Positions 1-64,000 of a stretch of 64,000 bases of DNA are shown here, piece after piece. A program made the translations under genes and the position numbers. Source of the stretch: Hymenobacter edaphi (GTDB lineage: Bacteria > Bacteroidota > Bacteroidia > Cytophagales > Hymenobacteraceae); NCBI RefSeq assembly GCF_003258365.1, contig NZ_QHKM01000002.1:62001-126000 (forward strand), in the 5' to 3' direction. The notes under the pieces are model-generated. The model had not been told where the DNA came from, ran no database searches, and worked only from the letters and a program-made list of their open reading frames with translations. Within the stretch, counting starts at the first letter, position 1; the number at the start of each line of letters is the position of its first letter.

Positions 1-1
1 C

Positions 2-727
2 TCGGCGGTGGGCCGCGAGTTTCAGACGCACGGCCGGCGCTTCGTCATCATCGGCGTGATGGAGCGCGAGGGCAAAAAGCTGATCGACACGCCCAGCAAC
101 GACACCAACTGCCTGTTGCCGCTGGGCGCCTTCACCAAGATTTACGCCCTGAGCACCGGCGGCATGGGTGGAGCGCAGGGTACCATCGGCATCAAGGGCT
201 CCGACGACGACCCGGGCCTGCTCAACCTCGAAGCGGAGGTGCAGGGGGCCATGCGCACCATCCGCGGCCTGAAGCCCCGCGAGGAAGACGACTTCGCCCT
301 GAACCGTCCCGAAATGCTGGCCGACGCCATTACCAAGCTGTTCAGCGTCATCGGCGTGGCCGGGGCGCTGATCGGCGGGCTGGCCACGCTGGTGGGCGGC
401 TTCGGCATTGCCAACATTATGTTCGTGTCGGTGAAGGAGCGCACCAGTCTGATCGGGATTCAGAAGTCGCTCGGCGCCAAGAACTACTTTATTCTCTCGC
501 AGTTTCTGTTCGAGGCCGTGTTTCTGTGCCTGCTCGGCGGGGCCGCCGGCCTGTTCCTAGTGTGGCTGGTCACGCTGATTCCCCAGGATTCCTTCCGCAT
601 CTTCATGACGCTGAACCGCATCATCCTGGGCCTGGGCCTGTCGGTGCTCATCGGCATCATCTCGGGCATCGTGCCGGCCGTGGTGGCGGCCATGATGGAC
701 CCCGTGGACGCCATCCGGGCGAAGTAA
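2..727 (+). CDS. ABC transporter permease, FtsX/MacB type (5' truncated)
   Basis: The C-terminal 241 residues of an inner-membrane ABC permease; the reading frame is open to the left edge, so the true start lies outside the window. A soluble part (about residues 1-105) is followed by a hydrophobic segment beginning near LFSVIGVAGALIGG, then the family's cytoplasmic motif (VKERTSLIGIQKSLGAK), a second hydrophobic segment and a final one ending in the typical PVDAIRAK tail. This order is that of the FtsX domain of MacB/LolC-like permeases, which drive mechanotransmission or efflux and do not import. The partner ATPase would be expected upstream, outside the window. Family assignment is secure; substrate is unknown. 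Confidence 0.9.
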   Translation, partial: SAVGREFQTHGRRFVIIGVMEREGKKLIDTPSNDTNCLLPLGAFTKIYALSTGGMGGAQGTIGIKGSDDDPGLLNLEAEVQGAMRTIRGLKPREEDDFALNRPEMLADAITKLFSVIGVAGALIGGLATLVGGFGIANIMFVSVKERTSLIGIQKSLGAKNYFILSQFLFEAVFLCLLGGAAGLFLVWLVTLIPQDSFRIFMTLNRIILGLGLSVLIGIISGIVPAVVAAMMDPVDAIRAK

Positions 728-735
728 GAACGAAC

Positions 736-817
736 TGTTATGTCGAGCAACGCAAGACATCTGAGTAGACTCGTCCAACGAAGTCAACCCAGATGTCTCG
801 CGTTGCTCGACATGACA
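736..817. repeat. Palindromic intergenic repeat, family A, copy 1
   Basis: Two 27-bp arms (736-762 and 791-817) are inverted copies matching at 25 positions, with a 28-bp loop. The arms contain ATGTCGAGCAACGC and a GAGACATCT-type end, a core seen again at 7746-7920 and 52188-52314. The element sits in the gap between the permease and the LOG gene; it could fold into a long hairpin and act as a terminator, but there is no T-run. Confidence 0.8.
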
Positions 818-1047
818 GGCATGGGTAACCATAACAAATTCGCCATACTCGCTGGCTGGATGTTAACAAATTGTTAACTTGGGCGCCCATACTTTTGGTC
901 GTTCCGCCGCGCAGGCGTCGAACGGCCTTTCTTTTGCCCCCTCATACATTCCCATTTCTCACTTCCCGGCCCGCCGTGCCTGAACCTGTGCGGTAGCATC
1001 AGCCCTTGACGACGAAGGCGGCCCGGCCCATTACCATCAGCGCGGCT

Positions 1048-1911
<864 letters not shown>

Positions 1912-1936
1912 CCGACTGCGGCGCAGCTGCGCAAAG

Positions 1937-1962
1937 CCTCCGGCCCGGCCGGAGGTTTTTTT
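1937..1962 (+). terminator. Rho-independent terminator after LOG gene
   Basis: An 8-bp GC-rich hairpin (CCTCCGGC / GCCGGAGG, 3-nt loop) is followed directly by seven T residues (1956-1962). It lies 26 bp after the LOG stop codon. Confidence 0.9.
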
Positions 1963-2070
1963 AGTTTCTGCCGGGTCCAGGTTTGGTTATATGATATTAT
2001 TTCAGTTATATGAAGTCGTGTTATTGTGCCGAAACGGATTTCGGCCGTTTTTCCTCACCCACCCTTCCTT

Positions 2071-2703
2071 ATGAATCCCACCAAACACGTCTACATCATT
2101 CCGCGCTGGGGTGGTAACTCGGGCAGCGACTGGTACCCCTGGCTGAAGCAGCAGCTGGAACAAGCGGCGGCTGAGGATGGCTACCGCTACGAAGTGCATC
2201 CGCTGGACATGCCCGCCTGGGACGTGCCCGTTATCAGCCAGGCCGTGGAGCACCTGGCCCAGCTACTGCCGCCCGCCAAGCTGGCCGGGCAGGAGGTGTA
2301 CTTGGTGGGCCACAGCGTGGGCTGCCTGGCTATTCTGCACTACCTGGCCGACATCAACCGGCAGGCCCCCGGCGCCCGGGTGGGCGGGGTGCTGTGTGTG
2401 GCCGGCTGGTTTATGGTCGATAGCCCCTGGCAGGACATCCTGCACTGGATGAACGCGCCCATCGACTACGAGCAGGCCCGCCAGGCTATTCCCGAAGACA
2501 AGCTGATGGTGCTGCTCTCGGATGATGACCCGTACACTTCGGCGTACCAGCAAAACGAAAAGCTGTGGCTGGAGCGGCTACAGGCCCGCGTGAGCATTCT
2601 GCCCGGTCGGCAGCACTTCAGCTCCCAGCTGGACCTGGACGTACGCGACGCCGTGCGCGACCTGGCCGGTGCCTTCGACCACACCGAAACGCTGCGGCAG
2701 TAG
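2071..2703 (+). CDS. RBBP9/YdeN-like serine hydrolase, copy 1
   Basis: A 210-residue alpha/beta hydrolase of the Ser_hydrolase (RBBP9/YdeN) family. The nucleophile elbow GHSVG places the catalytic serine at residue 82; the acid is in SDDDPYT (151-153) and the histidine is in GRQHF (182). The N-terminal IIPRWGGNSGSDWYPWL corresponds to the family's conserved glycine/tryptophan segment that shapes the oxyanion hole. I use the ATG at 2071 rather than an upstream start at 2026 because it gives the same length and N-terminus as the paralogue at 2970. There is no signal peptide, so it is cytoplasmic. The natural substrate of this family is not known. Confidence 0.88.
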   Translation: MNPTKHVYIIPRWGGNSGSDWYPWLKQQLEQAAAEDGYRYEVHPLDMPAWDVPVISQAVEHLAQLLPPAKLAGQEVYLVGHSVGCLAILHYLADINRQAPGARVGGVLCVAGWFMVDSPWQDILHWMNAPIDYEQARQAIPEDKLMVLLSDDDPYTSAYQQNEKLWLERLQARVSILPGRQHFSSQLDLDVRDAVRDLAGAFDHTETLRQ

Positions 2704-2808
2704 CCGCCCAAACCCTGCGCCGCCCGGCTTAAGCGCCGCCTTTCAAAGCAAGCCGGTGCAGGTACTTTGGCTGTTGATTATCAGTGCTTAGCGCAGCAGA
2801 TGGTATTG

Positions 2809-2856
2809 TCTCAAAATGAGAAACCCCGGTACCTGCCGGGGTTTCTCATTTTGAGA
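2809..2856. terminator. 21-bp perfect hairpin between hydrolase paralogues
   Basis: TCTCAAAATGAGAAACCCCG(G) at 2809-2829 is repeated as an exact inverted copy at 2836-2856 with a 6-nt loop. Further copies of the arm's ATTTTGAGAA end lie just downstream (2865-2876). It is probably a terminator of the first hydrolase gene, symmetrical enough to work on both strands, although no long T-run follows. Confidence 0.65.
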
Positions 2857-2969
2857 AACTAAGACCATTTTGAGAAGATGTAAGTAAATAAGGCTCCGGC
2901 GTTTATACTTAGCCAATAATCAATGGGCCGGCAGAGCAGGCGCCGGGCCGGGCACGCAAATTATCTGGC

Positions 2970-3602
2970 ATGGTTCCCGTCAAACACGTCTACATCATTC
3001 CGCGCTGGGGCGGCAATTCGGGCAGCGACTGGTACCCCTGGCTGAAACAGCAACTGGAAGCCTCCTCCGCAGAAGACCAGTGCTACTACGAAGTGAAGCC
3101 GCTGGACATGCCCGCCTGGCAGATTCCCACCGTCAGCAATGCCATCGACTACCTGGCGGAAATGCTGCCGGCGGAGCGGCTGCGCCAGGAGGAAACCTAC
3201 TTGGTGGGTCACAGCGTGGGCTGCCTGGCTATTCTGCACCACCTGGCCGAAATAAACAAGCAGGACCCGCAGCTGCAGGTGGGCGGGGTGCTGTGCGTGG
3301 CCGGCTGGTTTCTCATCGACAACCCCTGGCAGGATATTCTGAACTGGATGAACGCCCCGGTGGACTACGACCGGGCCCGCTGCGCCATTCCGGCCGATAA
3401 GCTGGTGGTCATGCTCTCCGACGACGACCCCTACACCACTGGCTACCAGCAGAATGAAAAGCTGTGGCTGGAGCGCCTGAAGGCCCGCGTCAATATCCTG
3501 CCGGGGCGGCAGCACTTCAGCAACGCCCTCGACCCGGACGTGTGCGACGCCATCCGCGACATGACCGGGGCTTTTCTGCCGCCCTGGCTGGCTCGCGCGT
3601 AG
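2970..3602 (+). CDS. RBBP9/YdeN-like serine hydrolase, copy 2
   Basis: Tandem paralogue of the gene at 2071, with the same length (210 residues) and the same catalytic triad: GHSVG serine at 82, SDDDPYT acid near 151, GRQHF histidine at 182. Long blocks such as KHVYIIPRWGGNSGSDWYP and AYQQNEKLWLERL-type segments are nearly identical, while the region 30-75 and the C-terminus differ. The pair is separated by 266 bp holding a perfect hairpin, so the two copies are probably expressed separately. Function beyond serine-hydrolase activity is unknown; diverged specificity is an inference. Confidence 0.88.
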   Translation: MVPVKHVYIIPRWGGNSGSDWYPWLKQQLEASSAEDQCYYEVKPLDMPAWQIPTVSNAIDYLAEMLPAERLRQEETYLVGHSVGCLAILHHLAEINKQDPQLQVGGVLCVAGWFLIDNPWQDILNWMNAPVDYDRARCAIPADKLVVMLSDDDPYTTGYQQNEKLWLERLKARVNILPGRQHFSNALDPDVCDAIRDMTGAFLPPWLARA

Positions 3603-3676
3603 CCCCGCCGGCCCGGAATCCGTAGCTTGGGGCGGGGCCGGAACGTCGAGGTCCCGTCACGCTACGTTTCCACCGA

Positions 3677-4852
3677 TTGGAGCCCGAATACGATTACTTA
3701 CTGGCCGGCAGCGGCGCGGCCGGCCTGAGCCTGGCTTACCACCTCAGCCAGGAACCCCGCCTGCAAGGCAAGCGGGTGCTGCTGCTGGAGCCCGCGGCCA
3801 AAGACCAGAACGACCGGACCTGGTCGTTCTGGACCGACCAGCCCACGCCCTACGACGCGGTGCTGGCGGCCGAGTGGCGGCAGCTGGTGTTTCGCAGCCC
3901 GCAGTTTGCGGCCGTGCTGCCGCTGCGGCGCTACCGCTACTGCACCCTGCGCGGCCTTGATTTTTACCGCTTCGTGCAGGCGGCCCTGGCAGCCCGGCCG
4001 GCGCAGTTTACGCGGGTGCCGGCCCACGTCGAAGAGCTGACGAACACGCCCGGCGGCGTGCGGGCCCGCACCTCGGCCGGCGAGTTTACGGCCCGCTACG
4101 CCTTCGACAGCCGCCCGCCCCAGCCCGTGCCGCGGCCCGACCGGCGCTACCTCTGGCAGCACTTTCTGGGCTGGGAGGTGGAAGCCGACTTCGACGCCTT
4201 CGACGCGGCCACGCCGGTGTTCATGGACTTCACCGTCGAGCAGCGGCAAGAATGCCGCTTCGTGTACGTGCTGCCCTTTGGCCCGCGCCGGGCGCTGGTG
4301 GAGTACACGCTGTTTTCGGGCCAGCTGCTGCCGCCGGCCGAATACGAGGCCGCATTACGGGACTACCTGGCCACGATGCTCAGCGGCCGGCCCTACCGCG
4401 TGGTGGAAACGGAAACCGGCGCCATCCCGATGACCGACCACCCTTTTGCGGCCCGCGACGGGGCCAATATCGTGAACCTGGGCACCCGCGGCGGGCGCGT
4501 GAAGGCCAGCACCGGCTACGCCTTTCTGCGCATGCAGCAGCAGGCCGCCCGTCTCACCGCGGCCCTGGCCGCTACCGGCGCCCTGCCCGCCGACCTGACC
4601 GGGGACCAGTGGCAGTTCCGCTTTTTCGACACCCTGCTGCTCGACATTATGCAGCGCCGGGGCGAGCAGACGCGCGACATTTTCGCCGAGCTGTTTCAGC
4701 GCAACCCGGTGGAGCGCATCCTGGATTTCCTGGACGAGCGCACCTCCTGGCCCGAAAATCTGCAGGTGATGAACTCGGTGACGCCCTGGCCGTTTCTGCG
4801 CTCCATCGGGCAGGTTTTGATTGGGCAGCCGGGAAAGCGGGCAGACAGGTAA
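3677..4852 (+). CDS. crtY: Lycopene beta-cyclase, CrtY family
   Basis: A 391-residue flavoprotein that cyclises lycopene ends to beta-ionone rings in carotenoid synthesis. It opens with a dinucleotide-binding fold (DYLLAGSGAAGLSLA, residues 6-20, followed by the strand KRVLLLEP) and carries the family hallmark DRTWSFW at 46-52; MDFTVEQ, PFGPRRALVEYT and GTRGGRVKASTGYAF are further conserved blocks of CrtY/CrtL cyclases. The start is TTG at 3677, as there is no ATG near the fold's first strand. No other carotenoid genes are adjacent. TAGCTTGG at 3623-3630 may be its -7 element. A pigmented organism is implied. Confidence 0.92.
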   Translation: MEPEYDYLLAGSGAAGLSLAYHLSQEPRLQGKRVLLLEPAAKDQNDRTWSFWTDQPTPYDAVLAAEWRQLVFRSPQFAAVLPLRRYRYCTLRGLDFYRFVQAALAARPAQFTRVPAHVEELTNTPGGVRARTSAGEFTARYAFDSRPPQPVPRPDRRYLWQHFLGWEVEADFDAFDAATPVFMDFTVEQRQECRFVYVLPFGPRRALVEYTLFSGQLLPPAEYEAALRDYLATMLSGRPYRVVETETGAIPMTDHPFAARDGANIVNLGTRGGRVKASTGYAFLRMQQQAARLTAALAATGALPADLTGDQWQFRFFDTLLLDIMQRRGEQTRDIFAELFQRNPVERILDFLDERTSWPENLQVMNSVTPWPFLRSIGQVLIGQPGKRADR

Positions 4853-4870
4853 GCAGATGAGCCAAAACAA

Positions 4871-4923
4871 CGTCATCCTAAGCCTTAGCCAAGGACCTTC
4901 GGTTCGCTGCGCTCAGGATGACG
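4871..4923. repeat. Short palindromic intergenic repeat
   Basis: CGTCATCCT (4871-4879) is inverted as AGGATGACG (4915-4923), enclosing 35 bp with the string GGTTCGCTGCGCTC. It fills the gap between the convergent crtY and ABC ATPase genes. The layout resembles the family A repeats (TCATxxx ends, GCTCxxGATGA) but the core differs, so I treat it as a related type. Confidence 0.6.
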
Positions 4924-4954
4924 TCCTTTTCTATTCACCTACCCCTCTACCTGC

Positions 4955-5737
4955 CTACTCCATCCTCGCCAGGCTCGCCTCGTCCTCCAGCCACGCGCGG
5001 GCGGCGTCGACAGAGGCGCGGCTGAGGGGCTGGAGCTGCGGCTCGGGAGCCGACATGTTCAGCAGGTAGCCGGGCATGGCGGGCAGCTGCTCCAGGTCGT
5101 GGGTGATGCAGAGGATGGTTTTGCGGTATTCTTGGCCCCAGCGGCGCAGCAGGCTGAACACGCGGCGGCGGTAGTACACGTCGAGCTGCTGGGTGGGCTC
5201 GTCGAGCAGCCAGAGGGCGGCGTCCTGCAGCCGCAGCTGGGCCAGCCACACGAGCTGCTGCTCGCCGCCGGAGAGCAGCGTGAAGTCGCGGTGGGCGAGG
5301 TGGGCGGCGCCCACCTCCCGCAGGGCCGCATCGGCCTGGGCGTAGTCGGCGGAGGTGTAGCCGGCCAGCAGGCCGCGGTGCTGCCGAAAGCGGCCCATCA
5401 CCACCAGCTCGCGCACCTCGATGGGGAAGCCGACCACGTTGCGCTGCGGCAGGTGCGCCAGCAGGCCCTCCACGGCCGGACGGCGCACCGTGCGCAGGTC
5501 GCGCCCGGCTATTTCAACGGTGCCCTGGTAAGGCAGCTGGCCCGTCAGCACCCGGAACAGGGTGGTCTTGCCGGCGCCGTTGTGCCCCACGATGGCCACG
5601 AACGCGCCTTCGGGTACCGACAAAAAAAGGTTGCGGAGCAGAACGCGTCGTTCGTACCCCGCAACCAGATCGTCCGCGCGCAGCGCGAGAGGAGAATTGG
5701 CAGTTGTCAGTTGCGAGTTGTCAGTCGATAGACTCAT
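4955..5737 (-). CDS. ABC transporter ATP-binding protein (FecE/BtuD-like)
   Basis: A 260-residue ATPase subunit. Walker A GHNGAGKT is at 51-58, the signature LSGGEQQ at 155-161, Walker B ALWLLDE at 174-180 and the switch histidine in ITHD near 210. Spacing and signature resemble the iron-siderophore/cobalamin class, but no permease or binding protein gene is near, so the substrate is open. I start at the ATG at 5737; another ATG at 5773 is possible. The first 15 residues (TDNSQLTTANS) are encoded by imperfect GTTGTCAGT repeats typical of intergenic filler, so the true N-terminus may lie further in. Confidence 0.85.
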   Translation of the reverse strand: MSLSTDNSQLTTANSPLALRADDLVAGYERRVLLRNLFLSVPEGAFVAIVGHNGAGKTTLFRVLTGQLPYQGTVEIAGRDLRTVRRPAVEGLLAHLPQRNVVGFPIEVRELVVMGRFRQHRGLLAGYTSADYAQADAALREVGAAHLAHRDFTLLSGGEQQLVWLAQLRLQDAALWLLDEPTQQLDVYYRRRVFSLLRRWGQEYRKTILCITHDLEQLPAMPGYLLNMSAPEPQLQPLSRASVDAARAWLEDEASLARME

Positions 5738-5787
5738 CAGGCAGGCGGCTTGGGCCGGTAAAGATCCTGACAACTACTAACTGGCTC

Positions 5788-6009
5788 CTAATACTCGTCT
5801 TCGTTGAACATGAAGTCCTCCTTGGTCGGGTAGTCCGGCCATACTTCCTCGATGCTTTCGTAGGGCTGGCCGTCGTCTTCGAGGGCTTGCAGGTTTTCCA
5901 CGACTTCCATCGGGGCGCCCGAGCGGATCGAGTAGTCGATCAGTTCGTCTTTGGTGGCCGGCCAGGGAGCGTCTTCCAGGTACGAGGCAAGTTCCAGAGT
6001 CCAGTACAT
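5788..6009 (-). CDS. DUF2795 domain small acidic protein
   Basis: A 73-residue acidic protein (MYWTLELASYLEDAPWPATK start) matching the DUF2795 type: an N-terminal segment in which a helix of the form LxxYLxDAPWPATKDELIDYS is followed by a GAP turn and EVVENLQALEDDGxxYxSIEEVWPDYP. The APWPATKDELIDYA core is the hallmark of the family. The role is unknown; members are cytoplasmic. The ATG at 6009 was chosen over an upstream start at 6138, whose extra 43 residues are low-quality, proline-rich translation. It lies between the ABC ATPase and DUF349 genes, on the same strand as both. Confidence 0.85.
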   Translation of the reverse strand: MYWTLELASYLEDAPWPATKDELIDYSIRSGAPMEVVENLQALEDDGQPYESIEEVWPDYPTKEDFMFNEDEY

Positions 6010-6156
6010 AGTCAGGGTGTGCGTAAAAGGGGGGAAGTTGAGAAAGGGTATCGGGCGCGCCGCCCGCAAAAATCCGGCCGAGGGGTGGCCGGGCGACAAG
6101 GCGTCAGGAGAGGGCCGCGTATTGGGCTGACAACGCAAATGCGGCCGAAATGTTGG

Positions 6157-7461
6157 CTACTGCTGGTAGCGCAGGCGCAGGAACTCGATGAGGTCGTTTT
6201 TGGTGCGGATTTTCCGTTCGAACGCCCGGATTTTGCTCTGCAGCATGCTGCGGAATGCTTCGTTGCCGGGCGTGTCGGTGAGCTTGCCCAGGTTTTCTTC
6301 CAGCACCGATTGTTCCTGCCGGTCGTACTTGATGAAATCCTTGAGCGCGGCCACGCGCTGCGCGTACTGCTCGTCGGCCGGGGGCTTGGGGCCTTCCTGG
6401 GGCTGGCGCTTCCGGATGTAGTGCTCCAGCGAGCTGAGCTCGAACACCCGGTCGCAGGCGGAGAGGAACTGCTCCCACACCCGGTCCGACTCGGGGCCGC
6501 GCACGGGGCCGACCTTTTTCCAGGCCGTCTGCAGCTCCTTGGCGCGGGCCACGGCCTCGTGCATGGGGCGCTCCACCAGGGCTTCGGCCTCCTTCACCAG
6601 GTCGCGCTTGCGGGTGAGGTTGTCGTCCATGTAGTGGTCCTTGGCCTCGCTGCGCTTGGAGCTGATGTGCTCCTTCAGGCGGTCGAAAAAGCGGTTGTGG
6701 GCGGCGCGGAAGCGCGTCCACAGGTCGTTGGCCGTCTTGCGGGGCAAGGAGCCGCCCACTTCCTTCCACTGCTGCTGTAGCTCTTTGAGCTGGGCCGTGA
6801 CGCCTTCCCAGTCGTCGGAGTTCTGCAGGGCTTCGGATTTGTGAATGAGCGACTTGTACTTCTCAAACGCCCGGTTGGTCATGGCCTTTTTATCGGCCTG
6901 GAACGCTTTCTTGCGGGTGTAGAAGTCTTCGACGGCAGCCTGGAAACGGTTTTCCATGTCGTCGGTCAGCTCCTTGGCCACCGGGCCGGTCTTGATCCAG
7001 GCCTGGCGCAAATCCTTGAGCACCTCGGCGCCGCCCTGCCAGTCCACGCTGGTGTGCAGGGCCTCGGCTTCCTCGATGATTTTGGCTTTGGTGGCGAGGT
7101 TTTTCTCGCGGTTGCGCGAGACGAGGGTGCGAATCTGCTCCTCGGCCTCGGTGAGGCGCTCGTGCAGGGCGGTGAAGTCGCCGAGGCCGTCGTAGGCCCC
7201 GATCTGCTCCTTCAGGTGCAGGGCCTTCATCAGGAACGAGCCCTTGTTCTCGGATTCGGTGATGCGCGCCAGCAGGTCGTCGACCTTGGTGCGGAAGCTC
7301 TCGAAGCGCTGGGCGAAGTAGATGAGGGCGGCGTCCTCGGTGTCTTTGACCTGCCCAACCTGGCGGGCCGGAAATTCCATGAAGGGACGCAACCAGACCT
7401 GGTCGCCTTCAATGTAGCCAAACTGACGGGCTTGGGTGAGCAGCTGGGTTTGCTGTTCCAT
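6157..7461 (-). CDS. DUF349 domain-containing protein
   Basis: A 434-residue, highly charged and mostly helical cytoplasmic protein. At least three DUF349 repeats are visible, each with the pattern W-x-L-(5-6)-W-K-x-G-P followed by a helix ending in F(Y/F)xRxK: DWQGGAEVLKDLRQAWIKTG, DWEGVTAQLKELQQQWKEVG and the segment around ELQTAWKKVGPVRGPESD. The N-terminus has a separate YIEGDQVWLRPFMEFPARQVG block common to Bacteroidota homologues. Molecular function is unknown. The start at 7461 is the only ATG before the conserved N-terminus. Confidence 0.88.
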   Translation of the reverse strand: MEQQTQLLTQARQFGYIEGDQVWLRPFMEFPARQVGQVKDTEDAALIYFAQRFESFRTKVDDLLARITESENKGSFLMKALHLKEQIGAYDGLGDFTALHERLTEAEEQIRTLVSRNREKNLATKAKIIEEAEALHTSVDWQGGAEVLKDLRQAWIKTGPVAKELTDDMENRFQAAVEDFYTRKKAFQADKKAMTNRAFEKYKSLIHKSEALQNSDDWEGVTAQLKELQQQWKEVGGSLPRKTANDLWTRFRAAHNRFFDRLKEHISSKRSEAKDHYMDDNLTRKRDLVKEAEALVERPMHEAVARAKELQTAWKKVGPVRGPESDRVWEQFLSACDRVFELSSLEHYIRKRQPQEGPKPPADEQYAQRVAALKDFIKYDRQEQSVLEENLGKLTDTPGNEAFRSMLQSKIRAFERKIRTKNDLIEFLRLRYQQ

Positions 7462-7690
7462 ACGGATACTAACCTACTGAATAGGTGCGGGGTGGTGGGT
7501 GGCGGAAAACGTCAAACGCACAAGTTTACGGGTTTCGTAACGACTTGGCGGTACGTAGGCGGACGAGCTTGGTTAGGCAATAAAACGAATGCGCGGCAGT
7601 CGGCGCCGGCATCCGCTGCCGGAAGTTGCATTATAACCTATATATGACGCAAGTAAACTTGTCAGGCTGTTTTCTGTAGCGCGGCTGGCG

Positions 7691-7698
7691 TAGCTTTG
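7691..7698 (+). promoter_or_regulatory. Candidate -7 promoter element TAGCTTTG
   Basis: Exact match to the Bacteroidota -7 consensus TAnnTTTG, but no TTG at the expected -33 distance. If used, the ettA mRNA would have a leader of about 300 nt carrying the family A repeat. Confidence 0.4.
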
Positions 7699-7745
7699 CG
7701 GAGGCGGGCGGCAAGGCGGCAGAACCAAGCCAGCCGTTTCGCCAG

Positions 7746-7920
7746 AACGTCATGTCAAGCGCAGCCGCAGCCTCTCGCGGGCGTCGTTTGCCTCACATTG
7801 AACGTCGTTCCGAGCTTGTCGAGGAATCTCGCGTGCTGACGTCCAGGCGTAACCTGCTCGTTGAGTTTACTCTTCAGCATCAGCACGCAAGATGTCTCGA
7901 CTTCGCTCGACATGACGAAC
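7746..7920. repeat. Palindromic intergenic repeat, family A, copy 2
   Basis: A 175-bp element bounded by AACGTCATGTC and GACATGACGAAC, with a nested inverted repeat (CTCGCGTGCTGA near 7828 against TCAGCACGCAAG near 7880). Read on the minus strand, 7884-7917 matches 52188-52221 at 33 of 34 positions, which proves a dispersed family. It lies in the 5' region of ettA. Confidence 0.85.
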
Positions 7921-8002
7921 GCACGAAGCGGTAGAGCTGCTTCGGTAAGGTTCGCATGACGTTCTACAATTCCCTTTTGACTCCAACCCACAAGTTCTCT
8001 GC

Positions 8003-9670
<1,668 letters not shown>

Positions 9671-9714
9671 TACCCGATATGTAAATGCAAAGCGGCTTTT
9701 GCTTTGCAGATGCT

Positions 9715-9764
9715 CGGCCTTATGTAAAGAAGACGCATGTTTTCTCTACATAAGGCCGTTTTGC
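9715..9764 (+). terminator. Hairpin terminator after ettA
   Basis: CGGCCTTATGTA (9715-9726) pairs with TACATAAGGCCG (9747-9758) around a 20-nt loop, and TTTTGC follows. It lies 45 bp after the ettA stop codon. Confidence 0.7.
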
Positions 9765-9807
9765 TAGTATTAATATTCTTCGCTTTACGCCTACTACCTC
9801 TGCTCGT

Positions 9808-9951
9808 ACCAGTGTATTTATCAGCTATAGGCACGCCGACAGCCAATGGCTCCGCCTGCTGAACACTCACCTCAAACCCTTGGTTCGGGACCAGAAGCTG
9901 GAAATCTGGAGCGACAAGGATTTGCGCAAAGGGGAGCGGTGGCGTGACCGT
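9808..9951 (+). pseudogene. Remnant of a TIR-domain protein
   Basis: Reading from 9808, the frame gives TSVFISYRHADSQWLRLLNT, then HLKPLVRDQKLEIWSDKD and LRKGERWRD. This is the N-terminal half of a bacterial TIR domain: the VFISYxHxD strand, the LxxHLKPL helix and the IWSDKDLxxGExW segment. No start codon precedes it in frame and the similarity stops after about 48 residues, replaced by low-complexity sequence with repeated GATGGCGACAACTC-like units (9985-10035). It is best read as a decayed fragment of a larger TIR protein, possibly an old defence or NAD-cleaving gene. Confidence 0.7.
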
Positions 9952-10191
9952 ACAATGGCAACTAGGATGCGAACAACTCGGAGGTTGATGGCGACAACTC
10001 AGAGCACGGCGGCGACGACTCGGAGATTGATGGCGACGTACTGGAGCAGCGTGGACTGTCACCGAATGCTTGCTCTCTGCCCCGGGCGCGCACCGCTCCA
10101 ATCCCGCCTTTACTGCTTGGCCTGCGCCGTCGTCGGCACGGCGAAGCGCGGCGGCCGGGAGCCCCGCCCCGGCGGCTGCCCCCGGAAACGT

Positions 10192-10228
10192 CGCCGCCCG
10201 ACCAGGCGTGAAACCTGGTCGGGCGGCG
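10192..10228. terminator. 15-bp GC-rich hairpin downstream of CarboxypepD_reg gene
   Basis: CGCCGCCCGACCAGG (10192-10206) is exactly inverted at 10214-10228 with a 7-nt loop. It lies 22 bp beyond the stop of the minus-strand gene at 10251 and probably terminates it, though only a short T-stretch follows on that strand. Confidence 0.65.
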
Positions 10229-10250
10229 GCTGGGGGCTACCCGGAAGGTG

Positions 10251-10697
10251 CTAGCGAATCTTGCCCGTGTTGCTGGTCTTCTTGATGCGCCCGTCCGACT
10301 TGAACTTGGTGCCGGGCAGCGGTTCCAGGGTCACGTCCAGGGGCTGGCAGTTGGCCAGGGGTTGCTCCAGGCTGGTGTAGCCGGCGGCGGTGATGAGCAG
10401 CACCACGTCGCGCGGAATGGGCTTCTTGGAGGTGACGAGGTAGCGCCCCTCGGCGTTGGTGCTGAAGGCGTCGGTGACGAAAGCTTTGTCGCGGCTGCGC
10501 AGCATCACGGTGGCCCCGGTCAGGGGGTAGGCAAAGGCATCGGTGACGCGGCCGGTGAGCGTGGCGCATTCCAGCGTAGCGGGTGCCGCCGGCGCGGCGA
10601 CGGTCTGGCTGCTGTCGGCGCGGGTAACGGTCGGCGGGGTTTGGGCCGCGGCGGCCAGGGGAAGCAAGCCGAGAACAAGAGTAGCTAGTTGTTTCAT
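10251..10697 (-). CDS. Exported carboxypeptidase-regulatory-like domain protein, copy 1
   Basis: A 148-residue protein with a signal peptide (MKQLATLVLGLLPLAAAAQ) and one CarboxypepD_reg-like beta-sandwich: LTGRVTDAFAYPLTGATVML, then FSTNAEGRYLV and LLITAAGYTS, which are the usual GxVxDxxGxPLxGAxV / TdxxGxF / GY pattern. A basic tail (LPGTKFKSDGRIKKT) follows. Such domains usually form the N-terminus of TonB-dependent receptors; here it stands alone. It is a paralogue of the gene at 12565 (shared STNAxG, GYTxxE, LPGTxxKxxGR). I chose the ATG at 10697 because it opens the signal peptide. Role unknown. Confidence 0.8.
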   Translation of the reverse strand: MKQLATLVLGLLPLAAAAQTPPTVTRADSSQTVAAPAAPATLECATLTGRVTDAFAYPLTGATVMLRSRDKAFVTDAFSTNAEGRYLVTSKKPIPRDVVLLITAAGYTSLEQPLANCQPLDVTLEPLPGTKFKSDGRIKKTSNTGKIR

Positions 10698-11026
10698 AGC
10701 AGGGGCAACATGCGGAGTAAGTGGTCGGGCCGGGGGCGGGCCCGGCCGGGGCTCAAGCGGTGCTTTCAGAGGGAAACAGGGTTGGAAGAACCGGCAAGCA
10801 TCGGTGAAGATAACGAACAATTGGATTGGGTGTTGCGGCCCGGTGGAAAGATGATTGTAAGATAATTTGTATAACGCCGCCAGGCGCGGAGTCAGGGCGG
10901 GTATTAATTGCACTATTTATTAAGCGCCTGCGGGCTAGCTAGGGCTGTTTTTTGGATATTACCTGCAGGACTTTGGAAAGTGGCCGGGCCGGGCGCGTGG
11001 GAGCCGGAGGCTGGGGCCGGGCCGCG
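10698..11026. other. Intergenic, upstream of exported domain protein
   Basis: 329 bp between two minus-strand genes. The half near 10850-10920 is AT-rich and likely holds the promoter of the gene at 10251; no exact TAnnTTTG was found on the minus strand. No gene or repeat recognised. Confidence 0.5.
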
Positions 11027-11665
11027 TCAGGGCGAAACCCAGCCCTTGCGTACCGCCTGGGCCACCAGGCCAATCAGGCTGCGGGCCCCGGTTTTCTGGA
11101 GCAGGGCCCGGCGGTGGCTTTCCACGGTGCGCACGCTCAGGCACAGCTGTTCGGCAATCTGCTGGTTGTTGCAGTCGCCCACTACCAGGCGCAGCACCTC
11201 CAGCTCCCGGGGGCTGAAAGGCGTAGGCGGGCCTGCAGGCTGGGCGGCCGCGCCCGGCAAACCGGGGCCGGCGCCAGCGGGGCTAAGCCAGGGGTGAATG
11301 GTTTGCACCAGCTCCTGCGGCGACGAATGCCGGGGCAGCAGGGTAGTGGCGCCGTGCAAAATCTTTTGTCGGCTGCGGGACGCGGGGCCTTGGGCCGTGA
11401 GCACCAGTACCGGCTGCTGGGGCCGGAAAGCGCGCATCTGGGCAATAAGTGTCAGCAGATCCTGACTGACGGCCGAACTGTCGAGCACGACGAGGGTGAA
11501 TGCCTGCCGGTGAACCAGGGCCGGCACCTGGGCGGCGTCGAGGGCAAGGGTTAGCTCCAGCGCGGGCCAGGTGGTTTGCAGGGTAGCAAGCAGGCCTTGG
11601 CGGTAAAGGGTCGGGGGCGCCCCCACCAGAACCGAGCCCGGGGCGGCACTTGTGCAGGAAAGCAT
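11027..11665 (-). CDS. LuxR/NarL-type response regulator with degenerate receiver
   Basis: A 212-residue two-domain regulator. The receiver-like part (about 10-125) keeps the fold pattern (VLVGAPPTLYRQGLLATLQ, LVVLDSS, PVLVLTA) and an aspartate at residue 62, but the acidic pair that normally binds magnesium (DDH at the first strand) is replaced by GAPP. A linker rich in Gly, Pro and Ala leads to a C-terminal GerE helix-turn-helix: PRELEVLRLVVGDCNNQQIA, LSVRTVESHRRALLQKTGA. DNA binding is well supported; phosphorylation is doubtful. The ATG at 11665 gives the natural receiver start. No histidine kinase is adjacent. Confidence 0.85.
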   Translation of the reverse strand: MLSCTSAAPGSVLVGAPPTLYRQGLLATLQTTWPALELTLALDAAQVPALVHRQAFTLVVLDSSAVSQDLLTLIAQMRAFRPQQPVLVLTAQGPASRSRQKILHGATTLLPRHSSPQELVQTIHPWLSPAGAGPGLPGAAAQPAGPPTPFSPRELEVLRLVVGDCNNQQIAEQLCLSVRTVESHRRALLQKTGARSLIGLVAQAVRKGWVSP

Positions 11666-11924
11666 ACGGGTAGCGGTAGGGTCATACGGAGGGGAAAAGC
11701 GTGAAACAATAGGTGCGTACGAAGCAGAAGGGCGGCAGCGGGGTGCCTGGAGCGAGTGACAACAATATGCAGGATATATACGATGGATACAATATAAATT
11801 ATGATAAAACATCAACCGAGAACCGCGGGCTGGCCGGGCGCCGTGCGGTTGGGGCGCGGGCGTGCCGCCGGGCCCGGCCGGCGGCCGGGCGGGCGAAGCC
11901 GTCGGGGCTTTTGGGCTGATGCGT

Positions 11925-11932
11925 TACCTTGC
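11925..11932 (+). promoter_or_regulatory. Candidate -7 element TACCTTGC
   Basis: TAnnTTGC variant of the Bacteroidota -7 box, 20 bp before the ATG at 11953. No good -33 TTG. Confidence 0.35.
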
Positions 11933-11952
11933 GGCCTCGACGTGCTATTGCC

Positions 11953-12387
11953 ATGCTGTTATTGCCCTCGCCGGAGTTCCTGCAGATTGTTTACCGGGTT
12001 GAGCTGAACGTGCTCGTTGGGCGCTGGATGCAACCCGTGACGGCCGACGAGCTGCGGGGCGGCTACCTGGCCTTGCTGGAAGCGGCCAGCACGCGCCAGT
12101 GCCGGTGGTGGCTGGTTGATGGCCGGCGGCGGCTGCACTCCCACAAGGCCGACTCGCGCTGGATGATGGACGAGTTCTTCCCGCAGCTGGCGCCGCGTCT
12201 GGGCGGCAAGGTGTACCTGGCCTACCTCTTCACGCCCACGCACCTGGAGGAGCTGCAGGCCGATGCCAGCGTGCCGAAGCTCACCTATTTCGATGACCGG
12301 CCCTACCAGGTGCAGCGCTTCATCGAGGAGCAGGCGGCGATGCGCTGGCTGGCCCAGCAGCAGACACCGCCGATAACCAGCGCCTAG
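11953..12387 (+). CDS. SpoIIAA/STAS-like hypothetical protein, copy 1
   Basis: A 144-residue soluble protein. I do not recognise a named family with certainty; the strand-helix alternation (VLVGRWMQPVTADELRGGYL, then a buried CRWWLVDGRR strand, YLAYLFTP, and a terminal AMRWL helix) resembles the SpoIIAA/STAS-like proteins common in Hymenobacter. It aligns along its length with the protein at 14832 (shared LALLEA / LMLEA, CRxxLxD, YLAxxF, xxWLxQQ). No signal peptide. It diverges from the LuxR gene across 287 bp of AT-rich then GC-rich DNA. Function unknown. An alternative TTG at 11929 adds eight residues. Confidence 0.7.
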   Translation: MLLLPSPEFLQIVYRVELNVLVGRWMQPVTADELRGGYLALLEAASTRQCRWWLVDGRRRLHSHKADSRWMMDEFFPQLAPRLGGKVYLAYLFTPTHLEELQADASVPKLTYFDDRPYQVQRFIEEQAAMRWLAQQQTPPITSA

Positions 12388-12564
12388 GCTGTGCGGGCTG
12401 GCTAAACGCTTACCCAAGCTGCTACTGTCCACACACCCTGGAGGACGGGTGCTGTGCCAGCCACGCTGCCTGGCCGCATCGGCCAGCCGCCCCACGCCGC
12501 GTGACGAGCCGGCAAGCAGCAGGACATCATTTTGAGGTTAATGCCGGTCCGGCGCCTGGCGCGG

Positions 12565-12987
12565 CTATTCCTCTGCCCGTCCGACGGCCAGCAGCTTGCC
12601 GTTGTGGCGGCCGCCGTGCTTGATGCGGGTGCCGGGCAGCAGCTGTAGCGTCACGGCGTTGGGAGTGCCCGGGCGCACGGCCAGCTCCGCCTCGGTGTAG
12701 CCGAGCAGGCTCACGCGCACCTGCTCGGTGGGGCGCGTGCTGGGCAGCGAGAACAGACCGTCGGCGTTGGTGCTGCACACGTGCCGAGTGCCCTTGATGA
12801 TGATGGTGGCGCCGGGCAGCGGCTGACCGTCTTCGTTGATAACCTGCCCTCGGATAACCTGGTCCGCCTGGTTGGCGGGTAGGCCCGGGGCCACGGGGCT
12901 GGCGGGTAGCGAGGGCGCGGTTTGGGCAAAGGCAGCCGCCAGCGGAAAAGCCAGGGCCAGGGCGGTCAGAGCGAGGGTGGGGCGCAT
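12565..12987 (-). CDS. Exported carboxypeptidase-regulatory-like domain protein, copy 2
   Basis: A 140-residue protein with signal peptide (MRPTLALTALALAFPLAAAF) and a CarboxypepD_reg-like domain: IRGQVINEDGQPLPGATIII, CSTNADGLFSLP, VSLLGYTEAEL, VTLQLLPGTRIK. This is the same small exported protein type as the gene at 10251, with the same order of domain then a short basic tail. The DUF-like fold is the plug-proximal domain of SusC-type receptors, here without a barrel. The AT-rich 12988-13090 upstream probably holds its promoter. Role unknown. Confidence 0.8.
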   Translation of the reverse strand: MRPTLALTALALAFPLAAAFAQTAPSLPASPVAPGLPANQADQVIRGQVINEDGQPLPGATIIIKGTRHVCSTNADGLFSLPSTRPTEQVRVSLLGYTEAELAVRPGTPNAVTLQLLPGTRIKHGGRHNGKLLAVGRAEE

Positions 12988-13292
12988 GATAATATGGTGT
13001 TTGTGGTTTATTGTTGAATAAAACTAATCTTAATAACTATTATATACAAATAAAAATTAGATAAAGTAAAAAAGTGCAGTTCTGCGTTTTTCCTGAGCCG
13101 GCCCTTGGCCCGGGGTTTTTCGGCAACGGCAGCGCTTGGCCCGTCAGCCAGGCCAAGCGCCCGGGCCGGTCGGGCGGAACTCATCAGGTACGGAAACGCG
13201 CCTTGCCAAAGGGACAGCAGCGGTCATCCGCCGGCGGCCCGTCCCGCCGAACGCGCAACCGCCCCGGCCGGTGGGGCGCCCGGGGCGGCTGA
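12988..13292. other. Intergenic, AT-rich promoter region then terminator
   Basis: 305 bp. 12988-13075 is strongly AT-rich, unlike the surroundings, and likely carries the promoter of the minus-strand gene at 12565. 13259-13288 is the NDH-2 terminator hairpin. No gene seen. Confidence 0.5.
13259..13288 (-). terminator. Hairpin after ndh
   Basis: CCGCCCCGG (13259-13267) pairs with CCGGGGCGG (13280-13288), 5 bp beyond the ndh stop codon. No clear T-run. Confidence 0.5.
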
Positions 13293-14657
13293 TTACACGA
13301 TGGCTTTTTCGGTAGTGGCCTCCACTGGCACGGGCTCCCGGGTGCGGCCGATGATGTAGCGCCGGCCCTTGTCGAAGGTGAAGTAGCTCCACGTCCAGTT
13401 CAGAAACACGAACAGGCGGTTGCGGAAGCTGATGAGCGACATCAGGTGGACGAACATCCAGATAAACCAGGCGAAAAAGCCCTGGGTCTTGAGGTCCTTG
13501 CCGAGCAGCTTGATGTCGGCCACGGCGTGGTTGCGGCCGATGGTGGCCAGGGAGCCTTTGTCGTCGTAGCGGAAGGGCTGCAGGGGCTGGCCGGCCAGCA
13601 GGCGCTCCAGGTTGTGGGCCAGCAGGCGGCCCTGCTGCAGGGCGGGCTGGGCCAGCATGGGGTGCCCGTCGGGGTACTCGGCCGACTCCATGGCGGCAAT
13701 GTCGCCGATGGCGAAGATGTTGGGGTGGTCCTGCACCCGGTTGCAGGCGTCGACGGCGTAGCGGCCGCCCTTGCGCAGGCACGCGGGCGGCAGGCCCGCC
13801 ACCGGGGCGCCGGCCACGCCCGCGGCCCAGATGAGCGTGCGCGTGACGAGCGTTTCGCCGGTGCTGAGCGTGACGGTGTAGCCGTCGTAGGATTTCACGC
13901 GCTTGTTCAAGTGCACCTGCACGCCGAAGCGCTCCAGGTATTCCAGCGACTTGCGCGAGGCCTCGGCCGACATGCCCTTCAGCAGCAGGTCGCCGCTCTG
14001 GATCAGGTGAATGTCCATCTGCCGGAAGTCCAGCTCGCGGTAGTCCTTCGGGAAGACGTGCTTGCGCAGCTCGCTCAGGGCCCCCGCAATTTCGACGCCG
14101 GTGGGTCCGCCGCCCACGATGACGAAGTCGAGCAGGGAGTTGAGCTGGTCTTCGTCGCCGAGCTGCAGGGCTTTTTCGAAGTTCGACAGCACCGTGTTGC
14201 GCAGCTCGATGGCGTCCTCCACGCTTTTCATGGCAATGGCGTTGCGCTCCATCTGCGCGTCGCCGAAGTAATTGGTGGTGGCGCCGGTGGCCAGCACCAG
14301 GTAGTCGTAGCGCACCAGCCCGATGGAGGTTTCGACCACCTGCCGGGCCGCGTCGATGCGCTGCACCTCGGCCAGGCGGAAGTAGAAGTTGTCCTGCTCG
14401 TCGAGGATTTTGCGGAAGGGCGACACCACCGTGTCGACCTCCAGGCTGGCCGTGGCCACCTGGTAGAGCAGGGGCTGAAAGGTGTGGTAGTTCTGCTTGT
14501 CGATGAGCACCACCTGCACCGGGGCGTGGCGCAGGGCCTTGGCCAGCTCCAGGCCGCCAAAGCCGCCGCCCACGATAACCACGCGGGGTTTGCCAAGGTC
14601 TTCGATTCGGGCCAGGCCTTCCATAAGCAGCGGGGGAGTAAGTGGTGAGGTGGGCAA
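13293..14657 (-). CDS. ndh: Type II NADH dehydrogenase (NDH-2)
   Basis: A 454-residue monotopic flavoprotein that passes electrons from NADH to quinone without proton pumping. The FAD-binding motif VVIVGGGFGGLELAKAL (about 26-42) and the NADH-binding motif FVIVGGGPTGVEIAGAL (about 177-193) are intact; the quinone/FAD signature NIFAIGDIAAM and the AQPALQQGRLLAHNL block follow. The C-terminus has a hydrophobic stretch (FFAWFIWMFVHLMSLISF) typical of the membrane anchor. Start at 14657; a second ATG at 14624 (MEGLARIEDLG) is equally possible. It is flanked by an exported domain protein and a STAS-like gene rather than other respiratory genes. Confidence 0.95.
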   Translation of the reverse strand: MPTSPLTPPLLMEGLARIEDLGKPRVVIVGGGFGGLELAKALRHAPVQVVLIDKQNYHTFQPLLYQVATASLEVDTVVSPFRKILDEQDNFYFRLAEVQRIDAARQVVETSIGLVRYDYLVLATGATTNYFGDAQMERNAIAMKSVEDAIELRNTVLSNFEKALQLGDEDQLNSLLDFVIVGGGPTGVEIAGALSELRKHVFPKDYRELDFRQMDIHLIQSGDLLLKGMSAEASRKSLEYLERFGVQVHLNKRVKSYDGYTVTLSTGETLVTRTLIWAAGVAGAPVAGLPPACLRKGGRYAVDACNRVQDHPNIFAIGDIAAMESAEYPDGHPMLAQPALQQGRLLAHNLERLLAGQPLQPFRYDDKGSLATIGRNHAVADIKLLGKDLKTQGFFAWFIWMFVHLMSLISFRNRLFVFLNWTWSYFTFDKGRRYIIGRTREPVPVEATTEKAIV

Positions 14658-14831
14658 TGATACGGCCCGGCCGCGGGAAGGGCTGCACCGGCGCGGCTTC
14701 GGCCGCCGAATGCGGGCGAAATGAACCGGAAATCATGCAAGCGCCTTACAGTAGTACAATGGCCGGCTGACAGGTGTGCCGGCCGGCCGCTACCTTTACC
14801 AGCGGCCGCTTCGGCCGCTTTGCTCCCGCCC

Positions 14832-15221
14832 ATGCGCTTTCTGGTTGATACTCCCGGGCTGGTCATCAGCCACGACGCCGCCAACGACTGGCTGTACTGC
14901 GACTGGCGCGGGCAGCACGATCAGGAGTCGTCGCAGGCGGCGTGCCTGCTGATGCTGGAGGCGCTGCGCGGGCAGCCCTGCCGCAAGATTCTCAACGACA
15001 ACTCCGGCGTGACGCGGCAGACCATGCAGCTCACGCTCTGGGGCGCGTGGTGGCTGGAGGAAATGACCGCCGCCGGGTTGCAGTACCTGGCCTGGGTGTT
15101 TCCGCGCGACTTTATGATGCGGCAGCACACCGAGCAGGCCCTGCAGCACATGCAGCGGCCGGTGGTGGTGGCCTTCGACGACGTGGCCTCGGCCTACGTG
15201 TGGCTGCAGCAGCGCCCGTAG
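14832..15221 (+). CDS. SpoIIAA/STAS-like hypothetical protein, copy 2
   Basis: A 129-residue soluble protein and probable paralogue of the gene at 11953. Visible features: an N-terminal strand pair (VISHDAANDWLYCDW), a helix (ACLLMLEAL), a buried strand CRKILNDNSG, a tryptophan-rich helix (LWGAWWLEEM), YLAWVFPRDF and a final VWLQQR helix. The pattern suits a SpoIIAA/STAS-like fold, but no catalytic residues are evident. TACCTTTA at 14791 may be its -7 element. It is followed 70 bp later by GH43. Function unknown. Confidence 0.7.
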   Translation: MRFLVDTPGLVISHDAANDWLYCDWRGQHDQESSQAACLLMLEALRGQPCRKILNDNSGVTRQTMQLTLWGAWWLEEMTAAGLQYLAWVFPRDFMMRQHTEQALQHMQRPVVVAFDDVASAYVWLQQRP

Positions 15222-15291
15222 CGGACCGCCCACCTCGGCCGGAACCCCGCCCGGGCACGTACTGCTAAGCCTGCACCCACGCCGCTTTGCC

Positions 15292-16299
15292 ATGCCCCTT
15301 GCTCCCGGCCGCTACCGCAACCCCGTCCTCGACGCCGACTTCCCGGACCCGACCATCATCCGCGCCGATGACGGCTGGTACTACGCCTACGCCACGCAGA
15401 CCAAGCGGTTTGGGGGGCGCATCGTGAACCTGCAGGTGGCCCGCTCCCGCGACCTGGTGCGCTGGGACTACCTGGGCGAAGGCCTGCCCGAAAAACCCCG
15501 CTGGGCGCATACCACGCAGGAAATCTGGGCCCCGCACGTGAGTGCGCACGACGGCCGCTACTACCTCTACTACTCCGCCGAGCCCGACCACGGCCCCGGC
15601 CTGTGCCTGGCCGTGGCTACCGCCGCGGCGCCCGCCGGCCCGTTCGTGGACAGCGGCCGGCCCTTGCGGCAAACCGGGCTGCCGGGCTTTGCCGACATCG
15701 ACCCGATGGCCTTCGACGACCCCGCCACCGGCCGCCGCTGGCTGTACTGGGGCTCGGGCTTCGGGCCGCTGCGGGTGCAGGAGCTGGCCCCCGACCGCGT
15801 GAGCTTCCTCGTCGGCAGCCAGCCCCTGGAGGTGCTGCCCGCCCGCCCCGACGACGCGCACCACTACCAGCGCCTGATCGAGGGCAGCTGGGTGATACGG
15901 CGCCACGACTGGTACTACCTGTTTTACTCCGGCGACAACTGCTGCGGCCCCGACGCGCACTACGGCGTGCTGGTGGCCCGCGCCCGCACGGCCACCGGCC
16001 CGTTCGAAACGCTGGCCGAGGCCACCGGCGGCCCGGGCACCATCCTCGAAGGCTCCCGCGACTGGCACGCCCCCGGCCACAACTGCGTGGTGACGGACGC
16101 GGCCGGGCAGGACTGGCTGGCCTACCACGCCATCGACCCGGCCCAGCCCACCTTCAACGCCATCGATGCCGACCAGGGCTACTCGCGCCGCGTGATGCTT
16201 CTCGACCGGCTGGAGTACTCGGCCGACGGCTGGCCGCGGCTGAGCACCGGCGGCGTGGCCTCGCGCTGGCCCGTGGCCGGGCCGGCGCCCGCGGCGTAG
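15292..16299 (+). CDS. Glycoside hydrolase family 43 protein
   Basis: A 335-residue five-bladed beta-propeller glycosidase, probably acting on arabinan or arabino-oligosaccharides. The base aspartate is in DFPDPTII (D19), the second aspartate in FADIDPMAF and the acid glutamate in IEGSWVIRR, each at the start of the expected blade. IWAPHV and HNCVV are other typical blocks. There is no signal peptide, so this copy should work in the cytoplasm on imported oligosaccharides, unless an exported start was missed; none is visible upstream. The TAG stop codon lies inside the palindromic element that begins at 16295. Subfamily substrate is uncertain. Confidence 0.88.
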   Translation: MPLAPGRYRNPVLDADFPDPTIIRADDGWYYAYATQTKRFGGRIVNLQVARSRDLVRWDYLGEGLPEKPRWAHTTQEIWAPHVSAHDGRYYLYYSAEPDHGPGLCLAVATAAAPAGPFVDSGRPLRQTGLPGFADIDPMAFDDPATGRRWLYWGSGFGPLRVQELAPDRVSFLVGSQPLEVLPARPDDAHHYQRLIEGSWVIRRHDWYYLFYSGDNCCGPDAHYGVLVARARTATGPFETLAEATGGPGTILEGSRDWHAPGHNCVVTDAAGQDWLAYHAIDPAQPTFNAIDADQGYSRRVMLLDRLEYSADGWPRLSTGGVASRWPVAGPAPAA

Positions 16300-16396
16300 C
16301 GCGAACTTGCCGTTTGCGTATCGTTGCTGATGTGGTTATGCCTGGCGTCCGGTCGACTGTCGTTCGAGGATACGCGAACGGCAAGTTCGCGCTACG
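16295..16396. repeat. Palindromic element, family B, copy 1
   Basis: Two 28-bp arms (16295-16322, 16369-16396) are inverted copies with one mismatch, separated by 46 bp. The arm begins CGTAGCGCGAACTTGCCGTT. The GH43 stop codon is the TAG of this arm. Related sequence lies at 59928-59998. Confidence 0.85.
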
Positions 16397-16429
16397 ACGC
16401 GGGCGGCTCTGACCCCGTATTCCTGTCTT

Positions 16430-18001
16430 ATGACCCGACTCGCTCTTTCCTGCCTGACCCTGCTGCTGACCGCGCGAGTGGCCCTGGCGCAGCCTTCGCC
16501 GCGGCAGCTGTACCCCACCCTGTTCGAGGCCGTGCAGCTCGGCGGCGTGTTTGCCGACAGCAAAACCTTCGTGGATGCGCGGCCGAAGCTGGCGCCGGCC
16601 GATATCGAGCGGGCCTTTGAGCAGCAGCGCGGGCAGCCGGGCTTTCAGCTGCGGCGCTTCGTGGAGCAGCATTTCGCGCTGCCCACCGCGCCCACCGACG
16701 CCTACCGCAGCCGCCCGCAGGCCGGCCTGCGCCACCACCTCGACACGCTCTGGACGGTGCTTACGCGCCAGCCCCAGGACTCGGTGGGGCGCTACAGTTC
16801 GCTGCTGCCGCTGCCGCGGCCCTACGTGGTGCCGGGCGGGCGCTTCCGGGAGGTGTACTACTGGGACTCGTACTTCACCATGCTGGGCCTGCGCGAAAGC
16901 GGCCGCACGGCGCTGATTCGCGGCATGGTCGACAACTTCGCCAGCCTGATCGACCGGCAGGGCTTCATCCCGAACGGCAACCGCACCTACTACCTCACCC
17001 GCGCGCAGCCGCCGTTTTTCGCCTCGATGGTGGAGCTGCTGGCCCAGGTGCAGGGCGACTCGGTGCGCCTGCGCTACCAGCCCCGGCTGCTGCGCGAGTA
17101 CCAGTACTGGATGGCCGGGGCCGACTCGCTGCGGCCCGGTGAGGCCGCGCGCTGCGCCGTGCGCCTGCCCGGCGGCGAGGTGCTGAACCGCTACTGGGAC
17201 GCCGGCGACTACGCCCGCGAGGAATCCTACGCCGAGGACGTGGCCACCGCCCGCCAGAGTCCGCAGCCCGCGCCGCAGTTCTACCGCAACGTGCGCGCCG
17301 CCGCCGCCTCGGGCTGGGATTTCAGCACCCGCTGGTTTGGGGCGGGCGCCGCGCTGGCCGGCATCCGCACCACCGAGCTGGTGCCCGTCGACCTGAACTG
17401 CCTGCTCTACGGCCTCGAAACGACGCTGGCCGCGGGCTACCGCCGGCAGGGCGACCCGGCGCAGGCCCGGGCTTTCGAGCAGCGGGCCGTGGCGCGCAAA
17501 AAAGCCATTCGGCGCTACTGCTGGGACGCCCGGCAGCAATGGTTTGTCGACTACGACCTGGCGGCCCGCCGGCCGGCGCCGGTGCGGACCCTGGCGGCCG
17601 CGTTTCCGCTGTACTACGGCCTGGCTTCCCCGAAACAGGCCCGGCAGGTGGCCGCCGGCCTGCAGCGCGACTTTCTGAAGCCCGGCGGCCTGGTGACAAC
17701 GCTCACGCGCAGCGGGCAGCAGTGGGACGCTCCCAACGGCTGGGCCCCGTTGCAGTACGTGGCCATCGAGGGGCTGGAGCGGTACCGGCAGCGGGAGCTG
17801 GCGCGCACCGTAGCCACGCGCTGGGTGGCGCTGAACGTGCGCGTGTTCGGGCAAACGGGCAAGCTGCTGGAGAAATACAACGTGGAGGATGCGGCCCTGA
17901 CGGCCGGCGGCGGCGAGTACCCCACCCAGGACGGCTTCGGCTGGACCAACGGCGTACTGCTCACCCTGATGAATCGGTACCACATCGGGCCGGCAAAGTA
18001 G
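16430..18001 (+). CDS. treA: Periplasmic trehalase (GH37)
   Basis: A 523-residue exported trehalase that splits trehalose to two glucoses. Signal peptide at 1-20 (ending VALAQ). Both PROSITE-type trehalase signatures are present: PGGRFREVYYWDSYFTMLGL at 135-154 and QWDAPNGWAPLQ near 430. The general acid aspartate is D297 in GWDFSTRW and the base glutamate E496 in GGGEYPTQDGFGW. Length matches bacterial TreA. It follows GH43 at 130 bp, with a palindromic element between, so co-transcription is not certain. Confidence 0.95.
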   Translation: MTRLALSCLTLLLTARVALAQPSPRQLYPTLFEAVQLGGVFADSKTFVDARPKLAPADIERAFEQQRGQPGFQLRRFVEQHFALPTAPTDAYRSRPQAGLRHHLDTLWTVLTRQPQDSVGRYSSLLPLPRPYVVPGGRFREVYYWDSYFTMLGLRESGRTALIRGMVDNFASLIDRQGFIPNGNRTYYLTRAQPPFFASMVELLAQVQGDSVRLRYQPRLLREYQYWMAGADSLRPGEAARCAVRLPGGEVLNRYWDAGDYAREESYAEDVATARQSPQPAPQFYRNVRAAAASGWDFSTRWFGAGAALAGIRTTELVPVDLNCLLYGLETTLAAGYRRQGDPAQARAFEQRAVARKKAIRRYCWDARQQWFVDYDLAARRPAPVRTLAAAFPLYYGLASPKQARQVAAGLQRDFLKPGGLVTTLTRSGQQWDAPNGWAPLQYVAIEGLERYRQRELARTVATRWVALNVRVFGQTGKLLEKYNVEDAALTAGGGEYPTQDGFGWTNGVLLTLMNRYHIGPAK

Positions 18002-18066
18002 CCCTGCAGGCCGCGGCGGGTGTGGGTTGGGGCCGGGTTAGGCGGTCCTTCACCCGAGCGTCAGGC

Positions 18067-19710
18067 CTACCGCCCGGCGGCGGCCGGCGCCCAGCGGCGG
18101 CCGGGCCAGTTGGCAGGGCGGACCGGGGTGCAGCGCCGAAATTCGATGGCGGCCGAACTGTCGCCGGCCACGGTGGTGGTCAGCGCGCCGCCGGGCACCT
18201 GGAACTGCACGCGGTCGAACAGCACCTGGCGGGTGTCGAGCAGGCTGAGGCGTGCGTCGGTGGTCTGGATGCGGGCGCGGCGCACGGTGAAGCCGCGCAC
18301 GTCGGCGGCGGTAAAGAGCTTCTGGGCGCGGATGTCGAGGTTTTCGAGCAGCACGTCGCGCAGCGGCGTTTCGGGAATGGCTTCCACCTTCACAAACTGG
18401 CTGGCCTGCTCCACGAGGATGTCGCGGGCGGTGATGTGGGCGAAGTGCGGCGTGAGGGCCGTGACGGGGCGGGCGGGCAGGCGGCTGGCCAGGCCGCCCA
18501 CGTGCGTCGCGCTACCGAGCATGTCCCAGTGGAAGGCGGTGGCCTTCAGGTTCATGCGGATTCGCTCGTAGGTCAGGTTTTCGCCGCCGCCGCCGCGGGG
18601 CCGGCGCGTCTTGAAGCGGATGCCCACGCCGGTGTTGTCGAATACGCAGTCGTGCACGTAGAGGTTGCGGATCATGGCGGCCGTTTCGCTGCCGCAGGTG
18701 ATGCCGCCGTGGCCTTCGCGGGCCAGGCAGTGGCGCACCACCACGTTTTCGGTGGGCCGGTTCACGCGCAGCCCGTCCTCGCCCCGGCCGGCCTTGAGGG
18801 TGAAGCAGTCGTCGCCGGCGCTGAGGGTGCAGTACTCGATGAGCACGTTGCGCGAGGATTCCACGTCGATGCCGTCGCCGCGCTGAATGCCCACGGAGTT
18901 GACCGTCACGCCCCGGATGATGACCCCGTCGCAGTACACCGGCACGATGTTCCAGAAAGCCGTATTTTCCAAGGACACGCCCTCGATGTACACGTCCCGG
19001 CAGTTGATGGGCGAAATGAACATGGGCGGGAAGATGATGCCGCCGTCGTGGCCTTCGTACACGCGCTGGGCCACCGGCGTGCGGGCCAGCACCACGTTTT
19101 CCACCACGTCGTGGGTCATCGTCTGCCGGCGCACCGAGCCGCCCTGAGCCGGCCCGATCAGCCGGCCCCGGCCGGTCACGGCAATGTTCTGCTGGCCGTT
19201 GGCGTAGAGGCACGCGCCCAGCGACATCACCTCCACGCCCTCGGTGCGGGTAAACACGGCCGGGCGGTAATCTTCCACGGCGCCGCTGAAATACAGCTCG
19301 GCGCCGTCCTCGAAGTGCAGGTTGACGTTGCTTTTCAGGCTGATACGGCCGGTGTGCCACTGGCCGGCCGGCACCACCACCGTGCCGCCCCCGCGCCGGC
19401 TCACCTCGTCGAGGCAGGCCTGAATCTGCGCGGTGACTTGGCCGCCGGGTTGAGCGCCGCGCTCGGTGATGCGCAGGGTGTAGGCCGGAAACGTGGGCTT
19501 GCGGAACGGCGGCATGGCAAACGGCGCCTTCACCGGGGCAATGTCGGCGGGCAGCCGGGCGGCGCCCACCTGCTCCCGGGTGGGAATGGTGGCGGAGAGG
19601 CCGGCGGGCGGGCCGGGGCGCAGTGCGGCGCAGGAAGCGGCCAGCAGCAGCCCGGCGAGGCAGACGACCAGGGAGGGGAGCCGGCAAAGCCGGGGCGGGT
19701 GGGAAGACAT
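18067..19710 (-). CDS. Glycoside hydrolase family 28 lipoprotein (polygalacturonase-like)
   Basis: A 547-residue right-handed parallel beta-helix enzyme. The N-terminus is a lipoprotein signal with lipobox LAASC (Cys about 27), so it is anchored in a membrane, likely facing the periplasm or surface. GH28 catalytic signatures appear in order: GDGIDVESS (NTDG equivalent), AGDDCFTLKAG (paired aspartates) and EGHGGITCGSE (GHG histidine). These hydrolyse polygalacturonan or related pectic polymers. ATG at 19710 opens the signal peptide; the longer frame from 19902 is not needed. Convergent with trehalase; together with GH43 it suggests use of plant cell-wall sugars. Confidence 0.9.
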   Translation of the reverse strand: MSSHPPRLCRLPSLVVCLAGLLLAASCAALRPGPPAGLSATIPTREQVGAARLPADIAPVKAPFAMPPFRKPTFPAYTLRITERGAQPGGQVTAQIQACLDEVSRRGGGTVVVPAGQWHTGRISLKSNVNLHFEDGAELYFSGAVEDYRPAVFTRTEGVEVMSLGACLYANGQQNIAVTGRGRLIGPAQGGSVRRQTMTHDVVENVVLARTPVAQRVYEGHDGGIIFPPMFISPINCRDVYIEGVSLENTAFWNIVPVYCDGVIIRGVTVNSVGIQRGDGIDVESSRNVLIEYCTLSAGDDCFTLKAGRGEDGLRVNRPTENVVVRHCLAREGHGGITCGSETAAMIRNLYVHDCVFDNTGVGIRFKTRRPRGGGGENLTYERIRMNLKATAFHWDMLGSATHVGGLASRLPARPVTALTPHFAHITARDILVEQASQFVKVEAIPETPLRDVLLENLDIRAQKLFTAADVRGFTVRRARIQTTDARLSLLDTRQVLFDRVQFQVPGGALTTTVAGDSSAAIEFRRCTPVRPANWPGRRWAPAAAGR

Positions 19711-19951
19711 GCGGTGGGGCGTGGGCGCCGCGCCCCGGCTGCCCGGCCCCGAAGGAGCAGCCGGACGAGCAGGGGCGGGGCGGCGGTGGGAATACGCACG
19801 AAGCGGCGCGGAAGTAAACCAACGGCCCCGGCGGGGCAATACCGTCCTGCACCATCCTGACGCCCGCCCGCGAAAAGCATGCGGGCCGCGCTCCGCCGCC
19901 ACGTGGTGCAGGAGCGCGGCCCGAATCAGCCGGCCGAGAGGGGCGGCTGGC

Positions 19952-21760
19952 TTACAGGTTTTTCAGCCAGGCCTGGCGCAGGGCCAGTTGCTGGGGCGTG
20001 GCCTGCGGATCGACGGCGAAGTAGAAGCGCTTGGTTTCGTCGCGCTCCACCGTGCGGCAGCGCACTTTCTTTTCCTTGCCCTCGCGGCTGATGGTCAGCT
20101 CCACTTCCTCGCCGGGCTTGCCCGACTGCATGGCCATGATGGTCTGGCGGAACGTTTCCAGGGTAAGCGGCGCGCCGTTGTAGGCCACGAACTGGTCGCC
20201 CGGGGCCACGCCGCAGGCCTGCAGCGTGGCACTGACCTGGGCAAACGCCAGCCCGCCGTTCTTGGGAGCGTAGCCGTTCAGGCCGAGGGAGCCCAGCTTG
20301 CGGCCGGTGCGGTACACGGGGGCGTACTGCACGCCCACCTTGCTGTAGTACTCCTGCAGGGGCAGCGGCTCGGCGTTTTCCACGTAGCGGCGGAAAAAGT
20401 CGCGGATTTCGGGGTAGGTCAGCTTGGTGAAGTCGTCGAAGAAGTTCTGCTCGCTCACCGGCTTGCTCGGGCCGTACTGCTTGGCCAGCTCCAACAGCAC
20501 CTCGCGCAGCCCGCGCTTGCCGCCCGACAGCTCCAGCAGGCGCAGGTCGAGCAGGGCGGCCGTCATGGCCCCGCGCTGGTAGATGTTGCCGTACTGCTGC
20601 TGGCCTTCGTCGGAGAAGGAGTTCAGGCCCAGCTTTTTCAGCGAGTAGGTGGTGTCGGCGCGCAGGTGGTCGTAGGCCACTTTTTCCTGCAGCGTCCGCA
20701 GGTAGTCATCCAGGGAAATCAGCCCGCCGCGCAGCTGCATCATGTGGGCGGCCCACTCGGTGGTGCCCTCGTACAGCCACAGGTGCTGCGAGCCGGTGGG
20801 CTGCACGAAGTTGAACTGCTCGATGATTTCGGAGTGGATGTTGAGCGGCGTCACGATGTGGAAAAACTCGTGCGCGGCCATGTCGGTGATGCTCTGCGCG
20901 TACTCGGGCGTGAGCGGCTGCTCCTTCAGGGTGTACTCCGAGCTGTAGGAATGCTCCCAGGCGCCCTGGCTCTGGTCCTCGAAGTGGTAGAGGAAGGCGT
21001 AGCGCTTCACCGGCAGCTGCACCAGGAAGCTCTGGGCGGCGCCCAGCATCTTCTGCATGGCGCCCAGCAGCGGCTCGGCCTTGATCTGGTCGGTTTTGGA
21101 GTAGCAGTACAGGGCCACTTCCGCGTCGCCGAGCTTGGTGGTGGCCTGCGTGAGGCGGCCCAGCAGAATGGGCGAGTCCACCGCGTGGTCGTAGTTGTTG
21201 GCGTGGTAGTAGCCCTGCGCGTCGGGCGTGAGGGCCGAGCCGGCCTGCCAGCCGCTGGGGTAGTTGATTTTCAGCCGCAGCGGGGCGCTCTGCATGCCCT
21301 GCGGGTAGCCCAGGATGGTCTGCCCGTTGAGTAGGGCGTGGTCGGCTTCGAGCGAGGAGCCGCACATGCGGTAGATGCGGTGCTCCTTGACCGGCGTATC
21401 CCAGGTTTCGGCAATGGTGTAGCGGATTTCGCGGGTTTTGTCGGGCTGGGCCAGCTGCCACTGGTTGGTGCTGAGCTGCTTGCTTTCCAGGGGTTTGCCC
21501 TTGGCGTCGAAGGCCTGGAAATTGCGCACAAAGCGGCCCATGTCCATCACCTGGTAAGTGCCGGGCGCGGTGGAGGCAAACTGGTAGATGGTCTGGTCCT
21601 TTTTGAGCTTCTGGGGCAGCTGCAGCGTCACCTGAAACTCGTCGGTGGATTTGGCCGGGTCGATGGTCACGGTGTAGGTCAGCTCCTTCGGGGCGGCCTG
21701 GGCCGCGAGGCCGGTGGAAAGCAAAGTGGCCAGCAGGCCGGCGCGCAGCGCGTGTTGCAT
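19952..21760 (-). CDS. M61 family peptidase (glycyl aminopeptidase-like) with PDZ domain
   Basis: A 602-residue exported metallopeptidase. Signal peptide MQHALRAGLLATLLSTGLAA; an N-terminal beta domain (TYTVTIDPAKS...) follows. The zinc site is AAHEFFHIVTP (HExxH near residue 293), with the third ligand region LYEGTTEWAAHMMQLR. The C-terminal region (about 515-570) is PDZ-like: GVAPGDQFVAYNGAPLTLET. M61 enzymes remove N-terminal glycine or alanine residues from peptides. ATG at 21760 is chosen because it opens the signal peptide. It lies upstream of GH28 on the same strand, 241 bp apart. Confidence 0.92.
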   Translation of the reverse strand: MQHALRAGLLATLLSTGLAAQAAPKELTYTVTIDPAKSTDEFQVTLQLPQKLKKDQTIYQFASTAPGTYQVMDMGRFVRNFQAFDAKGKPLESKQLSTNQWQLAQPDKTREIRYTIAETWDTPVKEHRIYRMCGSSLEADHALLNGQTILGYPQGMQSAPLRLKINYPSGWQAGSALTPDAQGYYHANNYDHAVDSPILLGRLTQATTKLGDAEVALYCYSKTDQIKAEPLLGAMQKMLGAAQSFLVQLPVKRYAFLYHFEDQSQGAWEHSYSSEYTLKEQPLTPEYAQSITDMAAHEFFHIVTPLNIHSEIIEQFNFVQPTGSQHLWLYEGTTEWAAHMMQLRGGLISLDDYLRTLQEKVAYDHLRADTTYSLKKLGLNSFSDEGQQQYGNIYQRGAMTAALLDLRLLELSGGKRGLREVLLELAKQYGPSKPVSEQNFFDDFTKLTYPEIRDFFRRYVENAEPLPLQEYYSKVGVQYAPVYRTGRKLGSLGLNGYAPKNGGLAFAQVSATLQACGVAPGDQFVAYNGAPLTLETFRQTIMAMQSGKPGEEVELTISREGKEKKVRCRTVERDETKRFYFAVDPQATPQQLALRQAWLKNL

Positions 21761-22359
21761 GAGCAGGGGAAGAATGGGAAACGGGTGCAAGGATGCAAAT
21801 TCGGCGGCAATGTTGCGCCGAAGCGGGCCCGCGCGCAGACGGAGCCTGCCGCTGGGCCTGGCCAAGCCGGATTCGGCCCGGCTCCGGCCGCCCGCCCTCC
21901 GGCATGCCCCTGCTTCGCCCGCGGCTAACCGGCGTCCGGCCGCCCGGCCGCCCGGCGCCTTTGCAACGCCCGCGGCGGAACGTCGAACGGGCCGTGGCAC
22001 CGGTAAAAGCCCCTGGAATAAGCCGGCATGCTGCCCAAACTGCCGCGGCTGCTCTGCTGGTCAGTAGCTTATCGTGATTTTGTAACTATCGGAAGAATGA
22101 GGGGGCGCGGGTGTGAAAGCAGTAAAAATGGTTGAGTACAAAAAAATGGCCTGGTCAGGGCTGCTGTTTATTTTTCGAGACAGCACCTGAATCGTAGGCC
22201 TTAACCAGTAAAATGAATGATATAGCAAGGAATATGGGTAGATAATAGGGTTTTTACAAGAAAGTCGTAGGATGTGCTATTGCGCGTGCTGAGCCCGGTT
22301 ATCTACATTTCGGTGCAAATCTGATTTGCCTACTCGCGCCACTCCTTTCCTGCACTGCT
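21761..22359. other. Divergent intergenic region, 599 bp
   Basis: 21761-22060 is GC-rich and holds no supported gene or repeat. 22070-22320 is AT-rich with a plausible promoter for the lectin-like gene at 22360 (separate entry). No gene recognised. Confidence 0.5.
22280..22311 (+). promoter_or_regulatory. Bacteroidota-type promoter of lectin-like T9SS gene
   Basis: TTG at 22280-22282, 21-bp spacer, TACATTTC at 22304-22311 (one mismatch to TAnnTTTG). A start about 7 bp later leaves a leader of roughly 40 nt to the ATG at 22360. Confidence 0.6.
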
Positions 22360-24537
22360 ATGAAAACAACTTGTACTCTTGCGGCCCTGGCCGCCGGGCT
22401 GAAACGTGCCCATGCCTTAGCGTTATTGGGTTTCTTAAGCAGCACGGCGGCCCTGGCCCAAACTACCCCCGCCTTTCCCCGCAACGAGCCCTTCAAAGGC
22501 AGCGCGGCCACCAGCTTCACCTTCGGCGGCGCGGCCCGCCTGACCGGCACCGGCGGCACCGGCAACGACGCCGTGGGCCAGGGCTACCTGCGCCTGACCG
22601 ACGCGCTGACCAACCAGGCCGGCTACGCCATCGACAACATCGGCTTCCCGGCCGGGGCGGGCTTCACCATCTCGTTTGAGTTCTTCAGCTACGGCCGCAC
22701 CACCGCCGACGGCGCCGACGGCTTCAGCGTGTTCCTCGTCGATGCCAACCAGCCCAGCGGCGGCTTCCGCATCGGGGCCTCGGGCGGCTCGCTGGGCTAC
22801 GCGCAGAAAACCATCGACCCGGTGTCGGCCGGCGTGACCAAAGGCTACATCGGCATCGGCATCGACGAGTTCGGCAACTACTCGGCCGGCACCGAAGGCC
22901 GCTCGGGCGGCAGCCCCGCCGTCGACGCCAGCGGGCGGGTGCCCAACGGCGTGGCCATCCGCGGCGCCGGCAACGGCTCGGCCGGCACCGACTACCCCTA
23001 CCTGACCGGCACCGCGCCCGGCGCCCTGGGCTTCGCGCTGGATGTGCCCACTGCCCGCGCCCAGGCCGGCTCGGCCGACTACCGCCGCGCCTACATCGAC
23101 GTGGTGCCCACCACCGCAGGCAGCACCACCACCTACCGCATCACGGTGCGCATTCAGCACGGCGGCGCGGTGCGCACGGCCATCGAAAACTTCCAGGTGG
23201 CCACGCCCCCGCAAAACCTGCGCCTGGGCTTCGCCGGCTCCACCGGCGGCAGCACCAACGTGCACGAAATCCGCAACCTGAACCTGGTGCAGGTGCCCTT
23301 CGCCGCCGACGACGCGGCCACCACGGCCTACAACGCGGCCGTGACGGTGCCCATCCTGAGCAACGACGTGGCGCCCGGCAGCAACATCGACCCGGCCACC
23401 GTGGACCTGGACCCCAACACGGCCGGCGTGCAAGCCTCGCTGGCGGTGCCGGGCAAGGGCACCTTCGCCGTCAATGCCCAGGGCGTGGTCACGTTTACGC
23501 CCAGCGGCAGCTTTGCCGGCACGGTGGTGGCGCCCTACACGGTGCAGTCGGTGCTGCGCGGCGACTACACCTCCAGCCCGGCCAACATCAGCGTGACGGT
23601 GCAGGGCGCCGACGTGGCCACCACCGTGAGCGGCCCGACCGCGGCCACGGCCGGCAGCCTGATTACCTACGCCATGCGCACGGCCAATGCCGGCGGGCTG
23701 ACGGCCACCAGCGTGGTGCCCAAGCTGCAGCTGCCCGCCGGCCTGCCCGCCGCCAACGTCACGGCCACCGGCGGTACCTACGACCCGGGCAGCGGCTGGG
23801 TCACGTTCGGGCCGATCAGCTCCCTGAGCGCCACGGCCGCGCCCGTCGACAACACGGTGACGTTCCGGGCGCCCACCACCGGCCCGGTCGACGGGCTGGC
23901 TACGGCGGCCTCCTCGGCCGTCCCCGACCCCATCGATACCAACAACTCGGCCACCGTCACCACGGCCATCGGCGCGGCCCCGCTGCCCGTCACGCTGACC
24001 GACTTCACGGCCCGCGCCCAGGGCGCCGACGCGCTGCTGACCTGGCACACGGCCCAGGAGAAAAACAACGACCGGTTTGAGGTGGAACGCTCCCGCACCG
24101 GCCGCGAATTTGAGCGCGTGGGCACGCTGCCCGGCCGCGGCAATGCCACCACCGTGAGCGAGTACCGCCACACCGACCCGGGCGCCGCCCGCGCCGGCGC
24201 CGGCACGGTGTACTACCGCCTGCGCCAGGTGGATTTCGACGGCACCGCCACCTACTCCGAAGTACGCGCCGTGCAGTTCGACGCCCAGGCCGCGCCCGCT
24301 GCCGTGACGCTCTACCCCAACCCGGCCGCCGAACAGGCTACGCTGGACCTAAGCCGCCTGCCCGCCGCCCGTTACGCCGTGCGCATCCTCGACCTGACGG
24401 GCCGCCTGGTGCAGGAGCAAGCGGTGAGTGGGGGCAGCCAGCCGGCCCTGTCGCTGCGCGGGCTGCGGCCCGGGGCCTACGTGGTGCAGGTGCGCGGGGC
24501 GGGCCGGGTGGTGTCGTTGCCGCTGGTGCGCTACTAA
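22360..24537 (+). CDS. Secreted lectin-like multidomain protein with T9SS sorting domain
   Basis: A 725-residue exported surface protein. Signal peptide to about residue 34 (LSSTAALAQ). Residues about 40-315 form an L-type lectin/LamG-like beta-sandwich (FTISFEFFSYG, DGFSVFLVDA, GYIGIGIDEFGNY). A cadherin-like or Big_9-type segment (VPILSNDVAPGSNIDPATV) follows, then a DUF11-like repeat (VSGPTAATAGSLITYAMRT) and a link FDGTATYSEVRAVQ. The last 80 residues are a T9SS type A sorting domain (VTLYPNPAAEQATLDLS ... GAYVVQV). It probably binds glycans at the cell surface. Convergent with the giant gene across a strong terminator. Confidence 0.85.
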   Translation: MKTTCTLAALAAGLKRAHALALLGFLSSTAALAQTTPAFPRNEPFKGSAATSFTFGGAARLTGTGGTGNDAVGQGYLRLTDALTNQAGYAIDNIGFPAGAGFTISFEFFSYGRTTADGADGFSVFLVDANQPSGGFRIGASGGSLGYAQKTIDPVSAGVTKGYIGIGIDEFGNYSAGTEGRSGGSPAVDASGRVPNGVAIRGAGNGSAGTDYPYLTGTAPGALGFALDVPTARAQAGSADYRRAYIDVVPTTAGSTTTYRITVRIQHGGAVRTAIENFQVATPPQNLRLGFAGSTGGSTNVHEIRNLNLVQVPFAADDAATTAYNAAVTVPILSNDVAPGSNIDPATVDLDPNTAGVQASLAVPGKGTFAVNAQGVVTFTPSGSFAGTVVAPYTVQSVLRGDYTSSPANISVTVQGADVATTVSGPTAATAGSLITYAMRTANAGGLTATSVVPKLQLPAGLPAANVTATGGTYDPGSGWVTFGPISSLSATAAPVDNTVTFRAPTTGPVDGLATAASSAVPDPIDTNNSATVTTAIGAAPLPVTLTDFTARAQGADALLTWHTAQEKNNDRFEVERSRTGREFERVGTLPGRGNATTVSEYRHTDPGAARAGAGTVYYRLRQVDFDGTATYSEVRAVQFDAQAAPAAVTLYPNPAAEQATLDLSRLPAARYAVRILDLTGRLVQEQAVSGGSQPALSLRGLRPGAYVVQVRGAGRVVSLPLVRY

Positions 24538-24720
24538 GCATGCGGGCCGCCGCTTGGTGCACCGTACGGCATCGGGCGGCTGACGTCGGCGGGAACTGCC
24601 CGCCGACACCCTGCCACTTTCCCGCCACCCCGCCGATGCCGCCGTGGCCGGTGACGAATGAGTGAGCGGCCCGGTGCGGCCGCCGCGCCGGCCACCGCCG
24701 CATCAGCGGGTTTTCAAGCA

Positions 24721-24755
24721 AAAAGCCCCGGTTACGTGCAGTAACCGGGGCTTTT
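24721..24755. terminator. Bidirectional terminator
   Basis: AAAAGCCCCGGTTAC (24721-24735) is exactly inverted at 24741-24755 with a 5-nt loop, giving a T-run on either strand. It separates the convergent genes at 22360 and 24784. Confidence 0.9.
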
Positions 24756-24783
24756 GCGTGGGGGCCGTTGGCGCGGCCGCAGC

Positions 24784-27700
24784 TTATTCCACTACCAGGC
24801 GCTGGGCCTGGCTGCCGGCGCGCACCACGTACACGCCCGTCGGCAGCGTGTCGGGCAGCGTCAGCTGGGCGGCGCCGCTGGCATCGGCGCGGGTGCTCAG
24901 GACGAGGCGGCCCACGGCGTCAAACACCTGAATGCCGGTGCCGGCGCCGGCGCCCGTCAGCTTGACGGCGGTGCGGGCGGGGTTCGGGTACAGGGCCAGC
25001 TGCGGTTTCACCGGGCCGGGCACGCGCACCGTGCGCAGGTCCGAGTAGGTGGTCGTGCCGTCGAAATCCACCTGGCGCAGGCGGTAGTACACCAGGGCCG
25101 CGCCGTAGCGGCTCAGGTTGCGGTCCGTCACCTGGTAGTCGTGGCGGGAGGTGCTGTTGCCCTGCCCGGTGCGGCGCTCCACCACGCTGAACTCGCGGCC
25201 ATCCACGCTGCTTTCCACGGCGAAGTAGGCGTTGTTTTTCTCCTGCGAGGTGGCCCACTTGATCAGCGCGTCTTCGCCCTGGCGCTCGGCCGTGAAGTCG
25301 ACCAGCGTCACCGGCAGCGGCGAGGTGCCGAGGGTGCCGATAACCGTCTGGCTGAACGAGGTCAGGTTAAACGTCACCGTACCCGAGGCGTTGGCAGCCG
25401 TGGCCGCAATGGGCGCGTCGAAAGCTCCGTCGCTGTTGCTGGCGCGCTTGAGCAGGCGCAGCGTGGTCGTCGGGCTGGCCGCGTCGGCCGGGCTGATATC
25501 AGTGGCGCTGAGCGTGTACGTCACGGCCGCGTTGGCGAAGCTGCCGGTGCCGTACTGGTTGATAATCCAGTACGCGGGCGTGTAGTAGTGCGCCAGGCCG
25601 CTCGGCTGGATGCCCTGGGGCCGCCCGTCGAGGCGGGCTACCGTCACTTCGAAGCTCCCCGACACGCCGGTGAAGTTGATGGCGGCGTTGGTGCCCGGGA
25701 AGGTGACGGTGCCGTTGGCACTGACCGCCTGCAGGCTGCTGGTGCCGAAGCCCACCGGGGCGGTGCTCGTCACGCGGGTGGCGCCCGTCAGCGCCCCCAC
25801 TGCGCCGCTGACGACGTCGGTGGTCGAGGGGCCGCTGTCGTTGAACTGCAGGTACGATACCAGACCGTCTTCTGCGCCGCTGAGCGTCAGGTGGCGCAGC
25901 AGCCGCGCTTCCGTCTGGGTCAGGGTCTTGGTCCACTGGCTCACCTCGTCGATGTCGCCGGGGAAGTTATTGGCCGTCGTGCTCGTGCCTACGTTGCCGA
26001 TGAAGTTGACGCGGTTGGCGGCCGGGCCGTTGCCCGTAGCGAAGTTGATTTCCGGCACCCCGTTGAGGTATACAATCAGCGCGCTGCCGGTGTACGTGGC
26101 CACCACGTGGTGCCACTGGTTGGCCGTTACGAGCTGCGGACTCGTCTGGCGGTTCACCGTGGCGCTGCCCGTGCCGAAGCCTGCGCCCAGGCGGCCGTTG
26201 CCCGTCACGTAGATGTAGGGCGCGGCTCCGTTGCCGGTGCCGTTGCCCAGCACGTAGTACGTCTCGCTGCCCGTGCCGATGGCCGGCTTAATCCACACCG
26301 ACTGCGTGTAGGCGCCGCTCAGGGTCGGGGCCTGAGTGGGGCTGCTGCTGAAGTTCACGTAGCCGGCCGTGTTGTCGCCCGCAAAGCGTAGGGCCGTACC
26401 CGCCACGCGGTCGGTTTTGATGATGCGACGGTTGCCGGCCGGGTTGGTAACGGTGGGTGCGTACGCGGTGCCGCCGACGGTCAGGCTGGGCACGGTGGCG
26501 TCCAGCAGGTTGCCATTGGTGGCATTGGCCGCCACGTCGTACACCAGGAAGAAGTAGTTCGTGCCCAGCGCCAGTTGCTGCGTGCCCGCAATGGTAAAGC
26601 TGCCGTTCGGGTTGCTTACGGCGCTGCCGAACTGCGTGGTAGTTGCAAACGTGCCGCTGGTGCCGGTGTAGTACACCCGGGCCGCCGCAATGTCGGCCGG
26701 AGTGGTGCTGCCGCCGGTGGTGAACGAGAAGGATTGCGCGCTCAGCGGGTTATCGTTGCCGCCACCGATGACCACGGCCACGCGCAGAATCTCCTGGTTG
26801 GTGCTGCCCGCCGCCACGCGGTCGGTGTTGAGCTGATCAGTGGTGCTGCTGGTGTAGGTAGCCGGGTTCGGTACTACGAAGTTGTTGGTGTTGCTGTTCA
26901 GGCTGACGCCCTGCCCGCTGAGCTGAGCCGTGGCGTACACCGTGTGGCCGCCCACGGCCAAGGGCTGGTTGGAGGGATGAACCAAAGTCCAGTTACCGCT
27001 GCCATCGGCCGTAGTCGTGCCGCGGCTGGTGGCGTCCACGTACACCGTGACCGTGCTGCCGGCCGGGGCCGTGCCGCTGTAAGTAGGCAGGTTGCTGGCA
27101 ACGGTGGTGCCGTTGGCGGGAGCTACCACCGTCGGCGCCGCCGTGCGAACGAACGTGACGCTGTACGAGTTGCTGGCCGAGTTCAGGGTGTTGTTGGCAT
27201 CCTGGGCCACGCCCGCGCCCACGCTCACCGTGGTGGCCGAGCCGGGCGTGGCGGGCGTCACGTTGAAGGTGTAGGGGCCGGCGCCGCTGCCGCTGAAGCT
27301 GGCGCTGACCACGCTGCCGCCCGTCACCGTCACGTCGGCGGCGGTGAAGCTCGTGCCCACGCTCTGCGAGAAACTCACCGAGAAGGGAATCGGCGAAGTG
27401 CCGGTGGTGCCGCCCGAGGCGGCGGCCGAGGAGCTGACGGTGGCCGTCAGGGCCGGGGCCGTCACGCTGAACGAGGCCGAGGTAAAGGACTCGTACGTGG
27501 CGGTGTTATTGGGCTGAATGCTGCCCACGAACACATCGTTGACGAATACGTTCAGTCGCTGGTCGACCGCGGTGTAGTAACGCTGGGCCGTCTGGAAGTT
27601 CACCTGGTAGCTGCCCGTGGGCACGGCCAGGTTCTGCGAGATGCTGGCGTTGTTGTCGCCAGCACTCTGTATCAGGGCCACCGCGTCGCCGTTAGGCGGC

Positions 27701-30700
27701 AGGGGCTGGGTATGGCCAGCGACTTGGGAGTCGAAGAGGCTGCCATAGCGCGCCACGCCGGACGTGCCGGTGAAGCTCCAGGGCGCGGCCACCACGGCTA
27801 CCGCGTCGGACGCCTTCCTGAAGCCGTTAGCCGGTACGTTGTTAGTTTCAAAGCTGCCGTTTTGCAAGCCGTTGGCCACCACCGTGCTCGTGCCGCTTTG
27901 CAGCACCTGCACCACGTCCACGAAGGCCGTCACGTCGCCGTTGCCGCTGGCGCTGCCGGCCGCCTGAATGCGCAGGGTAGGAGCCGCCGCAAAGTTCTTG
28001 GTGATGCTGTACTGCTCGCCGCTGGTGTAAGGTACGTTGGTGACCGTGGGCGAAATGCCGGAGCTGTTCTGCACGTTCAGCGTGAGCACGCCGTTGCCGG
28101 TGCCCGTATTCACCACCACCGTATAGGCGGTGCCCGAGCCCGAGACGCTGCTGACGCTGGCGCCGGTGTTGCTGGTCACGGAGAAGTTGCTGGTCGTCAC
28201 GCCCGTCACGCTGCTGGCGAAGACCACCCGGTAGCTCACGGTAGCGGTGGCTGTGGGGTTAGGCGTCAGGCGCGTCACCGACACCACCGTGGTGTTGGGT
28301 TGGTTGTAGGTGATGCTGTACGGCGCGGGGGCGGCGGTGTTGAAGTTGCTGGCCGCGTCCTGGGCCACGTTGGCCGGCACGTTCACCGTGGTAGCCGTGC
28401 CGGGCGTGGTGGGCGTCACCGTGAAGGTGAAGACAGTGCCGGGGCTGGCGCCGTTGACCACGCCGCCGGTAATCGAGCCGTTGCTCACCGTCACGTCGCC
28501 GGCCACGAAGCCGCTCACGTTTTCGGAGAAGGTCACCGTGAAGGGAATGGGCGAAGTCGTGGTGGTGCTGCCCGAGGCGCCGGCCGTCGAGCTGATGGCC
28601 ACCGCTGGGCGCGTGGTATCCACCACGAAGGTGTTGGTGTTGCTGCTGGGGCTGACGTTGCCGGATACATCCGTCGCGGTGGCGCGTACCGTGTGGCCGC
28701 CCTGAGCCAGGGCCGTGGGCTGCGTCAGGCTCCAGCTGCCACCCGCAGTAGCGGTGGTCGTGCCGATGCTGCTGCCGTCGACAATCACCGTCACCGTCGA
28801 GTTAGCCTCGGCCGTGCCGCTGTAGGTCGGCGTAGTGCTGCTGGTGCTGCTGCCGTTGGCCGGCGCCGTTACCACCGGGGCCGCCGGCGGCGTCGTGTCG
28901 ACGATGAACGTGTTGGTGTTGCTGCTGGCACTTTGGGCCGAGCCGTTGATACTGGCCGTGGCCCGTACCGTATGGGAGCCTTCAGCCAGGGGCGTAGTTG
29001 GGGTAAAGCTCCAGTTGCCCGCTGCCGTAGCCGTGGCCGTACCCGCGGAGGTACCATCCACGATTACCGCCACCGTGCTGTTGGCCAGGGCCGTGCCGCT
29101 GTAGATCGGGGTGTTGTCGTTGGTCAGCGCGCCGTTGGGCGGCGTTAGCACCACCGGCGCGTTCGGGGTGGTCACGAACTGCAACACGCTGCCGTAGCTG
29201 GTGCCCACGCTGTTGGTGGCGTAGGCCGCTACGTAGTAGCGGGTGCCGGGAGTCAGGCCGGAAATAGCTTCGGAGAAAGTACCGGTGCCGTTGCCGTTGG
29301 TGTCCTGCGTGACGCCGCCTTCGCCGATGGTGGGCGTGTTATCGGTGCTGCTGTACACCACGCCGCGGCCAGTCACCGTGGCTCCGCCGTCGGCCGTTAC
29401 GTCACCGCCCAGCACGGCGCTGGTGGTCGTCACGCTGCCGGGAGTGGCCGTCGTTACGGTGGGGGCTACTACCGGCGTACCGGTCAGTTGCAGGTTGTCG
29501 AAGGCAATGACTTCGCCCACTCCGTCGGACGAGACGGAAGTGGCATCGATGCGGAAATCCACCAGCTGGCCGTTGGCTGAAGCCGGCAGCGCGGCCGAGT
29601 ACGTAGTCAGCGCCGGAGTCAGCTGCGCGCCGGCCGGAGCGCCCGTCGTGGTGTTGGGGTCGGCGTCGCGGGCCAGGTTGCCGGTGGTGCTGTTGCTGGT
29701 AGTGCTTTGGTCAGTGCTGCGGAACGAAATCAGCGGCACCCAGGTGCCGCTGCTGCCGCCGAGGCGGTAATACACCTTGACCAGCCCGTTACGCTCCCAC
29801 ACGTTGTTGGAGGCGGCCAGCTTCACCGAGAAATTCAGGTTGATGTAGCCGGCGGTGTTGGTTTGCCGGGTGATGAAGGTGCCCGTCCCGCCGCTGTAGA
29901 TGCTGGTGCCGCTGACCCACCAGTAGTAGCTGTTGTTGATGCCCGTGATGGTAGTGGCCGGAAATCCGCTGGCGTGCCACTGCCCGTTTGGCTCCGAGGC
30001 CACGTTGGTGCGGATAAAAGCCCGGCCGTTGGCCATCAACCCGTCGTTGCTGGTATAGCGGGTGCCTTCGCCGTCGGTTTCCAGGTCCTCTTGGTACGGC
30101 ATGCTCGCCGTCAGCAGTGTTGGAATTACGTCGATGGTGCGTTCCACCGGGGTGCTGGTGGCGCCTGCCGGGTCCGTTACCGTAAACCGGATTTTTCGGG
30201 CCCCTCCGATCGGGTCCACGTTGTCGATGTTCTGGTAGCGCACCGACTTCAGCACGGTTTCGTACTGCGCTTTCGTGGCCGTACCCGTCAGATTCAAAAC
30301 GCCGGTCGCATTGTCGGGGGTACCGGTAATGCCGAACTGGCTGGTGTAAGTCAGGCGGTCCTCAGACGGAATAAAGTTTTGGGAAATGCTGACTTGGGCG
30401 CTGGCCATATTGGCGTCGTTAGCATCCGTTACAGTCAGCGAGGTGGTAACAGCAGTGGCCGGGTCACCTTCGGTGTAAACAAGATTCGCCGATTCGATCG
30501 AAAGTACCGGTATAGAGTTGTTGCTCAATACACCACTTACCCGGATGTTGTCGAAGGCAAACTCTTCACTCCCATTGTACTGCGCGGCAACAATGCGAGT
30601 TTGCATTGTCGAACCTGACCCTATCACATCAAAAGAGTACTCCGTTAAGGTGCTGCCGACAGTTGGCGAGCTAGCATCAGAGGCATCGTAGATGGCCGGC

Positions 30701-31308
30701 TCATTGGTATTATCCTGCCCTGTAAATCCGTTGCGGTTGGCGTCCTGACGCCAGTAGCCTCCGCTAATCTTGTCGCCCACAAACTGGCCTATCGTCGTCC
30801 AGGCACCAGTGTTGTTGAACCGCACTTGTACTTGGAGAGTGTCGTCCCGTTCCATACGGTCAAACAAGCGCGTACTGCGGCCCAGCATGAGGGTGAAGGC
30901 GACCTTCAGACTGCCGTAGCCGGCGACACTCACTGGCAGTAGTGTGACTTTACCAGACTTCCTAGGAGTAGCGTTGCGGTTTGATAAAGGGTTTGGAACT
31001 CCTTGCACGTCTTCTCCTATCCAGTAGAATGTGCCGTCGATACCGCTAGGATTAACGATGCCAGTACCCGTCCAGCCAGGCGCATCGCCCGTTAGCGTGC
31101 TATTGGAGGAACGCCGAAAGTAAGCTTCGTTGCTGCCCGTGGTGGCGGTTGTATAAATAGTCGTATTGGCCACATCCACCTGCGAACCAGTCGGCCAGTT
31201 GGTGCCCTCGAACGACTCCTTTTGAAGCTCATCGCGCGTCTGCGCCTGGCTACTCCAGCCGGCCAGCAGCAGCGGCAGCAGCAATAAGTAGCGTAAGAAT
31301 GTTTGCAT
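24784..31308 (-). CDS. Giant (2174 aa) multidomain secreted protein with T9SS sorting domain
   Basis: A very large exported protein. Signal peptide 1-23 (LLLAGWSSQAQ). Approximate order: jelly-roll segment (25-255), cadherin-like (262-386, VLSIESANLVYTEGD), a second jelly-roll-like segment (400-610), a fibronectin-like module (616-720, ATPGSVTTTSAVLGGDV), two Ig-like Big_3 repeats (723-900, each PxYSGTAxANSTVxVIVDG ... NTFxVD), two modules of the type SPIPFTVTFSENVSGFVAGD, a third Big_3-like repeat near 1394, a LamG/concanavalin domain (1634-1816, WHHVVATYTGSALIVYLNG) and a T9SS type A domain (2093-2174, LALYPNPARTAVKL). It is likely an adhesin. TATTTTTG at 31376-31369 may be its -7 element. 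It is the last gene of the co-directional block starting at 34196. Confidence 0.88.
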   Translation of the reverse strand: MQTFLRYLLLLPLLLAGWSSQAQTRDELQKESFEGTNWPTGSQVDVANTTIYTTATTGSNEAYFRRSSNSTLTGDAPGWTGTGIVNPSGIDGTFYWIGEDVQGVPNPLSNRNATPRKSGKVTLLPVSVAGYGSLKVAFTLMLGRSTRLFDRMERDDTLQVQVRFNNTGAWTTIGQFVGDKISGGYWRQDANRNGFTGQDNTNEPAIYDASDASSPTVGSTLTEYSFDVIGSGSTMQTRIVAAQYNGSEEFAFDNIRVSGVLSNNSIPVLSIESANLVYTEGDPATAVTTSLTVTDANDANMASAQVSISQNFIPSEDRLTYTSQFGITGTPDNATGVLNLTGTATKAQYETVLKSVRYQNIDNVDPIGGARKIRFTVTDPAGATSTPVERTIDVIPTLLTASMPYQEDLETDGEGTRYTSNDGLMANGRAFIRTNVASEPNGQWHASGFPATTITGINNSYYWWVSGTSIYSGGTGTFITRQTNTAGYINLNFSVKLAASNNVWERNGLVKVYYRLGGSSGTWVPLISFRSTDQSTTSNSTTGNLARDADPNTTTGAPAGAQLTPALTTYSAALPASANGQLVDFRIDATSVSSDGVGEVIAFDNLQLTGTPVVAPTVTTATPGSVTTTSAVLGGDVTADGGATVTGRGVVYSSTDNTPTIGEGGVTQDTNGNGTGTFSEAISGLTPGTRYYVAAYATNSVGTSYGSVLQFVTTPNAPVVLTPPNGALTNDNTPIYSGTALANSTVAVIVDGTSAGTATATAAGNWSFTPTTPLAEGSHTVRATASINGSAQSASSNTNTFIVDTTPPAAPVVTAPANGSSTSSTTPTYSGTAEANSTVTVIVDGSSIGTTTATAGGSWSLTQPTALAQGGHTVRATATDVSGNVSPSSNTNTFVVDTTRPAVAISSTAGASGSTTTTSPIPFTVTFSENVSGFVAGDVTVSNGSITGGVVNGASPGTVFTFTVTPTTPGTATTVNVPANVAQDAASNFNTAAPAPYSITYNQPNTTVVSVTRLTPNPTATATVSYRVVFASSVTGVTTSNFSVTSNTGASVSSVSGSGTAYTVVVNTGTGNGVLTLNVQNSSGISPTVTNVPYTSGEQYSITKNFAAAPTLRIQAAGSASGNGDVTAFVDVVQVLQSGTSTVVANGLQNGSFETNNVPANGFRKASDAVAVVAAPWSFTGTSGVARYGSLFDSQVAGHTQPLPPNGDAVALIQSAGDNNASISQNLAVPTGSYQVNFQTAQRYYTAVDQRLNVFVNDVFVGSIQPNNTATYESFTSASFSVTAPALTATVSSSAAASGGTTGTSPIPFSVSFSQSVGTSFTAADVTVTGGSVVSASFSGSGAGPYTFNVTPATPGSATTVSVGAGVAQDANNTLNSASNSYSVTFVRTAAPTVVAPANGTTVASNLPTYSGTAPAGSTVTVYVDATSRGTTTADGSGNWTLVHPSNQPLAVGGHTVYATAQLSGQGVSLNSNTNNFVVPNPATYTSSTTDQLNTDRVAAGSTNQEILRVAVVIGGGNDNPLSAQSFSFTTGGSTTPADIAAARVYYTGTSGTFATTTQFGSAVSNPNGSFTIAGTQQLALGTNYFFLVYDVAANATNGNLLDATVPSLTVGGTAYAPTVTNPAGNRRIIKTDRVAGTALRFAGDNTAGYVNFSSSPTQAPTLSGAYTQSVWIKPAIGTGSETYYVLGNGTGNGAAPYIYVTGNGRLGAGFGTGSATVNRQTSPQLVTANQWHHVVATYTGSALIVYLNGVPEINFATGNGPAANRVNFIGNVGTSTTANNFPGDIDEVSQWTKTLTQTEARLLRHLTLSGAEDGLVSYLQFNDSGPSTTDVVSGAVGALTGATRVTSTAPVGFGTSSLQAVSANGTVTFPGTNAAINFTGVSGSFEVTVARLDGRPQGIQPSGLAHYYTPAYWIINQYGTGSFANAAVTYTLSATDISPADAASPTTTLRLLKRASNSDGAFDAPIAATAANASGTVTFNLTSFSQTVIGTLGTSPLPVTLVDFTAERQGEDALIKWATSQEKNNAYFAVESSVDGREFSVVERRTGQGNSTSRHDYQVTDRNLSRYGAALVYYRLRQVDFDGTTTYSDLRTVRVPGPVKPQLALYPNPARTAVKLTGAGAGTGIQVFDAVGRLVLSTRADASGAAQLTLPDTLPTGVYVVRAGSQAQRLVVE

Positions 31309-31368
31309 GTGTTAGGGAAAAGAAGTGAGACGTAGGCAGCTGCCAAGCAATGCAAGGCAGGTATTGTG

Positions 31369-31376
31369 CAAAAATA
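31369..31376 (-). promoter_or_regulatory. Candidate -7 element upstream of giant gene
   Basis: On the minus strand this reads TATTTTTG, an exact TAnnTTTG, 60 bp before the start at 31308. The surrounding DNA is AT-rich. No -33 TTG at the expected spacing. Confidence 0.45.
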
Positions 31377-31468
31377 TCCGGTTATATTCGGATAGTCAGC
31401 TATATAGCTTGCTGACGATGCAAAGGGCCGCTGTCAAGGCGGCGCCTACCGGGGTGCGAGGGCGCCGG

Positions 31469-32410
31469 CTAGGCCGGCTGCATCAGGAGCAGCGTGCCCA
31501 GCGGTTCGCCCACCTGCACGCCCATGCCGGCCAGCTGCCCGCCCGTGAAGTAGCCTTCTTCCAGGCACACGATGTCGAGCTGCAGCACCTGCCCGCTGCC
31601 GCAGGCCACCAGCAGCGCCTGTCCGGGCGCAGCCAGTACCACGGTGCCGGGCGGCGCCGCCACGGTTTCGGGGCGGAGGCTAACGGCCAGTACCCGCAAC
31701 TCCTGCCCGCGTAGGGTCGCCAGGGCGCCGCGGTTCCAGGGGTTGGCGGCCCGTACCAGCCGGGCAATGCTGTCGGCCGGTTCCTGCCAGTCGATGCAGA
31801 GGTCGGCCAGGGTGGGGCGGGGCCAGTAGCGGGCCGCGGCTTCGTCCTGGGGCTGCTCGGGCAGCGGCGTGTCGCCGCGCAGGCCCGCCAGCAGCTGGCG
31901 GCCGGCGCCCACGCCGGCCAGGGCCAGCTGGCCGCGGTGCAGCCCGTGCGTGTCGTGCGGCCCGATGGGAACGGGCACGGCCACCAGCACCGGGCCGGTG
32001 TCGAAGTCGGCATCCATGCGGTGCGCCGTCACGGCCCCGGCCGCTTCGCCCCGCCGAATCTGCCAGAACGTAGGCTCGGGGCCCCGGTAGCCGGGCAGCG
32101 CCGCAAAGTGAAAGTTGATAAAGCCCTGCGGCGGCAGGCCCAGCACGGCCGCCGGAATCCGCCACGGGAACGTGAGAACCAGCACGGCCGTGGGTTGCTC
32201 CTCGGCCAGCCAGGTGGTTAATTGCGGGCCCAGGCCGGGGCGCTGCAGCACTAGCGGCGCCACGCCGGCCTGCCCGAGGGCCTGGGCCAGCCGCTCCGCC
32301 TCCGGGGTGCCGGTAGCGGGCACGGCTACGCCCGCTACCACGCCCTGGCTGAGCAGGTCGTGCAGCAGGGGCCAGCCCAGCAGGCTGCTGATGATAACGG
32401 CAACGCGCAT
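31469..32410 (-). CDS. Formyltransferase-family protein (Fmt/ArnA-like), not the housekeeping Fmt
   Basis: A 313-residue protein with the formyl-transferase N-terminal fold: MRVAVIIS strand, then FINFHFAALPGYRGPEPTFW (N99 and H101 of the catalytic N-H-D triad) and MDADFDTGPVL (D137). The C-terminal 90 residues resemble the Fmt C-terminal beta-barrel (GTVVLAAPGQALLVACGSG ... LQLDIVCLEEG). The formyl donor in the family is 10-formyltetrahydrofolate. The usual Fmt loop (SLLPxxRGxAPIxWAI) is altered to GPEPTFWQ, and the gene is far from def (41630), so it is probably not tRNA formyltransferase. It lies between the Tail_Collar genes and the giant adhesin; N-formylation of an amino sugar or a protein is an inference. 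Confidence 0.75.
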   Translation of the reverse strand: MRVAVIISSLLGWPLLHDLLSQGVVAGVAVPATGTPEAERLAQALGQAGVAPLVLQRPGLGPQLTTWLAEEQPTAVLVLTFPWRIPAAVLGLPPQGFINFHFAALPGYRGPEPTFWQIRRGEAAGAVTAHRMDADFDTGPVLVAVPVPIGPHDTHGLHRGQLALAGVGAGRQLLAGLRGDTPLPEQPQDEAAARYWPRPTLADLCIDWQEPADSIARLVRAANPWNRGALATLRGQELRVLAVSLRPETVAAPPGTVVLAAPGQALLVACGSGQVLQLDIVCLEEGYFTGGQLAGMGVQVGEPLGTLLLMQPA

Positions 32411-32460
32411 CGTAATCAGAATTGAAACGCCCCCGCGGGGAGGCGTAGGTAAGCCAATAA

Positions 32461-32503
32461 CCGTCAGTCACGGCTGGCTCCGGAAAGCAGCCGCGACTGA
32501 CGG
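32461..32503 (-). terminator. Hairpin between Tail_Collar and formyltransferase genes
   Basis: CCGTCAGTCACGGCTG (32461-32476) pairs with 32488-32503 with one mismatch and an 11-nt loop. It ends the Tail_Collar operon or attenuates read-through into the formyltransferase gene. Confidence 0.7.
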
Positions 32504-32519
32504 TCGATAGTAGGCGCGC

Positions 32520-33059
32520 TTAGCTGCGCGAGGGGTACACCCCCGTCAAGGCAATGACGAAGTAGGTAGCCAAGTAGGGCTGGCGGTTTTCGTGGGGCTG
32601 GTTGCCGCCCTGCGCAGACGTTTGGCCTTTCACCGAGTTGGCGGTGCCCAGCGTCGCGTTTTTGGGGCCGCTGGAGTACATGTTCAGGTTGCCGCCGCCG
32701 GGGAAGTTGCCCACCGGGCTGGACTCATCGGCCGACGTCGCTGCTTGCACGGTGCCGCTGACCACGTGCGCGTGCGGCGGCATCTGGTCCAGGGTGAGGG
32801 CTACCGTTTCGTTGCCGCCCATCTGGCCGAGCGCGTAGTTCTGCAGCCCCGGGCCCTGGCCCGAGCCCACCGCCACCCGCGACTGCAGATTGGGGAGCTT
32901 GAACGTAGTGACGCCGTCGCCGCCGTACGTGGTGCCCAGCAGCGAGAACAGGGCCTGGTTTTGGTTGATGGGCAGCGTCTGGCCGTTGCAGAATGCCCAG
33001 TTCTTCGGGGCGAAAGGAAAGCTGATGGCGCGGATTTCGCCGATGTATGGTTCGTCCAT
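32520..33059 (-). CDS. Tail_Collar (MdpB-like) protein, third of three
   Basis: A 179-residue protein with the phage tail collar domain (PF07484 type, also annotated microcystin-dependent protein MdpB): the N-terminal PYIGEIRAISFPFAPKNWAF, CNGQTLPINQNQALFSLLGT, TYGGDGVTTFKLPNLQSRVA blocks are the diagnostic order. A glycine- and serine-rich middle region and an ending HENRQPYLATYFVIALTGVY follow. No signal peptide or membrane segment. Collar domains form trimeric fibre bases in phages; what free-standing bacterial copies do is not established. It lies 33 bp after the second copy. Confidence 0.88.
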   Translation of the reverse strand: MDEPYIGEIRAISFPFAPKNWAFCNGQTLPINQNQALFSLLGTTYGGDGVTTFKLPNLQSRVAVGSGQGPGLQNYALGQMGGNETVALTLDQMPPHAHVVSGTVQAATSADESSPVGNFPGGGNLNMYSSGPKNATLGTANSVKGQTSAQGGNQPHENRQPYLATYFVIALTGVYPSRS

Positions 33060-33092
33060 GGAAGCAATGCTGATAAAAGGGGAAACCTGGGA

Positions 33093-33632
33093 CTACTGTT
33101 GCGACGGGTAAATGCCCTCGAAGCAGATAATGCAGTTCAGCGCCAGTACGGGCTGAATATTGGTGTGCGGCTGGTTGCCCCCGCTGGGCGCGGCCGTCCC
33201 GGTCACGTTAACCGCCGTCATGCTCGATTCCGAGGCGCTGGCGGAGTAAATGTTGCTGTTGGCATTGCCGGGGTATTTGCCGGTGGGGTCGTTGCTGGCG
33301 GTGCCGCCCGTGCTGGCGCCGACGGAGGCCACGTACTGGTGGCTGTGGGAGGGCATCTGCAGGGTGGTGAGCGTGACACTTTCGCTACCGGCCCGCTGGC
33401 CCGGCTCGTAGCTGGAGAGGCCGGTACCGGTGCCGGCGCCCACGTTCACGCGGCTGCGCAGATCCGGCAGGGCAAAGGTGTTCTGGCCGTCGCCGCCGTA
33501 GGTAGTGCCGATCAGGGCAAAAAGCGTGTCGTATTCGGAGATGCTGAGCAGCTGACCCTGGCACTGCAGCCAGCCGACGGGCGCAAAAGAGAAGCCCACG
33601 GTGCGGATTTCGCCGATGTAAGGAGTAGACAT
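33093..33632 (-). CDS. Tail_Collar (MdpB-like) protein, second of three
   Basis: A 179-residue paralogue with the same order of motifs: PYIGEIRTVGFSFAPVGWLQ, CQGQLLSISEYDTLFALIGT, TYGGDGQNTFALPDLRSRVN, and an end block IQPVLALNCIICFEGIYPSQ. The variable middle (about 85-150) differs strongly from its neighbours, suggesting separate partners or ligands. Spacing to the first copy is 18 bp, so the three are one operon. The cell location is unclear as there is no export signal. Confidence 0.88.
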   Translation of the reverse strand: MSTPYIGEIRTVGFSFAPVGWLQCQGQLLSISEYDTLFALIGTTYGGDGQNTFALPDLRSRVNVGAGTGTGLSSYEPGQRAGSESVTLTTLQMPSHSHQYVASVGASTGGTASNDPTGKYPGNANSNIYSASASESSMTAVNVTGTAAPSGGNQPHTNIQPVLALNCIICFEGIYPSQQ

Positions 33633-33650
33633 GCGGAGGGGGAGAAAGAA

Positions 33651-34196
33651 TTAGGAACGCTGGGGGAAAACGCCTTGGATAGCAATGCAGTAGTTCATGA
33701 CCAGGAACGGCATGCGGTTTTCGTGGGCTTTGCCGCTGCCGGCCGGCTCCGCCGTGCCGCTGAGCACGTCCGGGGCCATGTTCGCGCCGCCATCCAGGGC
33801 GTACTGATTGCTTTGGCCGGCCGGAACGGCCGCGTAGTAGCCGTTGCTCACCGTCGATTGGCCGGCCGGGTTGTTGTTGGCCGGCATGGCCGTGGGCGTC
33901 AGCGTATGTATATGCGCGGGCAGCTCGGTCAGCAGCAGGGTTTCCGTCTCAGACCCCAGCATGGCTCCCTGCGGATACGGGGAAAGCCCCGGGCCCTGAC
34001 CAGCGCCCGCGTAAGTGCGGCCGCGCAGGTCCGGCAGGGCAAAGGTGGTTTTACCATCGCCGCCGTACTGAGTGCCCAGCAGGGAGAACAGGGCCGTGTT
34101 CCGGCTAATCTGCATGATCTGCCCCTGGCAGAGCATCCAGCCAGACGGGGCGAAGGAGTAGGGCATCAGGCGGATTTCGCCGACAAAAGGATCCAT
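33651..34196 (-). CDS. Tail_Collar (MdpB-like) protein, first of three
   Basis: A 181-residue paralogue and the first gene of the operon. Motifs: DPFVGEIRLMPYSFAPSGWM, CQGQIMQISRNTALFSLLGT, QYGGDGKTTFALPDLRGRTY, and ending RMPFLVMNYCIAIQGVFPQR. The ATG at 34196 (MDPFVGEI) matches the starts of the other two copies; the frame is open upstream to 34427 but that part is low-quality sequence. The 490-bp upstream region is AT-rich and probably holds the operon promoter. Confidence 0.88.
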   Translation of the reverse strand: MDPFVGEIRLMPYSFAPSGWMLCQGQIMQISRNTALFSLLGTQYGGDGKTTFALPDLRGRTYAGAGQGPGLSPYPQGAMLGSETETLLLTELPAHIHTLTPTAMPANNNPAGQSTVSNGYYAAVPAGQSNQYALDGGANMAPDVLSGTAEPAGSGKAHENRMPFLVMNYCIAIQGVFPQRS

Positions 34197-34685
34197 AGAA
34201 GAGTTGTTGAGGAGAAGGAGGTGAAGGGAAAAGAAGAAGGGTAAGCGGCAAGCCAAAAAACAGCAACACAAAGCCGGACGGGCTGGTAGAAACCAGTCGA
34301 CGGCGCGTGGCAATAGGCGTTGGTAGGAAGCGGGGCGGGGGTGAGTCAGCGAACGGCCGCACAAGCAGCCCGTGAGCCGCTGCCAGGTTCCTGATTCGGC
34401 GCCAAGTTCGAAAAATAGCCTAAGCAAAGCACCCTTATTTCTTTATTTTTTCATAGCATTAGCGCTTTGTTTATGTTTGCTGTTGCTTAAAGACAAATAT
34501 GGCTGGATTGGATTGTTCCCTTGCACGTAGAATTACGTGGTCGTGGACGGCGGCTACCAGGTAGTTTTACCTGGTTTTCGGGCCGCCTCGCCGGGCGCCG
34601 GGCCGGCCGGGCCCAAAAACAGCGCAGCCGCGAAACCACTCCGAAGAGCAGCTTCGCGGCTGCGGGGCCTGCCGGTAGCGACGGC
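34197..34685. other. Intergenic, upstream of Tail_Collar operon
   Basis: 489 bp. 34400-34510 is clearly AT-rich and is the likely promoter zone of the operon at 34196, though no exact TAnnTTTG was found on the minus strand. The hairpin 34623-34662 is listed separately. No gene seen. Confidence 0.5.
34623..34662 (-). terminator. Hairpin after patatin gene
   Basis: GCAGCCGCGAA (34623-34633) pairs with TTCGCGGCTGC (34652-34662) around an 18-nt loop, 24 bp beyond the patatin stop codon. No obvious T-run. Confidence 0.5.
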
Positions 34686-37034
34686 CTAGTCCAGCGACCG
34701 GTCGCGGAAGAGCACGTACCCGATGTGGGCGAAAACGCCGAACTGGTGGTTTTTCTCGTCGTAGTGGACGAACTGCAGCGCCGCCGGGCCCACGGGCGTC
34801 TGGTACTGGAAGCCGGTCATCAGGGTGAGGTAGGGGCGGCTGAAGAGGTTGGTGCGCTGGGCGCGCAGCGGGTCGTCGGGGCGCCGGTCCCAGGGGCGCA
34901 CGAAGGCGTGGGCGTAGGCCTCGGTGCGCCATTCCAGGCTGCCGGCCACGGCTTTCACGTAGCGCAGGCCGGCGGCGGCGTAGGCCGTGCCGCGGTAGTT
35001 GTCGAGGAAGATGGTGCGCGAATCGGGCAGGGGCAGGAAGGCCGGCGAGGTGGTGAGCGTGGAGCGGTACGTGGCGAAGGTGCCCTGGGTGCTGGCCACC
35101 AGCTCCGTCATGTAGCCCCAGGCGTGGGTGCGGGCCCCCACCGTATCGGATCTGTTGAGGCTGAAGTATTGCTCCGTAAACAGGCTGGCCTTCACCCACT
35201 GGTGGTTTTTTTCGCGGCCGGGCAGGCCCTCGGCCGTCGAGCCGGGCTCGTATTTTTCCTGGCCCGTCACGCCGCGGAAGCCAAACTCGGCGCGACGCCC
35301 TTTGGTGGCGTACTGGCGGCGGTTCAGCGAGTTGCGCTGAAAGGCCAGCGCGCCCGTGAAGCCCTGAAAGCGGTTCTGATCCAGCTCGTCGTCGGTCCGA
35401 ATCTGGTCGGCGTTGGCAAACCGGTCGCGGTTGGTGAAGGCCCCGAAGCTGAGCACGTAGCGGCTGCGGTACTTCGGGCTGAAGCCCACCTGCAGGTAGG
35501 TTTTCAGGTCGCGCTGCTGCAGGGCCGTGTTCTGGGCCGCTTTGCCGTTGCCGATCAGCCCGCCGGTGTCCTGGAAGTTGAAGTTGTTGAAGGTGATGGT
35601 CGGCTCGACGTAGAGCGGCACGCGGCCCGGAATGCTGACGCGGAACGAGCCCTCGGCCCCGTTGTAGAAGCGCCCGATGGTGGCGTCGGCCTGAATGGTG
35701 TAGAGGTAGCGGTTGAGGTAGCGGTAAGCCGCGCCCAGGTAGAAGTTGCTCATCGAGCGGGTGGTGAGCAGCACGCCGAGGTCGGTGGTGAAGTTGGAGT
35801 TCTGGCGCGCGTCCACGCTCAGCACGTAGCCCTCCTGCTTGGCGTCGTAGCGCACCCGCGGGTACACGTTGTTGAAGAAGTCGTTGTTGACGAGCCGGTA
35901 GTAGCCCTCCTCGATGTCGGAAGGCGAATACGACGAGCCCGAGCGCCGGAAAAAGCGCGTGACGAACTTCTGCTGCATCTGCGGAATGCCCTGCACCCGC
36001 ACTTCCTTGAACTCCGGCTTGGGCGCCCGCTCGGTAAAGGCGCGGCGGCGCTGCTGCAGGGCCAGCGTATCCTCGCGCCGCTGAATGCGGCGCAGCGCCA
36101 GCGGCAGCTTGTCGGTAGCGGCCTGCTCGCCCAGGGAAATAAACTTCTTCACCTTGGCAAAGTCGCCGGCCGTCATGCCCTCCAGGTTGGGCTGAATGAA
36201 CACCCCGTTGCGGCCCACCGACAGCGTATCGGCCGCGTTCGAGCCGAGGAAGATGAGCGTGCCGGTGAGCAGCGCGTCGTCCTTGCCGGTGGGGTACTTG
36301 CCGAAGGCCACGTCGCCCACGTTCACGCCGATGATGACGTCGGGCTTGAACTCGTCGCGCATCACCCCGGTGGGGAAGTTGTCGACCACAGCCCCGTCGA
36401 AGAGGTAGCGGCCGTCGGGCTGGCGAATGGGGCGGAAGGCCAGCGGGTAGGCCATGGAGTTGCGCACGGCATCGGAGAGGGAACCGCTGCGCTGCACCAC
36501 CCGCTCGCGGGTAAATACCTCGGAGGCCACGGCGCGGTAGGGCACCAGCAGCTTGTCGAAGTTGTAGCCCGAAATGGCGCCGGCCGGGGCCAGCATGGTG
36601 GCCAGCACGTAGTTCAGGGCCACGTCGTCGACGAGCTTGGGCGTCACGCGGGCCTTCAGCGTCGAGTCGAGGGCCAGGCGCAGGTGCAGCGCGGCGGGAG
36701 AGGGGTTGGCGTCGTAGTAGTTGAACACCTTGCCCTCCTGCGGGCGGCCCGACACCCAGTCCTGAAACTGCGGGCTGACGACAATTTCCTCGATTTCCTT
36801 GGGCGAGTAGCCGGCCGCGTACAGCCCGCCCACGATGGCGCCCATGCTCGTGCCCACGATGTAGTCGATGGGAATGCGGTTCTTCTCGAGCACTTTCAGC
36901 ACCCCCACGTGGGCCAGGCCTTTGGCCCCGCCGCCGCTGAGCACCAGGCCCACTTTCTGGGCGCGGGCCGGCCGGCTCAGGCAGCAACAAATAACTAGCA
37001 GTAAGCCCAACGCGGGGCGGAAAAATCGGGTCAT
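34686..37034 (-). CDS. Patatin-like phospholipase fused to POTRA and outer-membrane barrel
   Basis: A 782-residue exported protein with the layout of type Vd autotransporters (PlpD-like). Signal peptide 1-25. The patatin lipase domain (about 28-300) has the oxyanion loop GGGAKG (34-39), the nucleophile serine S63 in GTSMG and the catalytic aspartate D213 in FDGAVVDN. A POTRA-like segment near 340-420 (FKEVRVQGIPQM, DIEEGYYRLV) leads into a long C-terminal region of alternating strands (about 430-782) ending in FRDRSLD. It should present a phospholipase through the outer membrane. Diverges from the T9SS gene at 37174. Confidence 0.85.
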   Translation of the reverse strand: MTRFFRPALGLLLVICCCLSRPARAQKVGLVLSGGGAKGLAHVGVLKVLEKNRIPIDYIVGTSMGAIVGGLYAAGYSPKEIEEIVVSPQFQDWVSGRPQEGKVFNYYDANPSPAALHLRLALDSTLKARVTPKLVDDVALNYVLATMLAPAGAISGYNFDKLLVPYRAVASEVFTRERVVQRSGSLSDAVRNSMAYPLAFRPIRQPDGRYLFDGAVVDNFPTGVMRDEFKPDVIIGVNVGDVAFGKYPTGKDDALLTGTLIFLGSNAADTLSVGRNGVFIQPNLEGMTAGDFAKVKKFISLGEQAATDKLPLALRRIQRREDTLALQQRRRAFTERAPKPEFKEVRVQGIPQMQQKFVTRFFRRSGSSYSPSDIEEGYYRLVNNDFFNNVYPRVRYDAKQEGYVLSVDARQNSNFTTDLGVLLTTRSMSNFYLGAAYRYLNRYLYTIQADATIGRFYNGAEGSFRVSIPGRVPLYVEPTITFNNFNFQDTGGLIGNGKAAQNTALQQRDLKTYLQVGFSPKYRSRYVLSFGAFTNRDRFANADQIRTDDELDQNRFQGFTGALAFQRNSLNRRQYATKGRRAEFGFRGVTGQEKYEPGSTAEGLPGREKNHQWVKASLFTEQYFSLNRSDTVGARTHAWGYMTELVASTQGTFATYRSTLTTSPAFLPLPDSRTIFLDNYRGTAYAAAGLRYVKAVAGSLEWRTEAYAHAFVRPWDRRPDDPLRAQRTNLFSRPYLTLMTGFQYQTPVGPAALQFVHYDEKNHQFGVFAHIGYVLFRDRSLD

Positions 37035-37108
37035 AAAGCGGGAGGGAAGCAGGCGTGCAACGCGCTAGGTACGCAGGGCCCGGAGCCGGGTTGTTCGGCG
37101 GCATCGGC

Positions 37109-37139
37109 TTGCGCATCAGATTCGTTCTGCGTAATCTGC
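37109..37139 (+). promoter_or_regulatory. Candidate promoter of T9SS gene at 37174
   Basis: TTG at 37109-37111, 20-bp spacer, TAATCTGC at 37132-37139, resembling TAnnTTGC. It gives a leader of about 28 nt. Confidence 0.4.
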
Positions 37140-37173
37140 GGCCGTATTTCTCCCGCTCATTTTCCTTGCTGCT

Positions 37174-38709
37174 ATGAAACACCTGTACGCTTGCCTGGCC
37201 CTGGTCGGCCTCAGCCTCGGCGCCCGCGCCCAAAGCATCTACCGCCCGCTGCTGCGCCCCGGCGTGGTATACCAGTTCAGCGAAAGCGGCACCCCCGGCG
37301 ACACCACCCACACCCTGCGCCTGAGTTACGCCAACTCGCCCGTGTCGCCCGACTCGGCCGGGCGATTCAACGGGCGCATCGTGCGGGTAGCCCCGCGGGC
37401 CGGCGGCTGCCCGTGGCTGGCGGCCGCGGTGCGCCCCGACGGGCTATTTGGGGCCACGGTAACCATCGGCTTCAACCGCCACGAATACCTGCTGCGCGCC
37501 GCCAACGGCCGCACCCTGCTGCTCAAAACCCAGGCGCCGCTCAACCAGGTATGGACGGCCACGACGGCCGGCCTGACGGCGCGCACTACCGCCCGCAGCG
37601 TCGGTACGGTGCTGGGGACCACCGACTCGCTCACCACCATCACGTTTTCCGACGGGCAAATCCTGGTGCTTAGCAAGCGCTACGGCTTCGTGGAAGGCCC
37701 GGCCCTGGGCAGCTACCTGACCGGGCAGCGCCCGCGCCGCCTCACGCTGACGGCCCTGAACGTGGCGGGCCGCTGGACGGGCCAGCCCGCCGTGGGTGCC
37801 CGGGCCATGTTCGACTACCAGCCCGGCGACGTATTTCTGCGCTACAACAAGCAGGAAAGCATGAACACGGGCATGATTTGCTCGGAAACCTGGACCCGGG
37901 ACAGCGTGCTCACCCGCACGGCCAGCGCCGTCGGTGACTCCGTCCGCTACACCATCTGGCGGCGCACCCTCACGCGCACCAACGGCATGCCGGGTGCGCC
38001 GGGCGGCTTCTGCCAGAATACTCCCGGCACCGTGCTCAGCCCGGGCAGCAGCGTGCAGCTACTGGTGACGGCCGCCGATGAAAGCCAACTGGGCCGGCTC
38101 ACCCACAACGTGCCGGGCACTCCTTCCGCCTCGGGAACCTTCGTCACGCAGCCCAGCGTGCGCAACAGTAGCAGCTACCTAGGCCGCCGCACGCAGCGCA
38201 CCGACGCGTACCAGCTATGCCAGCCGGTGACGGGTGACAGCGTGCTGCTCAGCCTGATGCCCGACTACGGGGTAAACACGACCTACGCCTCTGGGCTGGG
38301 GATGGTAGCCAGCAGCTCGCAGGAAGTATATTTCTTACGCTCCACCACCCTGCTCGGCTACCGCAAGGTGAACCTGCCCACCGCCACGGGCGTGGAAACC
38401 TGGGGCGCCTTGCGCACTTTCGCCAACATCCTGAAGGCCGCCGATGTGCGTCCCGCCGCCAGCACGGCCGTCTTCCCCAGCCCCTTCGCCCACGAGCTGA
38501 CGGTCCGCTTCGAAGCCCAGCGCACCCAGCCGGTGACGGTGCTGCTGCGCAACAGCCTGGGGCAGGTGGTGCACCAGCACACCTGGCCGGTGGGTGCCGG
38601 CCCGCAGCAGCTGGCCCTGGCCGTGCCCACGCTGGCCGCCGGCCTCTACACCGTGCAGCTGACGGTGGACGGCCGTAGCCAGGTGCTCAAGGCCGTAAAG
38701 CAGCCGTAA
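37174..38709 (+). CDS. Secreted hypothetical protein with T9SS sorting domain
   Basis: A 511-residue exported protein with no recognised catalytic domain. Signal peptide MKHLYACLALVGLSLGARAQ; the bulk (about 20-420) is beta-rich, with repeated Thr/Ser and Gly and four scattered cysteines. The last 85 residues form a T9SS type A sorting domain (STAVFPSPFAHELTVRF, VLLRNSLGQVV, AAGLYTVQLTVDG), so it is exported and attached to the surface or released. It is followed by a good terminator at 38729. Function unknown; the T9SS call is secure. Confidence 0.82.
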   Translation: MKHLYACLALVGLSLGARAQSIYRPLLRPGVVYQFSESGTPGDTTHTLRLSYANSPVSPDSAGRFNGRIVRVAPRAGGCPWLAAAVRPDGLFGATVTIGFNRHEYLLRAANGRTLLLKTQAPLNQVWTATTAGLTARTTARSVGTVLGTTDSLTTITFSDGQILVLSKRYGFVEGPALGSYLTGQRPRRLTLTALNVAGRWTGQPAVGARAMFDYQPGDVFLRYNKQESMNTGMICSETWTRDSVLTRTASAVGDSVRYTIWRRTLTRTNGMPGAPGGFCQNTPGTVLSPGSSVQLLVTAADESQLGRLTHNVPGTPSASGTFVTQPSVRNSSSYLGRRTQRTDAYQLCQPVTGDSVLLSLMPDYGVNTTYASGLGMVASSSQEVYFLRSTTLLGYRKVNLPTATGVETWGALRTFANILKAADVRPAASTAVFPSPFAHELTVRFEAQRTQPVTVLLRNSLGQVVHQHTWPVGAGPQQLALAVPTLAAGLYTVQLTVDGRSQVLKAVKQP

Positions 38710-38728
38710 TAGCTGCCCAGACTACAAC

Positions 38729-38763
38729 AAAGCCCGCGTTGCCAAGGCAACGCGGGCTTTTTG
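38729..38763 (+). terminator. Terminator after T9SS gene at 37174
   Basis: AAAGCCCGCGTTGCC and GGCAACGCGGGCTTT flank a minimal loop, followed by TTTT (38758-38762). It serves the T9SS gene and may also work for the convergent DMT gene. Confidence 0.9.
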
Positions 38764-38801
38764 CTGTTACGTGCCGGCGGCGGAAGGCCGGTGGGCCCGG
38801 C

Positions 38802-39173
38802 TTACCACTTCCGGAAAATCACGTAGACCGCCGCCACCAGCAGCCCGAAGCCCACGAGGTGGTTCCAGCGCAGCGTGTCGGACTTGAACACGAACACCGC
38901 GCACAGGGTGAAGACCGTCAGCGTGATGACTTCCTGGATAACCTTGAGCTGGAACAGGCTGAAGGGGCCGCCGTTTTCCTCGAAGCCGAGGCGGTTGGCC
39001 GGCACCTGAAACGCGTACTCGAACAGGGCCAGGCCCCAGCTCAGCAGAATCACGCCAATCAGGCCGGTTTTGGCAAACCACGGCAGCTTCTTGAAGTACA
39101 GGTGCCCGTACCAGGCGAAGGTCATGAACAGGTTGGAAACGCAGAGCAGGGCAATGGTGAGGAAGGCTTTCAT
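38802..39173 (-). CDS. DMT family protein (DUF486)
   Basis: A 123-residue inner-membrane protein with four hydrophobic helices: TIALLCVSNLFMTFAWY, GLIGVILLSWGLALFEYAF, a third around ITLTVFTLCAVFVF and a last GFGLLVAAVYVIF. The block FEYAFQVPANRLGF is the signature of DUF486 proteins, which are small relatives of drug/metabolite transporters. The ATG at 39173 (MKAFLTI) gives the usual 115-125 residue length. Transport substrate is unknown. TACTTTGG on the minus strand near 39261-39254 could be part of its promoter. Confidence 0.9.
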   Translation of the reverse strand: MKAFLTIALLCVSNLFMTFAWYGHLYFKKLPWFAKTGLIGVILLSWGLALFEYAFQVPANRLGFEENGGPFSLFQLKVIQEVITLTVFTLCAVFVFKSDTLRWNHLVGFGLLVAAVYVIFRKW

Positions 39174-39277
39174 GCGGGCAACGGGAAAAGAAAGGGCCGC
39201 CGTAGCTACGTAGAATGGCGCGGCGTGGTAAGCCGCGGCCGGTGGCCGCCCCCCCAAAGTACCGCGGTGCCGGCCCG

Positions 39278-40495
39278 TTAGCGGTAATACGTCAGGGCAA
39301 ACGTGAGCTGGTCGAAGTCGTTGAGGTAAGAGCGGCCCCGCACCGGGTAGCCGTTGGTCGATTCGGCCCGGAAGCCGGCCCCCAGCAGCGCCTGGCGGTA
39401 GCGAAACAGCAGGCCGGCCTCGCCGTGCAGGCCCCGGCCCAGCCCGTTCATGGATTCGGTGATGGACACGCTGCGCAGGGGCGTGTTCGGATCGGGGTAG
39501 CTGGTCTGCATCCGGAGGCGGGAGCCGAGAATGTAGCTCATCTGAATGCCGCCCTGCACGTAGGGGCGCCACACGGTTTCGGGCCGGCGCAGCGTCACGC
39601 GCACCGCCAGCGGCCAGCGCACCACCGAGCCCTTGGTCTGGTAGCGGTACGTGCGGATGTAGTCGGTGCCAATCACCGGCCGCGCAAACGTGTCGGCGGA
39701 GCGGAAGCTGCTGTGGGTGAAGCCGGTATTGAAGGCCAGGTGGTTGGTGAGCGGCAGCGTCGTGAGCAGCCCGAACGTGGGCGTGAGCGGGCCCGTCGTG
39801 GGCTCCTCGCGGTCCGTGTAGGGGTAGTATATCGACAGCCGGGCCACGCCCACCTGCGCCCCCCAGCGCACCTGCTCCTTGATGGGGGCAATGTACGCGC
39901 TCTGCACCGTGGCCCGCGGGTAGCGGCAGCGGTTGTAGTTCACCACGTAGCGGCGCAGCTCGGAGGCGGCGTAGAGGTAGCGGCCCATGTAGGCCACCGT
40001 GGTAGTGGCCGTCGGGCAGTCGGCAAAGGTGGTCTGGAGCACCTGCACGAACTGCTCGCGCTTGAGCGGCATGGGCGCCTGCCCGGGCTTGTCGAGGTAA
40101 AACGTGGCGGGCAGCTTGCCGGTCGGGTCCTGGTAAAGACTAGCCGGGCCGGCCACCAGCACCTGCAGCATGGCCAGTACCTTGGTGTCGCCCCGGGGCA
40201 CCTCGCAGCGGCGGTAGCGCAGGCCGCTCTCGTCGCCCGTGGCCCGCACCTCGCTCAGGTCGTAGGTGCGGGCGGGGCCCTGCGGCTGGCTGCGAAACTG
40301 CACCTGGGCCTGGGTGCGGCCGGCGCGGTACAGGTCCACTTCGCCGCGCAGCGTGTCGGCGGGGGCGGTGGCCAGCACCAGGTAGCCGGGCCGGAAAAAG
40401 CCCTGCTGCCCGAAGGCGGCCGGGGAAGTGGCTAGCACTAAAGCGAAGATGCCGACGACGCCCCCGCGTTTTTCCGGGGAGAAGAATGACCGCAT
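39278..40495 (-). CDS. Outer-membrane beta-barrel-type hypothetical protein
   Basis: A 405-residue exported protein with signal peptide to about residue 29 (SPAAFGQQ). The N-terminal 180 residues are mixed strands with three cysteines; the C-terminal half (about 210-405) has amphipathic strands ending in Phe or Tyr (LTFALTYYR at the terminus), as in porin-like outer-membrane proteins. I do not recognise a named family. It reads on the same strand as the DMT gene and the phospholipase C-like gene, with 54 bp to the latter. Function unknown. Confidence 0.7.
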   Translation of the reverse strand: MRSFFSPEKRGGVVGIFALVLATSPAAFGQQGFFRPGYLVLATAPADTLRGEVDLYRAGRTQAQVQFRSQPQGPARTYDLSEVRATGDESGLRYRRCEVPRGDTKVLAMLQVLVAGPASLYQDPTGKLPATFYLDKPGQAPMPLKREQFVQVLQTTFADCPTATTTVAYMGRYLYAASELRRYVVNYNRCRYPRATVQSAYIAPIKEQVRWGAQVGVARLSIYYPYTDREEPTTGPLTPTFGLLTTLPLTNHLAFNTGFTHSSFRSADTFARPVIGTDYIRTYRYQTKGSVVRWPLAVRVTLRRPETVWRPYVQGGIQMSYILGSRLRMQTSYPDPNTPLRSVSITESMNGLGRGLHGEAGLLFRYRQALLGAGFRAESTNGYPVRGRSYLNDFDQLTFALTYYR

Positions 40496-40549
40496 GACTG
40501 AAGATTGATAATGAGAAACAAGCGTAACTAGGTAATCCGGGGGGCGAGG

Positions 40550-41533
40550 CTAATCCACGTGGCCGCGGGTTTCCACGGCGGGGGCAGCTTTTTCTTCCTT
40601 GTCCTGCAGGGCCAGCTCGCGCATCTGGGCCTCGGTGAGCTTGGGCAGGTTGTTGAGGTCGGGCTGGCCGGCATCCACCCAGCAGGTAAACCAGAACGCG
40701 CCCACCAGCCGCGTGGCCAGGCGCATCTGCCGCTCCACCTGCCCGCTGAGGCGCTGGTGGTACTCGCGGCTGAACTCCTGCGAGTACACCCGCACCGTGC
40801 CCCGGCCGCGCTCCTCAAAGCCGTATTTCTGATCCTCGGGCATCTTCTGCGTCAGCTCCCGCTCGAAGCGCAGCACCGAGTCGACGGCCGCACTGCTGCG
40901 GGCCACCGTGGCCCAGATGACGTCCGAAGGCTTCGTGAGGTAAGGCGCCGGGCCGGTGAAGAAGTCGTAGTTCTGGGCCAGCAGCTCGGGCAGCCGCGAC
41001 TCCCACAGCCCGTGAATGCCGCGCTGCCCGGTGAGCTGCCCGTTGTAGTTGTGGGTGGTGTGCAGCGGCACGCAGGCATCGGCAATGTAGTGGCCCATAT
41101 CGGCCGAAAGGCTGATGATGCGCTCCGCGTCGCGGGCGCGGAAGGCCTCGGTGAGCTGGTTTTTCATGCGCAGCACGTGCCAGGGCACGATGCCGTGGCG
41201 CTGCAGCGAGTCCTCGCCGAAGCGGGCCACGGCGTCGGCGTAGTTGCGCGGCAGCTTGTAGGCAGCCGAGTCGCCGTACACGTCCAGGTCGATGAAGTGG
41301 CGCGGGGCCTCGCCGGCCACCACGTTGCGGCGCGAGTCGGGCCGGGTGGCCTGCACCGTGAGGTACTCGATGCGGCCTTTGTAGAAGCCCACCATTTCGG
41401 GCGGCAGCGTAAACACGGCCAGCCGGTTGATGCTGCGGTGCCCGAAAAAGCCCCAGGCGCGGGAATCGGGGCGGGGCGGGGCCAGCCACAGCACGAGGGC
41501 CAGCAAACCAGCAAAGACGGGACGGCGGAGCAT
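40550..41533 (-). CDS. Zinc-dependent phospholipase C / S1-P1 nuclease-like protein
   Basis: A 327-residue exported, mostly helical enzyme. After the signal peptide the mature N-terminus carries WGFFGHRSINR (W27, H32), as in zinc-dependent phospholipase C and S1/P1 nucleases, where the N-terminal Trp binds zinc. A second zinc cluster is in ADMGHYIADACVPLHTTHNY, and HGLWESRLPE adds His and Glu. The arrangement suits cleavage of phospholipids or nucleic acids outside the cytoplasm. Length is slightly above the bacterial average. It follows the def terminator on the same strand, so it has its own promoter. Confidence 0.8.
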   Translation of the reverse strand: MLRRPVFAGLLALVLWLAPPRPDSRAWGFFGHRSINRLAVFTLPPEMVGFYKGRIEYLTVQATRPDSRRNVVAGEAPRHFIDLDVYGDSAAYKLPRNYADAVARFGEDSLQRHGIVPWHVLRMKNQLTEAFRARDAERIISLSADMGHYIADACVPLHTTHNYNGQLTGQRGIHGLWESRLPELLAQNYDFFTGPAPYLTKPSDVIWATVARSSAAVDSVLRFERELTQKMPEDQKYGFEERGRGTVRVYSQEFSREYHQRLSGQVERQMRLATRLVGAFWFTCWVDAGQPDLNNLPKLTEAQMRELALQDKEEKAAPAVETRGHVD

Positions 41534-41573
41534 AAAGGTTGGGCAGGGCAGATTGGCCTACCCAAAGAAAGCA

Positions 41574-41600
41574 AAAACGCCCGGCTCGGCCGGGCGTTTT
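41574..41600 (-). terminator. Terminator after def
   Basis: AAAACGCCCGG (41574-41584) and CCGGGCGTTTT (41590-41600) with a 5-nt loop, giving a T-run on both strands; 29 bp beyond the def stop codon. Confidence 0.88.
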
Positions 41601-41629
41601 CGTAAGAAAATCAGGCGTCAATGGCGGGC

Positions 41630-42217
41630 TTAGCGCCCGCGCTGCCCGGCAAAGCGCATGCGGTAGTCGGCCTTGGCGTCGCCCTTGGCAATGCGGGCCA
41701 GCTTGCTTTTGATGATCTGCTTTTTGAAGGCCGAAATCTTGTCGGTAAACAGCACGCCTTCCAGGTGGTCGTACTCGTGCTGAATCACGCGGGCCGTCAT
41801 GCCCGAGAAGCCTTCCTCGCGCACCTGCCGGTTTTCGTCCTCGTAGCGGATGATGATGTCGGGCTGGCGAAATACCCGCTCCCGAATGCCCGGAATGCTC
41901 AGGCAGCCTTCCTCGAAGGGCCATTCCTCGCCCGATTCCTTGAGGATAACGGGGTTGATGAAGGCCCGCTTCACACCCGCTTCGGCCGGGGCGTCGTCGT
42001 CCTCGTCGTCCTCGGTCATCGGGGCCGAGTCGATGACGAACAGGCGGATGCTCTTGCCGATCTGGGGGGCCGCGAGGCCCACGCCGTGGGCGTAGTACAT
42101 GGTGTCGTACATGTCGGCAATGAGCTTCTGCAGCTCATCGGCCGCAAAGTCGGCGGGAATGTCCTTGGCGCGGGCTTTGAGCACCGGGTCGCCGTAGGCC
42201 ACAATGGGGTAAATCAT
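41630..42217 (-). CDS. def: Peptide deformylase
   Basis: A 195-residue iron/zinc hydrolase that removes the formyl group from nascent proteins. The three motifs are intact: GVGLAAPQIG (45-54), EGCLSIPG (103-110) and QHEYDHLEG (146-154, metal ligands His, Glu, His plus Cys105). A distinctive acidic insert (TEDDEDDDAPAEAG, 68-81) sits between strands. Its start overlaps the ruvX stop by 4 bp (ATGA), so the pair is translationally coupled. No fmt gene is adjacent. Confidence 0.96.
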   Translation of the reverse strand: MIYPIVAYGDPVLKARAKDIPADFAADELQKLIADMYDTMYYAHGVGLAAPQIGKSIRLFVIDSAPMTEDDEDDDAPAEAGVKRAFINPVILKESGEEWPFEEGCLSIPGIRERVFRQPDIIIRYEDENRQVREEGFSGMTARVIQHEYDHLEGVLFTDKISAFKKQIIKSKLARIAKGDAKADYRMRFAGQRGR

Positions 42218-42633
42218 AACGGACGGGAGTCGAGGAAAGATTGCAGAATGATGGTGGCGCTGACGCGGTCCACCAGGGCTTTGTCGCGGCGGGCTTTCTG
42301 GCCCAGGCCGCCGTCGCGCATGGCCTGGTGCGCCATGCGCGAGGTAAACCGCTCGTCCACTTCGTGCACCGGCACTTCGGGCAGCTCGCGGCGCAGCTTG
42401 CGCACCACGCCCACCACGGCCGAGGTCGAGTCGGTGGCCTCGTTCATGAGCGTGCGCGGCATGCCGATAATGATGCCCGCCAGGCCGCCTTCCTGTTGGT
42501 GGTACTTCTTCACGAAGTCGAACAAGTCCTTGCTGTGAATGGTGTCGAGCGGGGTGGCAATGATTTGCAGCGGGTCCGTCACGGCCAGGCCCACGCGCTT
42601 GTTCCCGTAATCGATGGCGAGCAGGCGGGGCAT
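42214..42633 (-). CDS. ruvX: Putative pre-16S rRNA nuclease / Holliday junction resolvase-like (YqgF)
   Basis: A 139-residue RNase H-like protein of the YqgF/RuvX family. Motif I IDYGNKRVGLAVTD (7-20), IIIGMPRTLMN (54-64) and VDERFTSRMA (92-101) with the final D in DKALVDRVSATIILQ (118-132) give the four acidic residues of the active site. The family acts in pre-16S rRNA processing. The start at 42633 gives the normal length. TATCTTTG on the minus strand at 42699-42692 is a good -7 element. Confidence 0.95.
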   Translation of the reverse strand: MPRLLAIDYGNKRVGLAVTDPLQIIATPLDTIHSKDLFDFVKKYHQQEGGLAGIIIGMPRTLMNEATDSTSAVVGVVRKLRRELPEVPVHEVDERFTSRMAHQAMRDGGLGQKARRDKALVDRVSATIILQSFLDSRPL

Positions 42634-42691
42634 AAGCGGGACGGGGGCAACAAGCGGACAATCAGCGGCGCCGACGCGGCGTCGCAGCCCG

Positions 42692-42699
42692 CAAAGATA
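42692..42699 (-). promoter_or_regulatory. -7 element of ruvX-def operon
   Basis: Reads TATCTTTG on the minus strand, an exact TAnnTTTG, 59 bp before the ruvX start. No matching -33 TTG. Confidence 0.5.
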
Positions 42700-42984
42700 C
42701 GGCGACGGGCTTGCATCCGAGCGAAGCCGCTGGTCGGGGCGTGGGTTGTGGCCGCGCGGGTGGTGCAGCGAATAAAGGATGATGGGAAACAGGGGCATTG
42801 ACTACACCACTGCGGCCGCTGTGGCCGCCTGAATATGTGATTGACGCCTAACAAGCGGCGGCCGAACTTTGCCGCTGCTGACTTCGGCGGACAGCGGCTT
42901 GTTCTATTCAAATATGCCGTTGGCTTTTTATTTGAAAATACTTCGCTGCCCGGCCGAAGCCCAAGCGTCTCGGAATAGTTGAAG

Positions 42985-42992
42985 TAAATTTG
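42985..42992 (+). promoter_or_regulatory. -7 element upstream of ctpA
   Basis: TAAATTTG matches TAnnTTTG exactly and lies 59 bp before the ATG at 43052, in AT-rich DNA. Confidence 0.5.
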
Positions 42993-43051
42993 ACTAGTAT
43001 TCTGAGCCTCAGCCCCGCCGTATCGCCCACTTCTCCTCGCCCGCGCCGCCG

Positions 43052-44752
43052 ATGACCCCTGCTCCCCGCCCCGACGCTTCGCAGCCGGAACCGGCCGCCG
43101 CGCGTGCGCCGCGCAGCCGCTGGCAGCGCTGGCGGCAGCCCGTGCTGCTGGGCGCGGCCCTGCTGAGCGGCATCCTGCTGGGCTCGAACCCGTTCCGGCC
43201 CTCCGACCAGAACCCCGACGCCACGGCCCGCGGCTACCTGAAGTTCAAGGAAATCCTGAGCTACGTCGACCGCGAATACGTGGACACGGTCAACGCCGAG
43301 GAGTTGTCGGATTACGCCATCAAGCGCATGCTGGAGAAGCTGGACCCGCACTCCGTCTACATTCCGGCCAAGGAACAGCAGCAGGCCGCCGCCTTTCTGC
43401 AGAGCGACTACGACGGGGTGGGCGTGGAATTCAACCTGTTCCGCGACACCGTCACGGTGGTGTCGCCGCTGAGCGGTGGCCCCGCCGAGCAGGCCGGCCT
43501 GCAGCCCGGCGACCGGGTGCTGGCCGTCGACGGGCAGAGCGTGTCGGGCCAGCACCTGACGACCGACCAGGTCTTCGCGCGGCTGCGCGGGCCCCGCGGC
43601 AGCACCGTGCGCGTGCTGGTGCTGCGCCGCGGCCAGACGCGCCCGCTCACCTTCGCCATGACGCGCAACCGCATTCCGAACACCTCGGTGGACGTGGCGG
43701 CGCTGCTGGCGGATGGCACCACGGGCTACGTCAAAATCAGCCGCTTTGCCGCCGGTACCTACGAGGAATTTAAGGAAGGCCTGAGCCGGCTGAAGCGCGA
43801 GGGCATGACGCGCCTGGTGCTGGATCTGCGCGGCAACCCCGGCGGCTACCTCGACCGCGCCACCAAGATTGCCGACGAGTTTATCGGCGGCACGCGCAAA
43901 ATCGTGTACACCGACGGCAAGGGCGACCAATACGACACCCAGACGTTTTCGCGCGTGGCCGGCGAGTTTGAGGACGGCCCGCTGGTGGTCATCGTCGACG
44001 AGGGCTCGGCCTCGGCCTCCGAAGTGCTGGCCGGCGCCCTGCAGGACCAGGACCGTGCCCTGGTCGTCGGCCGCCGTTCCTTTGGCAAGGGCCTGGTGCA
44101 GCAGCCCATTACCCTTTCCGACGGCGCGGAGCTGCGCCTGACCATTGCGCGCTACTACACGCCCTCGGGCCGCTGCATTCAGAAGCCCTACCGCGACGGC
44201 GTGGCCGCCTACGACAAGGACCTGCAGGAGCGCTACAGCCGCGGCGAGGCCTTTCACGCCGACAGCGTGCACTTCGCGGCCAACCTGCGCTTCCGCACCG
44301 CCCACGGCCGCAGCGTATACGGCGGCGGCGGCATCATGCCCGACGTGTTCGTGCCGCGCGACAGTTCGGCCCAGAACCGCTACTACGCCCGCCTGCAGGG
44401 CGCCAACCTGGTGCGCGAGTTCGGCCTGCAGCTCTACCAGGACCACCGCGAGGAGCTGGAGCAGCTCACCTTCGAGCAGTTTCGTAAGGCTTTCGACATC
44501 AGCGACGTGCAGCTGCAGGCCCTGGCCGCCCGCGCCGCGCAGGAAAAAATCCGGCAGGATGCCGTGGCCCTGCGCCGCTGCACGCCGGCCCTGCGCAACC
44601 AGCTCAAGGCCCTGGTAGCCCGCAGCGCCTACGGCAAGGACGCGTACTTCGCCATCCTGCGCGACCAGGACCACGAGCTGATTCAGGCGCTGCAGTCTTT
44701 GCAGGACGCCAACGCCAAGCTGGCGCTCAGCGGCGAGACGAGCGGGCAGTAA
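43052..44752 (+). CDS. Carboxy-terminal processing protease, S41 family
   Basis: A 566-residue exported serine protease. A proline-rich N-terminal tail leads to one membrane segment (PVLLGAALLSGILLG, 30-44). A PDZ domain (about 120-200, YDGVGVEFNLF, AGLQPGDRVLAVDG) precedes the catalytic domain: the motif GSASASE (318-324) holds the nucleophile serine and SFGKG (K346) the lysine base. GNPGGYLDRA and PITLSDGAELRLTIARYYTP are other CtpA blocks. These enzymes trim C-termini in the periplasm. It is co-directional with hmgA, 153 bp apart. Confidence 0.93.
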   Translation: MTPAPRPDASQPEPAAARAPRSRWQRWRQPVLLGAALLSGILLGSNPFRPSDQNPDATARGYLKFKEILSYVDREYVDTVNAEELSDYAIKRMLEKLDPHSVYIPAKEQQQAAAFLQSDYDGVGVEFNLFRDTVTVVSPLSGGPAEQAGLQPGDRVLAVDGQSVSGQHLTTDQVFARLRGPRGSTVRVLVLRRGQTRPLTFAMTRNRIPNTSVDVAALLADGTTGYVKISRFAAGTYEEFKEGLSRLKREGMTRLVLDLRGNPGGYLDRATKIADEFIGGTRKIVYTDGKGDQYDTQTFSRVAGEFEDGPLVVIVDEGSASASEVLAGALQDQDRALVVGRRSFGKGLVQQPITLSDGAELRLTIARYYTPSGRCIQKPYRDGVAAYDKDLQERYSRGEAFHADSVHFAANLRFRTAHGRSVYGGGGIMPDVFVPRDSSAQNRYYARLQGANLVREFGLQLYQDHREELEQLTFEQFRKAFDISDVQLQALAARAAQEKIRQDAVALRRCTPALRNQLKALVARSAYGKDAYFAILRDQDHELIQALQSLQDANAKLALSGETSGQ

Positions 44753-44905
44753 GACGCCCGCGCCGGCCGCGTTCCGACACGGGCGGTACTGCCGGCTCGG
44801 CCGCATACGGGCGGGTGAAGCGGCTCTGTCGGCCGGGTAGGGCTTTTTCGTACCTTCACCGCCCCGGCCCGCGGGCCGCATTCCCACCCCGTTCCCCGTC
44901 TGATT

Positions 44906-46111
44906 ATGCCGTATTACCACCGCCTCGGTCAGATTCCGCGCAAGCGCCACACCCAGTTCCGCCAGCCCGACGGCTCGCTCTACGCCGAGCAGCTGGTGGG
45001 CACCCTGGGCTTTCACGGCGTCTCGTCGCTGCTCTACCACCAGCACCCGCCCACCCAGATAAAGCGCGTGGGCACGCCCCAGCCCTACGCCCCGCAGCTG
45101 CTGAAGGACCGCCCGCTGCAGCCCACCCACCTGCGCACCCTCCCGCAGACCGTCACGGGCCCCGACTACCTGGCTGCCCGCCAGACCATGATGGGCAATG
45201 CCGACGTGATGCTGAGCATCTGCAACCCCGCGCCGGGCCGCATGGACTACTACTACAAAAACGCCCTGGCCGACGAGGTCGTCTTCGTGCACGAAGGCCG
45301 CGGCGAGCTGTGGAGCCAGCTGGGCAAAGTCGCCTTCGAGCCCGGCGACTACATCGTGATTCCGCGCACCATCATCCACCAGTTTCACTTCGAGGACGGG
45401 CCGGTGCGCCTGCTCATCATCGAGTCGTTCAGCCCGGTGGAAACCTGCCGGCGCTACCGCAACCACTTCGGGCAGCTGCTGGAACACTCGCCCTACTGCG
45501 AGCGGGACATCCGCCCGCCCCACGAGCTGGTGCAGGAAGACGACACGAAGGACGAGTACCGCGTGCTGGTGAAGCGCGAAGGCGCCCTGCACGAGCTGAT
45601 TTACGCCCACACGCCCTTCGACGTGGTGGGCTGGGACGGGTTCTTTTTCCCCTACGCCATCAGCATCCACGACTTCGAGCCCATTACCGGCCGCATTCAC
45701 CAGCCGCCGCCCGTGCACCAGCAGTTCGAGGCCCACAACTTCGTCATCTGCTCGTTCGTGCCGCGCCTGTTCGACTACCACCCCGAGGCCATTCCGGCGC
45801 CCTACAACCACTCCAACGTCGATTCCGACGAAGTGCTGTACTACGTGGCCGGCAACTTCATGTCGCGCCGCGGCGTCGACCTGGCTTCGTTCACGCTGCA
45901 CCCCTCGGGCCTGCCGCACGGGCCGCACCCGGGCACCGTGGAGGCCAGCATCGGCAAGAAGGAGACGCACGAGCTGGCCGTGATGGTGGACACGTTTCGC
46001 CCGCTTTACCTCACCGACACGGCCCTGCAGTACGAGGACACCGGCTACCCCCTGAGCTGGAACCCCGACTACCCGCACGCCGGGCCCAAGCCGGCCGATA
46101 TGATGGACTAA
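44906..46111 (+). CDS. hmgA: Homogentisate 1,2-dioxygenase
   Basis: A 401-residue cytoplasmic iron(II) dioxygenase that opens homogentisate to maleylacetoacetate in tyrosine and phenylalanine breakdown. The N-terminal MPYYHRLGQIPRKRHTQFR and the cupin-fold metal segment AIPAPYNHSNVDSDEVLYYV followed by LHPSGLPHGPHPGT carry the conserved His and Glu ligands. Length is in the range of bacterial enzymes (a little shorter than the human 445). The maleylacetoacetate isomerase and fumarylacetoacetase genes are not in this window. Confidence 0.95.
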   Translation: MPYYHRLGQIPRKRHTQFRQPDGSLYAEQLVGTLGFHGVSSLLYHQHPPTQIKRVGTPQPYAPQLLKDRPLQPTHLRTLPQTVTGPDYLAARQTMMGNADVMLSICNPAPGRMDYYYKNALADEVVFVHEGRGELWSQLGKVAFEPGDYIVIPRTIIHQFHFEDGPVRLLIIESFSPVETCRRYRNHFGQLLEHSPYCERDIRPPHELVQEDDTKDEYRVLVKREGALHELIYAHTPFDVVGWDGFFFPYAISIHDFEPITGRIHQPPPVHQQFEAHNFVICSFVPRLFDYHPEAIPAPYNHSNVDSDEVLYYVAGNFMSRRGVDLASFTLHPSGLPHGPHPGTVEASIGKKETHELAVMVDTFRPLYLTDTALQYEDTGYPLSWNPDYPHAGPKPADMMD

Positions 46112-46217
46112 GCGGCGCCCGGCAGTACGGAAAGCGGGGCGGTGCCGGCAAATCGGATGCTGGTGCCGCCCCGCTTCGTTCTTGACAATTGTCAAGCGGC
46201 CGCCTCTGAGCCAGGGC

Positions 46218-46225
46218 TAGCTTTG
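46218..46225 (+). promoter_or_regulatory. -7 element of lipoprotein gene 1
   Basis: TAGCTTTG is an exact TAnnTTTG, 32 bp before the ATG at 46258. A palindrome CTTGACAATTGTCAAG lies at 46181-46196 upstream and could be an operator. Confidence 0.5.
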
Positions 46226-46257
46226 CCCTGCATTGTCCAGCCTCCATTTTCCCGCGT

Positions 46258-46803
46258 ATGCGCTCCGCCAAACTATTCTGCCTGCTGCTGTTGCTGTTGG
46301 CCAGCTTCGGCTGCCGGAAAAAAGAAGTGCCTCCGGTTGTCACCCTGGAGGTAGTCGACAACTGGGCCGCGCTGATGGATGTCACCGCCGTCCCCGGCGG
46401 GCCTGCGTCGCTGTTTATGCCCACCAGTCGGCTGCGGTCGGCCTGCGCGGATACCTGCCGGCGCAACAAAACGTCGCTGGAACAGCTGCAAAGCGCCGCG
46501 CTGAGCGAAGCCACGTTGACGGTAGACGCTCCGCCCGGCCAAAACTTTGATTTTCTGCGGCAGATGACTTTCCACATCATGTCGGAGACGGGTAACGACC
46601 TGATTCCGCTGGCTACGGCAACGAACATTCCGCGGGGCGCCACCCGGCTGACGCTCACGCCCACCGGGGCGCCCCTGCTGGCCTACCTGCGCAACCGGGA
46701 GTACTACCTCAAGCCGCAGGTGGAGTTGGTACAGCCGGGGCAGGTGGTGGCCCGCGTGCAGCTGCGGCTCCGCTTCCGCGTGCAGGCTCGCCAAACGCGG
46801 TGA
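46258..46803 (+). CDS. Hypothetical lipoprotein, copy 1
   Basis: A 181-residue lipoprotein: hydrophobic signal LLLLLASFGC with the lipobox cysteine at 19. The body has no catalytic motif; the region around QNFDFLRQMTFHIMSETGND and LTLTPTGAPLLAYLRNREYY is shared with the next gene, indicating a duplicated beta-sandwich-like family. Two extra cysteines (about 63 and 67) suggest a disulfide (CADTC). Starting ATG at 46258. Function unknown; it faces the periplasm or surface. Confidence 0.75.
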   Translation: MRSAKLFCLLLLLLASFGCRKKEVPPVVTLEVVDNWAALMDVTAVPGGPASLFMPTSRLRSACADTCRRNKTSLEQLQSAALSEATLTVDAPPGQNFDFLRQMTFHIMSETGNDLIPLATATNIPRGATRLTLTPTGAPLLAYLRNREYYLKPQVELVQPGQVVARVQLRLRFRVQARQTR

Positions 46804-46951
46804 ACCGCCCGGCGGCGCTTTGCGCGGGGCGGAAAAGCGTGTAAGTACAATAATAAGCCCGTGCCTGCACTTAAGCTCCGTGCGGTAGGATTCTGGAACG
46901 AATCTGCGCGGTAAGGAAGTTAGAGCGAAACCAGGTGACTTGCGACTCCCG

Positions 46952-46959
46952 TAAGTTGC
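46952..46959 (+). promoter_or_regulatory. Candidate -7 element of lipoprotein gene 2
   Basis: TAAGTTGC matches TAnnTTGC and lies 22 bp before the ATG at 46982. Confidence 0.35.
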
Positions 46960-46981
46960 GTCAAACCTACGCCCGCTACTG

Positions 46982-47509
46982 ATGAAAAAAGTCCTGTTTC
47001 TGTTCACGGCCCTGCTGCTCATCGGCGCGGCCGCCTGCAAGAAAGTCGACAAGCTGCTGACCTTCTACGTGGAGGATTCGCAGAACATTCGCATCTCGTC
47101 CAACTTCCCCCTGGGCATTGCCACCCAGCTGGCCCCGGTGGCCGTCACCACCAATTCGTCGCAGAGCTTCGCCAACAACGATACCCGCGCCGATCTGGTG
47201 AAGGACGTCAAGCTCGACAAGCTCACGCTGACCATCACCGACCCCTCGTCGCAGAACTTCGACTTCCTGCAGAGCATCGAAATCCGCATCAGCGCCGACG
47301 GGGCCGATGAAATCGTGCTGGCGTCGGCCTCCTCCATTCCGCAGGGCCAGCGCACCATCACGCTCACGCCCACCGCGGCCAAGCTCGACGCCTACCTCAA
47401 GGCCAGCCAGTACACGCTGAAAACCCGCGCCACCGTGGGCCGCAACGTGCCCCAGGACGTGACCGTGCGCGCCGACTCGCGCTTCAAAGTCACCGCCGAC
47501 CCGCTCTAG
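46982..47509 (+). CDS. Hypothetical lipoprotein, copy 2
   Basis: A 175-residue lipoprotein with the lipobox IGAAAC (Cys19). It shares the block QNFDFLQSIEIRISADGADE and IPQGQRTITLTPTAAKLDAY with the gene at 46258, so the two are tandem paralogues 178 bp apart. The rest (VTTNSSQSFANNDTRADLV) has diverged. It lacks the extra CxxxC pair. The DNA is followed by a strong bidirectional hairpin. Function unknown. Confidence 0.78.
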   Translation: MKKVLFLFTALLLIGAAACKKVDKLLTFYVEDSQNIRISSNFPLGIATQLAPVAVTTNSSQSFANNDTRADLVKDVKLDKLTLTITDPSSQNFDFLQSIEIRISADGADEIVLASASSIPQGQRTITLTPTAAKLDAYLKASQYTLKTRATVGRNVPQDVTVRADSRFKVTADPL

Positions 47510-47557
47510 GCGCCGATTAGGCAGCGGGTGGACCGCCGCCACCATCCATACAAGCCA

Positions 47558-47609
47558 AAAACGGCCCCGCCCGGCAACTGCAGACGCAGGTTCCGGGCGG
47601 GGCCGTTTT
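47558..47609. terminator. Bidirectional terminator, lipoprotein / HMG-CoA reductase
   Basis: A 17-bp perfect stem (47558-47574 with 47593-47609) with AAAA and TTTT ends and an 18-nt loop. Confidence 0.88.
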
Positions 47610-47739
47610 CAGTTGGTGCCAGTTGAGCCGTCGTGCCGCCAGAGAAAGGATTGGCTCGGCCTTGCTGCGGGTGCCGCGCTTCGCGCGCAATGAGGGCCAG
47701 TGAACCGTTGCACACTCACCAGTTCACAATTTCACCATC

Positions 47740-49278
47740 TCACCGGTTGCGGCCGTACTGCTCGTGCGAGCTGACCCAGTCGGAGCTGCTGATGGCCGAA
47801 GCCAGGCTCAGCTCGCCGGCCAGCACCACCCCGGCCACGATTTCGGCGAACTTGTGCACGGTGCCGCGGCCCACGCAGCCCAGCATGCGCAGGCACTCGT
47901 TCTGAGTAGCCAGGCCGGTGCCGCCGCCGTGCGTGGCCACGATGAGCGAGGGAATGGTGATGCTTATGTAAAGGTCCTTCTCGGCCGTCACCTCCGAGTA
48001 AATCACCGCGGCCGACGACTCCGACACGTTGGCCACGTCCTGCCCGGTGGCAATGAACATGGCCGTGATGCCGTTGGCCGAGTGCGCGCCGTTGTTGTTG
48101 GCCCCCGAGAGGAAGGCGCCCACGTTGCTCACCTGCCCGTGGTAGGCCAGCTGCTCGGGCGTCACGCGCATGCGCTGCTGCAGAATGTCGCGCTTGATGA
48201 CGGCCTCGGCCACCACGCGCTTGCCCCGGGTGCGCATCACGTTGATCTGCGAGGCCTTTTTGTCGGTGGCGAAGTTCGACTCCAGGTAGAAGTGCCGGAT
48301 GGGCGCGCCCTTGTAGTTTTCCAGAATCCAGGAGCAGGCCGCGAAGGTGGCCCGGCCCACCATGTTCTGCCCCGCCGCGTCGCCGGTCGAGTAGTTGAAG
48401 CGCAGGTAGGCAAACTTGTTGGCCAGGTAGGTGTCGATGTACTGCAGCTTGGCCACGCGCGAGGTGCACTCGGCCTCGGTGCGAATGGGCCCGATTTCCT
48501 GCTCGATCCACTTGGCAAAGTCGCGGGCGCCGCGGGCGTCGTCGAACACGAACACCGGGGCGCGCTGCATCGCGTCGCCGATGACGGTGCACTTCACCCC
48601 GCCGCAGAGGTTGAGCACCTGCATGCCGCGGTTGTAGCTGGCCACCAGCGTGCCTTCGGTGGTGGCCATCGGGATGAGGAAGTCGCCCTGGGCGTGCTCC
48701 CCGTTGACGCGCAGCGGCCCGGCCAGCCCGATGGGAATCTGGGCCACGCCGGTGAAATGCTCGCAGTTGCCCTGCAGCATGTGCGGGTCGAAGGAGTACT
48801 TGCCGATGTGCTCGAACTGCTGCCCGCTGAACTGCTCGGCGAAGCGCTGCCGGGCCTGAATGGCGGCCTCGGAATAGTCGTCCTGGTCCTGGCGCGGAAT
48901 GCGCACCCGCGCGTTTTCCTGGTGCACGATGGCGTCTTCCACCTCCACGTTCAGCTCGCCGAAGGGCTCGGCCCGGAACTGCAGGTGGACCGGGTGCATG
49001 CCCTCGGGCAATGGGTCGGTGTGCAGCCGGATGGTGATGCTCTGGCCCACCGGAAAGCTCAGGCCGCCGCCCTCGCCCAGCTCGGTGGCCGGGCGCACGT
49101 TGCCGTCGCCCAGGTCCAGCGTTATCTGCTCGGGCCCGAGCGTGCGGCCGTCCACGCGCACCGAGCTGATGCCGGTGAGGTGCACCGTGTCGAGGCGGTT
49201 CTTGAGGGAGAAGGCGACGCCGCCGTGGTCGGGGAGGTTGTGCAGGCTGCCGCGGGTGTAGAGCAGCTTGAGCAGCAT
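47740..49278 (-). CDS. Hydroxymethylglutaryl-CoA reductase, class I type
   Basis: About 512 residues. The catalytic core has the class I features: GVAQIPIGLAGPL, MATTEGTLVASYNRG (catalytic Glu), ATDKKASQINV (Lys), ATGQDVANV (Asp) and a C-terminal SSHEQYGR (His), plus GGGTGLATQ. It reduces HMG-CoA to mevalonate, the committed step of the mevalonate route that feeds carotenoid and quinone synthesis. An N-terminal domain of about 130 residues (LLKLLYTRGSLHNL ...) without membrane helices precedes the core and is not a normal HMGR part. Start uncertain: ATGs at 49341, 49299 and 49278; I prefer 49278. Confidence 0.9.
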   Translation of the reverse strand: MLLKLLYTRGSLHNLPDHGGVAFSLKNRLDTVHLTGISSVRVDGRTLGPEQITLDLGDGNVRPATELGEGGGLSFPVGQSITIRLHTDPLPEGMHPVHLQFRAEPFGELNVEVEDAIVHQENARVRIPRQDQDDYSEAAIQARQRFAEQFSGQQFEHIGKYSFDPHMLQGNCEHFTGVAQIPIGLAGPLRVNGEHAQGDFLIPMATTEGTLVASYNRGMQVLNLCGGVKCTVIGDAMQRAPVFVFDDARGARDFAKWIEQEIGPIRTEAECTSRVAKLQYIDTYLANKFAYLRFNYSTGDAAGQNMVGRATFAACSWILENYKGAPIRHFYLESNFATDKKASQINVMRTRGKRVVAEAVIKRDILQQRMRVTPEQLAYHGQVSNVGAFLSGANNNGAHSANGITAMFIATGQDVANVSESSAAVIYSEVTAEKDLYISITIPSLIVATHGGGTGLATQNECLRMLGCVGRGTVHKFAEIVAGVVLAGELSLASAISSSDWVSSHEQYGRNR

Positions 49279-49425
49279 CGGGCTCGGGGAAAAGATCATG
49301 GCCGGGATGGGGTTCGGAAGGTGGCGCGGGAAAGTACGCAAAGGGCGCGGGCCCGGCCATAAGTTTAAGCGTTTCCGAGTGGAATGCTACCGGTCATCGG
49401 GCCGCATTGCAGTTCGGGGCCGGCG

Positions 49426-50205
49426 CTAGGGGGGCTTGCGGGACTTGGTTTCGCTCATCGGCGAGCCGAAGGTTATCGGCAGGGTATACCGCACGTCCAC
49501 CGCCTGGCCATTCTGCTCCCCGGGCGTCCAGGGCGGCATCAGCTGAACCAGGCGCAGCACTTCGGCATCCAGCGGCGGTGTCAGCCCCCTGACGATGTGG
49601 GCCCCGGTAATCTGGCCGGTGCGCGTCACGGTGAAGCTTACGAATACCTTCCCCGCCAGCCCGCTGCGCAGCGCCTCAACTGGGTAGTGAGCTTCCTGCT
49701 GCAGAAACTTCATCAGGCCTTCCCAGCCGCCCTGCGGCTGGGGCATCTTCTCCGCTACCGCCCCGAACACCGCCTGCTCACGCTCCGTCGAGGGCCTCTT
49801 CGTCGTGTCAGCTGGCGCAGCTGCTGCTGGCATCGGCAAACTGCCCGGGAGCTGGTACAACGGCGCAGTGGGTTGCCGCACCTGCGCCCAGGCCTGCCCC
49901 GCCGTCAGGCCCCGCAACAGCACGAGCACCGCCGCCAGCAGAAACTGGCGCAGCCGGGGGCGTAACTGCGGGCGCATCGGGCGGCTTTCAGCGGTCAGCT
50001 GGCTGAGGCGGAACCGTCCGCACAACCGCCCATCGGGCGCGGTGGCGCGGGCCTGGGCCAACTCAGCGGCCGAGGCCTGGGTGAAATCATGGACGGTGCG
50101 CTGGCACTCGGCGCAGTAGTGCCCGCCCGCTACGGGCATCAGCTGGTCGGCCGCTACGTGGCAGGGGCTCAGGCGGACGTTGGCAACGGGCAGTTCGTGG
50201 AGCAT
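49426..50205 (-). CDS. TonB family protein with N-terminal cysteine motif
   Basis: A 259-residue protein. The N-terminus carries SPCHVAADQLMPVAGG and HYCAECQRTVHDFT, the Cys-x(n)-C-x2-C ... DFT motif seen at the N-termini of many Bacteroidota TonB-like proteins and perhaps metal-binding. A membrane segment follows (about 85-105, RQFLLAAVLVLLRGLTAG), then a proline-rich stretch and a C-terminal TonB domain (about 165-250: YPVEALRSGLAGKVFVSFTV, PPLDAEVLRLVQLMPPWTPG). TonB links the proton-motive force to outer-membrane receptors. The ATG at 50205 (MLHELPVANV) is preferred to the longer open frame. No ExbB/D is adjacent. Confidence 0.82.
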   Translation of the reverse strand: MLHELPVANVRLSPCHVAADQLMPVAGGHYCAECQRTVHDFTQASAAELAQARATAPDGRLCGRFRLSQLTAESRPMRPQLRPRLRQFLLAAVLVLLRGLTAGQAWAQVRQPTAPLYQLPGSLPMPAAAAPADTTKRPSTEREQAVFGAVAEKMPQPQGGWEGLMKFLQQEAHYPVEALRSGLAGKVFVSFTVTRTGQITGAHIVRGLTPPLDAEVLRLVQLMPPWTPGEQNGQAVDVRYTLPITFGSPMSETKSRKPP

Positions 50206-50276
50206 GGTGGGCAGCCGCTTCAGATAAGAAGGATAGACAGTGCTAACGCGCAGGCCGGCCGGAATAGTGGCCGCCG

Positions 50277-50711
50277 CTACTGCTCCGCTACCGGCGGCGC
50301 TGGCGGCACCTCGCAGCGGGCCAGGGCCAGCAGCCAGTCCTCGCCGAAGCGGGTGAGGCGGTAGCGGCGGCGCGGCCCCGCGTAGTGCCAGCGCAGCAGG
50401 CCGCCGCGCACCAGCGCCCCCAGGGCCTGCCCGGCCGCCAGCCGCTGCACCCCGCCGAGGGCGGCCAGCTGGGCCGCCGTAGCTTCTTCCTGCTCCACGA
50501 AGGCGTAGCACATGCGGCTCATGGTGGCGTAGCCGCGCACGTTGCTGCCCGGCGCCAGGGCCGGCAGGGCCGCTGCCACGCGGGCCCGAATCCGCTCGGG
50601 CGTAAACCGCAGCGGGTCGAGCTGCTCACGGGGCTGGTCGCGGCGGGCAATGCGGGCCGCCAAATCATCGATGGCGGCCACGCCGGTAGGGGTCAAACCA
50701 GAATCGGACAT
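50277..50711 (-). CDS. Hypothetical protein with winged-helix-like C-terminus
   Basis: A 144-residue, arginine- and alanine-rich, soluble protein. I do not recognise the family. The C-terminal half (QLAALGGVQRLAAGQALGAL, then VRGGLLRWHYAGPRRRYRLT) has the helix-helix-wing look of a winged helix-turn-helix. Direct DNA binding is an inference. GCAAAGTA (50713-50720) just upstream reads TACTTTGC on the minus strand but is too close to be its promoter. It lies 72 bp upstream of the TonB gene on the same strand. Confidence 0.55.
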   Translation of the reverse strand: MSDSGLTPTGVAAIDDLAARIARRDQPREQLDPLRFTPERIRARVAAALPALAPGSNVRGYATMSRMCYAFVEQEEATAAQLAALGGVQRLAAGQALGALVRGGLLRWHYAGPRRRYRLTRFGEDWLLALARCEVPPAPPVAEQ

Positions 50712-50801
50712 AGCAAAGTAGACTAGCAGCGTATGCGCCGGGGAAGATAGGGCATCGGGGCAGCGCGGCCAACTGCCGGCCGCGCCCGCACCGGCTGCCT
50801 A

Positions 50802-51179
50802 TACGCGCCACCGATGAGGCGCCGGCACCGGTGACTGTTGTGTAAGCCGCGGGCAATACGCTGCTGGCACCTGTGCTTGCTGCCTACCTGTCGGAAGCTG
50901 ATTCGTTGCACATGGGATATGATGCTTTAGGCGCGGGCAATCAGGTGTTGGGTATAGTGCCTGCTGCTTATCCCGCAAATGATAATGTCTTACAGCCGGT
51001 GGTAGCTGCATAACCCGTATGCCATAAGCCATTGCAACCGGTTGCAGCGCTGTAATTCAGGGGCTGTGATGCGTTACAACCGGTTGGAGCTGCGTAACTC
51101 AGGCGCTATGATGCCTTACAACCAGTTGGGGCTACCTGCCTCCGGAGCGCTAATGCCTTACAACCGGTTGGGGCCGGGC
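50802..51179. repeat. Degenerate 42-bp tandem repeat array (9 units)
   Basis: Nine consecutive 42-bp units start at 50802, 50844, 50886, 50928, 50970, 51012, 51054, 51096 and 51138. The last three are close copies: each has ATGCCTTACAACC-like then GGTTGGGGC, with the palindrome AACCGGTT at the centre. Earlier units keep the phase (CGGGCAAT at 50851-50858 and 50935-50942, TTACAGCCGG at 50990) but have drifted. It fills most of the 545-bp gap 50712-51256. The 42-bp period is 14 codons, but stop codons interrupt every frame across the whole array. Confidence 0.85.
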
Positions 51180-51256
51180 AGCGGGCCGTCGGCCGGGCAC
51201 TTCCACCGGCGGCAACCACTCGCCACCCCACTGACCGGGGCCGGCGGCGGGGGGCT

Positions 51257-52042
51257 TCACTCGAAGTACTCCCGCCCGTCGGTGTCGATGTAGCCCGTTT
51301 GGCCGGCGGCGGTGGTCACGCGGGCCACGCCGGCCACGAAGGGCTCGGCGGCGGCGTACTTGGGCGCCACCAGCAGCTTGCCATCGGCGCCGAGGTAGCC
51401 GAAGCGGCCCTGCTGCTCCACGATGGGAAACTGGTAGCCGTTCTGCTCCACGGCCGTAATGGCGTCGAACTGCGGCTCCAGGCGCAGGCGGCCGCGGTTG
51501 TCGACCACGCCCCACTTCGGGCCGCGGCGCACCAGCAGCAGGCCGTCGTGGTACAGGTCGCGCACTTCGTCGTACACGGGCGGCACCTCGGCGTGGCCCA
51601 TGGTGAAGCGGAAGCCCACCTTGCCGCCCCGGCGCACCGGGTCGCCCTGGGCCATAAAGTCTTCTTCGAGCACCTCGGGCGGGGCCGTGAGGCGCTGCCC
51701 GCTGCTGTTGATGTCGAACGACTCGCCGCCGGGCAAGCTCACGCGGGCGCGGCCGCCGCGGAAGGTGCCGGCCCGCTCGAACTGCACCGGCGTGACGGGG
51801 TTGCCCGCGCCGTCGATGTAGCCGTAGCGCTGCCCCACGCGCACCCAGGCTATTTCATCCACGAAGGGCCCGGCCTCGTCGTAGCGCAGGGGCAGCACCA
51901 GTCGGCCGCGGCGGTCGGCGTAGCCCCACTGCGCCCCCTTGCGGTAAGGCACCAGCCGCGCCTCGGGCCCGGGCTGGGCGGCGGCGGGTGAGGGGGCGGA
52001 CCACAGGCCCACGGCCAGCAGCAGCCAGGCGAAACGAATCAT
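51257..52042 (-). CDS. WG-repeat protein, exported
   Basis: A 261-residue exported protein with signal peptide (FAWLLLAVGLWSAPSPAAAQ). Several WG repeats follow, each of about 35 residues with the pattern WGxxDxxGxLxLxPxYD: AQWGYADRRGRLVLPLRYDE, QRYGYIDGAGNPVTPVQFER, PKWGVVDNRGRLRLEPQFDA, GRFGYLGADGKLLVAPKYAA. Such repeats form a beta-propeller or solenoid of unknown ligand. The ATG at 52042 opens the signal peptide. It is divergent from the PhyH gene across a family A repeat. Confidence 0.88.
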   Translation of the reverse strand: MIRFAWLLLAVGLWSAPSPAAAQPGPEARLVPYRKGAQWGYADRRGRLVLPLRYDEAGPFVDEIAWVRVGQRYGYIDGAGNPVTPVQFERAGTFRGGRARVSLPGGESFDINSSGQRLTAPPEVLEEDFMAQGDPVRRGGKVGFRFTMGHAEVPPVYDEVRDLYHDGLLLVRRGPKWGVVDNRGRLRLEPQFDAITAVEQNGYQFPIVEQQGRFGYLGADGKLLVAPKYAAAEPFVAGVARVTTAAGQTGYIDTDGREYFE

Positions 52043-52404
52043 GCGGACGGGGTAGGGTGGAGGGCAAGCCCGGCAGTCAGGGCCTCCGAAATTACGCATT
52101 TCGCCGCGCCGGGGCAAGGTGAGCGGGGAACTGCCAGACGTCGGGCCGCGCGCAGGGGAAGCCTCGCTGGGCGGCATCGGAACAGCACGTCATGTCGAGC
52201 GAAGTCGAGACATCTCGCGTGGTGCTGGCCGGTAGCAACCTCAAGGAGGGAATTACCATCCAGCGAGATTGGCTAGCGCCTTCCTTCGGGTCCTCGACTT
52301 CGCCCGGAATGACGACCCATAAGCAGTTCCATCATCAAATGCAGAGCCAACCAACCTCCGGGGCCGCGGCGGTATCTTCCGGGTATCCGCTGCCCGCCGC
52401 TCTC
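52043..52404. other. Intergenic, upstream of PhyH gene
   Basis: 362 bp, mostly the family A repeat (52188-52314). An in-frame ATG at 52339 could start the PhyH gene, but the conserved sequence begins at 52405. No other gene. Confidence 0.5.
52188..52314. repeat. Palindromic intergenic repeat, family A, copy 3
   Basis: Starts CGTCATGTCGAGCGAAGTC and ends CGGAATGACG. 52188-52221 matches the minus strand of 7884-7917 at 33 of 34 positions. In short it reads as the phrase MSSEVETSR in frame, which is often mistaken for a protein start. Confidence 0.85.
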
Positions 52405-53220
52405 ATGTCGCTTTCTGCCGATTACCCGCGCTTCACCCTCGCCGCCGGCCTGACGCCCGCGCAGGTGGCGTTTTTCCGGCAGCACGGCTTCCTGCACTTT
52501 CGCGGCTTCGCCGGGCCCGCCGAGGTGGGGGCACTGCGGGCGGCCCTAGCGGAGCTGCAGGCCCGCTGGCTGCGCGAGGGCGTGCGGCAGGTCAACGGCA
52601 TTCCGCTCAAGTTCGGCCGCGACGCCGCCGGCCGGCCCCTCATCCAGCGGCTGGCCTTTGCCGCCCAGCACAGCCCGGCGCTGGCCCGCTGGCTGCAGGA
52701 CGCGCGCCTGCCGGCCCTGTTTGCCCTGCTCGACGCGCCCGATGTGCGCCTCGGCGTCGACGAAAAGAACGGCCTGGTGGTGGGCCAGTACCGGCACGCG
52801 CCCGGCTCCCGGTTCAGCCAGATGGGCTGGCACACCGATGCCCTGCGCGACGTGTTCGACGGCCGCCGCCCCGCCGCCATGCTCAACGTGGGCCTGCACC
52901 TGGACGCCTGCCCGGCCGCCCACGGCGGCCTGCGCCTGCTGCCCGGCACCCACCGCCAGGGCCTGGCGGGCCTGCTCTGGCGCAAGCGCTACTTCCTCGA
53001 TACCAGCCCCGATCCGGCCGAGCTGGCCCTGGAAACCGAGGCCGGCGACCTGACCGTGCACGACGGGCGCCTGTGGCACCGCGTGGCCCGCGCCGCCACG
53101 CCCGGCGAAGCCTCGCTGCGCCGGGTGCTCTACGTGCCCATTCTCGGCGGGCCGCGCCAGCCCCGCCACGCCGGTAGCGCCACCCCGCTGTACCTGCGGT
53201 TCCTGGACTGGCTGCGTTGA
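52405..53220 (+). CDS. Phytanoyl-CoA dioxygenase (PhyH) family oxygenase
   Basis: A 271-residue Fe(II)/2-oxoglutarate-dependent oxygenase with the double-stranded beta-helix fold. The iron triad is HTD (H143, D145) in MGWHTDALRDVFDG and a distal histidine in VHDGRLWHRVAR (H218-H225 region); the arginine that binds 2-oxoglutarate is in SLRRVLYVP. AFFRQHGFLHFRGFAG is the PhyH N-terminal signature. The substrate cannot be told from sequence. The ATG at 52405 (MSLSADYPRF) is preferred to an upstream one at 52339. It is 45 bp before BLUF. Confidence 0.85.
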   Translation: MSLSADYPRFTLAAGLTPAQVAFFRQHGFLHFRGFAGPAEVGALRAALAELQARWLREGVRQVNGIPLKFGRDAAGRPLIQRLAFAAQHSPALARWLQDARLPALFALLDAPDVRLGVDEKNGLVVGQYRHAPGSRFSQMGWHTDALRDVFDGRRPAAMLNVGLHLDACPAAHGGLRLLPGTHRQGLAGLLWRKRYFLDTSPDPAELALETEAGDLTVHDGRLWHRVARAATPGEASLRRVLYVPILGGPRQPRHAGSATPLYLRFLDWLR

Positions 53221-53231
53221 CGTTCGGTTTC

Positions 53232-53239
53232 TATCTTGC
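53232..53239 (+). promoter_or_regulatory. Candidate -7 element of BLUF gene
   Basis: TATCTTGC matches TAnnTTGC and lies 25 bp before the BLUF ATG. A TTG at 53217 is too close for a -33 box. Confidence 0.35.
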
Positions 53240-53264
53240 TTGCTATCCGTCCGCGTTGCTCCCT

Positions 53265-53690
53265 ATGCATCACCTTATCTACCTCAGCACGCCCTCCCAC
53301 GCCCTGACCGACGCCGAGCTGGGCGAGCTGCTGCGCAGCGCCCGCGCCCGCAACGCGGAGCTGAACGTCACCGGCATGCTGTTCTACGGCCCCGGCCACT
53401 TTCTGCAGCTGCTCGAAGGCGACGAGCTGACCCTGGCCGCCCTCTACGAGCACATCGGGCAGGATGCGCGCCACCACAGCCTGGTGAAGCTGGCCGACAA
53501 AGCCGTGGTGGGCCGCAGCTTCGGCGACTGGGCCATGGCCTTCCGCCCCCTCGACCCCGAGCTGTTCCGCTACGTGCACGGCTATCAGCCGCTGGAGGAC
53601 GTGAACCTGGTCAATACCGGCCTCAGCCACGCCGACGTGATGCTGCTGGAGCTGCTGCGCACGCATCTGCTGGGTCCGCAAGCGGACTAA
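53265..53690 (+). CDS. BLUF-domain blue-light photoreceptor, stand-alone
   Basis: A 141-residue flavin-binding sensor consisting almost only of a BLUF domain (1-95). Key residues are intact: tyrosine Y6 in HHLIYLS, asparagine N34 in NVTGMLFY, glutamine Q48 in FLQLLEG and W89 in GDWAMAF. The C-terminal 45 residues are helical (HADVMLLELLRTHLLG) and carry no known output domain, so it must signal through a partner. The ATG at 53265 begins the fold exactly. Blue light induces a hydrogen-bond switch around FAD in this family. Its close downstream position to PhyH suggests possible joint expression. Confidence 0.9.
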   Translation: MHHLIYLSTPSHALTDAELGELLRSARARNAELNVTGMLFYGPGHFLQLLEGDELTLAALYEHIGQDARHHSLVKLADKAVVGRSFGDWAMAFRPLDPELFRYVHGYQPLEDVNLVNTGLSHADVMLLELLRTHLLGPQAD

Positions 53691-53697
53691 ACGCGGG

Positions 53698-53728
53698 TTG
53701 GCCCGCCCGGCCGCGCATCGTACCTTGC
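53698..53728 (+). promoter_or_regulatory. Promoter of M20 amidohydrolase gene
   Basis: TTG (53698-53700), 20-bp spacer, TACCTTGC (53721-53728). This is the best -33/-7 pair in the window apart from the one at 22280; it predicts a leader of about 20 nt. Confidence 0.6.
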
Positions 53729-53754
53729 CGCCCGACCTTGTCTGCCGGCCCCGT

Positions 53755-55074
53755 ATGCTTCGCCTTCGCCCTACTGCCCTGCTGCTCGCCTGCGGGCTAC
53801 TAACTGCCCCGCCCCTGCGGGCCCAGAAGAAACCCACCGCCGACGGGCGCATCGAGGCCGCCGCGGCCCGCGTGGAAGCCCAGGTCATTGCCTGGCGCCG
53901 CGACATTCACGAGCACCCCGAGCTGGGCAACCGCGAAACCCGCACCGCCGCCCTCGTAGCCGCCGAGCTCAGGCGCCTGGGCCTGGAAGTGCAGACCGGC
54001 GTGGCCCATACCGGCGTGGTGGGCCTGCTGCGCGGCGGCAAGCCCGGCCCCGTGGTGGCCCTGCGCGCCGACATGGACGCGCTGCCCGTGACGGAGGAGC
54101 GCAAAGTGCCCTTCGCCTCCAAGGTGCGCGCCCAGTACAACGGCCAGGACGTGGGCGTGATGCACGCCTGCGGCCACGACGCGCACGTGGCCATGCTGCT
54201 GGGCGCGGCGGGCGTGCTGGCCTCCATGAAAGCCGAGCTGCCCGGCACCGTCAAGTTTATCTTTCAGCCCTCCGAGGAAGGCCCGCCCCCCGGTGAGGAA
54301 GGCGGCGCCAAGCTGATGGTGCAGGAAGGTGTGCTCGACAAGCCCAAGGTCGACGCCGTGTTCGGGCTGCACATCAACGCCCAGACCGAGGTGGGGCAGC
54401 TGAAGTACCGCGCCGGCGGCATGATGGCCAGCGCCGACGTGTTTCAGATCAAGGTGAAGGGAAAATCGGCCCACGGCGCCTACCCCTGGCTGGCCGTCGA
54501 CCCGGTGGTGGCCGCCGCGCAAATCGTGGTGGCGCTGCAAACCATCGTCAGCCGCGAGGTGCAGCTCACCGACGACGCGGCCGTGGTGACGGTGGGCATG
54601 GTGCACGGCGGCGTGCGCAACAACATCATTCCCGAGCAGGTGGAGCTGCAGGGCACCCTGCGGGCCCTCAACACTAAAACCCACGAGCTGCTGGCCCAGA
54701 GCGTGCGGCGCGTGGCCACCAATGTGGCCGAGGCCGCCGGCGCCACCGCCGAAGTGGAGGTGCGCCCCGCCGCCCCGCTCACCTACAACGACCCCGCCCT
54801 GACGGCCCGCATGCTACCCACGCTGCGCCGGGTGGCGGGCATTCCGAACGTGACGGAAATGCGCGCCGTGACCGGGGCCGAGGACTTTGGCTGCTACCAG
54901 GAAAAGGTGCCCGGCCTCTTTCTGTACCTCGGCGGCATGCCCGCCGGTACCGATGCGGCCCGCACCGCCCCGCACCACACCGCCGGCTTCTACGTCGATG
55001 ACGCCGGCCTGAATCTGGGGGTGCGCACCCTCGCGCAGCTGGCCGTTGATTACCTGAGCGGCAGCGGCCGCTGA
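53755..55074 (+). CDS. M20D family amidohydrolase, exported
   Basis: A 439-residue metallo-amidohydrolase with a signal peptide to about residue 23. The metal site is MHACGHDAH (C139, H141, D142, H144), then the catalytic glutamate pair in QPSEEGPP (E174, E175) and the metal histidine at HINAQTEV, with a final HHTAGFYVDD. A dimerisation lid (SAHGAYPWLAVDPV) lies between. M20D enzymes cleave N-acyl amino acids, hippurate or indole conjugates. ATG at 53755 is chosen because it opens the signal peptide. Followed by a 15-bp hairpin. Confidence 0.93.
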   Translation: MLRLRPTALLLACGLLTAPPLRAQKKPTADGRIEAAAARVEAQVIAWRRDIHEHPELGNRETRTAALVAAELRRLGLEVQTGVAHTGVVGLLRGGKPGPVVALRADMDALPVTEERKVPFASKVRAQYNGQDVGVMHACGHDAHVAMLLGAAGVLASMKAELPGTVKFIFQPSEEGPPPGEEGGAKLMVQEGVLDKPKVDAVFGLHINAQTEVGQLKYRAGGMMASADVFQIKVKGKSAHGAYPWLAVDPVVAAAQIVVALQTIVSREVQLTDDAAVVTVGMVHGGVRNNIIPEQVELQGTLRALNTKTHELLAQSVRRVATNVAEAAGATAEVEVRPAAPLTYNDPALTARMLPTLRRVAGIPNVTEMRAVTGAEDFGCYQEKVPGLFLYLGGMPAGTDAARTAPHHTAGFYVDDAGLNLGVRTLAQLAVDYLSGSGR

Positions 55075-55423
55075 TCGTACGTTTGCTGCTGCCCGCGCCG
55101 CCGGCTCCCCGCAAGTGGAGCCGGCGGCGCGCGTGTTAGCCGGCGGGCCGCCGGGGTGCGGGCCGCGGGTTCGTGTTGAAGCCGGTTGGTGGAAATGTTC
55201 AACAAGATGGCCCGCGCATACAAGGCTCGGGGGTGAGCGGGCGCGTTACGAAACCATGGATATTAGGTTGGGTTTATTGAGATTTTTCCATCAGGAAAAA
55301 TATTTTGCCATAAAGCAGCCTAAGAAACGCTCGGAATTAAAAAATTATTAATTTGCTAACCCGCCAGGTCATATCTGGTATCTGTCCAACTCTTTTCCCA
55401 GCCAAACTCCCTTTCCACCGCTT
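55075..55423. other. Intergenic between M20 and M4 peptidase genes
   Basis: 349 bp. Contains the hairpin 55094-55131 and, at 55270-55356, AT-rich promoter-like DNA with TAATTTGC at 55349-55356 (TAnnTTGC type), 67 bp before the M4 ATG. No gene seen. Confidence 0.5.
55094..55131 (+). terminator. 15-bp hairpin after M20 amidohydrolase
   Basis: CGCGCCGCCGGCTCC (55094-55108) is inverted exactly at 55117-55131 with an 8-nt loop, 20 bp after the stop. No T-run. Confidence 0.6.
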
Positions 55424-57880
55424 ATGCTTAACAAGTACTCCGCCCTCGGACTGGCATTGCTCGGCAGCCTGGCTGCCCAGGCACAGGATGGCGCCCGCGT
55501 TGGCGCCCCCCAGCTCCTTAAAGGTGCCGATGGCCAGCCCGAATTCGTGCAGTTCCCCGCCGCCGCCCGGCCCCTCGATGCGCGCCTGGCCCTGGCCGCC
55601 GCCCTGCCCCTCACCCAGCACGACGAGCTGCGCGCCGCCCGCACCGAAGCCGACGAGCTGGGCTTCTCCCACGAGAAATTTCAGCAGTACTACAAAGGCG
55701 TGAAGGTGGAGCACGCCACCTTCACCGCTCACCGCCGCAACGGCGCCGTGGAAAGCCTCAGCGGCGACTTTGAGAAGCTGCCCGAAGGCCTGAGCGTGCG
55801 CCCCTCGCTGTCGGCCGAATCGGCGCTGCAGGCGGCCATGAGCTTTGTGCGCGCCAGCCAGTACATGTGGCAGCTGCCCAACGAGGGCGCATCGGCGCTG
55901 GCCACCGAGGGCAAGAGCACCTTCAAGCCGGCCGGGGAGCTGGTGCTGGTGCGCAACGCCATGAGCATGGACGCGGCCAAGGCCGGCCAGCTCACCCTGG
56001 CCTGGAAGCTGGACGTGTACGCCGCGCAGCCGCTGAGCCGCGCTTACATCTACGTGGACGCCCACACCGGCGAAATCGTGCTGCAGGACGCCATCATCAA
56101 GCACGCCGCCGCCACCGGCAGCTTCGCCACGGCTTACTCGGGCACCCGCTCGCTGGCCACCGAAACTGCCACCGGCGGCTACCGCCTGCGCGAGTACACC
56201 CGCGGCCTGGGCATCGAAACCTACAACGCCAAGCGCAGCAACAGCTACACCGCCGCCGTTGACTTCATCGACGCCGACAACAACTGGACGGCCGCCGAGT
56301 ACAACAACGCCACCTACGACAACGTGGCCGGCGACGCCCACTTCGGGGCCCAGGCCACTTACGACTACTGGAAGCTGGTGCACAACCGCAACTCCTACGA
56401 CAACGCCGGCGCCAAAATCAAGAGCTACGTGCACTTCGACGACGTGCCCGGCGGCGCCGGCTACGAAAACGCCTTCTGGAACGGCTCGGTGATGACCTAC
56501 GGCGACGGGGCCAGCACCTTCAAGCCGCTGGCCTCCATGGACGTGTGCGGCCACGAAATCGGCCACGCCGTGTGCGAAAAAACGGCCAACCTGACCTACC
56601 AGAACGAGTCGGGCGCCATGAACGAGGGCTTCTCCGACATCTGGGGCGCCTGCGTGGAGGCCCGCGCCGTGTCGAGCTACGGCCTGACCGGCAAGTCGAC
56701 CTACCTCATCGGCGAGGAAATCATGAAGGCCGGCGGCGCGCTGCGTTCCATGAGCAACCCCAACCAGTACGGCCAGCCCGACACCTACCAGGGCACCTAC
56801 TGGAAGGCCACCACGTCGTCGCCCACGCAGTCGAACGACTACGGCGGGGTGCACACCAACTCGGGCGTGCTCAACTACTGGTTCTACCTGCTGGCGCAGG
56901 GCGGCTCGGGCACCAACGACAAAGGCACCGCCTTCTCGGTGGCCGGCATCGGCATCGACGCGGCCGCCAAAATTGCCTACCGCACCGAAAGCGTGTACCT
57001 CTCGGCTTCCTCGAACTACGCGGCGGCCCGCACGGCCTCCATTTCGGCCGCTACCGACCTCTACGGCGCCGGCTCGACGCAGGTCACGGCCGTGACCAAC
57101 GCCTGGGCTGCCGTGGGCGTGGGTGCCGCGGCGGGCGGCGGCGGTGGCACCGCCATGTACTGCGCTTCGAACGGATCGACGCAGTCGTACGAGTGGATTG
57201 ACCTGGTGCAGCTGGGCTCGATCAACCGCACTTCCGGCAAGGAAACCGGTGGCTACTACAACGGCACGGCCACCAGCACCAGCCTGGCGGCCGGCGCGGC
57301 GGCCACCGTCTACTTCTCGGCCGGCTTCACCAGCACGGCTTACACCGAGTACTGGAAAGTATACATCGACTACAACAAGAACGGCGTGTTCACCGACGCG
57401 GGCGAGCTGGTAGTGTCGGGCTCCTCGTCGAGCGCGGCTACGCTGAGCGGCACCTTCACCGTGCCCACCACGGCCAAGAGCGGCACGACGCGGATGCGCG
57501 TCATCATGAGCGACGCTTCGGCTACTACCAGCTGCGGCAGCTTCAGCTACGGCGAAACCGAGGATTACACGGTGAACATCACCGGCGGCGCGGCCCTCAC
57601 GCCGGGCGTGGCTGGCATCAGCGGCGCTACGGCCATCGGCAACGAAGTAGGCCGCGACGCCGTGGCTTACCCGAACCCCACGGCCGGCCTGCTGACTGTG
57701 GCCCTGCCCAACAACGGCGAGCTGAAGTCGGTGAAGGTGTACGACCAGCGCGGCGCCGAAGTGAAGGTGCGCGTGCTCGACCGCGGCCAGCTCGACGTGA
57801 GCAGCCTGAAGGCCGGCATCTACCAGGTGAGCCTGTCGGACGGTCAGAAAGCCTTCCGCACCCGCTTCGTGAAGGAATAA
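55424..57880 (+). CDS. M4 (thermolysin-like) metallopeptidase with GEVED and T9SS domains
   Basis: An 818-residue secreted peptidase. Signal peptide 1-20; FTP/PepSY propeptide (about 40-230). The catalytic domain has HEIGH (about 378-382), NEGFSDIWG with the third zinc ligand (about 400) and GVHTNSGVLNYWFYL (about 475), the M4 histidine site. A GEVED domain (about 590-720) with VYIDYNKNGVFTDAGEL, then a T9SS type A domain (about 740-818, AYPNPTAGLLTVALP) end the protein. It would be secreted through the outer membrane and used to degrade proteins. The next gene starts after a good terminator. Confidence 0.93.
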   Translation: MLNKYSALGLALLGSLAAQAQDGARVGAPQLLKGADGQPEFVQFPAAARPLDARLALAAALPLTQHDELRAARTEADELGFSHEKFQQYYKGVKVEHATFTAHRRNGAVESLSGDFEKLPEGLSVRPSLSAESALQAAMSFVRASQYMWQLPNEGASALATEGKSTFKPAGELVLVRNAMSMDAAKAGQLTLAWKLDVYAAQPLSRAYIYVDAHTGEIVLQDAIIKHAAATGSFATAYSGTRSLATETATGGYRLREYTRGLGIETYNAKRSNSYTAAVDFIDADNNWTAAEYNNATYDNVAGDAHFGAQATYDYWKLVHNRNSYDNAGAKIKSYVHFDDVPGGAGYENAFWNGSVMTYGDGASTFKPLASMDVCGHEIGHAVCEKTANLTYQNESGAMNEGFSDIWGACVEARAVSSYGLTGKSTYLIGEEIMKAGGALRSMSNPNQYGQPDTYQGTYWKATTSSPTQSNDYGGVHTNSGVLNYWFYLLAQGGSGTNDKGTAFSVAGIGIDAAAKIAYRTESVYLSASSNYAAARTASISAATDLYGAGSTQVTAVTNAWAAVGVGAAAGGGGGTAMYCASNGSTQSYEWIDLVQLGSINRTSGKETGGYYNGTATSTSLAAGAAATVYFSAGFTSTAYTEYWKVYIDYNKNGVFTDAGELVVSGSSSSAATLSGTFTVPTTAKSGTTRMRVIMSDASATTSCGSFSYGETEDYTVNITGGAALTPGVAGISGATAIGNEVGRDAVAYPNPTAGLLTVALPNNGELKSVKVYDQRGAEVKVRVLDRGQLDVSSLKAGIYQVSLSDGQKAFRTRFVKE

Positions 57881-57908
57881 CCGCCTTCCGCTACTGTTAG
57901 AGACCTGA

Positions 57909-57944
57909 AAAGCCCGTCGCGCAGCCGCGCGGCGGGCTTTTTTT
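57909..57944 (+). terminator. Terminator after M4 peptidase gene
   Basis: AAGCCCGTCGCGC pairs with GCGCGGCGGGCTT (one G-U pair), followed by seven T (57938-57944). The -7 element of the next gene overlaps its end. Confidence 0.9.
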
Positions 57945-57951
57945 ATGTTTG
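57944..57951 (+). promoter_or_regulatory. -7 element of ATP-grasp gene
   Basis: TATGTTTG, exact TAnnTTTG, starting at the last T of the preceding terminator; 51 bp before the ATG at 58003. Confidence 0.45.
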
Positions 57952-58002
57952 CAGCCCGCGGCGGTGCGTCCGGTTGCGTCGGCGCCGCGTCTGTTTCGCC
58001 CT

Positions 58003-58893
58003 ATGCACATTGCCCTTGTTACCTGCGACGCCCTGGCCCAGTACCAGAGCACCGGCGTCGCCGACGAAGACCACCAACTCGCCGCCTGCCTGCGCGCCCG
58101 CGGCCTCGACGTCACGTTCGCCTCGTGGTCGGATGCCGCGGTGCGCTGGGAGCAGTTCGACGCGGCCGTGCTCAAGTCGCCCTGGGACTATTTCGACCGC
58201 CCCGCCGAGTTTCACCGCTGGCTCGACGAGCTGGACCGCCGCGGCGTGCGCCTGCTGAATCCGACGAGCATCGTGCGGCCCAACGCCGACAAAAGCTACC
58301 TGCGCGACATGGAGCAAGCCGGCGTGCCCATTGTGCCGACGGTGTGGCTGCCCAAGGGCAGCCGCGTGGATACCGCCGCGCTGCTCACCGCGCTGGGCCA
58401 CCCGGAGAAGCTGGTGCTCAAGCCCACGGTGAGCGGCGGCGCCAAGGACACCTTCGCCCTCACACCCGCCGAGGCCGCAGCCGCCACCGCCCAGCTGCAG
58501 GCCCTGGTGAATACTGGCGACTTCATGGCCCAGCCCTTCCTGGCGCAGATTCAGACCGCGGGCGAATGGTCGTTGGTGTTTTTCGGCGGGCAGCTCAGCC
58601 ATTGCCTGCGCAAAACGCCCAAGTCCGGCGACTTCCGCGTGCAGCACATGTTCGGCGGCGGCATCCACGCCGAAACCCCGCCAGCTTTCATCCAGGAGCT
58701 AGCCGCCGACATCGTGCAGCGCTTCACCCCCGACTGCCTCTACGCCCGCGTCGATGGGGTGGAAAACGGTGCGGGCGGCTTCTGGCTGATGGAGCTGGAG
58801 TTGATCGAGCCCTTCCTCTACCTCGACTCGGCCGGCCCGGCCGCCTACGCCCGCTACGCCGACGCGCTGCTGGCGCTGCTGAACCGTGCGTAG
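58003..58893 (+). CDS. ATP-grasp domain ligase-like protein
   Basis: A 296-residue soluble enzyme with the ATP-grasp fold. Visible are the N-terminal preATP-grasp part (IALVTCDALAQYQ, VLKSPWDYFDRP), the lysine strand KLVLKPTVSGGAKDTF, the glutamate-rich ENGAGGFWLMELELIEP (metal-binding E-x-E) and a C-terminal PFLYLDSAG. The best comparison is with glutathione-synthetase/RimK-like ligases, but substrate residues do not reveal it. The ATG at 58003 opens the first strand. It stands alone before a 190-bp inverted-repeat element. Confidence 0.8.
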   Translation: MHIALVTCDALAQYQSTGVADEDHQLAACLRARGLDVTFASWSDAAVRWEQFDAAVLKSPWDYFDRPAEFHRWLDELDRRGVRLLNPTSIVRPNADKSYLRDMEQAGVPIVPTVWLPKGSRVDTAALLTALGHPEKLVLKPTVSGGAKDTFALTPAEAAAATAQLQALVNTGDFMAQPFLAQIQTAGEWSLVFFGGQLSHCLRKTPKSGDFRVQHMFGGGIHAETPPAFIQELAADIVQRFTPDCLYARVDGVENGAGGFWLMELELIEPFLYLDSAGPAAYARYADALLALLNRA

Positions 58894-58904
58894 CAAAGGC
58901 GGTG

Positions 58905-59094
58905 GCGCTGGCAGTCATCGTGAGCGAAGCGCGGCAGTCTTCCCTCTCGTGGCACCAACGGCGCAAAACGCCCTACTCGAAAACGGCGCCGCCCGAAACT
59001 GGAGTTACCGGTTTCGGGCGGCGCTGCTTGTTTGGTCGGCACATTGGTCAGGACCGAGTGCTTTGCCGTGCTTCCGCGCAATGACTGCCAGCGC
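58905..59094. mobile_element. 190-bp element with 14-bp terminal inverted repeats (MITE-like)
   Basis: GCGCTGGCAGTCAT at 58905-58918 is exactly inverted at 59081-59094. Inside is a second perfect 14-bp hairpin (GCGCCGCCCGAAAC at 58986-58999, inverted at 59011-59024, 11-nt loop). It has no ORF of its own. It lies between the convergent genes ATP-grasp and SDR, where the inner hairpin can terminate both. Confidence 0.75.
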
Positions 59095-59103
59095 TACCGT
59101 TTG

Positions 59104-59889
59104 CTAAAAGCCGTGGCCGATGAAGCCGCCGTCGACGGACAGCGTCTGGCCGGTGACGTAGCTGGCGGCGGGCAGGCAGAGGAAAGCCACCGCGGCGGCC
59201 ACTTCCTGCGGCTCGCCGATGCGGCGCATGGGTGTGCGGTCGAGGACTTCCTGGCGGTAGTCCTCGTTGCTGAGCACGCCGGCGGCCAGGGGCGTCTGAA
59301 TGTACCACGGCGCCACACAGTTGACGCGGATGCCGTCGGGGGCCCACTCGGCGGCGAGGTAGCGGGTGAGCTGCACCAGGGCGGCCTTGGTCATGCCGTA
59401 CACGGCGCCGGTGCGCACGTGCGTCAGGCCCGCCACCGAGGAGATGTTGACGATGGCGCCGGCCCCGCTTTCCTTGAGCAGCGGGTAAGCCAGCTGGCAC
59501 AGGCTGAACGCCGAATCGAGGTTGGTCTGCATCACGTGCTGATACTCCTCGGCGGTATACTCCGTGGTGGGTTTGCGCACGTTAGTGCCCACGTTGTTGA
59601 TCAGCCCGTCGAGGCGGCCCCAGCGGGTTTGCACCGCGTTGAGCAGGGTCTGGCGGCCGTCGAGGCGGCTCACGTCGCTGGGAATGGCGTGGGCATCCAG
59701 GCCCTGCTGCTGCCAGGCCGCCACGGCCGCCTCCAGCGGCTCGGGGCGGCGGGCCACCACTACCACCGTGGCCCCGAAGCCCAGCAGCTCCTCGGCCACG
59801 GCGGCCCCAATGCCGGCCGAAGCTCCGGTGACGATAAACACGCGGTCTTGCAGCGACCAGCGCGTGGCCGCATCAGCGGGAAAGGGCAT
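59104..59889 (-). CDS. SDR family oxidoreductase
   Basis: A 261-residue classical short-chain dehydrogenase/reductase. NAD(P)-binding TGASAGIG (21-28), NNVG (98-101), catalytic serine in NISSVAG (150-151), and YxxxK as Y164-K168 in [29 protein letters not shown] and the SVDGGF end are the family's C-terminal parts. It resembles tropinone reductase-like SDRs (ARRPE after the second strand favours NADPH). Substrate unknown. Its start at 59889 has no earlier alternative. Confidence 0.92.
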
Positions 59890-59927
59890 AGCTCGGTGGA
59901 GAAAGGGGAAGGTAGCACCAGGTGGCA

Positions 59928-59998
59928 GTTCGCGTACCGCTGAGCGGCAACCGGACGCCCGTCAGCGGCGGTACGCGAAACTACCGGTACGCGCTACT
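59928..59998. repeat. Palindromic element, family B-like, copy 2
   Basis: AGTTCGCGTACCGCTGA (59928-59944) is inverted imperfectly at 59962-59982, and CGGTACGCGCTAC follows. On the minus strand the TAG stop codon of the barrel gene at 59994 runs into GCGCGTACC, as the family B copy at 16295 does for GH43. Confidence 0.6.
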
Positions 59999-60695
59999 TG
60001 ATCTGGTACTCGGCTTTCAGCTCGAAGGTGGCGTAGCCGTCATTCTGAGCGGGGTTGCCGCGCTGGCTCACGTCGTCGAGGTGGTCGGTGGTGGTGAAGG
60101 TGTAGAGGCCCTGGGCCGATATCCAGAGGCGCGGCACCACATTGAAGCTCAGCCCGCCGCCCACGGGCGCAATCAGGGCCGTGCCGGGGTAGTCGGGCCG
60201 CTCGGGGGGCAGAAAGCCTTCGGGCACGTTCGGGATGTTCACGCCCCGGTAGGCCTTGGGGTTGTAGATGGCGAAGCCCCCGCCGGCCTGCAGATAGGGC
60301 TTGATGCGGGCGTACTGGTTGCGCGTGGCGCCGTACCACGAGGGGTCGGTCAGCGGCTCGAAGCGCACGAAGCTGGTCAGCGAGAGGTTACGGCCGCGGA
60401 AGGCCAGGGCGCGCTCCAGCAGCTTGTCGGTGCCGGCTAGCTGAAACCAGGTCAGGTCGCCGCCCACGGCCCAGTGCGGGCGCCAGGTGTACACCAGCCC
60501 GGCGCTGACGGCCGGGCCCGGGCGCAGGCCGCCCAGGTCGCCGAAATAGAGGGCTGCGCCGCCGCCGGCGGTCAGGCGCAGCGGGCCGCGGTAGAAGCCG
60601 CGGCCCTGCGCGTCGTAGTGGCGGCGCGGGCCCTGGGCCTGCGAGGCCAGCGGCGCCAGCAGGGCGGCGCCGAGGAGAAAGGAGGCTATGCGCAC
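59994..60695 (-). CDS. Outer-membrane beta-barrel protein
   Basis: A 233-residue exported protein with a signal peptide MRIASFLLGAALLAPLASQA. The mature part has about eight amphipathic strands separated by loops: LRLTAGGGAALYFGDLGG, GLVYTWRPHWAVGGDLTW, LQAGGGFAIYNPKAY and a final YATFELKAEYQIK. This is the small DUF6089/OmpW-like barrel common in Bacteroidota. The start is GTG at 60695, as it opens the signal peptide and there is no ATG. It is 67 bp downstream of the TPR gene on the same strand. Function unknown. Confidence 0.8.
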   Translation of the reverse strand: MRIASFLLGAALLAPLASQAQGPRRHYDAQGRGFYRGPLRLTAGGGAALYFGDLGGLRPGPAVSAGLVYTWRPHWAVGGDLTWFQLAGTDKLLERALAFRGRNLSLTSFVRFEPLTDPSWYGATRNQYARIKPYLQAGGGFAIYNPKAYRGVNIPNVPEGFLPPERPDYPGTALIAPVGGGLSFNVVPRLWISAQGLYTFTTTDHLDDVSQRGNPAQNDGYATFELKAEYQIK

Positions 60696-60762
60696 GAAAT
60701 CGAAGCAATGGTGAGTAGGCCGGAGTACGCCCGCCGCGCGGCGGGCGTTGCCGGGCCCGAAC

Positions 60763-61488
60763 TTACTTAAACATGCCCTGCGGGTCGGGCAGCTTGTCCT
60801 TAAGCTGGCTGATGAGCTCAAAATCGATGCTGCTGAAGTCCAGCGTGCGGGCTTTGTGCAGGGATTCCCAGGCGCCCGGGTAGTTTTCCTGCTTGAACTG
60901 CACCCAGCCCAGCTGCTGCCAGGCGTAGGCGTTGTTGGCATCGGCGGCGAGGGCGCGGCGCAGGTACTCGTCGGCCGTTTTCAGGTCCTTATTCTTCTTG
61001 GTCTGCTCGAAGCGGATCAGGTACACGCCGCCCACGTCGGTGAGCAGCTGGGCGTCGGTGGGAGCCAGGGCCAGGGCCTGGCTGAGCAGGCCGATGGCCT
61101 CGTCGGGGGCGGCGCTGGCCGTGAGCAGGCCCAGGCCGCGGTACGGCGCGGGATTCTTCGGATCGAGCACCCAGGCCAGGTTGAAGCGGTAACGGGCCGT
61201 ATCGGCCTGGCCTTCCTTGAGGTATTCGTAGGCCTTGTTGGCGAAAAACTGGCTGGCTTCGGTGCGGGAGGCAAAGCTCTGGTCGGCGCTCCGCAGGAAG
61301 GCCGCGCCCACCAGTTGCTGGCCCGCTTCGGGCGTGAGGCCGCCGAACAGGGGCAGCAGGCGCCGGGCCGCGGCGGGCACGTCGGCGGCGGCGCCTTTGG
61401 TTTTGGCTTTGACTTTTTGGGCCAGGGCCGGATCGGTCAGCAGCAAGCCGGCCGTGAGCAGGGAAAGCAGAAAAGGAAGTCGTTTCAT
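60763..61488 (-). CDS. Exported TPR protein
   Basis: A 241-residue protein with a signal peptide (MKRLPFLLSLLTAGLLLTDP to about 23) and three or more tetratricopeptide repeats: FANKAYEYLKEGQADTARYR, EAIGLLSQALALAPTDAQLL, EYLRRALAADANNAYAWQQL, QENYPGAWESLHKARTLD. TPR solenoids bind other proteins; here probably in the periplasm. It is likely co-transcribed with the barrel gene (67-bp gap). Partner unknown. Confidence 0.85.
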   Translation of the reverse strand: MKRLPFLLSLLTAGLLLTDPALAQKVKAKTKGAAADVPAAARRLLPLFGGLTPEAGQQLVGAAFLRSADQSFASRTEASQFFANKAYEYLKEGQADTARYRFNLAWVLDPKNPAPYRGLGLLTASAAPDEAIGLLSQALALAPTDAQLLTDVGGVYLIRFEQTKKNKDLKTADEYLRRALAADANNAYAWQQLGWVQFKQENYPGAWESLHKARTLDFSSIDFELISQLKDKLPDPQGMFK

Positions 61489-61689
61489 CGGTACTAACCG
61501 GGACGCAGGCGGCGCGCCCCGAGTTCCTAAAGGTAAGCTGCCGGACCGAACAGCGCCCCGCCTGCCCCCAACGTCGCTGCGCCCCGATCATTGCCCGCCC
61601 CGGCCAAATCCGGTTCGGCCCGCATCCGCCGGGGCCGGGGCTGCGTAGGTCGGCTGCACCCGCGCCGGGTGCCGCTTTTTCGGCTGCTT

Positions 61690-62577
61690 ATGACAATTTT
61701 CCGCTGGCTGCTCGGGCCGGCTTTGCTGGGGCTGCTGCTCGTGGCCGCCAACGAGCTGGCCGTGGCCCGCGCCAGCCGCCGCACGGCCGACGTGGCCTAC
61801 GTGCCCGCCGCCGACTCGGCCTACGACGCCACCCGCCACCGCCTCGACGTGTATGCCCCGCGCCAGCCAAGCCCCGCGCCGCGGCCGGTGGTGGTATTCG
61901 TTCACGGCGGCAGCTGGGCCAGCGGCAACAAGGATTTCTACAGCTACGTGGGCCGGCGGCTGGCCCGGCTGGGCGTGGTGGCGGTGGTTGTCAACTACCG
62001 CCTGGCGCCGCAGGTGCGCGTGCCGCAGATGGCCGACGACTGCGCCCGCGCCGTGCTCTGGGTGCAGACCCACATCGGCCGGTACGGCGGCGACGCCGGG
62101 CGCATTTACCTGATGGGCCACTCGGCCGGTGGCGGCCTGGCCGCCTGGCTGGCCACCGACGACGCCCTCTTTGCCCGCCGCGGGCAGCCGCGCAACCCCG
62201 TGCGCGGCGTCATCCTCGACGATGCCGCCGGCCTCGACATGTACGACTACCTGCGGCGCATGGAGTTTTCCGACGACCGGCAGTACCTGGTGCCCTTCGG
62301 CCCTGAGCCGGCGGGCTGGCGCGCGGCCTCGGCGCTGTACCACCTGCACGCCGGGGTGCCGCCCTTTCTGGTATTCGTGGGCGCCAAGACCTACCCCTCC
62401 ATCACCCGCAGCAACGAGAAATTCCGGCAGCGGCTGGCGGCGCTGGGGGCCGCACCGCCCTACCACGTGCTGCCCGGCAAAAAGCACGCGGCCATGGTGC
62501 TGCAGCTCTACTGGCCCGGCAACGTCATCTACCGCGAGCTGCGGGCCTTTGTCGGAGCCGGCACGCCGCAGCGGTAG
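61690..62577 (+). CDS. Alpha/beta hydrolase fold (HSL/carboxylesterase) with N-terminal membrane anchor
   Basis: A 295-residue serine hydrolase of the HSL family. A single membrane helix (IFRWLLGPALLGLLLVAANE, 3-22) anchors it. HGGSW (72-76) is the oxyanion hole, GHSAGG carries the nucleophile S145, and the histidine is in GKKHAAM near the C-terminus. Such enzymes hydrolyse short acyl esters; kynurenine formamidase-like members exist. ATG at 61690 is used since an in-frame extension to 61591 lacks similarity. Divergent from TPR. Confidence 0.88.
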   Translation: MTIFRWLLGPALLGLLLVAANELAVARASRRTADVAYVPAADSAYDATRHRLDVYAPRQPSPAPRPVVVFVHGGSWASGNKDFYSYVGRRLARLGVVAVVVNYRLAPQVRVPQMADDCARAVLWVQTHIGRYGGDAGRIYLMGHSAGGGLAAWLATDDALFARRGQPRNPVRGVILDDAAGLDMYDYLRRMEFSDDRQYLVPFGPEPAGWRAASALYHLHAGVPPFLVFVGAKTYPSITRSNEKFRQRLAALGAAPPYHVLPGKKHAAMVLQLYWPGNVIYRELRAFVGAGTPQR

Positions 62578-62632
62578 GCGGTTTCGGCCAGCTGCCCGGC
62601 CGGGCCGCGGCGCTGCTGGCTGATCCATAAAA

Positions 62633-62659
62633 AAGGCCGCTCCAGTTAGGGGCGGCCTT
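62633..62659. terminator. Terminator between esterase and PLD genes
   Basis: AAGGCCGC (62633-62640) and GCGGCCTT (62652-62659) with an A-run (62628-62634) before it, so it suits the minus strand (PLD gene) best. Confidence 0.7.
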
Positions 62660-62684
62660 GTACGTTGAGCATACTGCCAGACTT

Positions 62685-63389
62685 TCAGCCCTCAAACACG
62701 GCCATTTCGTGCCAGAGCTTCTCGAAGGCCCGGTCGTAGGGCTGCACCACGGCCGGGTCGTCGGTGACGAGCAGGTTTTCGAGGTTGTAGAGCGCGGCTG
62801 AGCGCGTCCAGTTGTAGCTGCCGGTGAGCACGGCGCGGTGGTCGGCCACGGCAAACTTGTGGTGCATGTGGTCGGTGGTGTGGTCCACGCGCACGGGCAC
62901 GCCGGCTTGCTGCAGCTCCCGCACGTCGGAGCCGCGGTCCAGCAGCTTGTCGTTGTCGGTGATGAGGCGCACGCGCACGCCGCGCCGGTGCGCGGCCAGC
63001 AGGGCCTCGGTCAGCCGGTCGTCGGCCACCGTAAACACGCACACGTCGAGGTGGGCAGCGGCCTGCTCGATAAAGCGGCGGATGGCGCCCACGCACTCGT
63101 AGCCGGGGCTGAAGTACACCTGCGGCTGGTGGGCCGCCGCGCCGGGCAGCACCGCCGTGGCCCCGGCCAGCCAGTTGATGATGGCCTTGTCGAGCGGGCT
63201 GGTTACCATTTCCTTGGCCAGTCCGAATACCTGCTGCCGCAGCCGGGCCACGTCGCCGCCCTGCGCCACGAAGGCCGCGGTTTCGCGCTGCAGCATAGTG
63301 GCTTCCTGGGTGGAAAGCGTGGCATCGGCCAGGGCCTGGCGGAAGCGGGTCAGCAGCACTTCGGTATCAGCGGCGGAGGCGGTGGGCAT
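62685..63389 (-). CDS. Phospholipase D-like (single HKD) protein
   Basis: A 234-residue soluble protein. A helical N-terminal part (1-85) precedes one PLD domain with the HxKxxxxD motif: HHKFAVAD (H176, K178, D183) followed by GSYNWT. Proteins with one HKD dimerise to form an active site and are usually nucleases (Nuc/MitoPLD type) rather than lipases. No signal peptide. The ATG at 63389 is chosen; the open frame continues to 63536 through a repeat and is not coding. Function beyond phosphodiester cleavage is open. Confidence 0.82.
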   Translation of the reverse strand: MPTASAADTEVLLTRFRQALADATLSTQEATMLQRETAAFVAQGGDVARLRQQVFGLAKEMVTSPLDKAIINWLAGATAVLPGAAAHQPQVYFSPGYECVGAIRRFIEQAAAHLDVCVFTVADDRLTEALLAAHRRGVRVRLITDNDKLLDRGSDVRELQQAGVPVRVDHTTDHMHHKFAVADHRAVLTGSYNWTRSAALYNLENLLVTDDPAVVQPYDRAFEKLWHEMAVFEG

Positions 63390-63450
63390 GGAAAAGCGGG
63401 TGGGGAGGGGAGAGCAGATGCACAAATCAGAACATTCTGCCAAGCCTTGC

Positions 63451-63520
63451 GAAACATCTCTACCGCCTTGTTCGCCTGGAGTCGTTCGGTAGAGATGCTT
63501 CGGCAAGCTCAGCATGACGG
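63451..63520. repeat. Short palindromic intergenic repeat
   Basis: CATCTCTACCG (63455-63465) is inverted as CGGTAGAGATG (63487-63497), followed by CGGCAAGCTCAGCATGACGG. It shares the ACATCT and CATGACG ends of family A. It lies in the 147-bp gap between the PLD and glycosidase genes. Confidence 0.65.
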
Positions 63521-63536
63521 CCTTTTTCGTTTTCAA

Positions 63537-64000
63537 TCAGGGCAGCAGCAGCGCCGGGGCGTTGCGGGCCTTGCTGAGCTGTTTGGTGCGGCCGGGCACG
63601 GCGGCGGCTACGTGCTGCTGGGCGTCGCGCAGGGCGGCGGCGTAGGGCTCGTAGAGCACCCGCTCCAGGGTGCCGTCGGCGCGCTGCTCCACGTCCCAGA
63701 GGCCCGAGCGGTGCCAGGGCCGGTCCAGGTGGTCCCAGTCGGGCCGGTCGATGATGGGATAGAGGCACACGCCCAGCAGCGGCACGCCGGCCTCGATGGC
63801 GGCGGCGCACTCGGCGGCCACGAAGCGCAGCCAGTCGGGGCGGTGCTCCAGCGGGTGGCTGGTTTCGGTGATGACGACGGGACGGTGGTAGCGCTTGTAG
63901 GCCTCCTTCAGCAGGCTGCGCAGCGGGCGCCAGCGCGGGTCGCAGGCCTCGTTGGCCCAGCCCAGGCGGGCGTTGCTGTGGCACTCCCACTGGTTGTCGT
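63537..64000 (-). CDS. Glycoside hydrolase (beta-glucosidase-like), 5' truncated
   Basis: The C-terminal 153 residues of a cytoplasmic-looking TIM-barrel glycosidase; the frame runs off the right edge of the window. It reads DNQWECHSNARLGWANEACD, RPLRSLLKEAYKRYHRP, then VVITETSHPLEHRPDWLRFV with the presumed catalytic glutamate in ITETS, and ends near PIIDRPDWDHLDRPWHRSGL. The layout resembles family 1-like beta-glucosidases. Substrate unknown; the beginning must be read from the next window. Confidence 0.75.
   Translation of the reverse strand, partial: DNQWECHSNARLGWANEACDPRWRPLRSLLKEAYKRYHRPVVITETSHPLEHRPDWLRFVAAECAAAIEAGVPLLGVCLYPIIDRPDWDHLDRPWHRSGLWDVEQRADGTLERVLYEPYAAALRDAQQHVAAAVPGRTKQLSKARNAPALLLP

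Follow-up and report, generated by a model that had tools for sequence, protein, structure and literature searches.

The question raised by this locus is what three small proteins with a phage tail-collar domain, an enzyme resembling formyltransferases, and a giant surface protein do side by side on a bacterial chromosome. The window, i.e., the whole 64,000-nucleotide stretch of Hymenobacter edaphi DNA that was analyzed, contains the following features.

33651..34196, minus strand: collar 1 (slot 1, type A), 181 aa; PF07484, 95.8 bits; slot-pure clade of 21 rows
33093..33632, minus strand: collar 2 (slot 2, type B), 179 aa; PF07484, 94.3 bits; slot-pure clade of 20 rows
32520..33059, minus strand: collar 3 (slot 3, type C), 179 aa; PF07484, 94.2 bits; slot-pure clade of 22 rows
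31469..32410, minus strand: formyltransferase-like enzyme (FT), 313 aa; matches to PF00551 and PF02911
24784..31308, minus strand: giant surface protein, 2,174 aa; Ig-like repeats (Big_13), Laminin_G_3, and T9SS sorting domain (Pfam)
34623..34664, minus strand: terminator-like hairpin between the patatin gene and collar 1; 19 pairs, 12 of them G-C, with a T-rich tail

The original prediction had described five co-directional genes running from 34196 to 24784 with gaps of 18 and 33 bp between the collars, and coordinates, strand, and gaps proved exact; along the five genes, the intergenic gaps are 18, 33, 109, and 160 bp. Its Tail_Collar assignments likewise held, all three proteins passing the PF07484 cut-off of 24 bits, as did the intact triad of the Fmt/ArnA-like enzyme, formed by N99 (32114-32116), H101 (32108-32110), and D137 (32000-32002). 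The T9SS sorting domain claimed for the giant protein was recovered narrowly, with 28.5 bits for Por_Secre_tail (T9SS type A sorting domain) against a cut-off of 27. Signal peptides are absent from the three collars, and each carries an H-x-H motif (H95/H97 at 33906-33914 in collar 1, H96/H98 at 33339-33347 in collar 2, and H96/H98 at 32766-32774 in collar 3). An upstream, TTG-started extension of collar 1 (258 aa, including a hydrophobic stretch) was rejected as coding and is read as a leader, because the open stretch that precedes the domain spans 3 to 61 residues in five relatives and is dissimilar by eye. The hairpin at 34623-34664 is a consensus match only, since the 13 terminator-like sites across the region compare with 8.2 ± 3.0 in shuffled sequences; the 160-bp gap between the FT and giant genes holds a weak stem and nothing stronger.

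Our best explanation, to which we assign a probability of roughly 0.45, is an A:B:C heterotrimer of collars that is N-acylated by FT or, elsewhere, by a GNAT acetyltransferase and resides at the surface with the giant T9SS protein. The window locus would represent the formyltransferase version of a widespread cassette, in which distinct A, B, and C collars would assemble around a central metal into one heterotrimer, similar in shape to the receptor-binding end of a phage tail fiber. A dedicated acyltransferase, FT in this lineage and GNAT in others, would N-acylate the signal-less collars, most simply at their N termini, and the product would serve as a binding tip or cap outside the cytoplasm, adjacent to the co-encoded giant adhesin and probably attached to it.

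Linkage of collars, acyltransferases, and giant genes

PF07484 was detected in 24 of the 100 genomes of the family sample. The 34 family loci considered here comprise the window and 33 neighborhoods holding collar clusters listed for these genomes. FT homologues occur in 12 of the 34, window included, and in all 12 the enzyme gene lies between the collars and the giant gene on the same strand. Genes of at least 1,000 aa make up 28 of 178 genes within three genes of the collars versus 1 of 169 further off (Fisher p 5e-8), a count that leaves out the window and L055, where the gene caller missed the collars; such a gene lies near the collars in 27 of the 34 loci, plus the window. The named genomes were scanned with the FT alignment by means of two peptide patterns, within whose reach, distant FTs lying outside it, 67 loci were found. 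In all 26 named Hymenobacter FT loci (60 to 82% identity), three or four collars are positioned directly upstream of the enzyme and a large ORF of 1,057 to 2,827 codons, stop to stop, is positioned downstream. This ORF follows immediately on the same strand in 24 loci; it is cut by the locus end in L094 and starts about 0.9 kb after FT in L088, where one collar is fragmented. Some genomes belong both to the family sample with its 12 FT loci and to the named set of 26, and most module counts were drawn from related loci and are non-independent. The conserved neighborhood on which the original prediction had been staked is present in related genomes, and the module is real, old, and common to many loci. 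Away from these loci, a collar lies 1.3 kb from a diverged FT in L115 (Roseivirga), none was found before the contig edge at the FT locus L114, and none in any of the 39 scan loci L116 to L154, mostly from Chloroflexota. A fourth, weaker collar-like gene stands upstream of the triplet in L088 to L091, L093, L094, L097, L099, and L107, and most of these loci have one collar with a Tat score.

In the wider phylum, 80 of 296 Bacteroidota genomes contain PF07484. Among 40 neighborhoods outside the family, picked among the matches listed, the FT profile detected an enzyme near the collars in nine (L162, L166, L168, L172, L185, L187, L190, L191, and L192). A gene of more than 1,000 aa follows FT in L166, L172, and L191 and is cut, smaller, or absent in the other six; in L168, FT is encoded on the strand opposite to the collars. 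A Peripla_BP_6-like gene (Pfam; below cut-off in two cases) separates collars and FT in L166, L172, and L191, and a similar protein does so in L185 and L187. Genes of at least 1,000 aa are again concentrated near the collars (18 of 225 near versus 4 of 277 far; p 6e-4) and occur within three genes of them in 15 of the 40 loci, some of the other 25 being cut by contig ends. As a side observation, Peripla_BP_6-like proteins adjoin collars in L166, L172, L175, L191, L208, and L115; those of L166, L172, L175, and L191 are signal-less by eye and have a similar C-terminal end in common.

A GNAT acetyltransferase replaces FT beside the collars in loci of Bacteroidota, Pseudomonadota, Deinococcus, and Paenibacillus. 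Within Bacteroidota, L167, L170, and L176 combine a collar triplet with a GNAT, a DUF6916-like gene, and a giant gene. PF07484 is also present in 38 of 150 genomes sampled from the phylum of a Gammaproteobacteria MAG; among 13 loci picked from this sample (L216 being without gene calls), L211 and L214 encode three collars, a GNAT, and DUF6916-like proteins, and L212, L213, L215, L218, L219, and L220 have a gene of more than 1,000 aa near the collars. DUF6916 was confirmed by Pfam in six proteins (L167, L201, L202, L204, L206, and L211). On plasmids, 69 records match collar 1 at 148 places, with exactly three places in 29 of the 50 matches listed. The 12 plasmid regions inspected show a GNAT beside the collar triplet in seven (Aminobacter, Comamonas, Paenibacillus, Ruegeria, Azospirillum, Sinorhizobium, and Deinococcus L208), FT in one (Spirosoma L200, with collars, FT, and a 1,487-aa protein), and neither in four. 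On the Azospirillum oryzae plasmid (L205, 1658-16537), three collars, a GNAT, and a 99-aa gene are part of a larger cluster with PqqD-type, lasso B2-type, asparagine synthetase B, and 2OG-oxygenase genes. The originally proposed module of collars, FT, and giant protein is upheld as far as linkage is concerned, but its enzyme component had to be widened: FT is one of two enzyme types, GNAT being found elsewhere, and some collars adjoin giants without any enzyme. The accompanying idea of a surface fiber modified or assembled by these parts is still an inference.

Collar types and fold

Among 113 collar clusters, 69 contain three collars, 23 one, 10 two, 10 four, and 1 five, in a census that counts some genomes twice and in which the cluster of five (L088) derives from fragments. 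Removal of duplicates and other sizes left 61 triplets with 183 collars, among them L189, whose three collars form a single chain, and L061, in which two are fused. On a FastTree tree of the 183 collars, the slot label changes 31 times, compared with 90.1 ± 4.0 changes in 1,000 within-triplet shuffles (lowest, 76). Slot-pure clades join triplets from Bacteroidota, Deinococcus, Aminobacter, and Comamonas; L199, which lies within these cross-phylum clades, has no GNAT nearby. Profiles trained on seven triplets of the GNAT-type clades were applied to 54 others and resolved 26 of them into a single A, B, and C each, the remaining 28 failing to resolve in this way, whereas shuffles gave 11.7 ± 3.0 and none of 5,000 reached 26. 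Training on the Hymenobacter FT type yielded one of each in 24 of 41 triplets (9.0 ± 2.7 shuffled; 1 in 5,000), and with both training sets combined the result was 20 of 34 (7.2 ± 2.4 shuffled; 0 in 5,000). This typing is limited by misses and by kinship among the rows; the window triplet itself reads A-B-A with the GNAT-trained profiles, which assign collar 3 to A rather than C. Slot mapping of group pairs by eye, to which held-out profile typing is the better test, carried labels from six group pairs to 15 others (seven groups), of which 12 agreed and 3, all near ties, disagreed; the L162/L192 and L163/L179/L181 groups gave no clear mapping. A fixed slot order was rejected, as gene order varies between groups although the types recur, the common orders being A-B-C (FT type), C-B-A (GNAT type), and B-C-A (Tat type, Paenibacillus). 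Judged from these sequence comparisons, the three collars are not interchangeable, and their slots are orthologous between loci.

The predicted collar structure (pLDDT 76.6, with high confidence over approximately the first 60 residues and moderate confidence beyond) matches the tips of the cyanophage A-1(L) tail fiber (8kec), T4 gp12 (1ocy), and gp37 (2xgf), and the model of collar 2 matches the gp12 and gp37 tips. The same collar fold is found in these fibers, but the module collars are free-standing proteins of about 180 aa, come in three types, and are encoded beside an acyltransferase. In the collar profile, H-x-H aligns with residues 116 and 118 of the 1ocy chain, which has 198 residues and ends at 527, so that these positions correspond to His445 and His447. 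Both histidines of all three chains bind a metal on the threefold axis (PMC3004832), and the same axial site is described for other fibers (PMC6116203). H-x-H is kept in 183 of the 183 collars, and the region after it is highly variable (A2 consensus). Natural fusions connect collars with one another and with the enzyme: L189 encodes three collars in one 547-aa chain with H-x-H in each, L217 a collar-collar-GNAT protein of 559 aa with a further collar next door, L218 and L061 two collars per chain, and L224 a 730-aa protein that combines RTX repeats with three collars, in which no H-x-H was seen by eye.

Orthologous collar types, H-x-H, and natural fusions lead us to favor a heterotrimer. The three collars may instead form separate homotrimers with different ligands, the triplet being a set of specificities rather than one complex. 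Phage gp12 is a homotrimer (PMC3004832), a lone collar can suffice, judging from the 23 single-collar clusters, and the variation after H-x-H would suit such a set; but free specificities would not need to recur as a full A, B, and C set across lineages with varying gene order, and L189 unites three collars, with H-x-H in each, in a single chain. We consider separate homotrimers somewhat unlikely.

Acyltransferases and collar N termini

FT belongs to the Fmt/ArnA-fold formyltransferase superfamily by both fold and active-site residues. Its model is Fmt/ArnA-like (pLDDT 95.3), its closest solved structures are Fmt and ArnA, with which it has the N/H/D residues in common, and 29 module FTs, with identities as low as 22%, all keep N99, H101, and D137. 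Unlike Fmt and the ArnA formyltransferase domain, it adjoins collars, lies in a clade of its own, and scores far below both NCBIfam cut-offs, with 93 of 201.5 bits for the Fmt equivalog TIGR00460 and 85.9 of 777 bits for NF005998, an ArnA model of a two-domain protein. In a quick tree with long-branch warnings, 38 module FTs, including those of L114 and L115, form one clade (SH-aLRT 97) and 16 Fmts another (99). The 22 of 39 far FT loci that were long enough for the tree all fall outside, L116 being nearest to the module FTs and L145 nearest to Fmt. An ordinary Fmt duplicate was rejected, the module FTs forming a clade separate from the genomes' own Fmt. The isoelectric point is uninformative on tRNA binding, since its median is 6.0 for Hymenobacter module FTs and 6.2 for Fmt. 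GNAT loci among the triplets number 13, of which L159, L173, and L183 were found by a GNAT profile built with the other 10. Solved relatives of the GNAT include diamine and N-terminal acetyltransferases, which does not settle its substrate.

Signal peptides, typed by a pattern script plus reading, are distributed unevenly with respect to the enzymes. Signals are absent from 49 of the 61 triplets, of which 40 have FT or GNAT within 4 kb and 9 do not, whereas none of the 12 signal-bearing triplets has such an enzyme (p 1.7e-7, an optimistic value because the Tat loci represent few lineages). Eleven of the 12 signal-bearing triplets are Tat-like and one is Sec-like; L069 and L076, for which the script scored one of three collars as Tat, were both counted as Tat, the former by reading and the latter by kinship. 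Of 142 signal-less collars, 136 have D, E, A, S, or T at residue 2, the corresponding share being 35% among 679 other genes with computed starts; five more collars have no nearby Met. Proteins starting with these residues at position 2 are usual substrates of N-terminal acetylation, so the collar N terminus is our guess for the acylation target.

That the enzyme acts on the collars is suggested by the collar-collar-GNAT fusion and by the lack of an enzyme at signal-bearing triplets. Protein N-acylation by FT is called into question by the non-protein substrates of Fmt and ArnA, namely Met-tRNA and a sugar nucleotide. Conceivably, FT formylates, and GNAT acetylates, an amino sugar that decorates the cell surface or the giant protein and is read or bound by the collars. 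We found no amino-sugar pathway or glycosyltransferase genes recurring beside FT in the clusters inspected, in which most neighbors are unannotated, and the fusion and the enzyme-free signal-bearing triplets point to the collars; a sugar substrate is, in our estimation, as doubtful as the separate homotrimers.

Giant adhesins, cellular location, and comparison with phages

Por_Secre_tail was detected by Pfam in 21 of 23 picked collar-linked giants, Big_12 in 14, Big_13 in 12, Laminin_G_3 in 9, and SprB repeats in 6. Por_Secre_tail (21/23) and SprB (6/23) place them beside the known giant T9SS adhesins with Ig-like or SprB repeats, from which they differ in being encoded with collars and often an acyltransferase, a link not found in searches of the open-licence literature (preprints were outside the scope). 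These sorting domains, the Tat- or Sec-like signals on 12 triplets, and the RTX repeats of L224 argue for a location outside the cytoplasm. Alternatively, signal-less collars could remain cytoplasmic and help the giant protein to fold or be co-exported, under regulation by the enzyme, as would fit window collars without signal peptide next to a giant with a T9SS domain of its own. Tat- or Sec-like signals on relatives with the same type sets, and the RTX repeats of L224, make such helpers improbable.

A surface heterotrimer could be part of a more far-reaching scheme, which we regard as unlikely in its entirety: a cross-phylum system in which an obligate A:B:C fiber-tip heterotrimer tips giant adhesins, is N-acylated by a lineage-swapped FT or GNAT, and exits the cell through Tat or Sec if the enzyme is absent but with no classical signal if it is present, the acyl cap replacing or enabling an unfamiliar export or assembly route. 

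The cassette, found in bacteria of several phyla, looks like an undescribed surface-binding device. Triplet, enzyme swap, and linkage are not described in any of the open-licence papers found, and we rate them as new on that basis, preprints being outside the scope. Collar genes, usually annotated as stray tail fiber proteins, occur in 80/296 Bacteroidota genomes and 38/150 genomes of the Gammaproteobacteria-MAG phylum sample. If the triplets are one surface device, many mislabeled genes gain a testable role, the phage fiber tip acquires a cellular use, and it becomes directly testable whether proteins or glycans undergo N-formylation apart from translation initiation. The enzyme swap and the absence of the enzyme from signal-bearing triplets offer clear experimental handles.

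Phage records contain 501 collar places in 457 records, i.e., about one each, so that a collar triplet is not a phage-tail habit. A PHROGs scan of 10 other window proteins gave no match for the immediate neighbors of the module. The original view that the locus is not a prophage tail is borne out, as the triplet is unlike phages and no tail genes adjoin the collars; the accompanying statement that no phage gene is near applies to the immediate neighbors but not to 18067-19569, 5 kb beyond the giant gene, which matches a tail-spike family (phrog_2234, E 1.9e-12). A prophage remnant was rejected on the collar number per phage record and the missing PHROG matches, and this or an accidental neighborhood has a negligible chance of being correct, even though PF07484 is a phage domain and the tail-spike match is present, because the layout common to 26/26 and 12/12 FT loci already refutes it. 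Bacterial collar paralogs are also known from Solibacter usitatus, where "phage tail collar" paralogs show a sign of positive selection (PMC3174227); the excerpt of that paper does not discuss triplet, enzyme, or giant.

The module is flanked in the window by a lectin/CshA-like T9SS protein (22360-24537) and a patatin (34686-37034). Both flanks recur with the module in L056 and L057, and the same pair surrounds FT-less collars in L065. The genome has a second collar triplet (L055, C1:40623-42183) with Tat-like signals and with no giant or enzyme nearby, whose neighborhood is common to L059 and L060.
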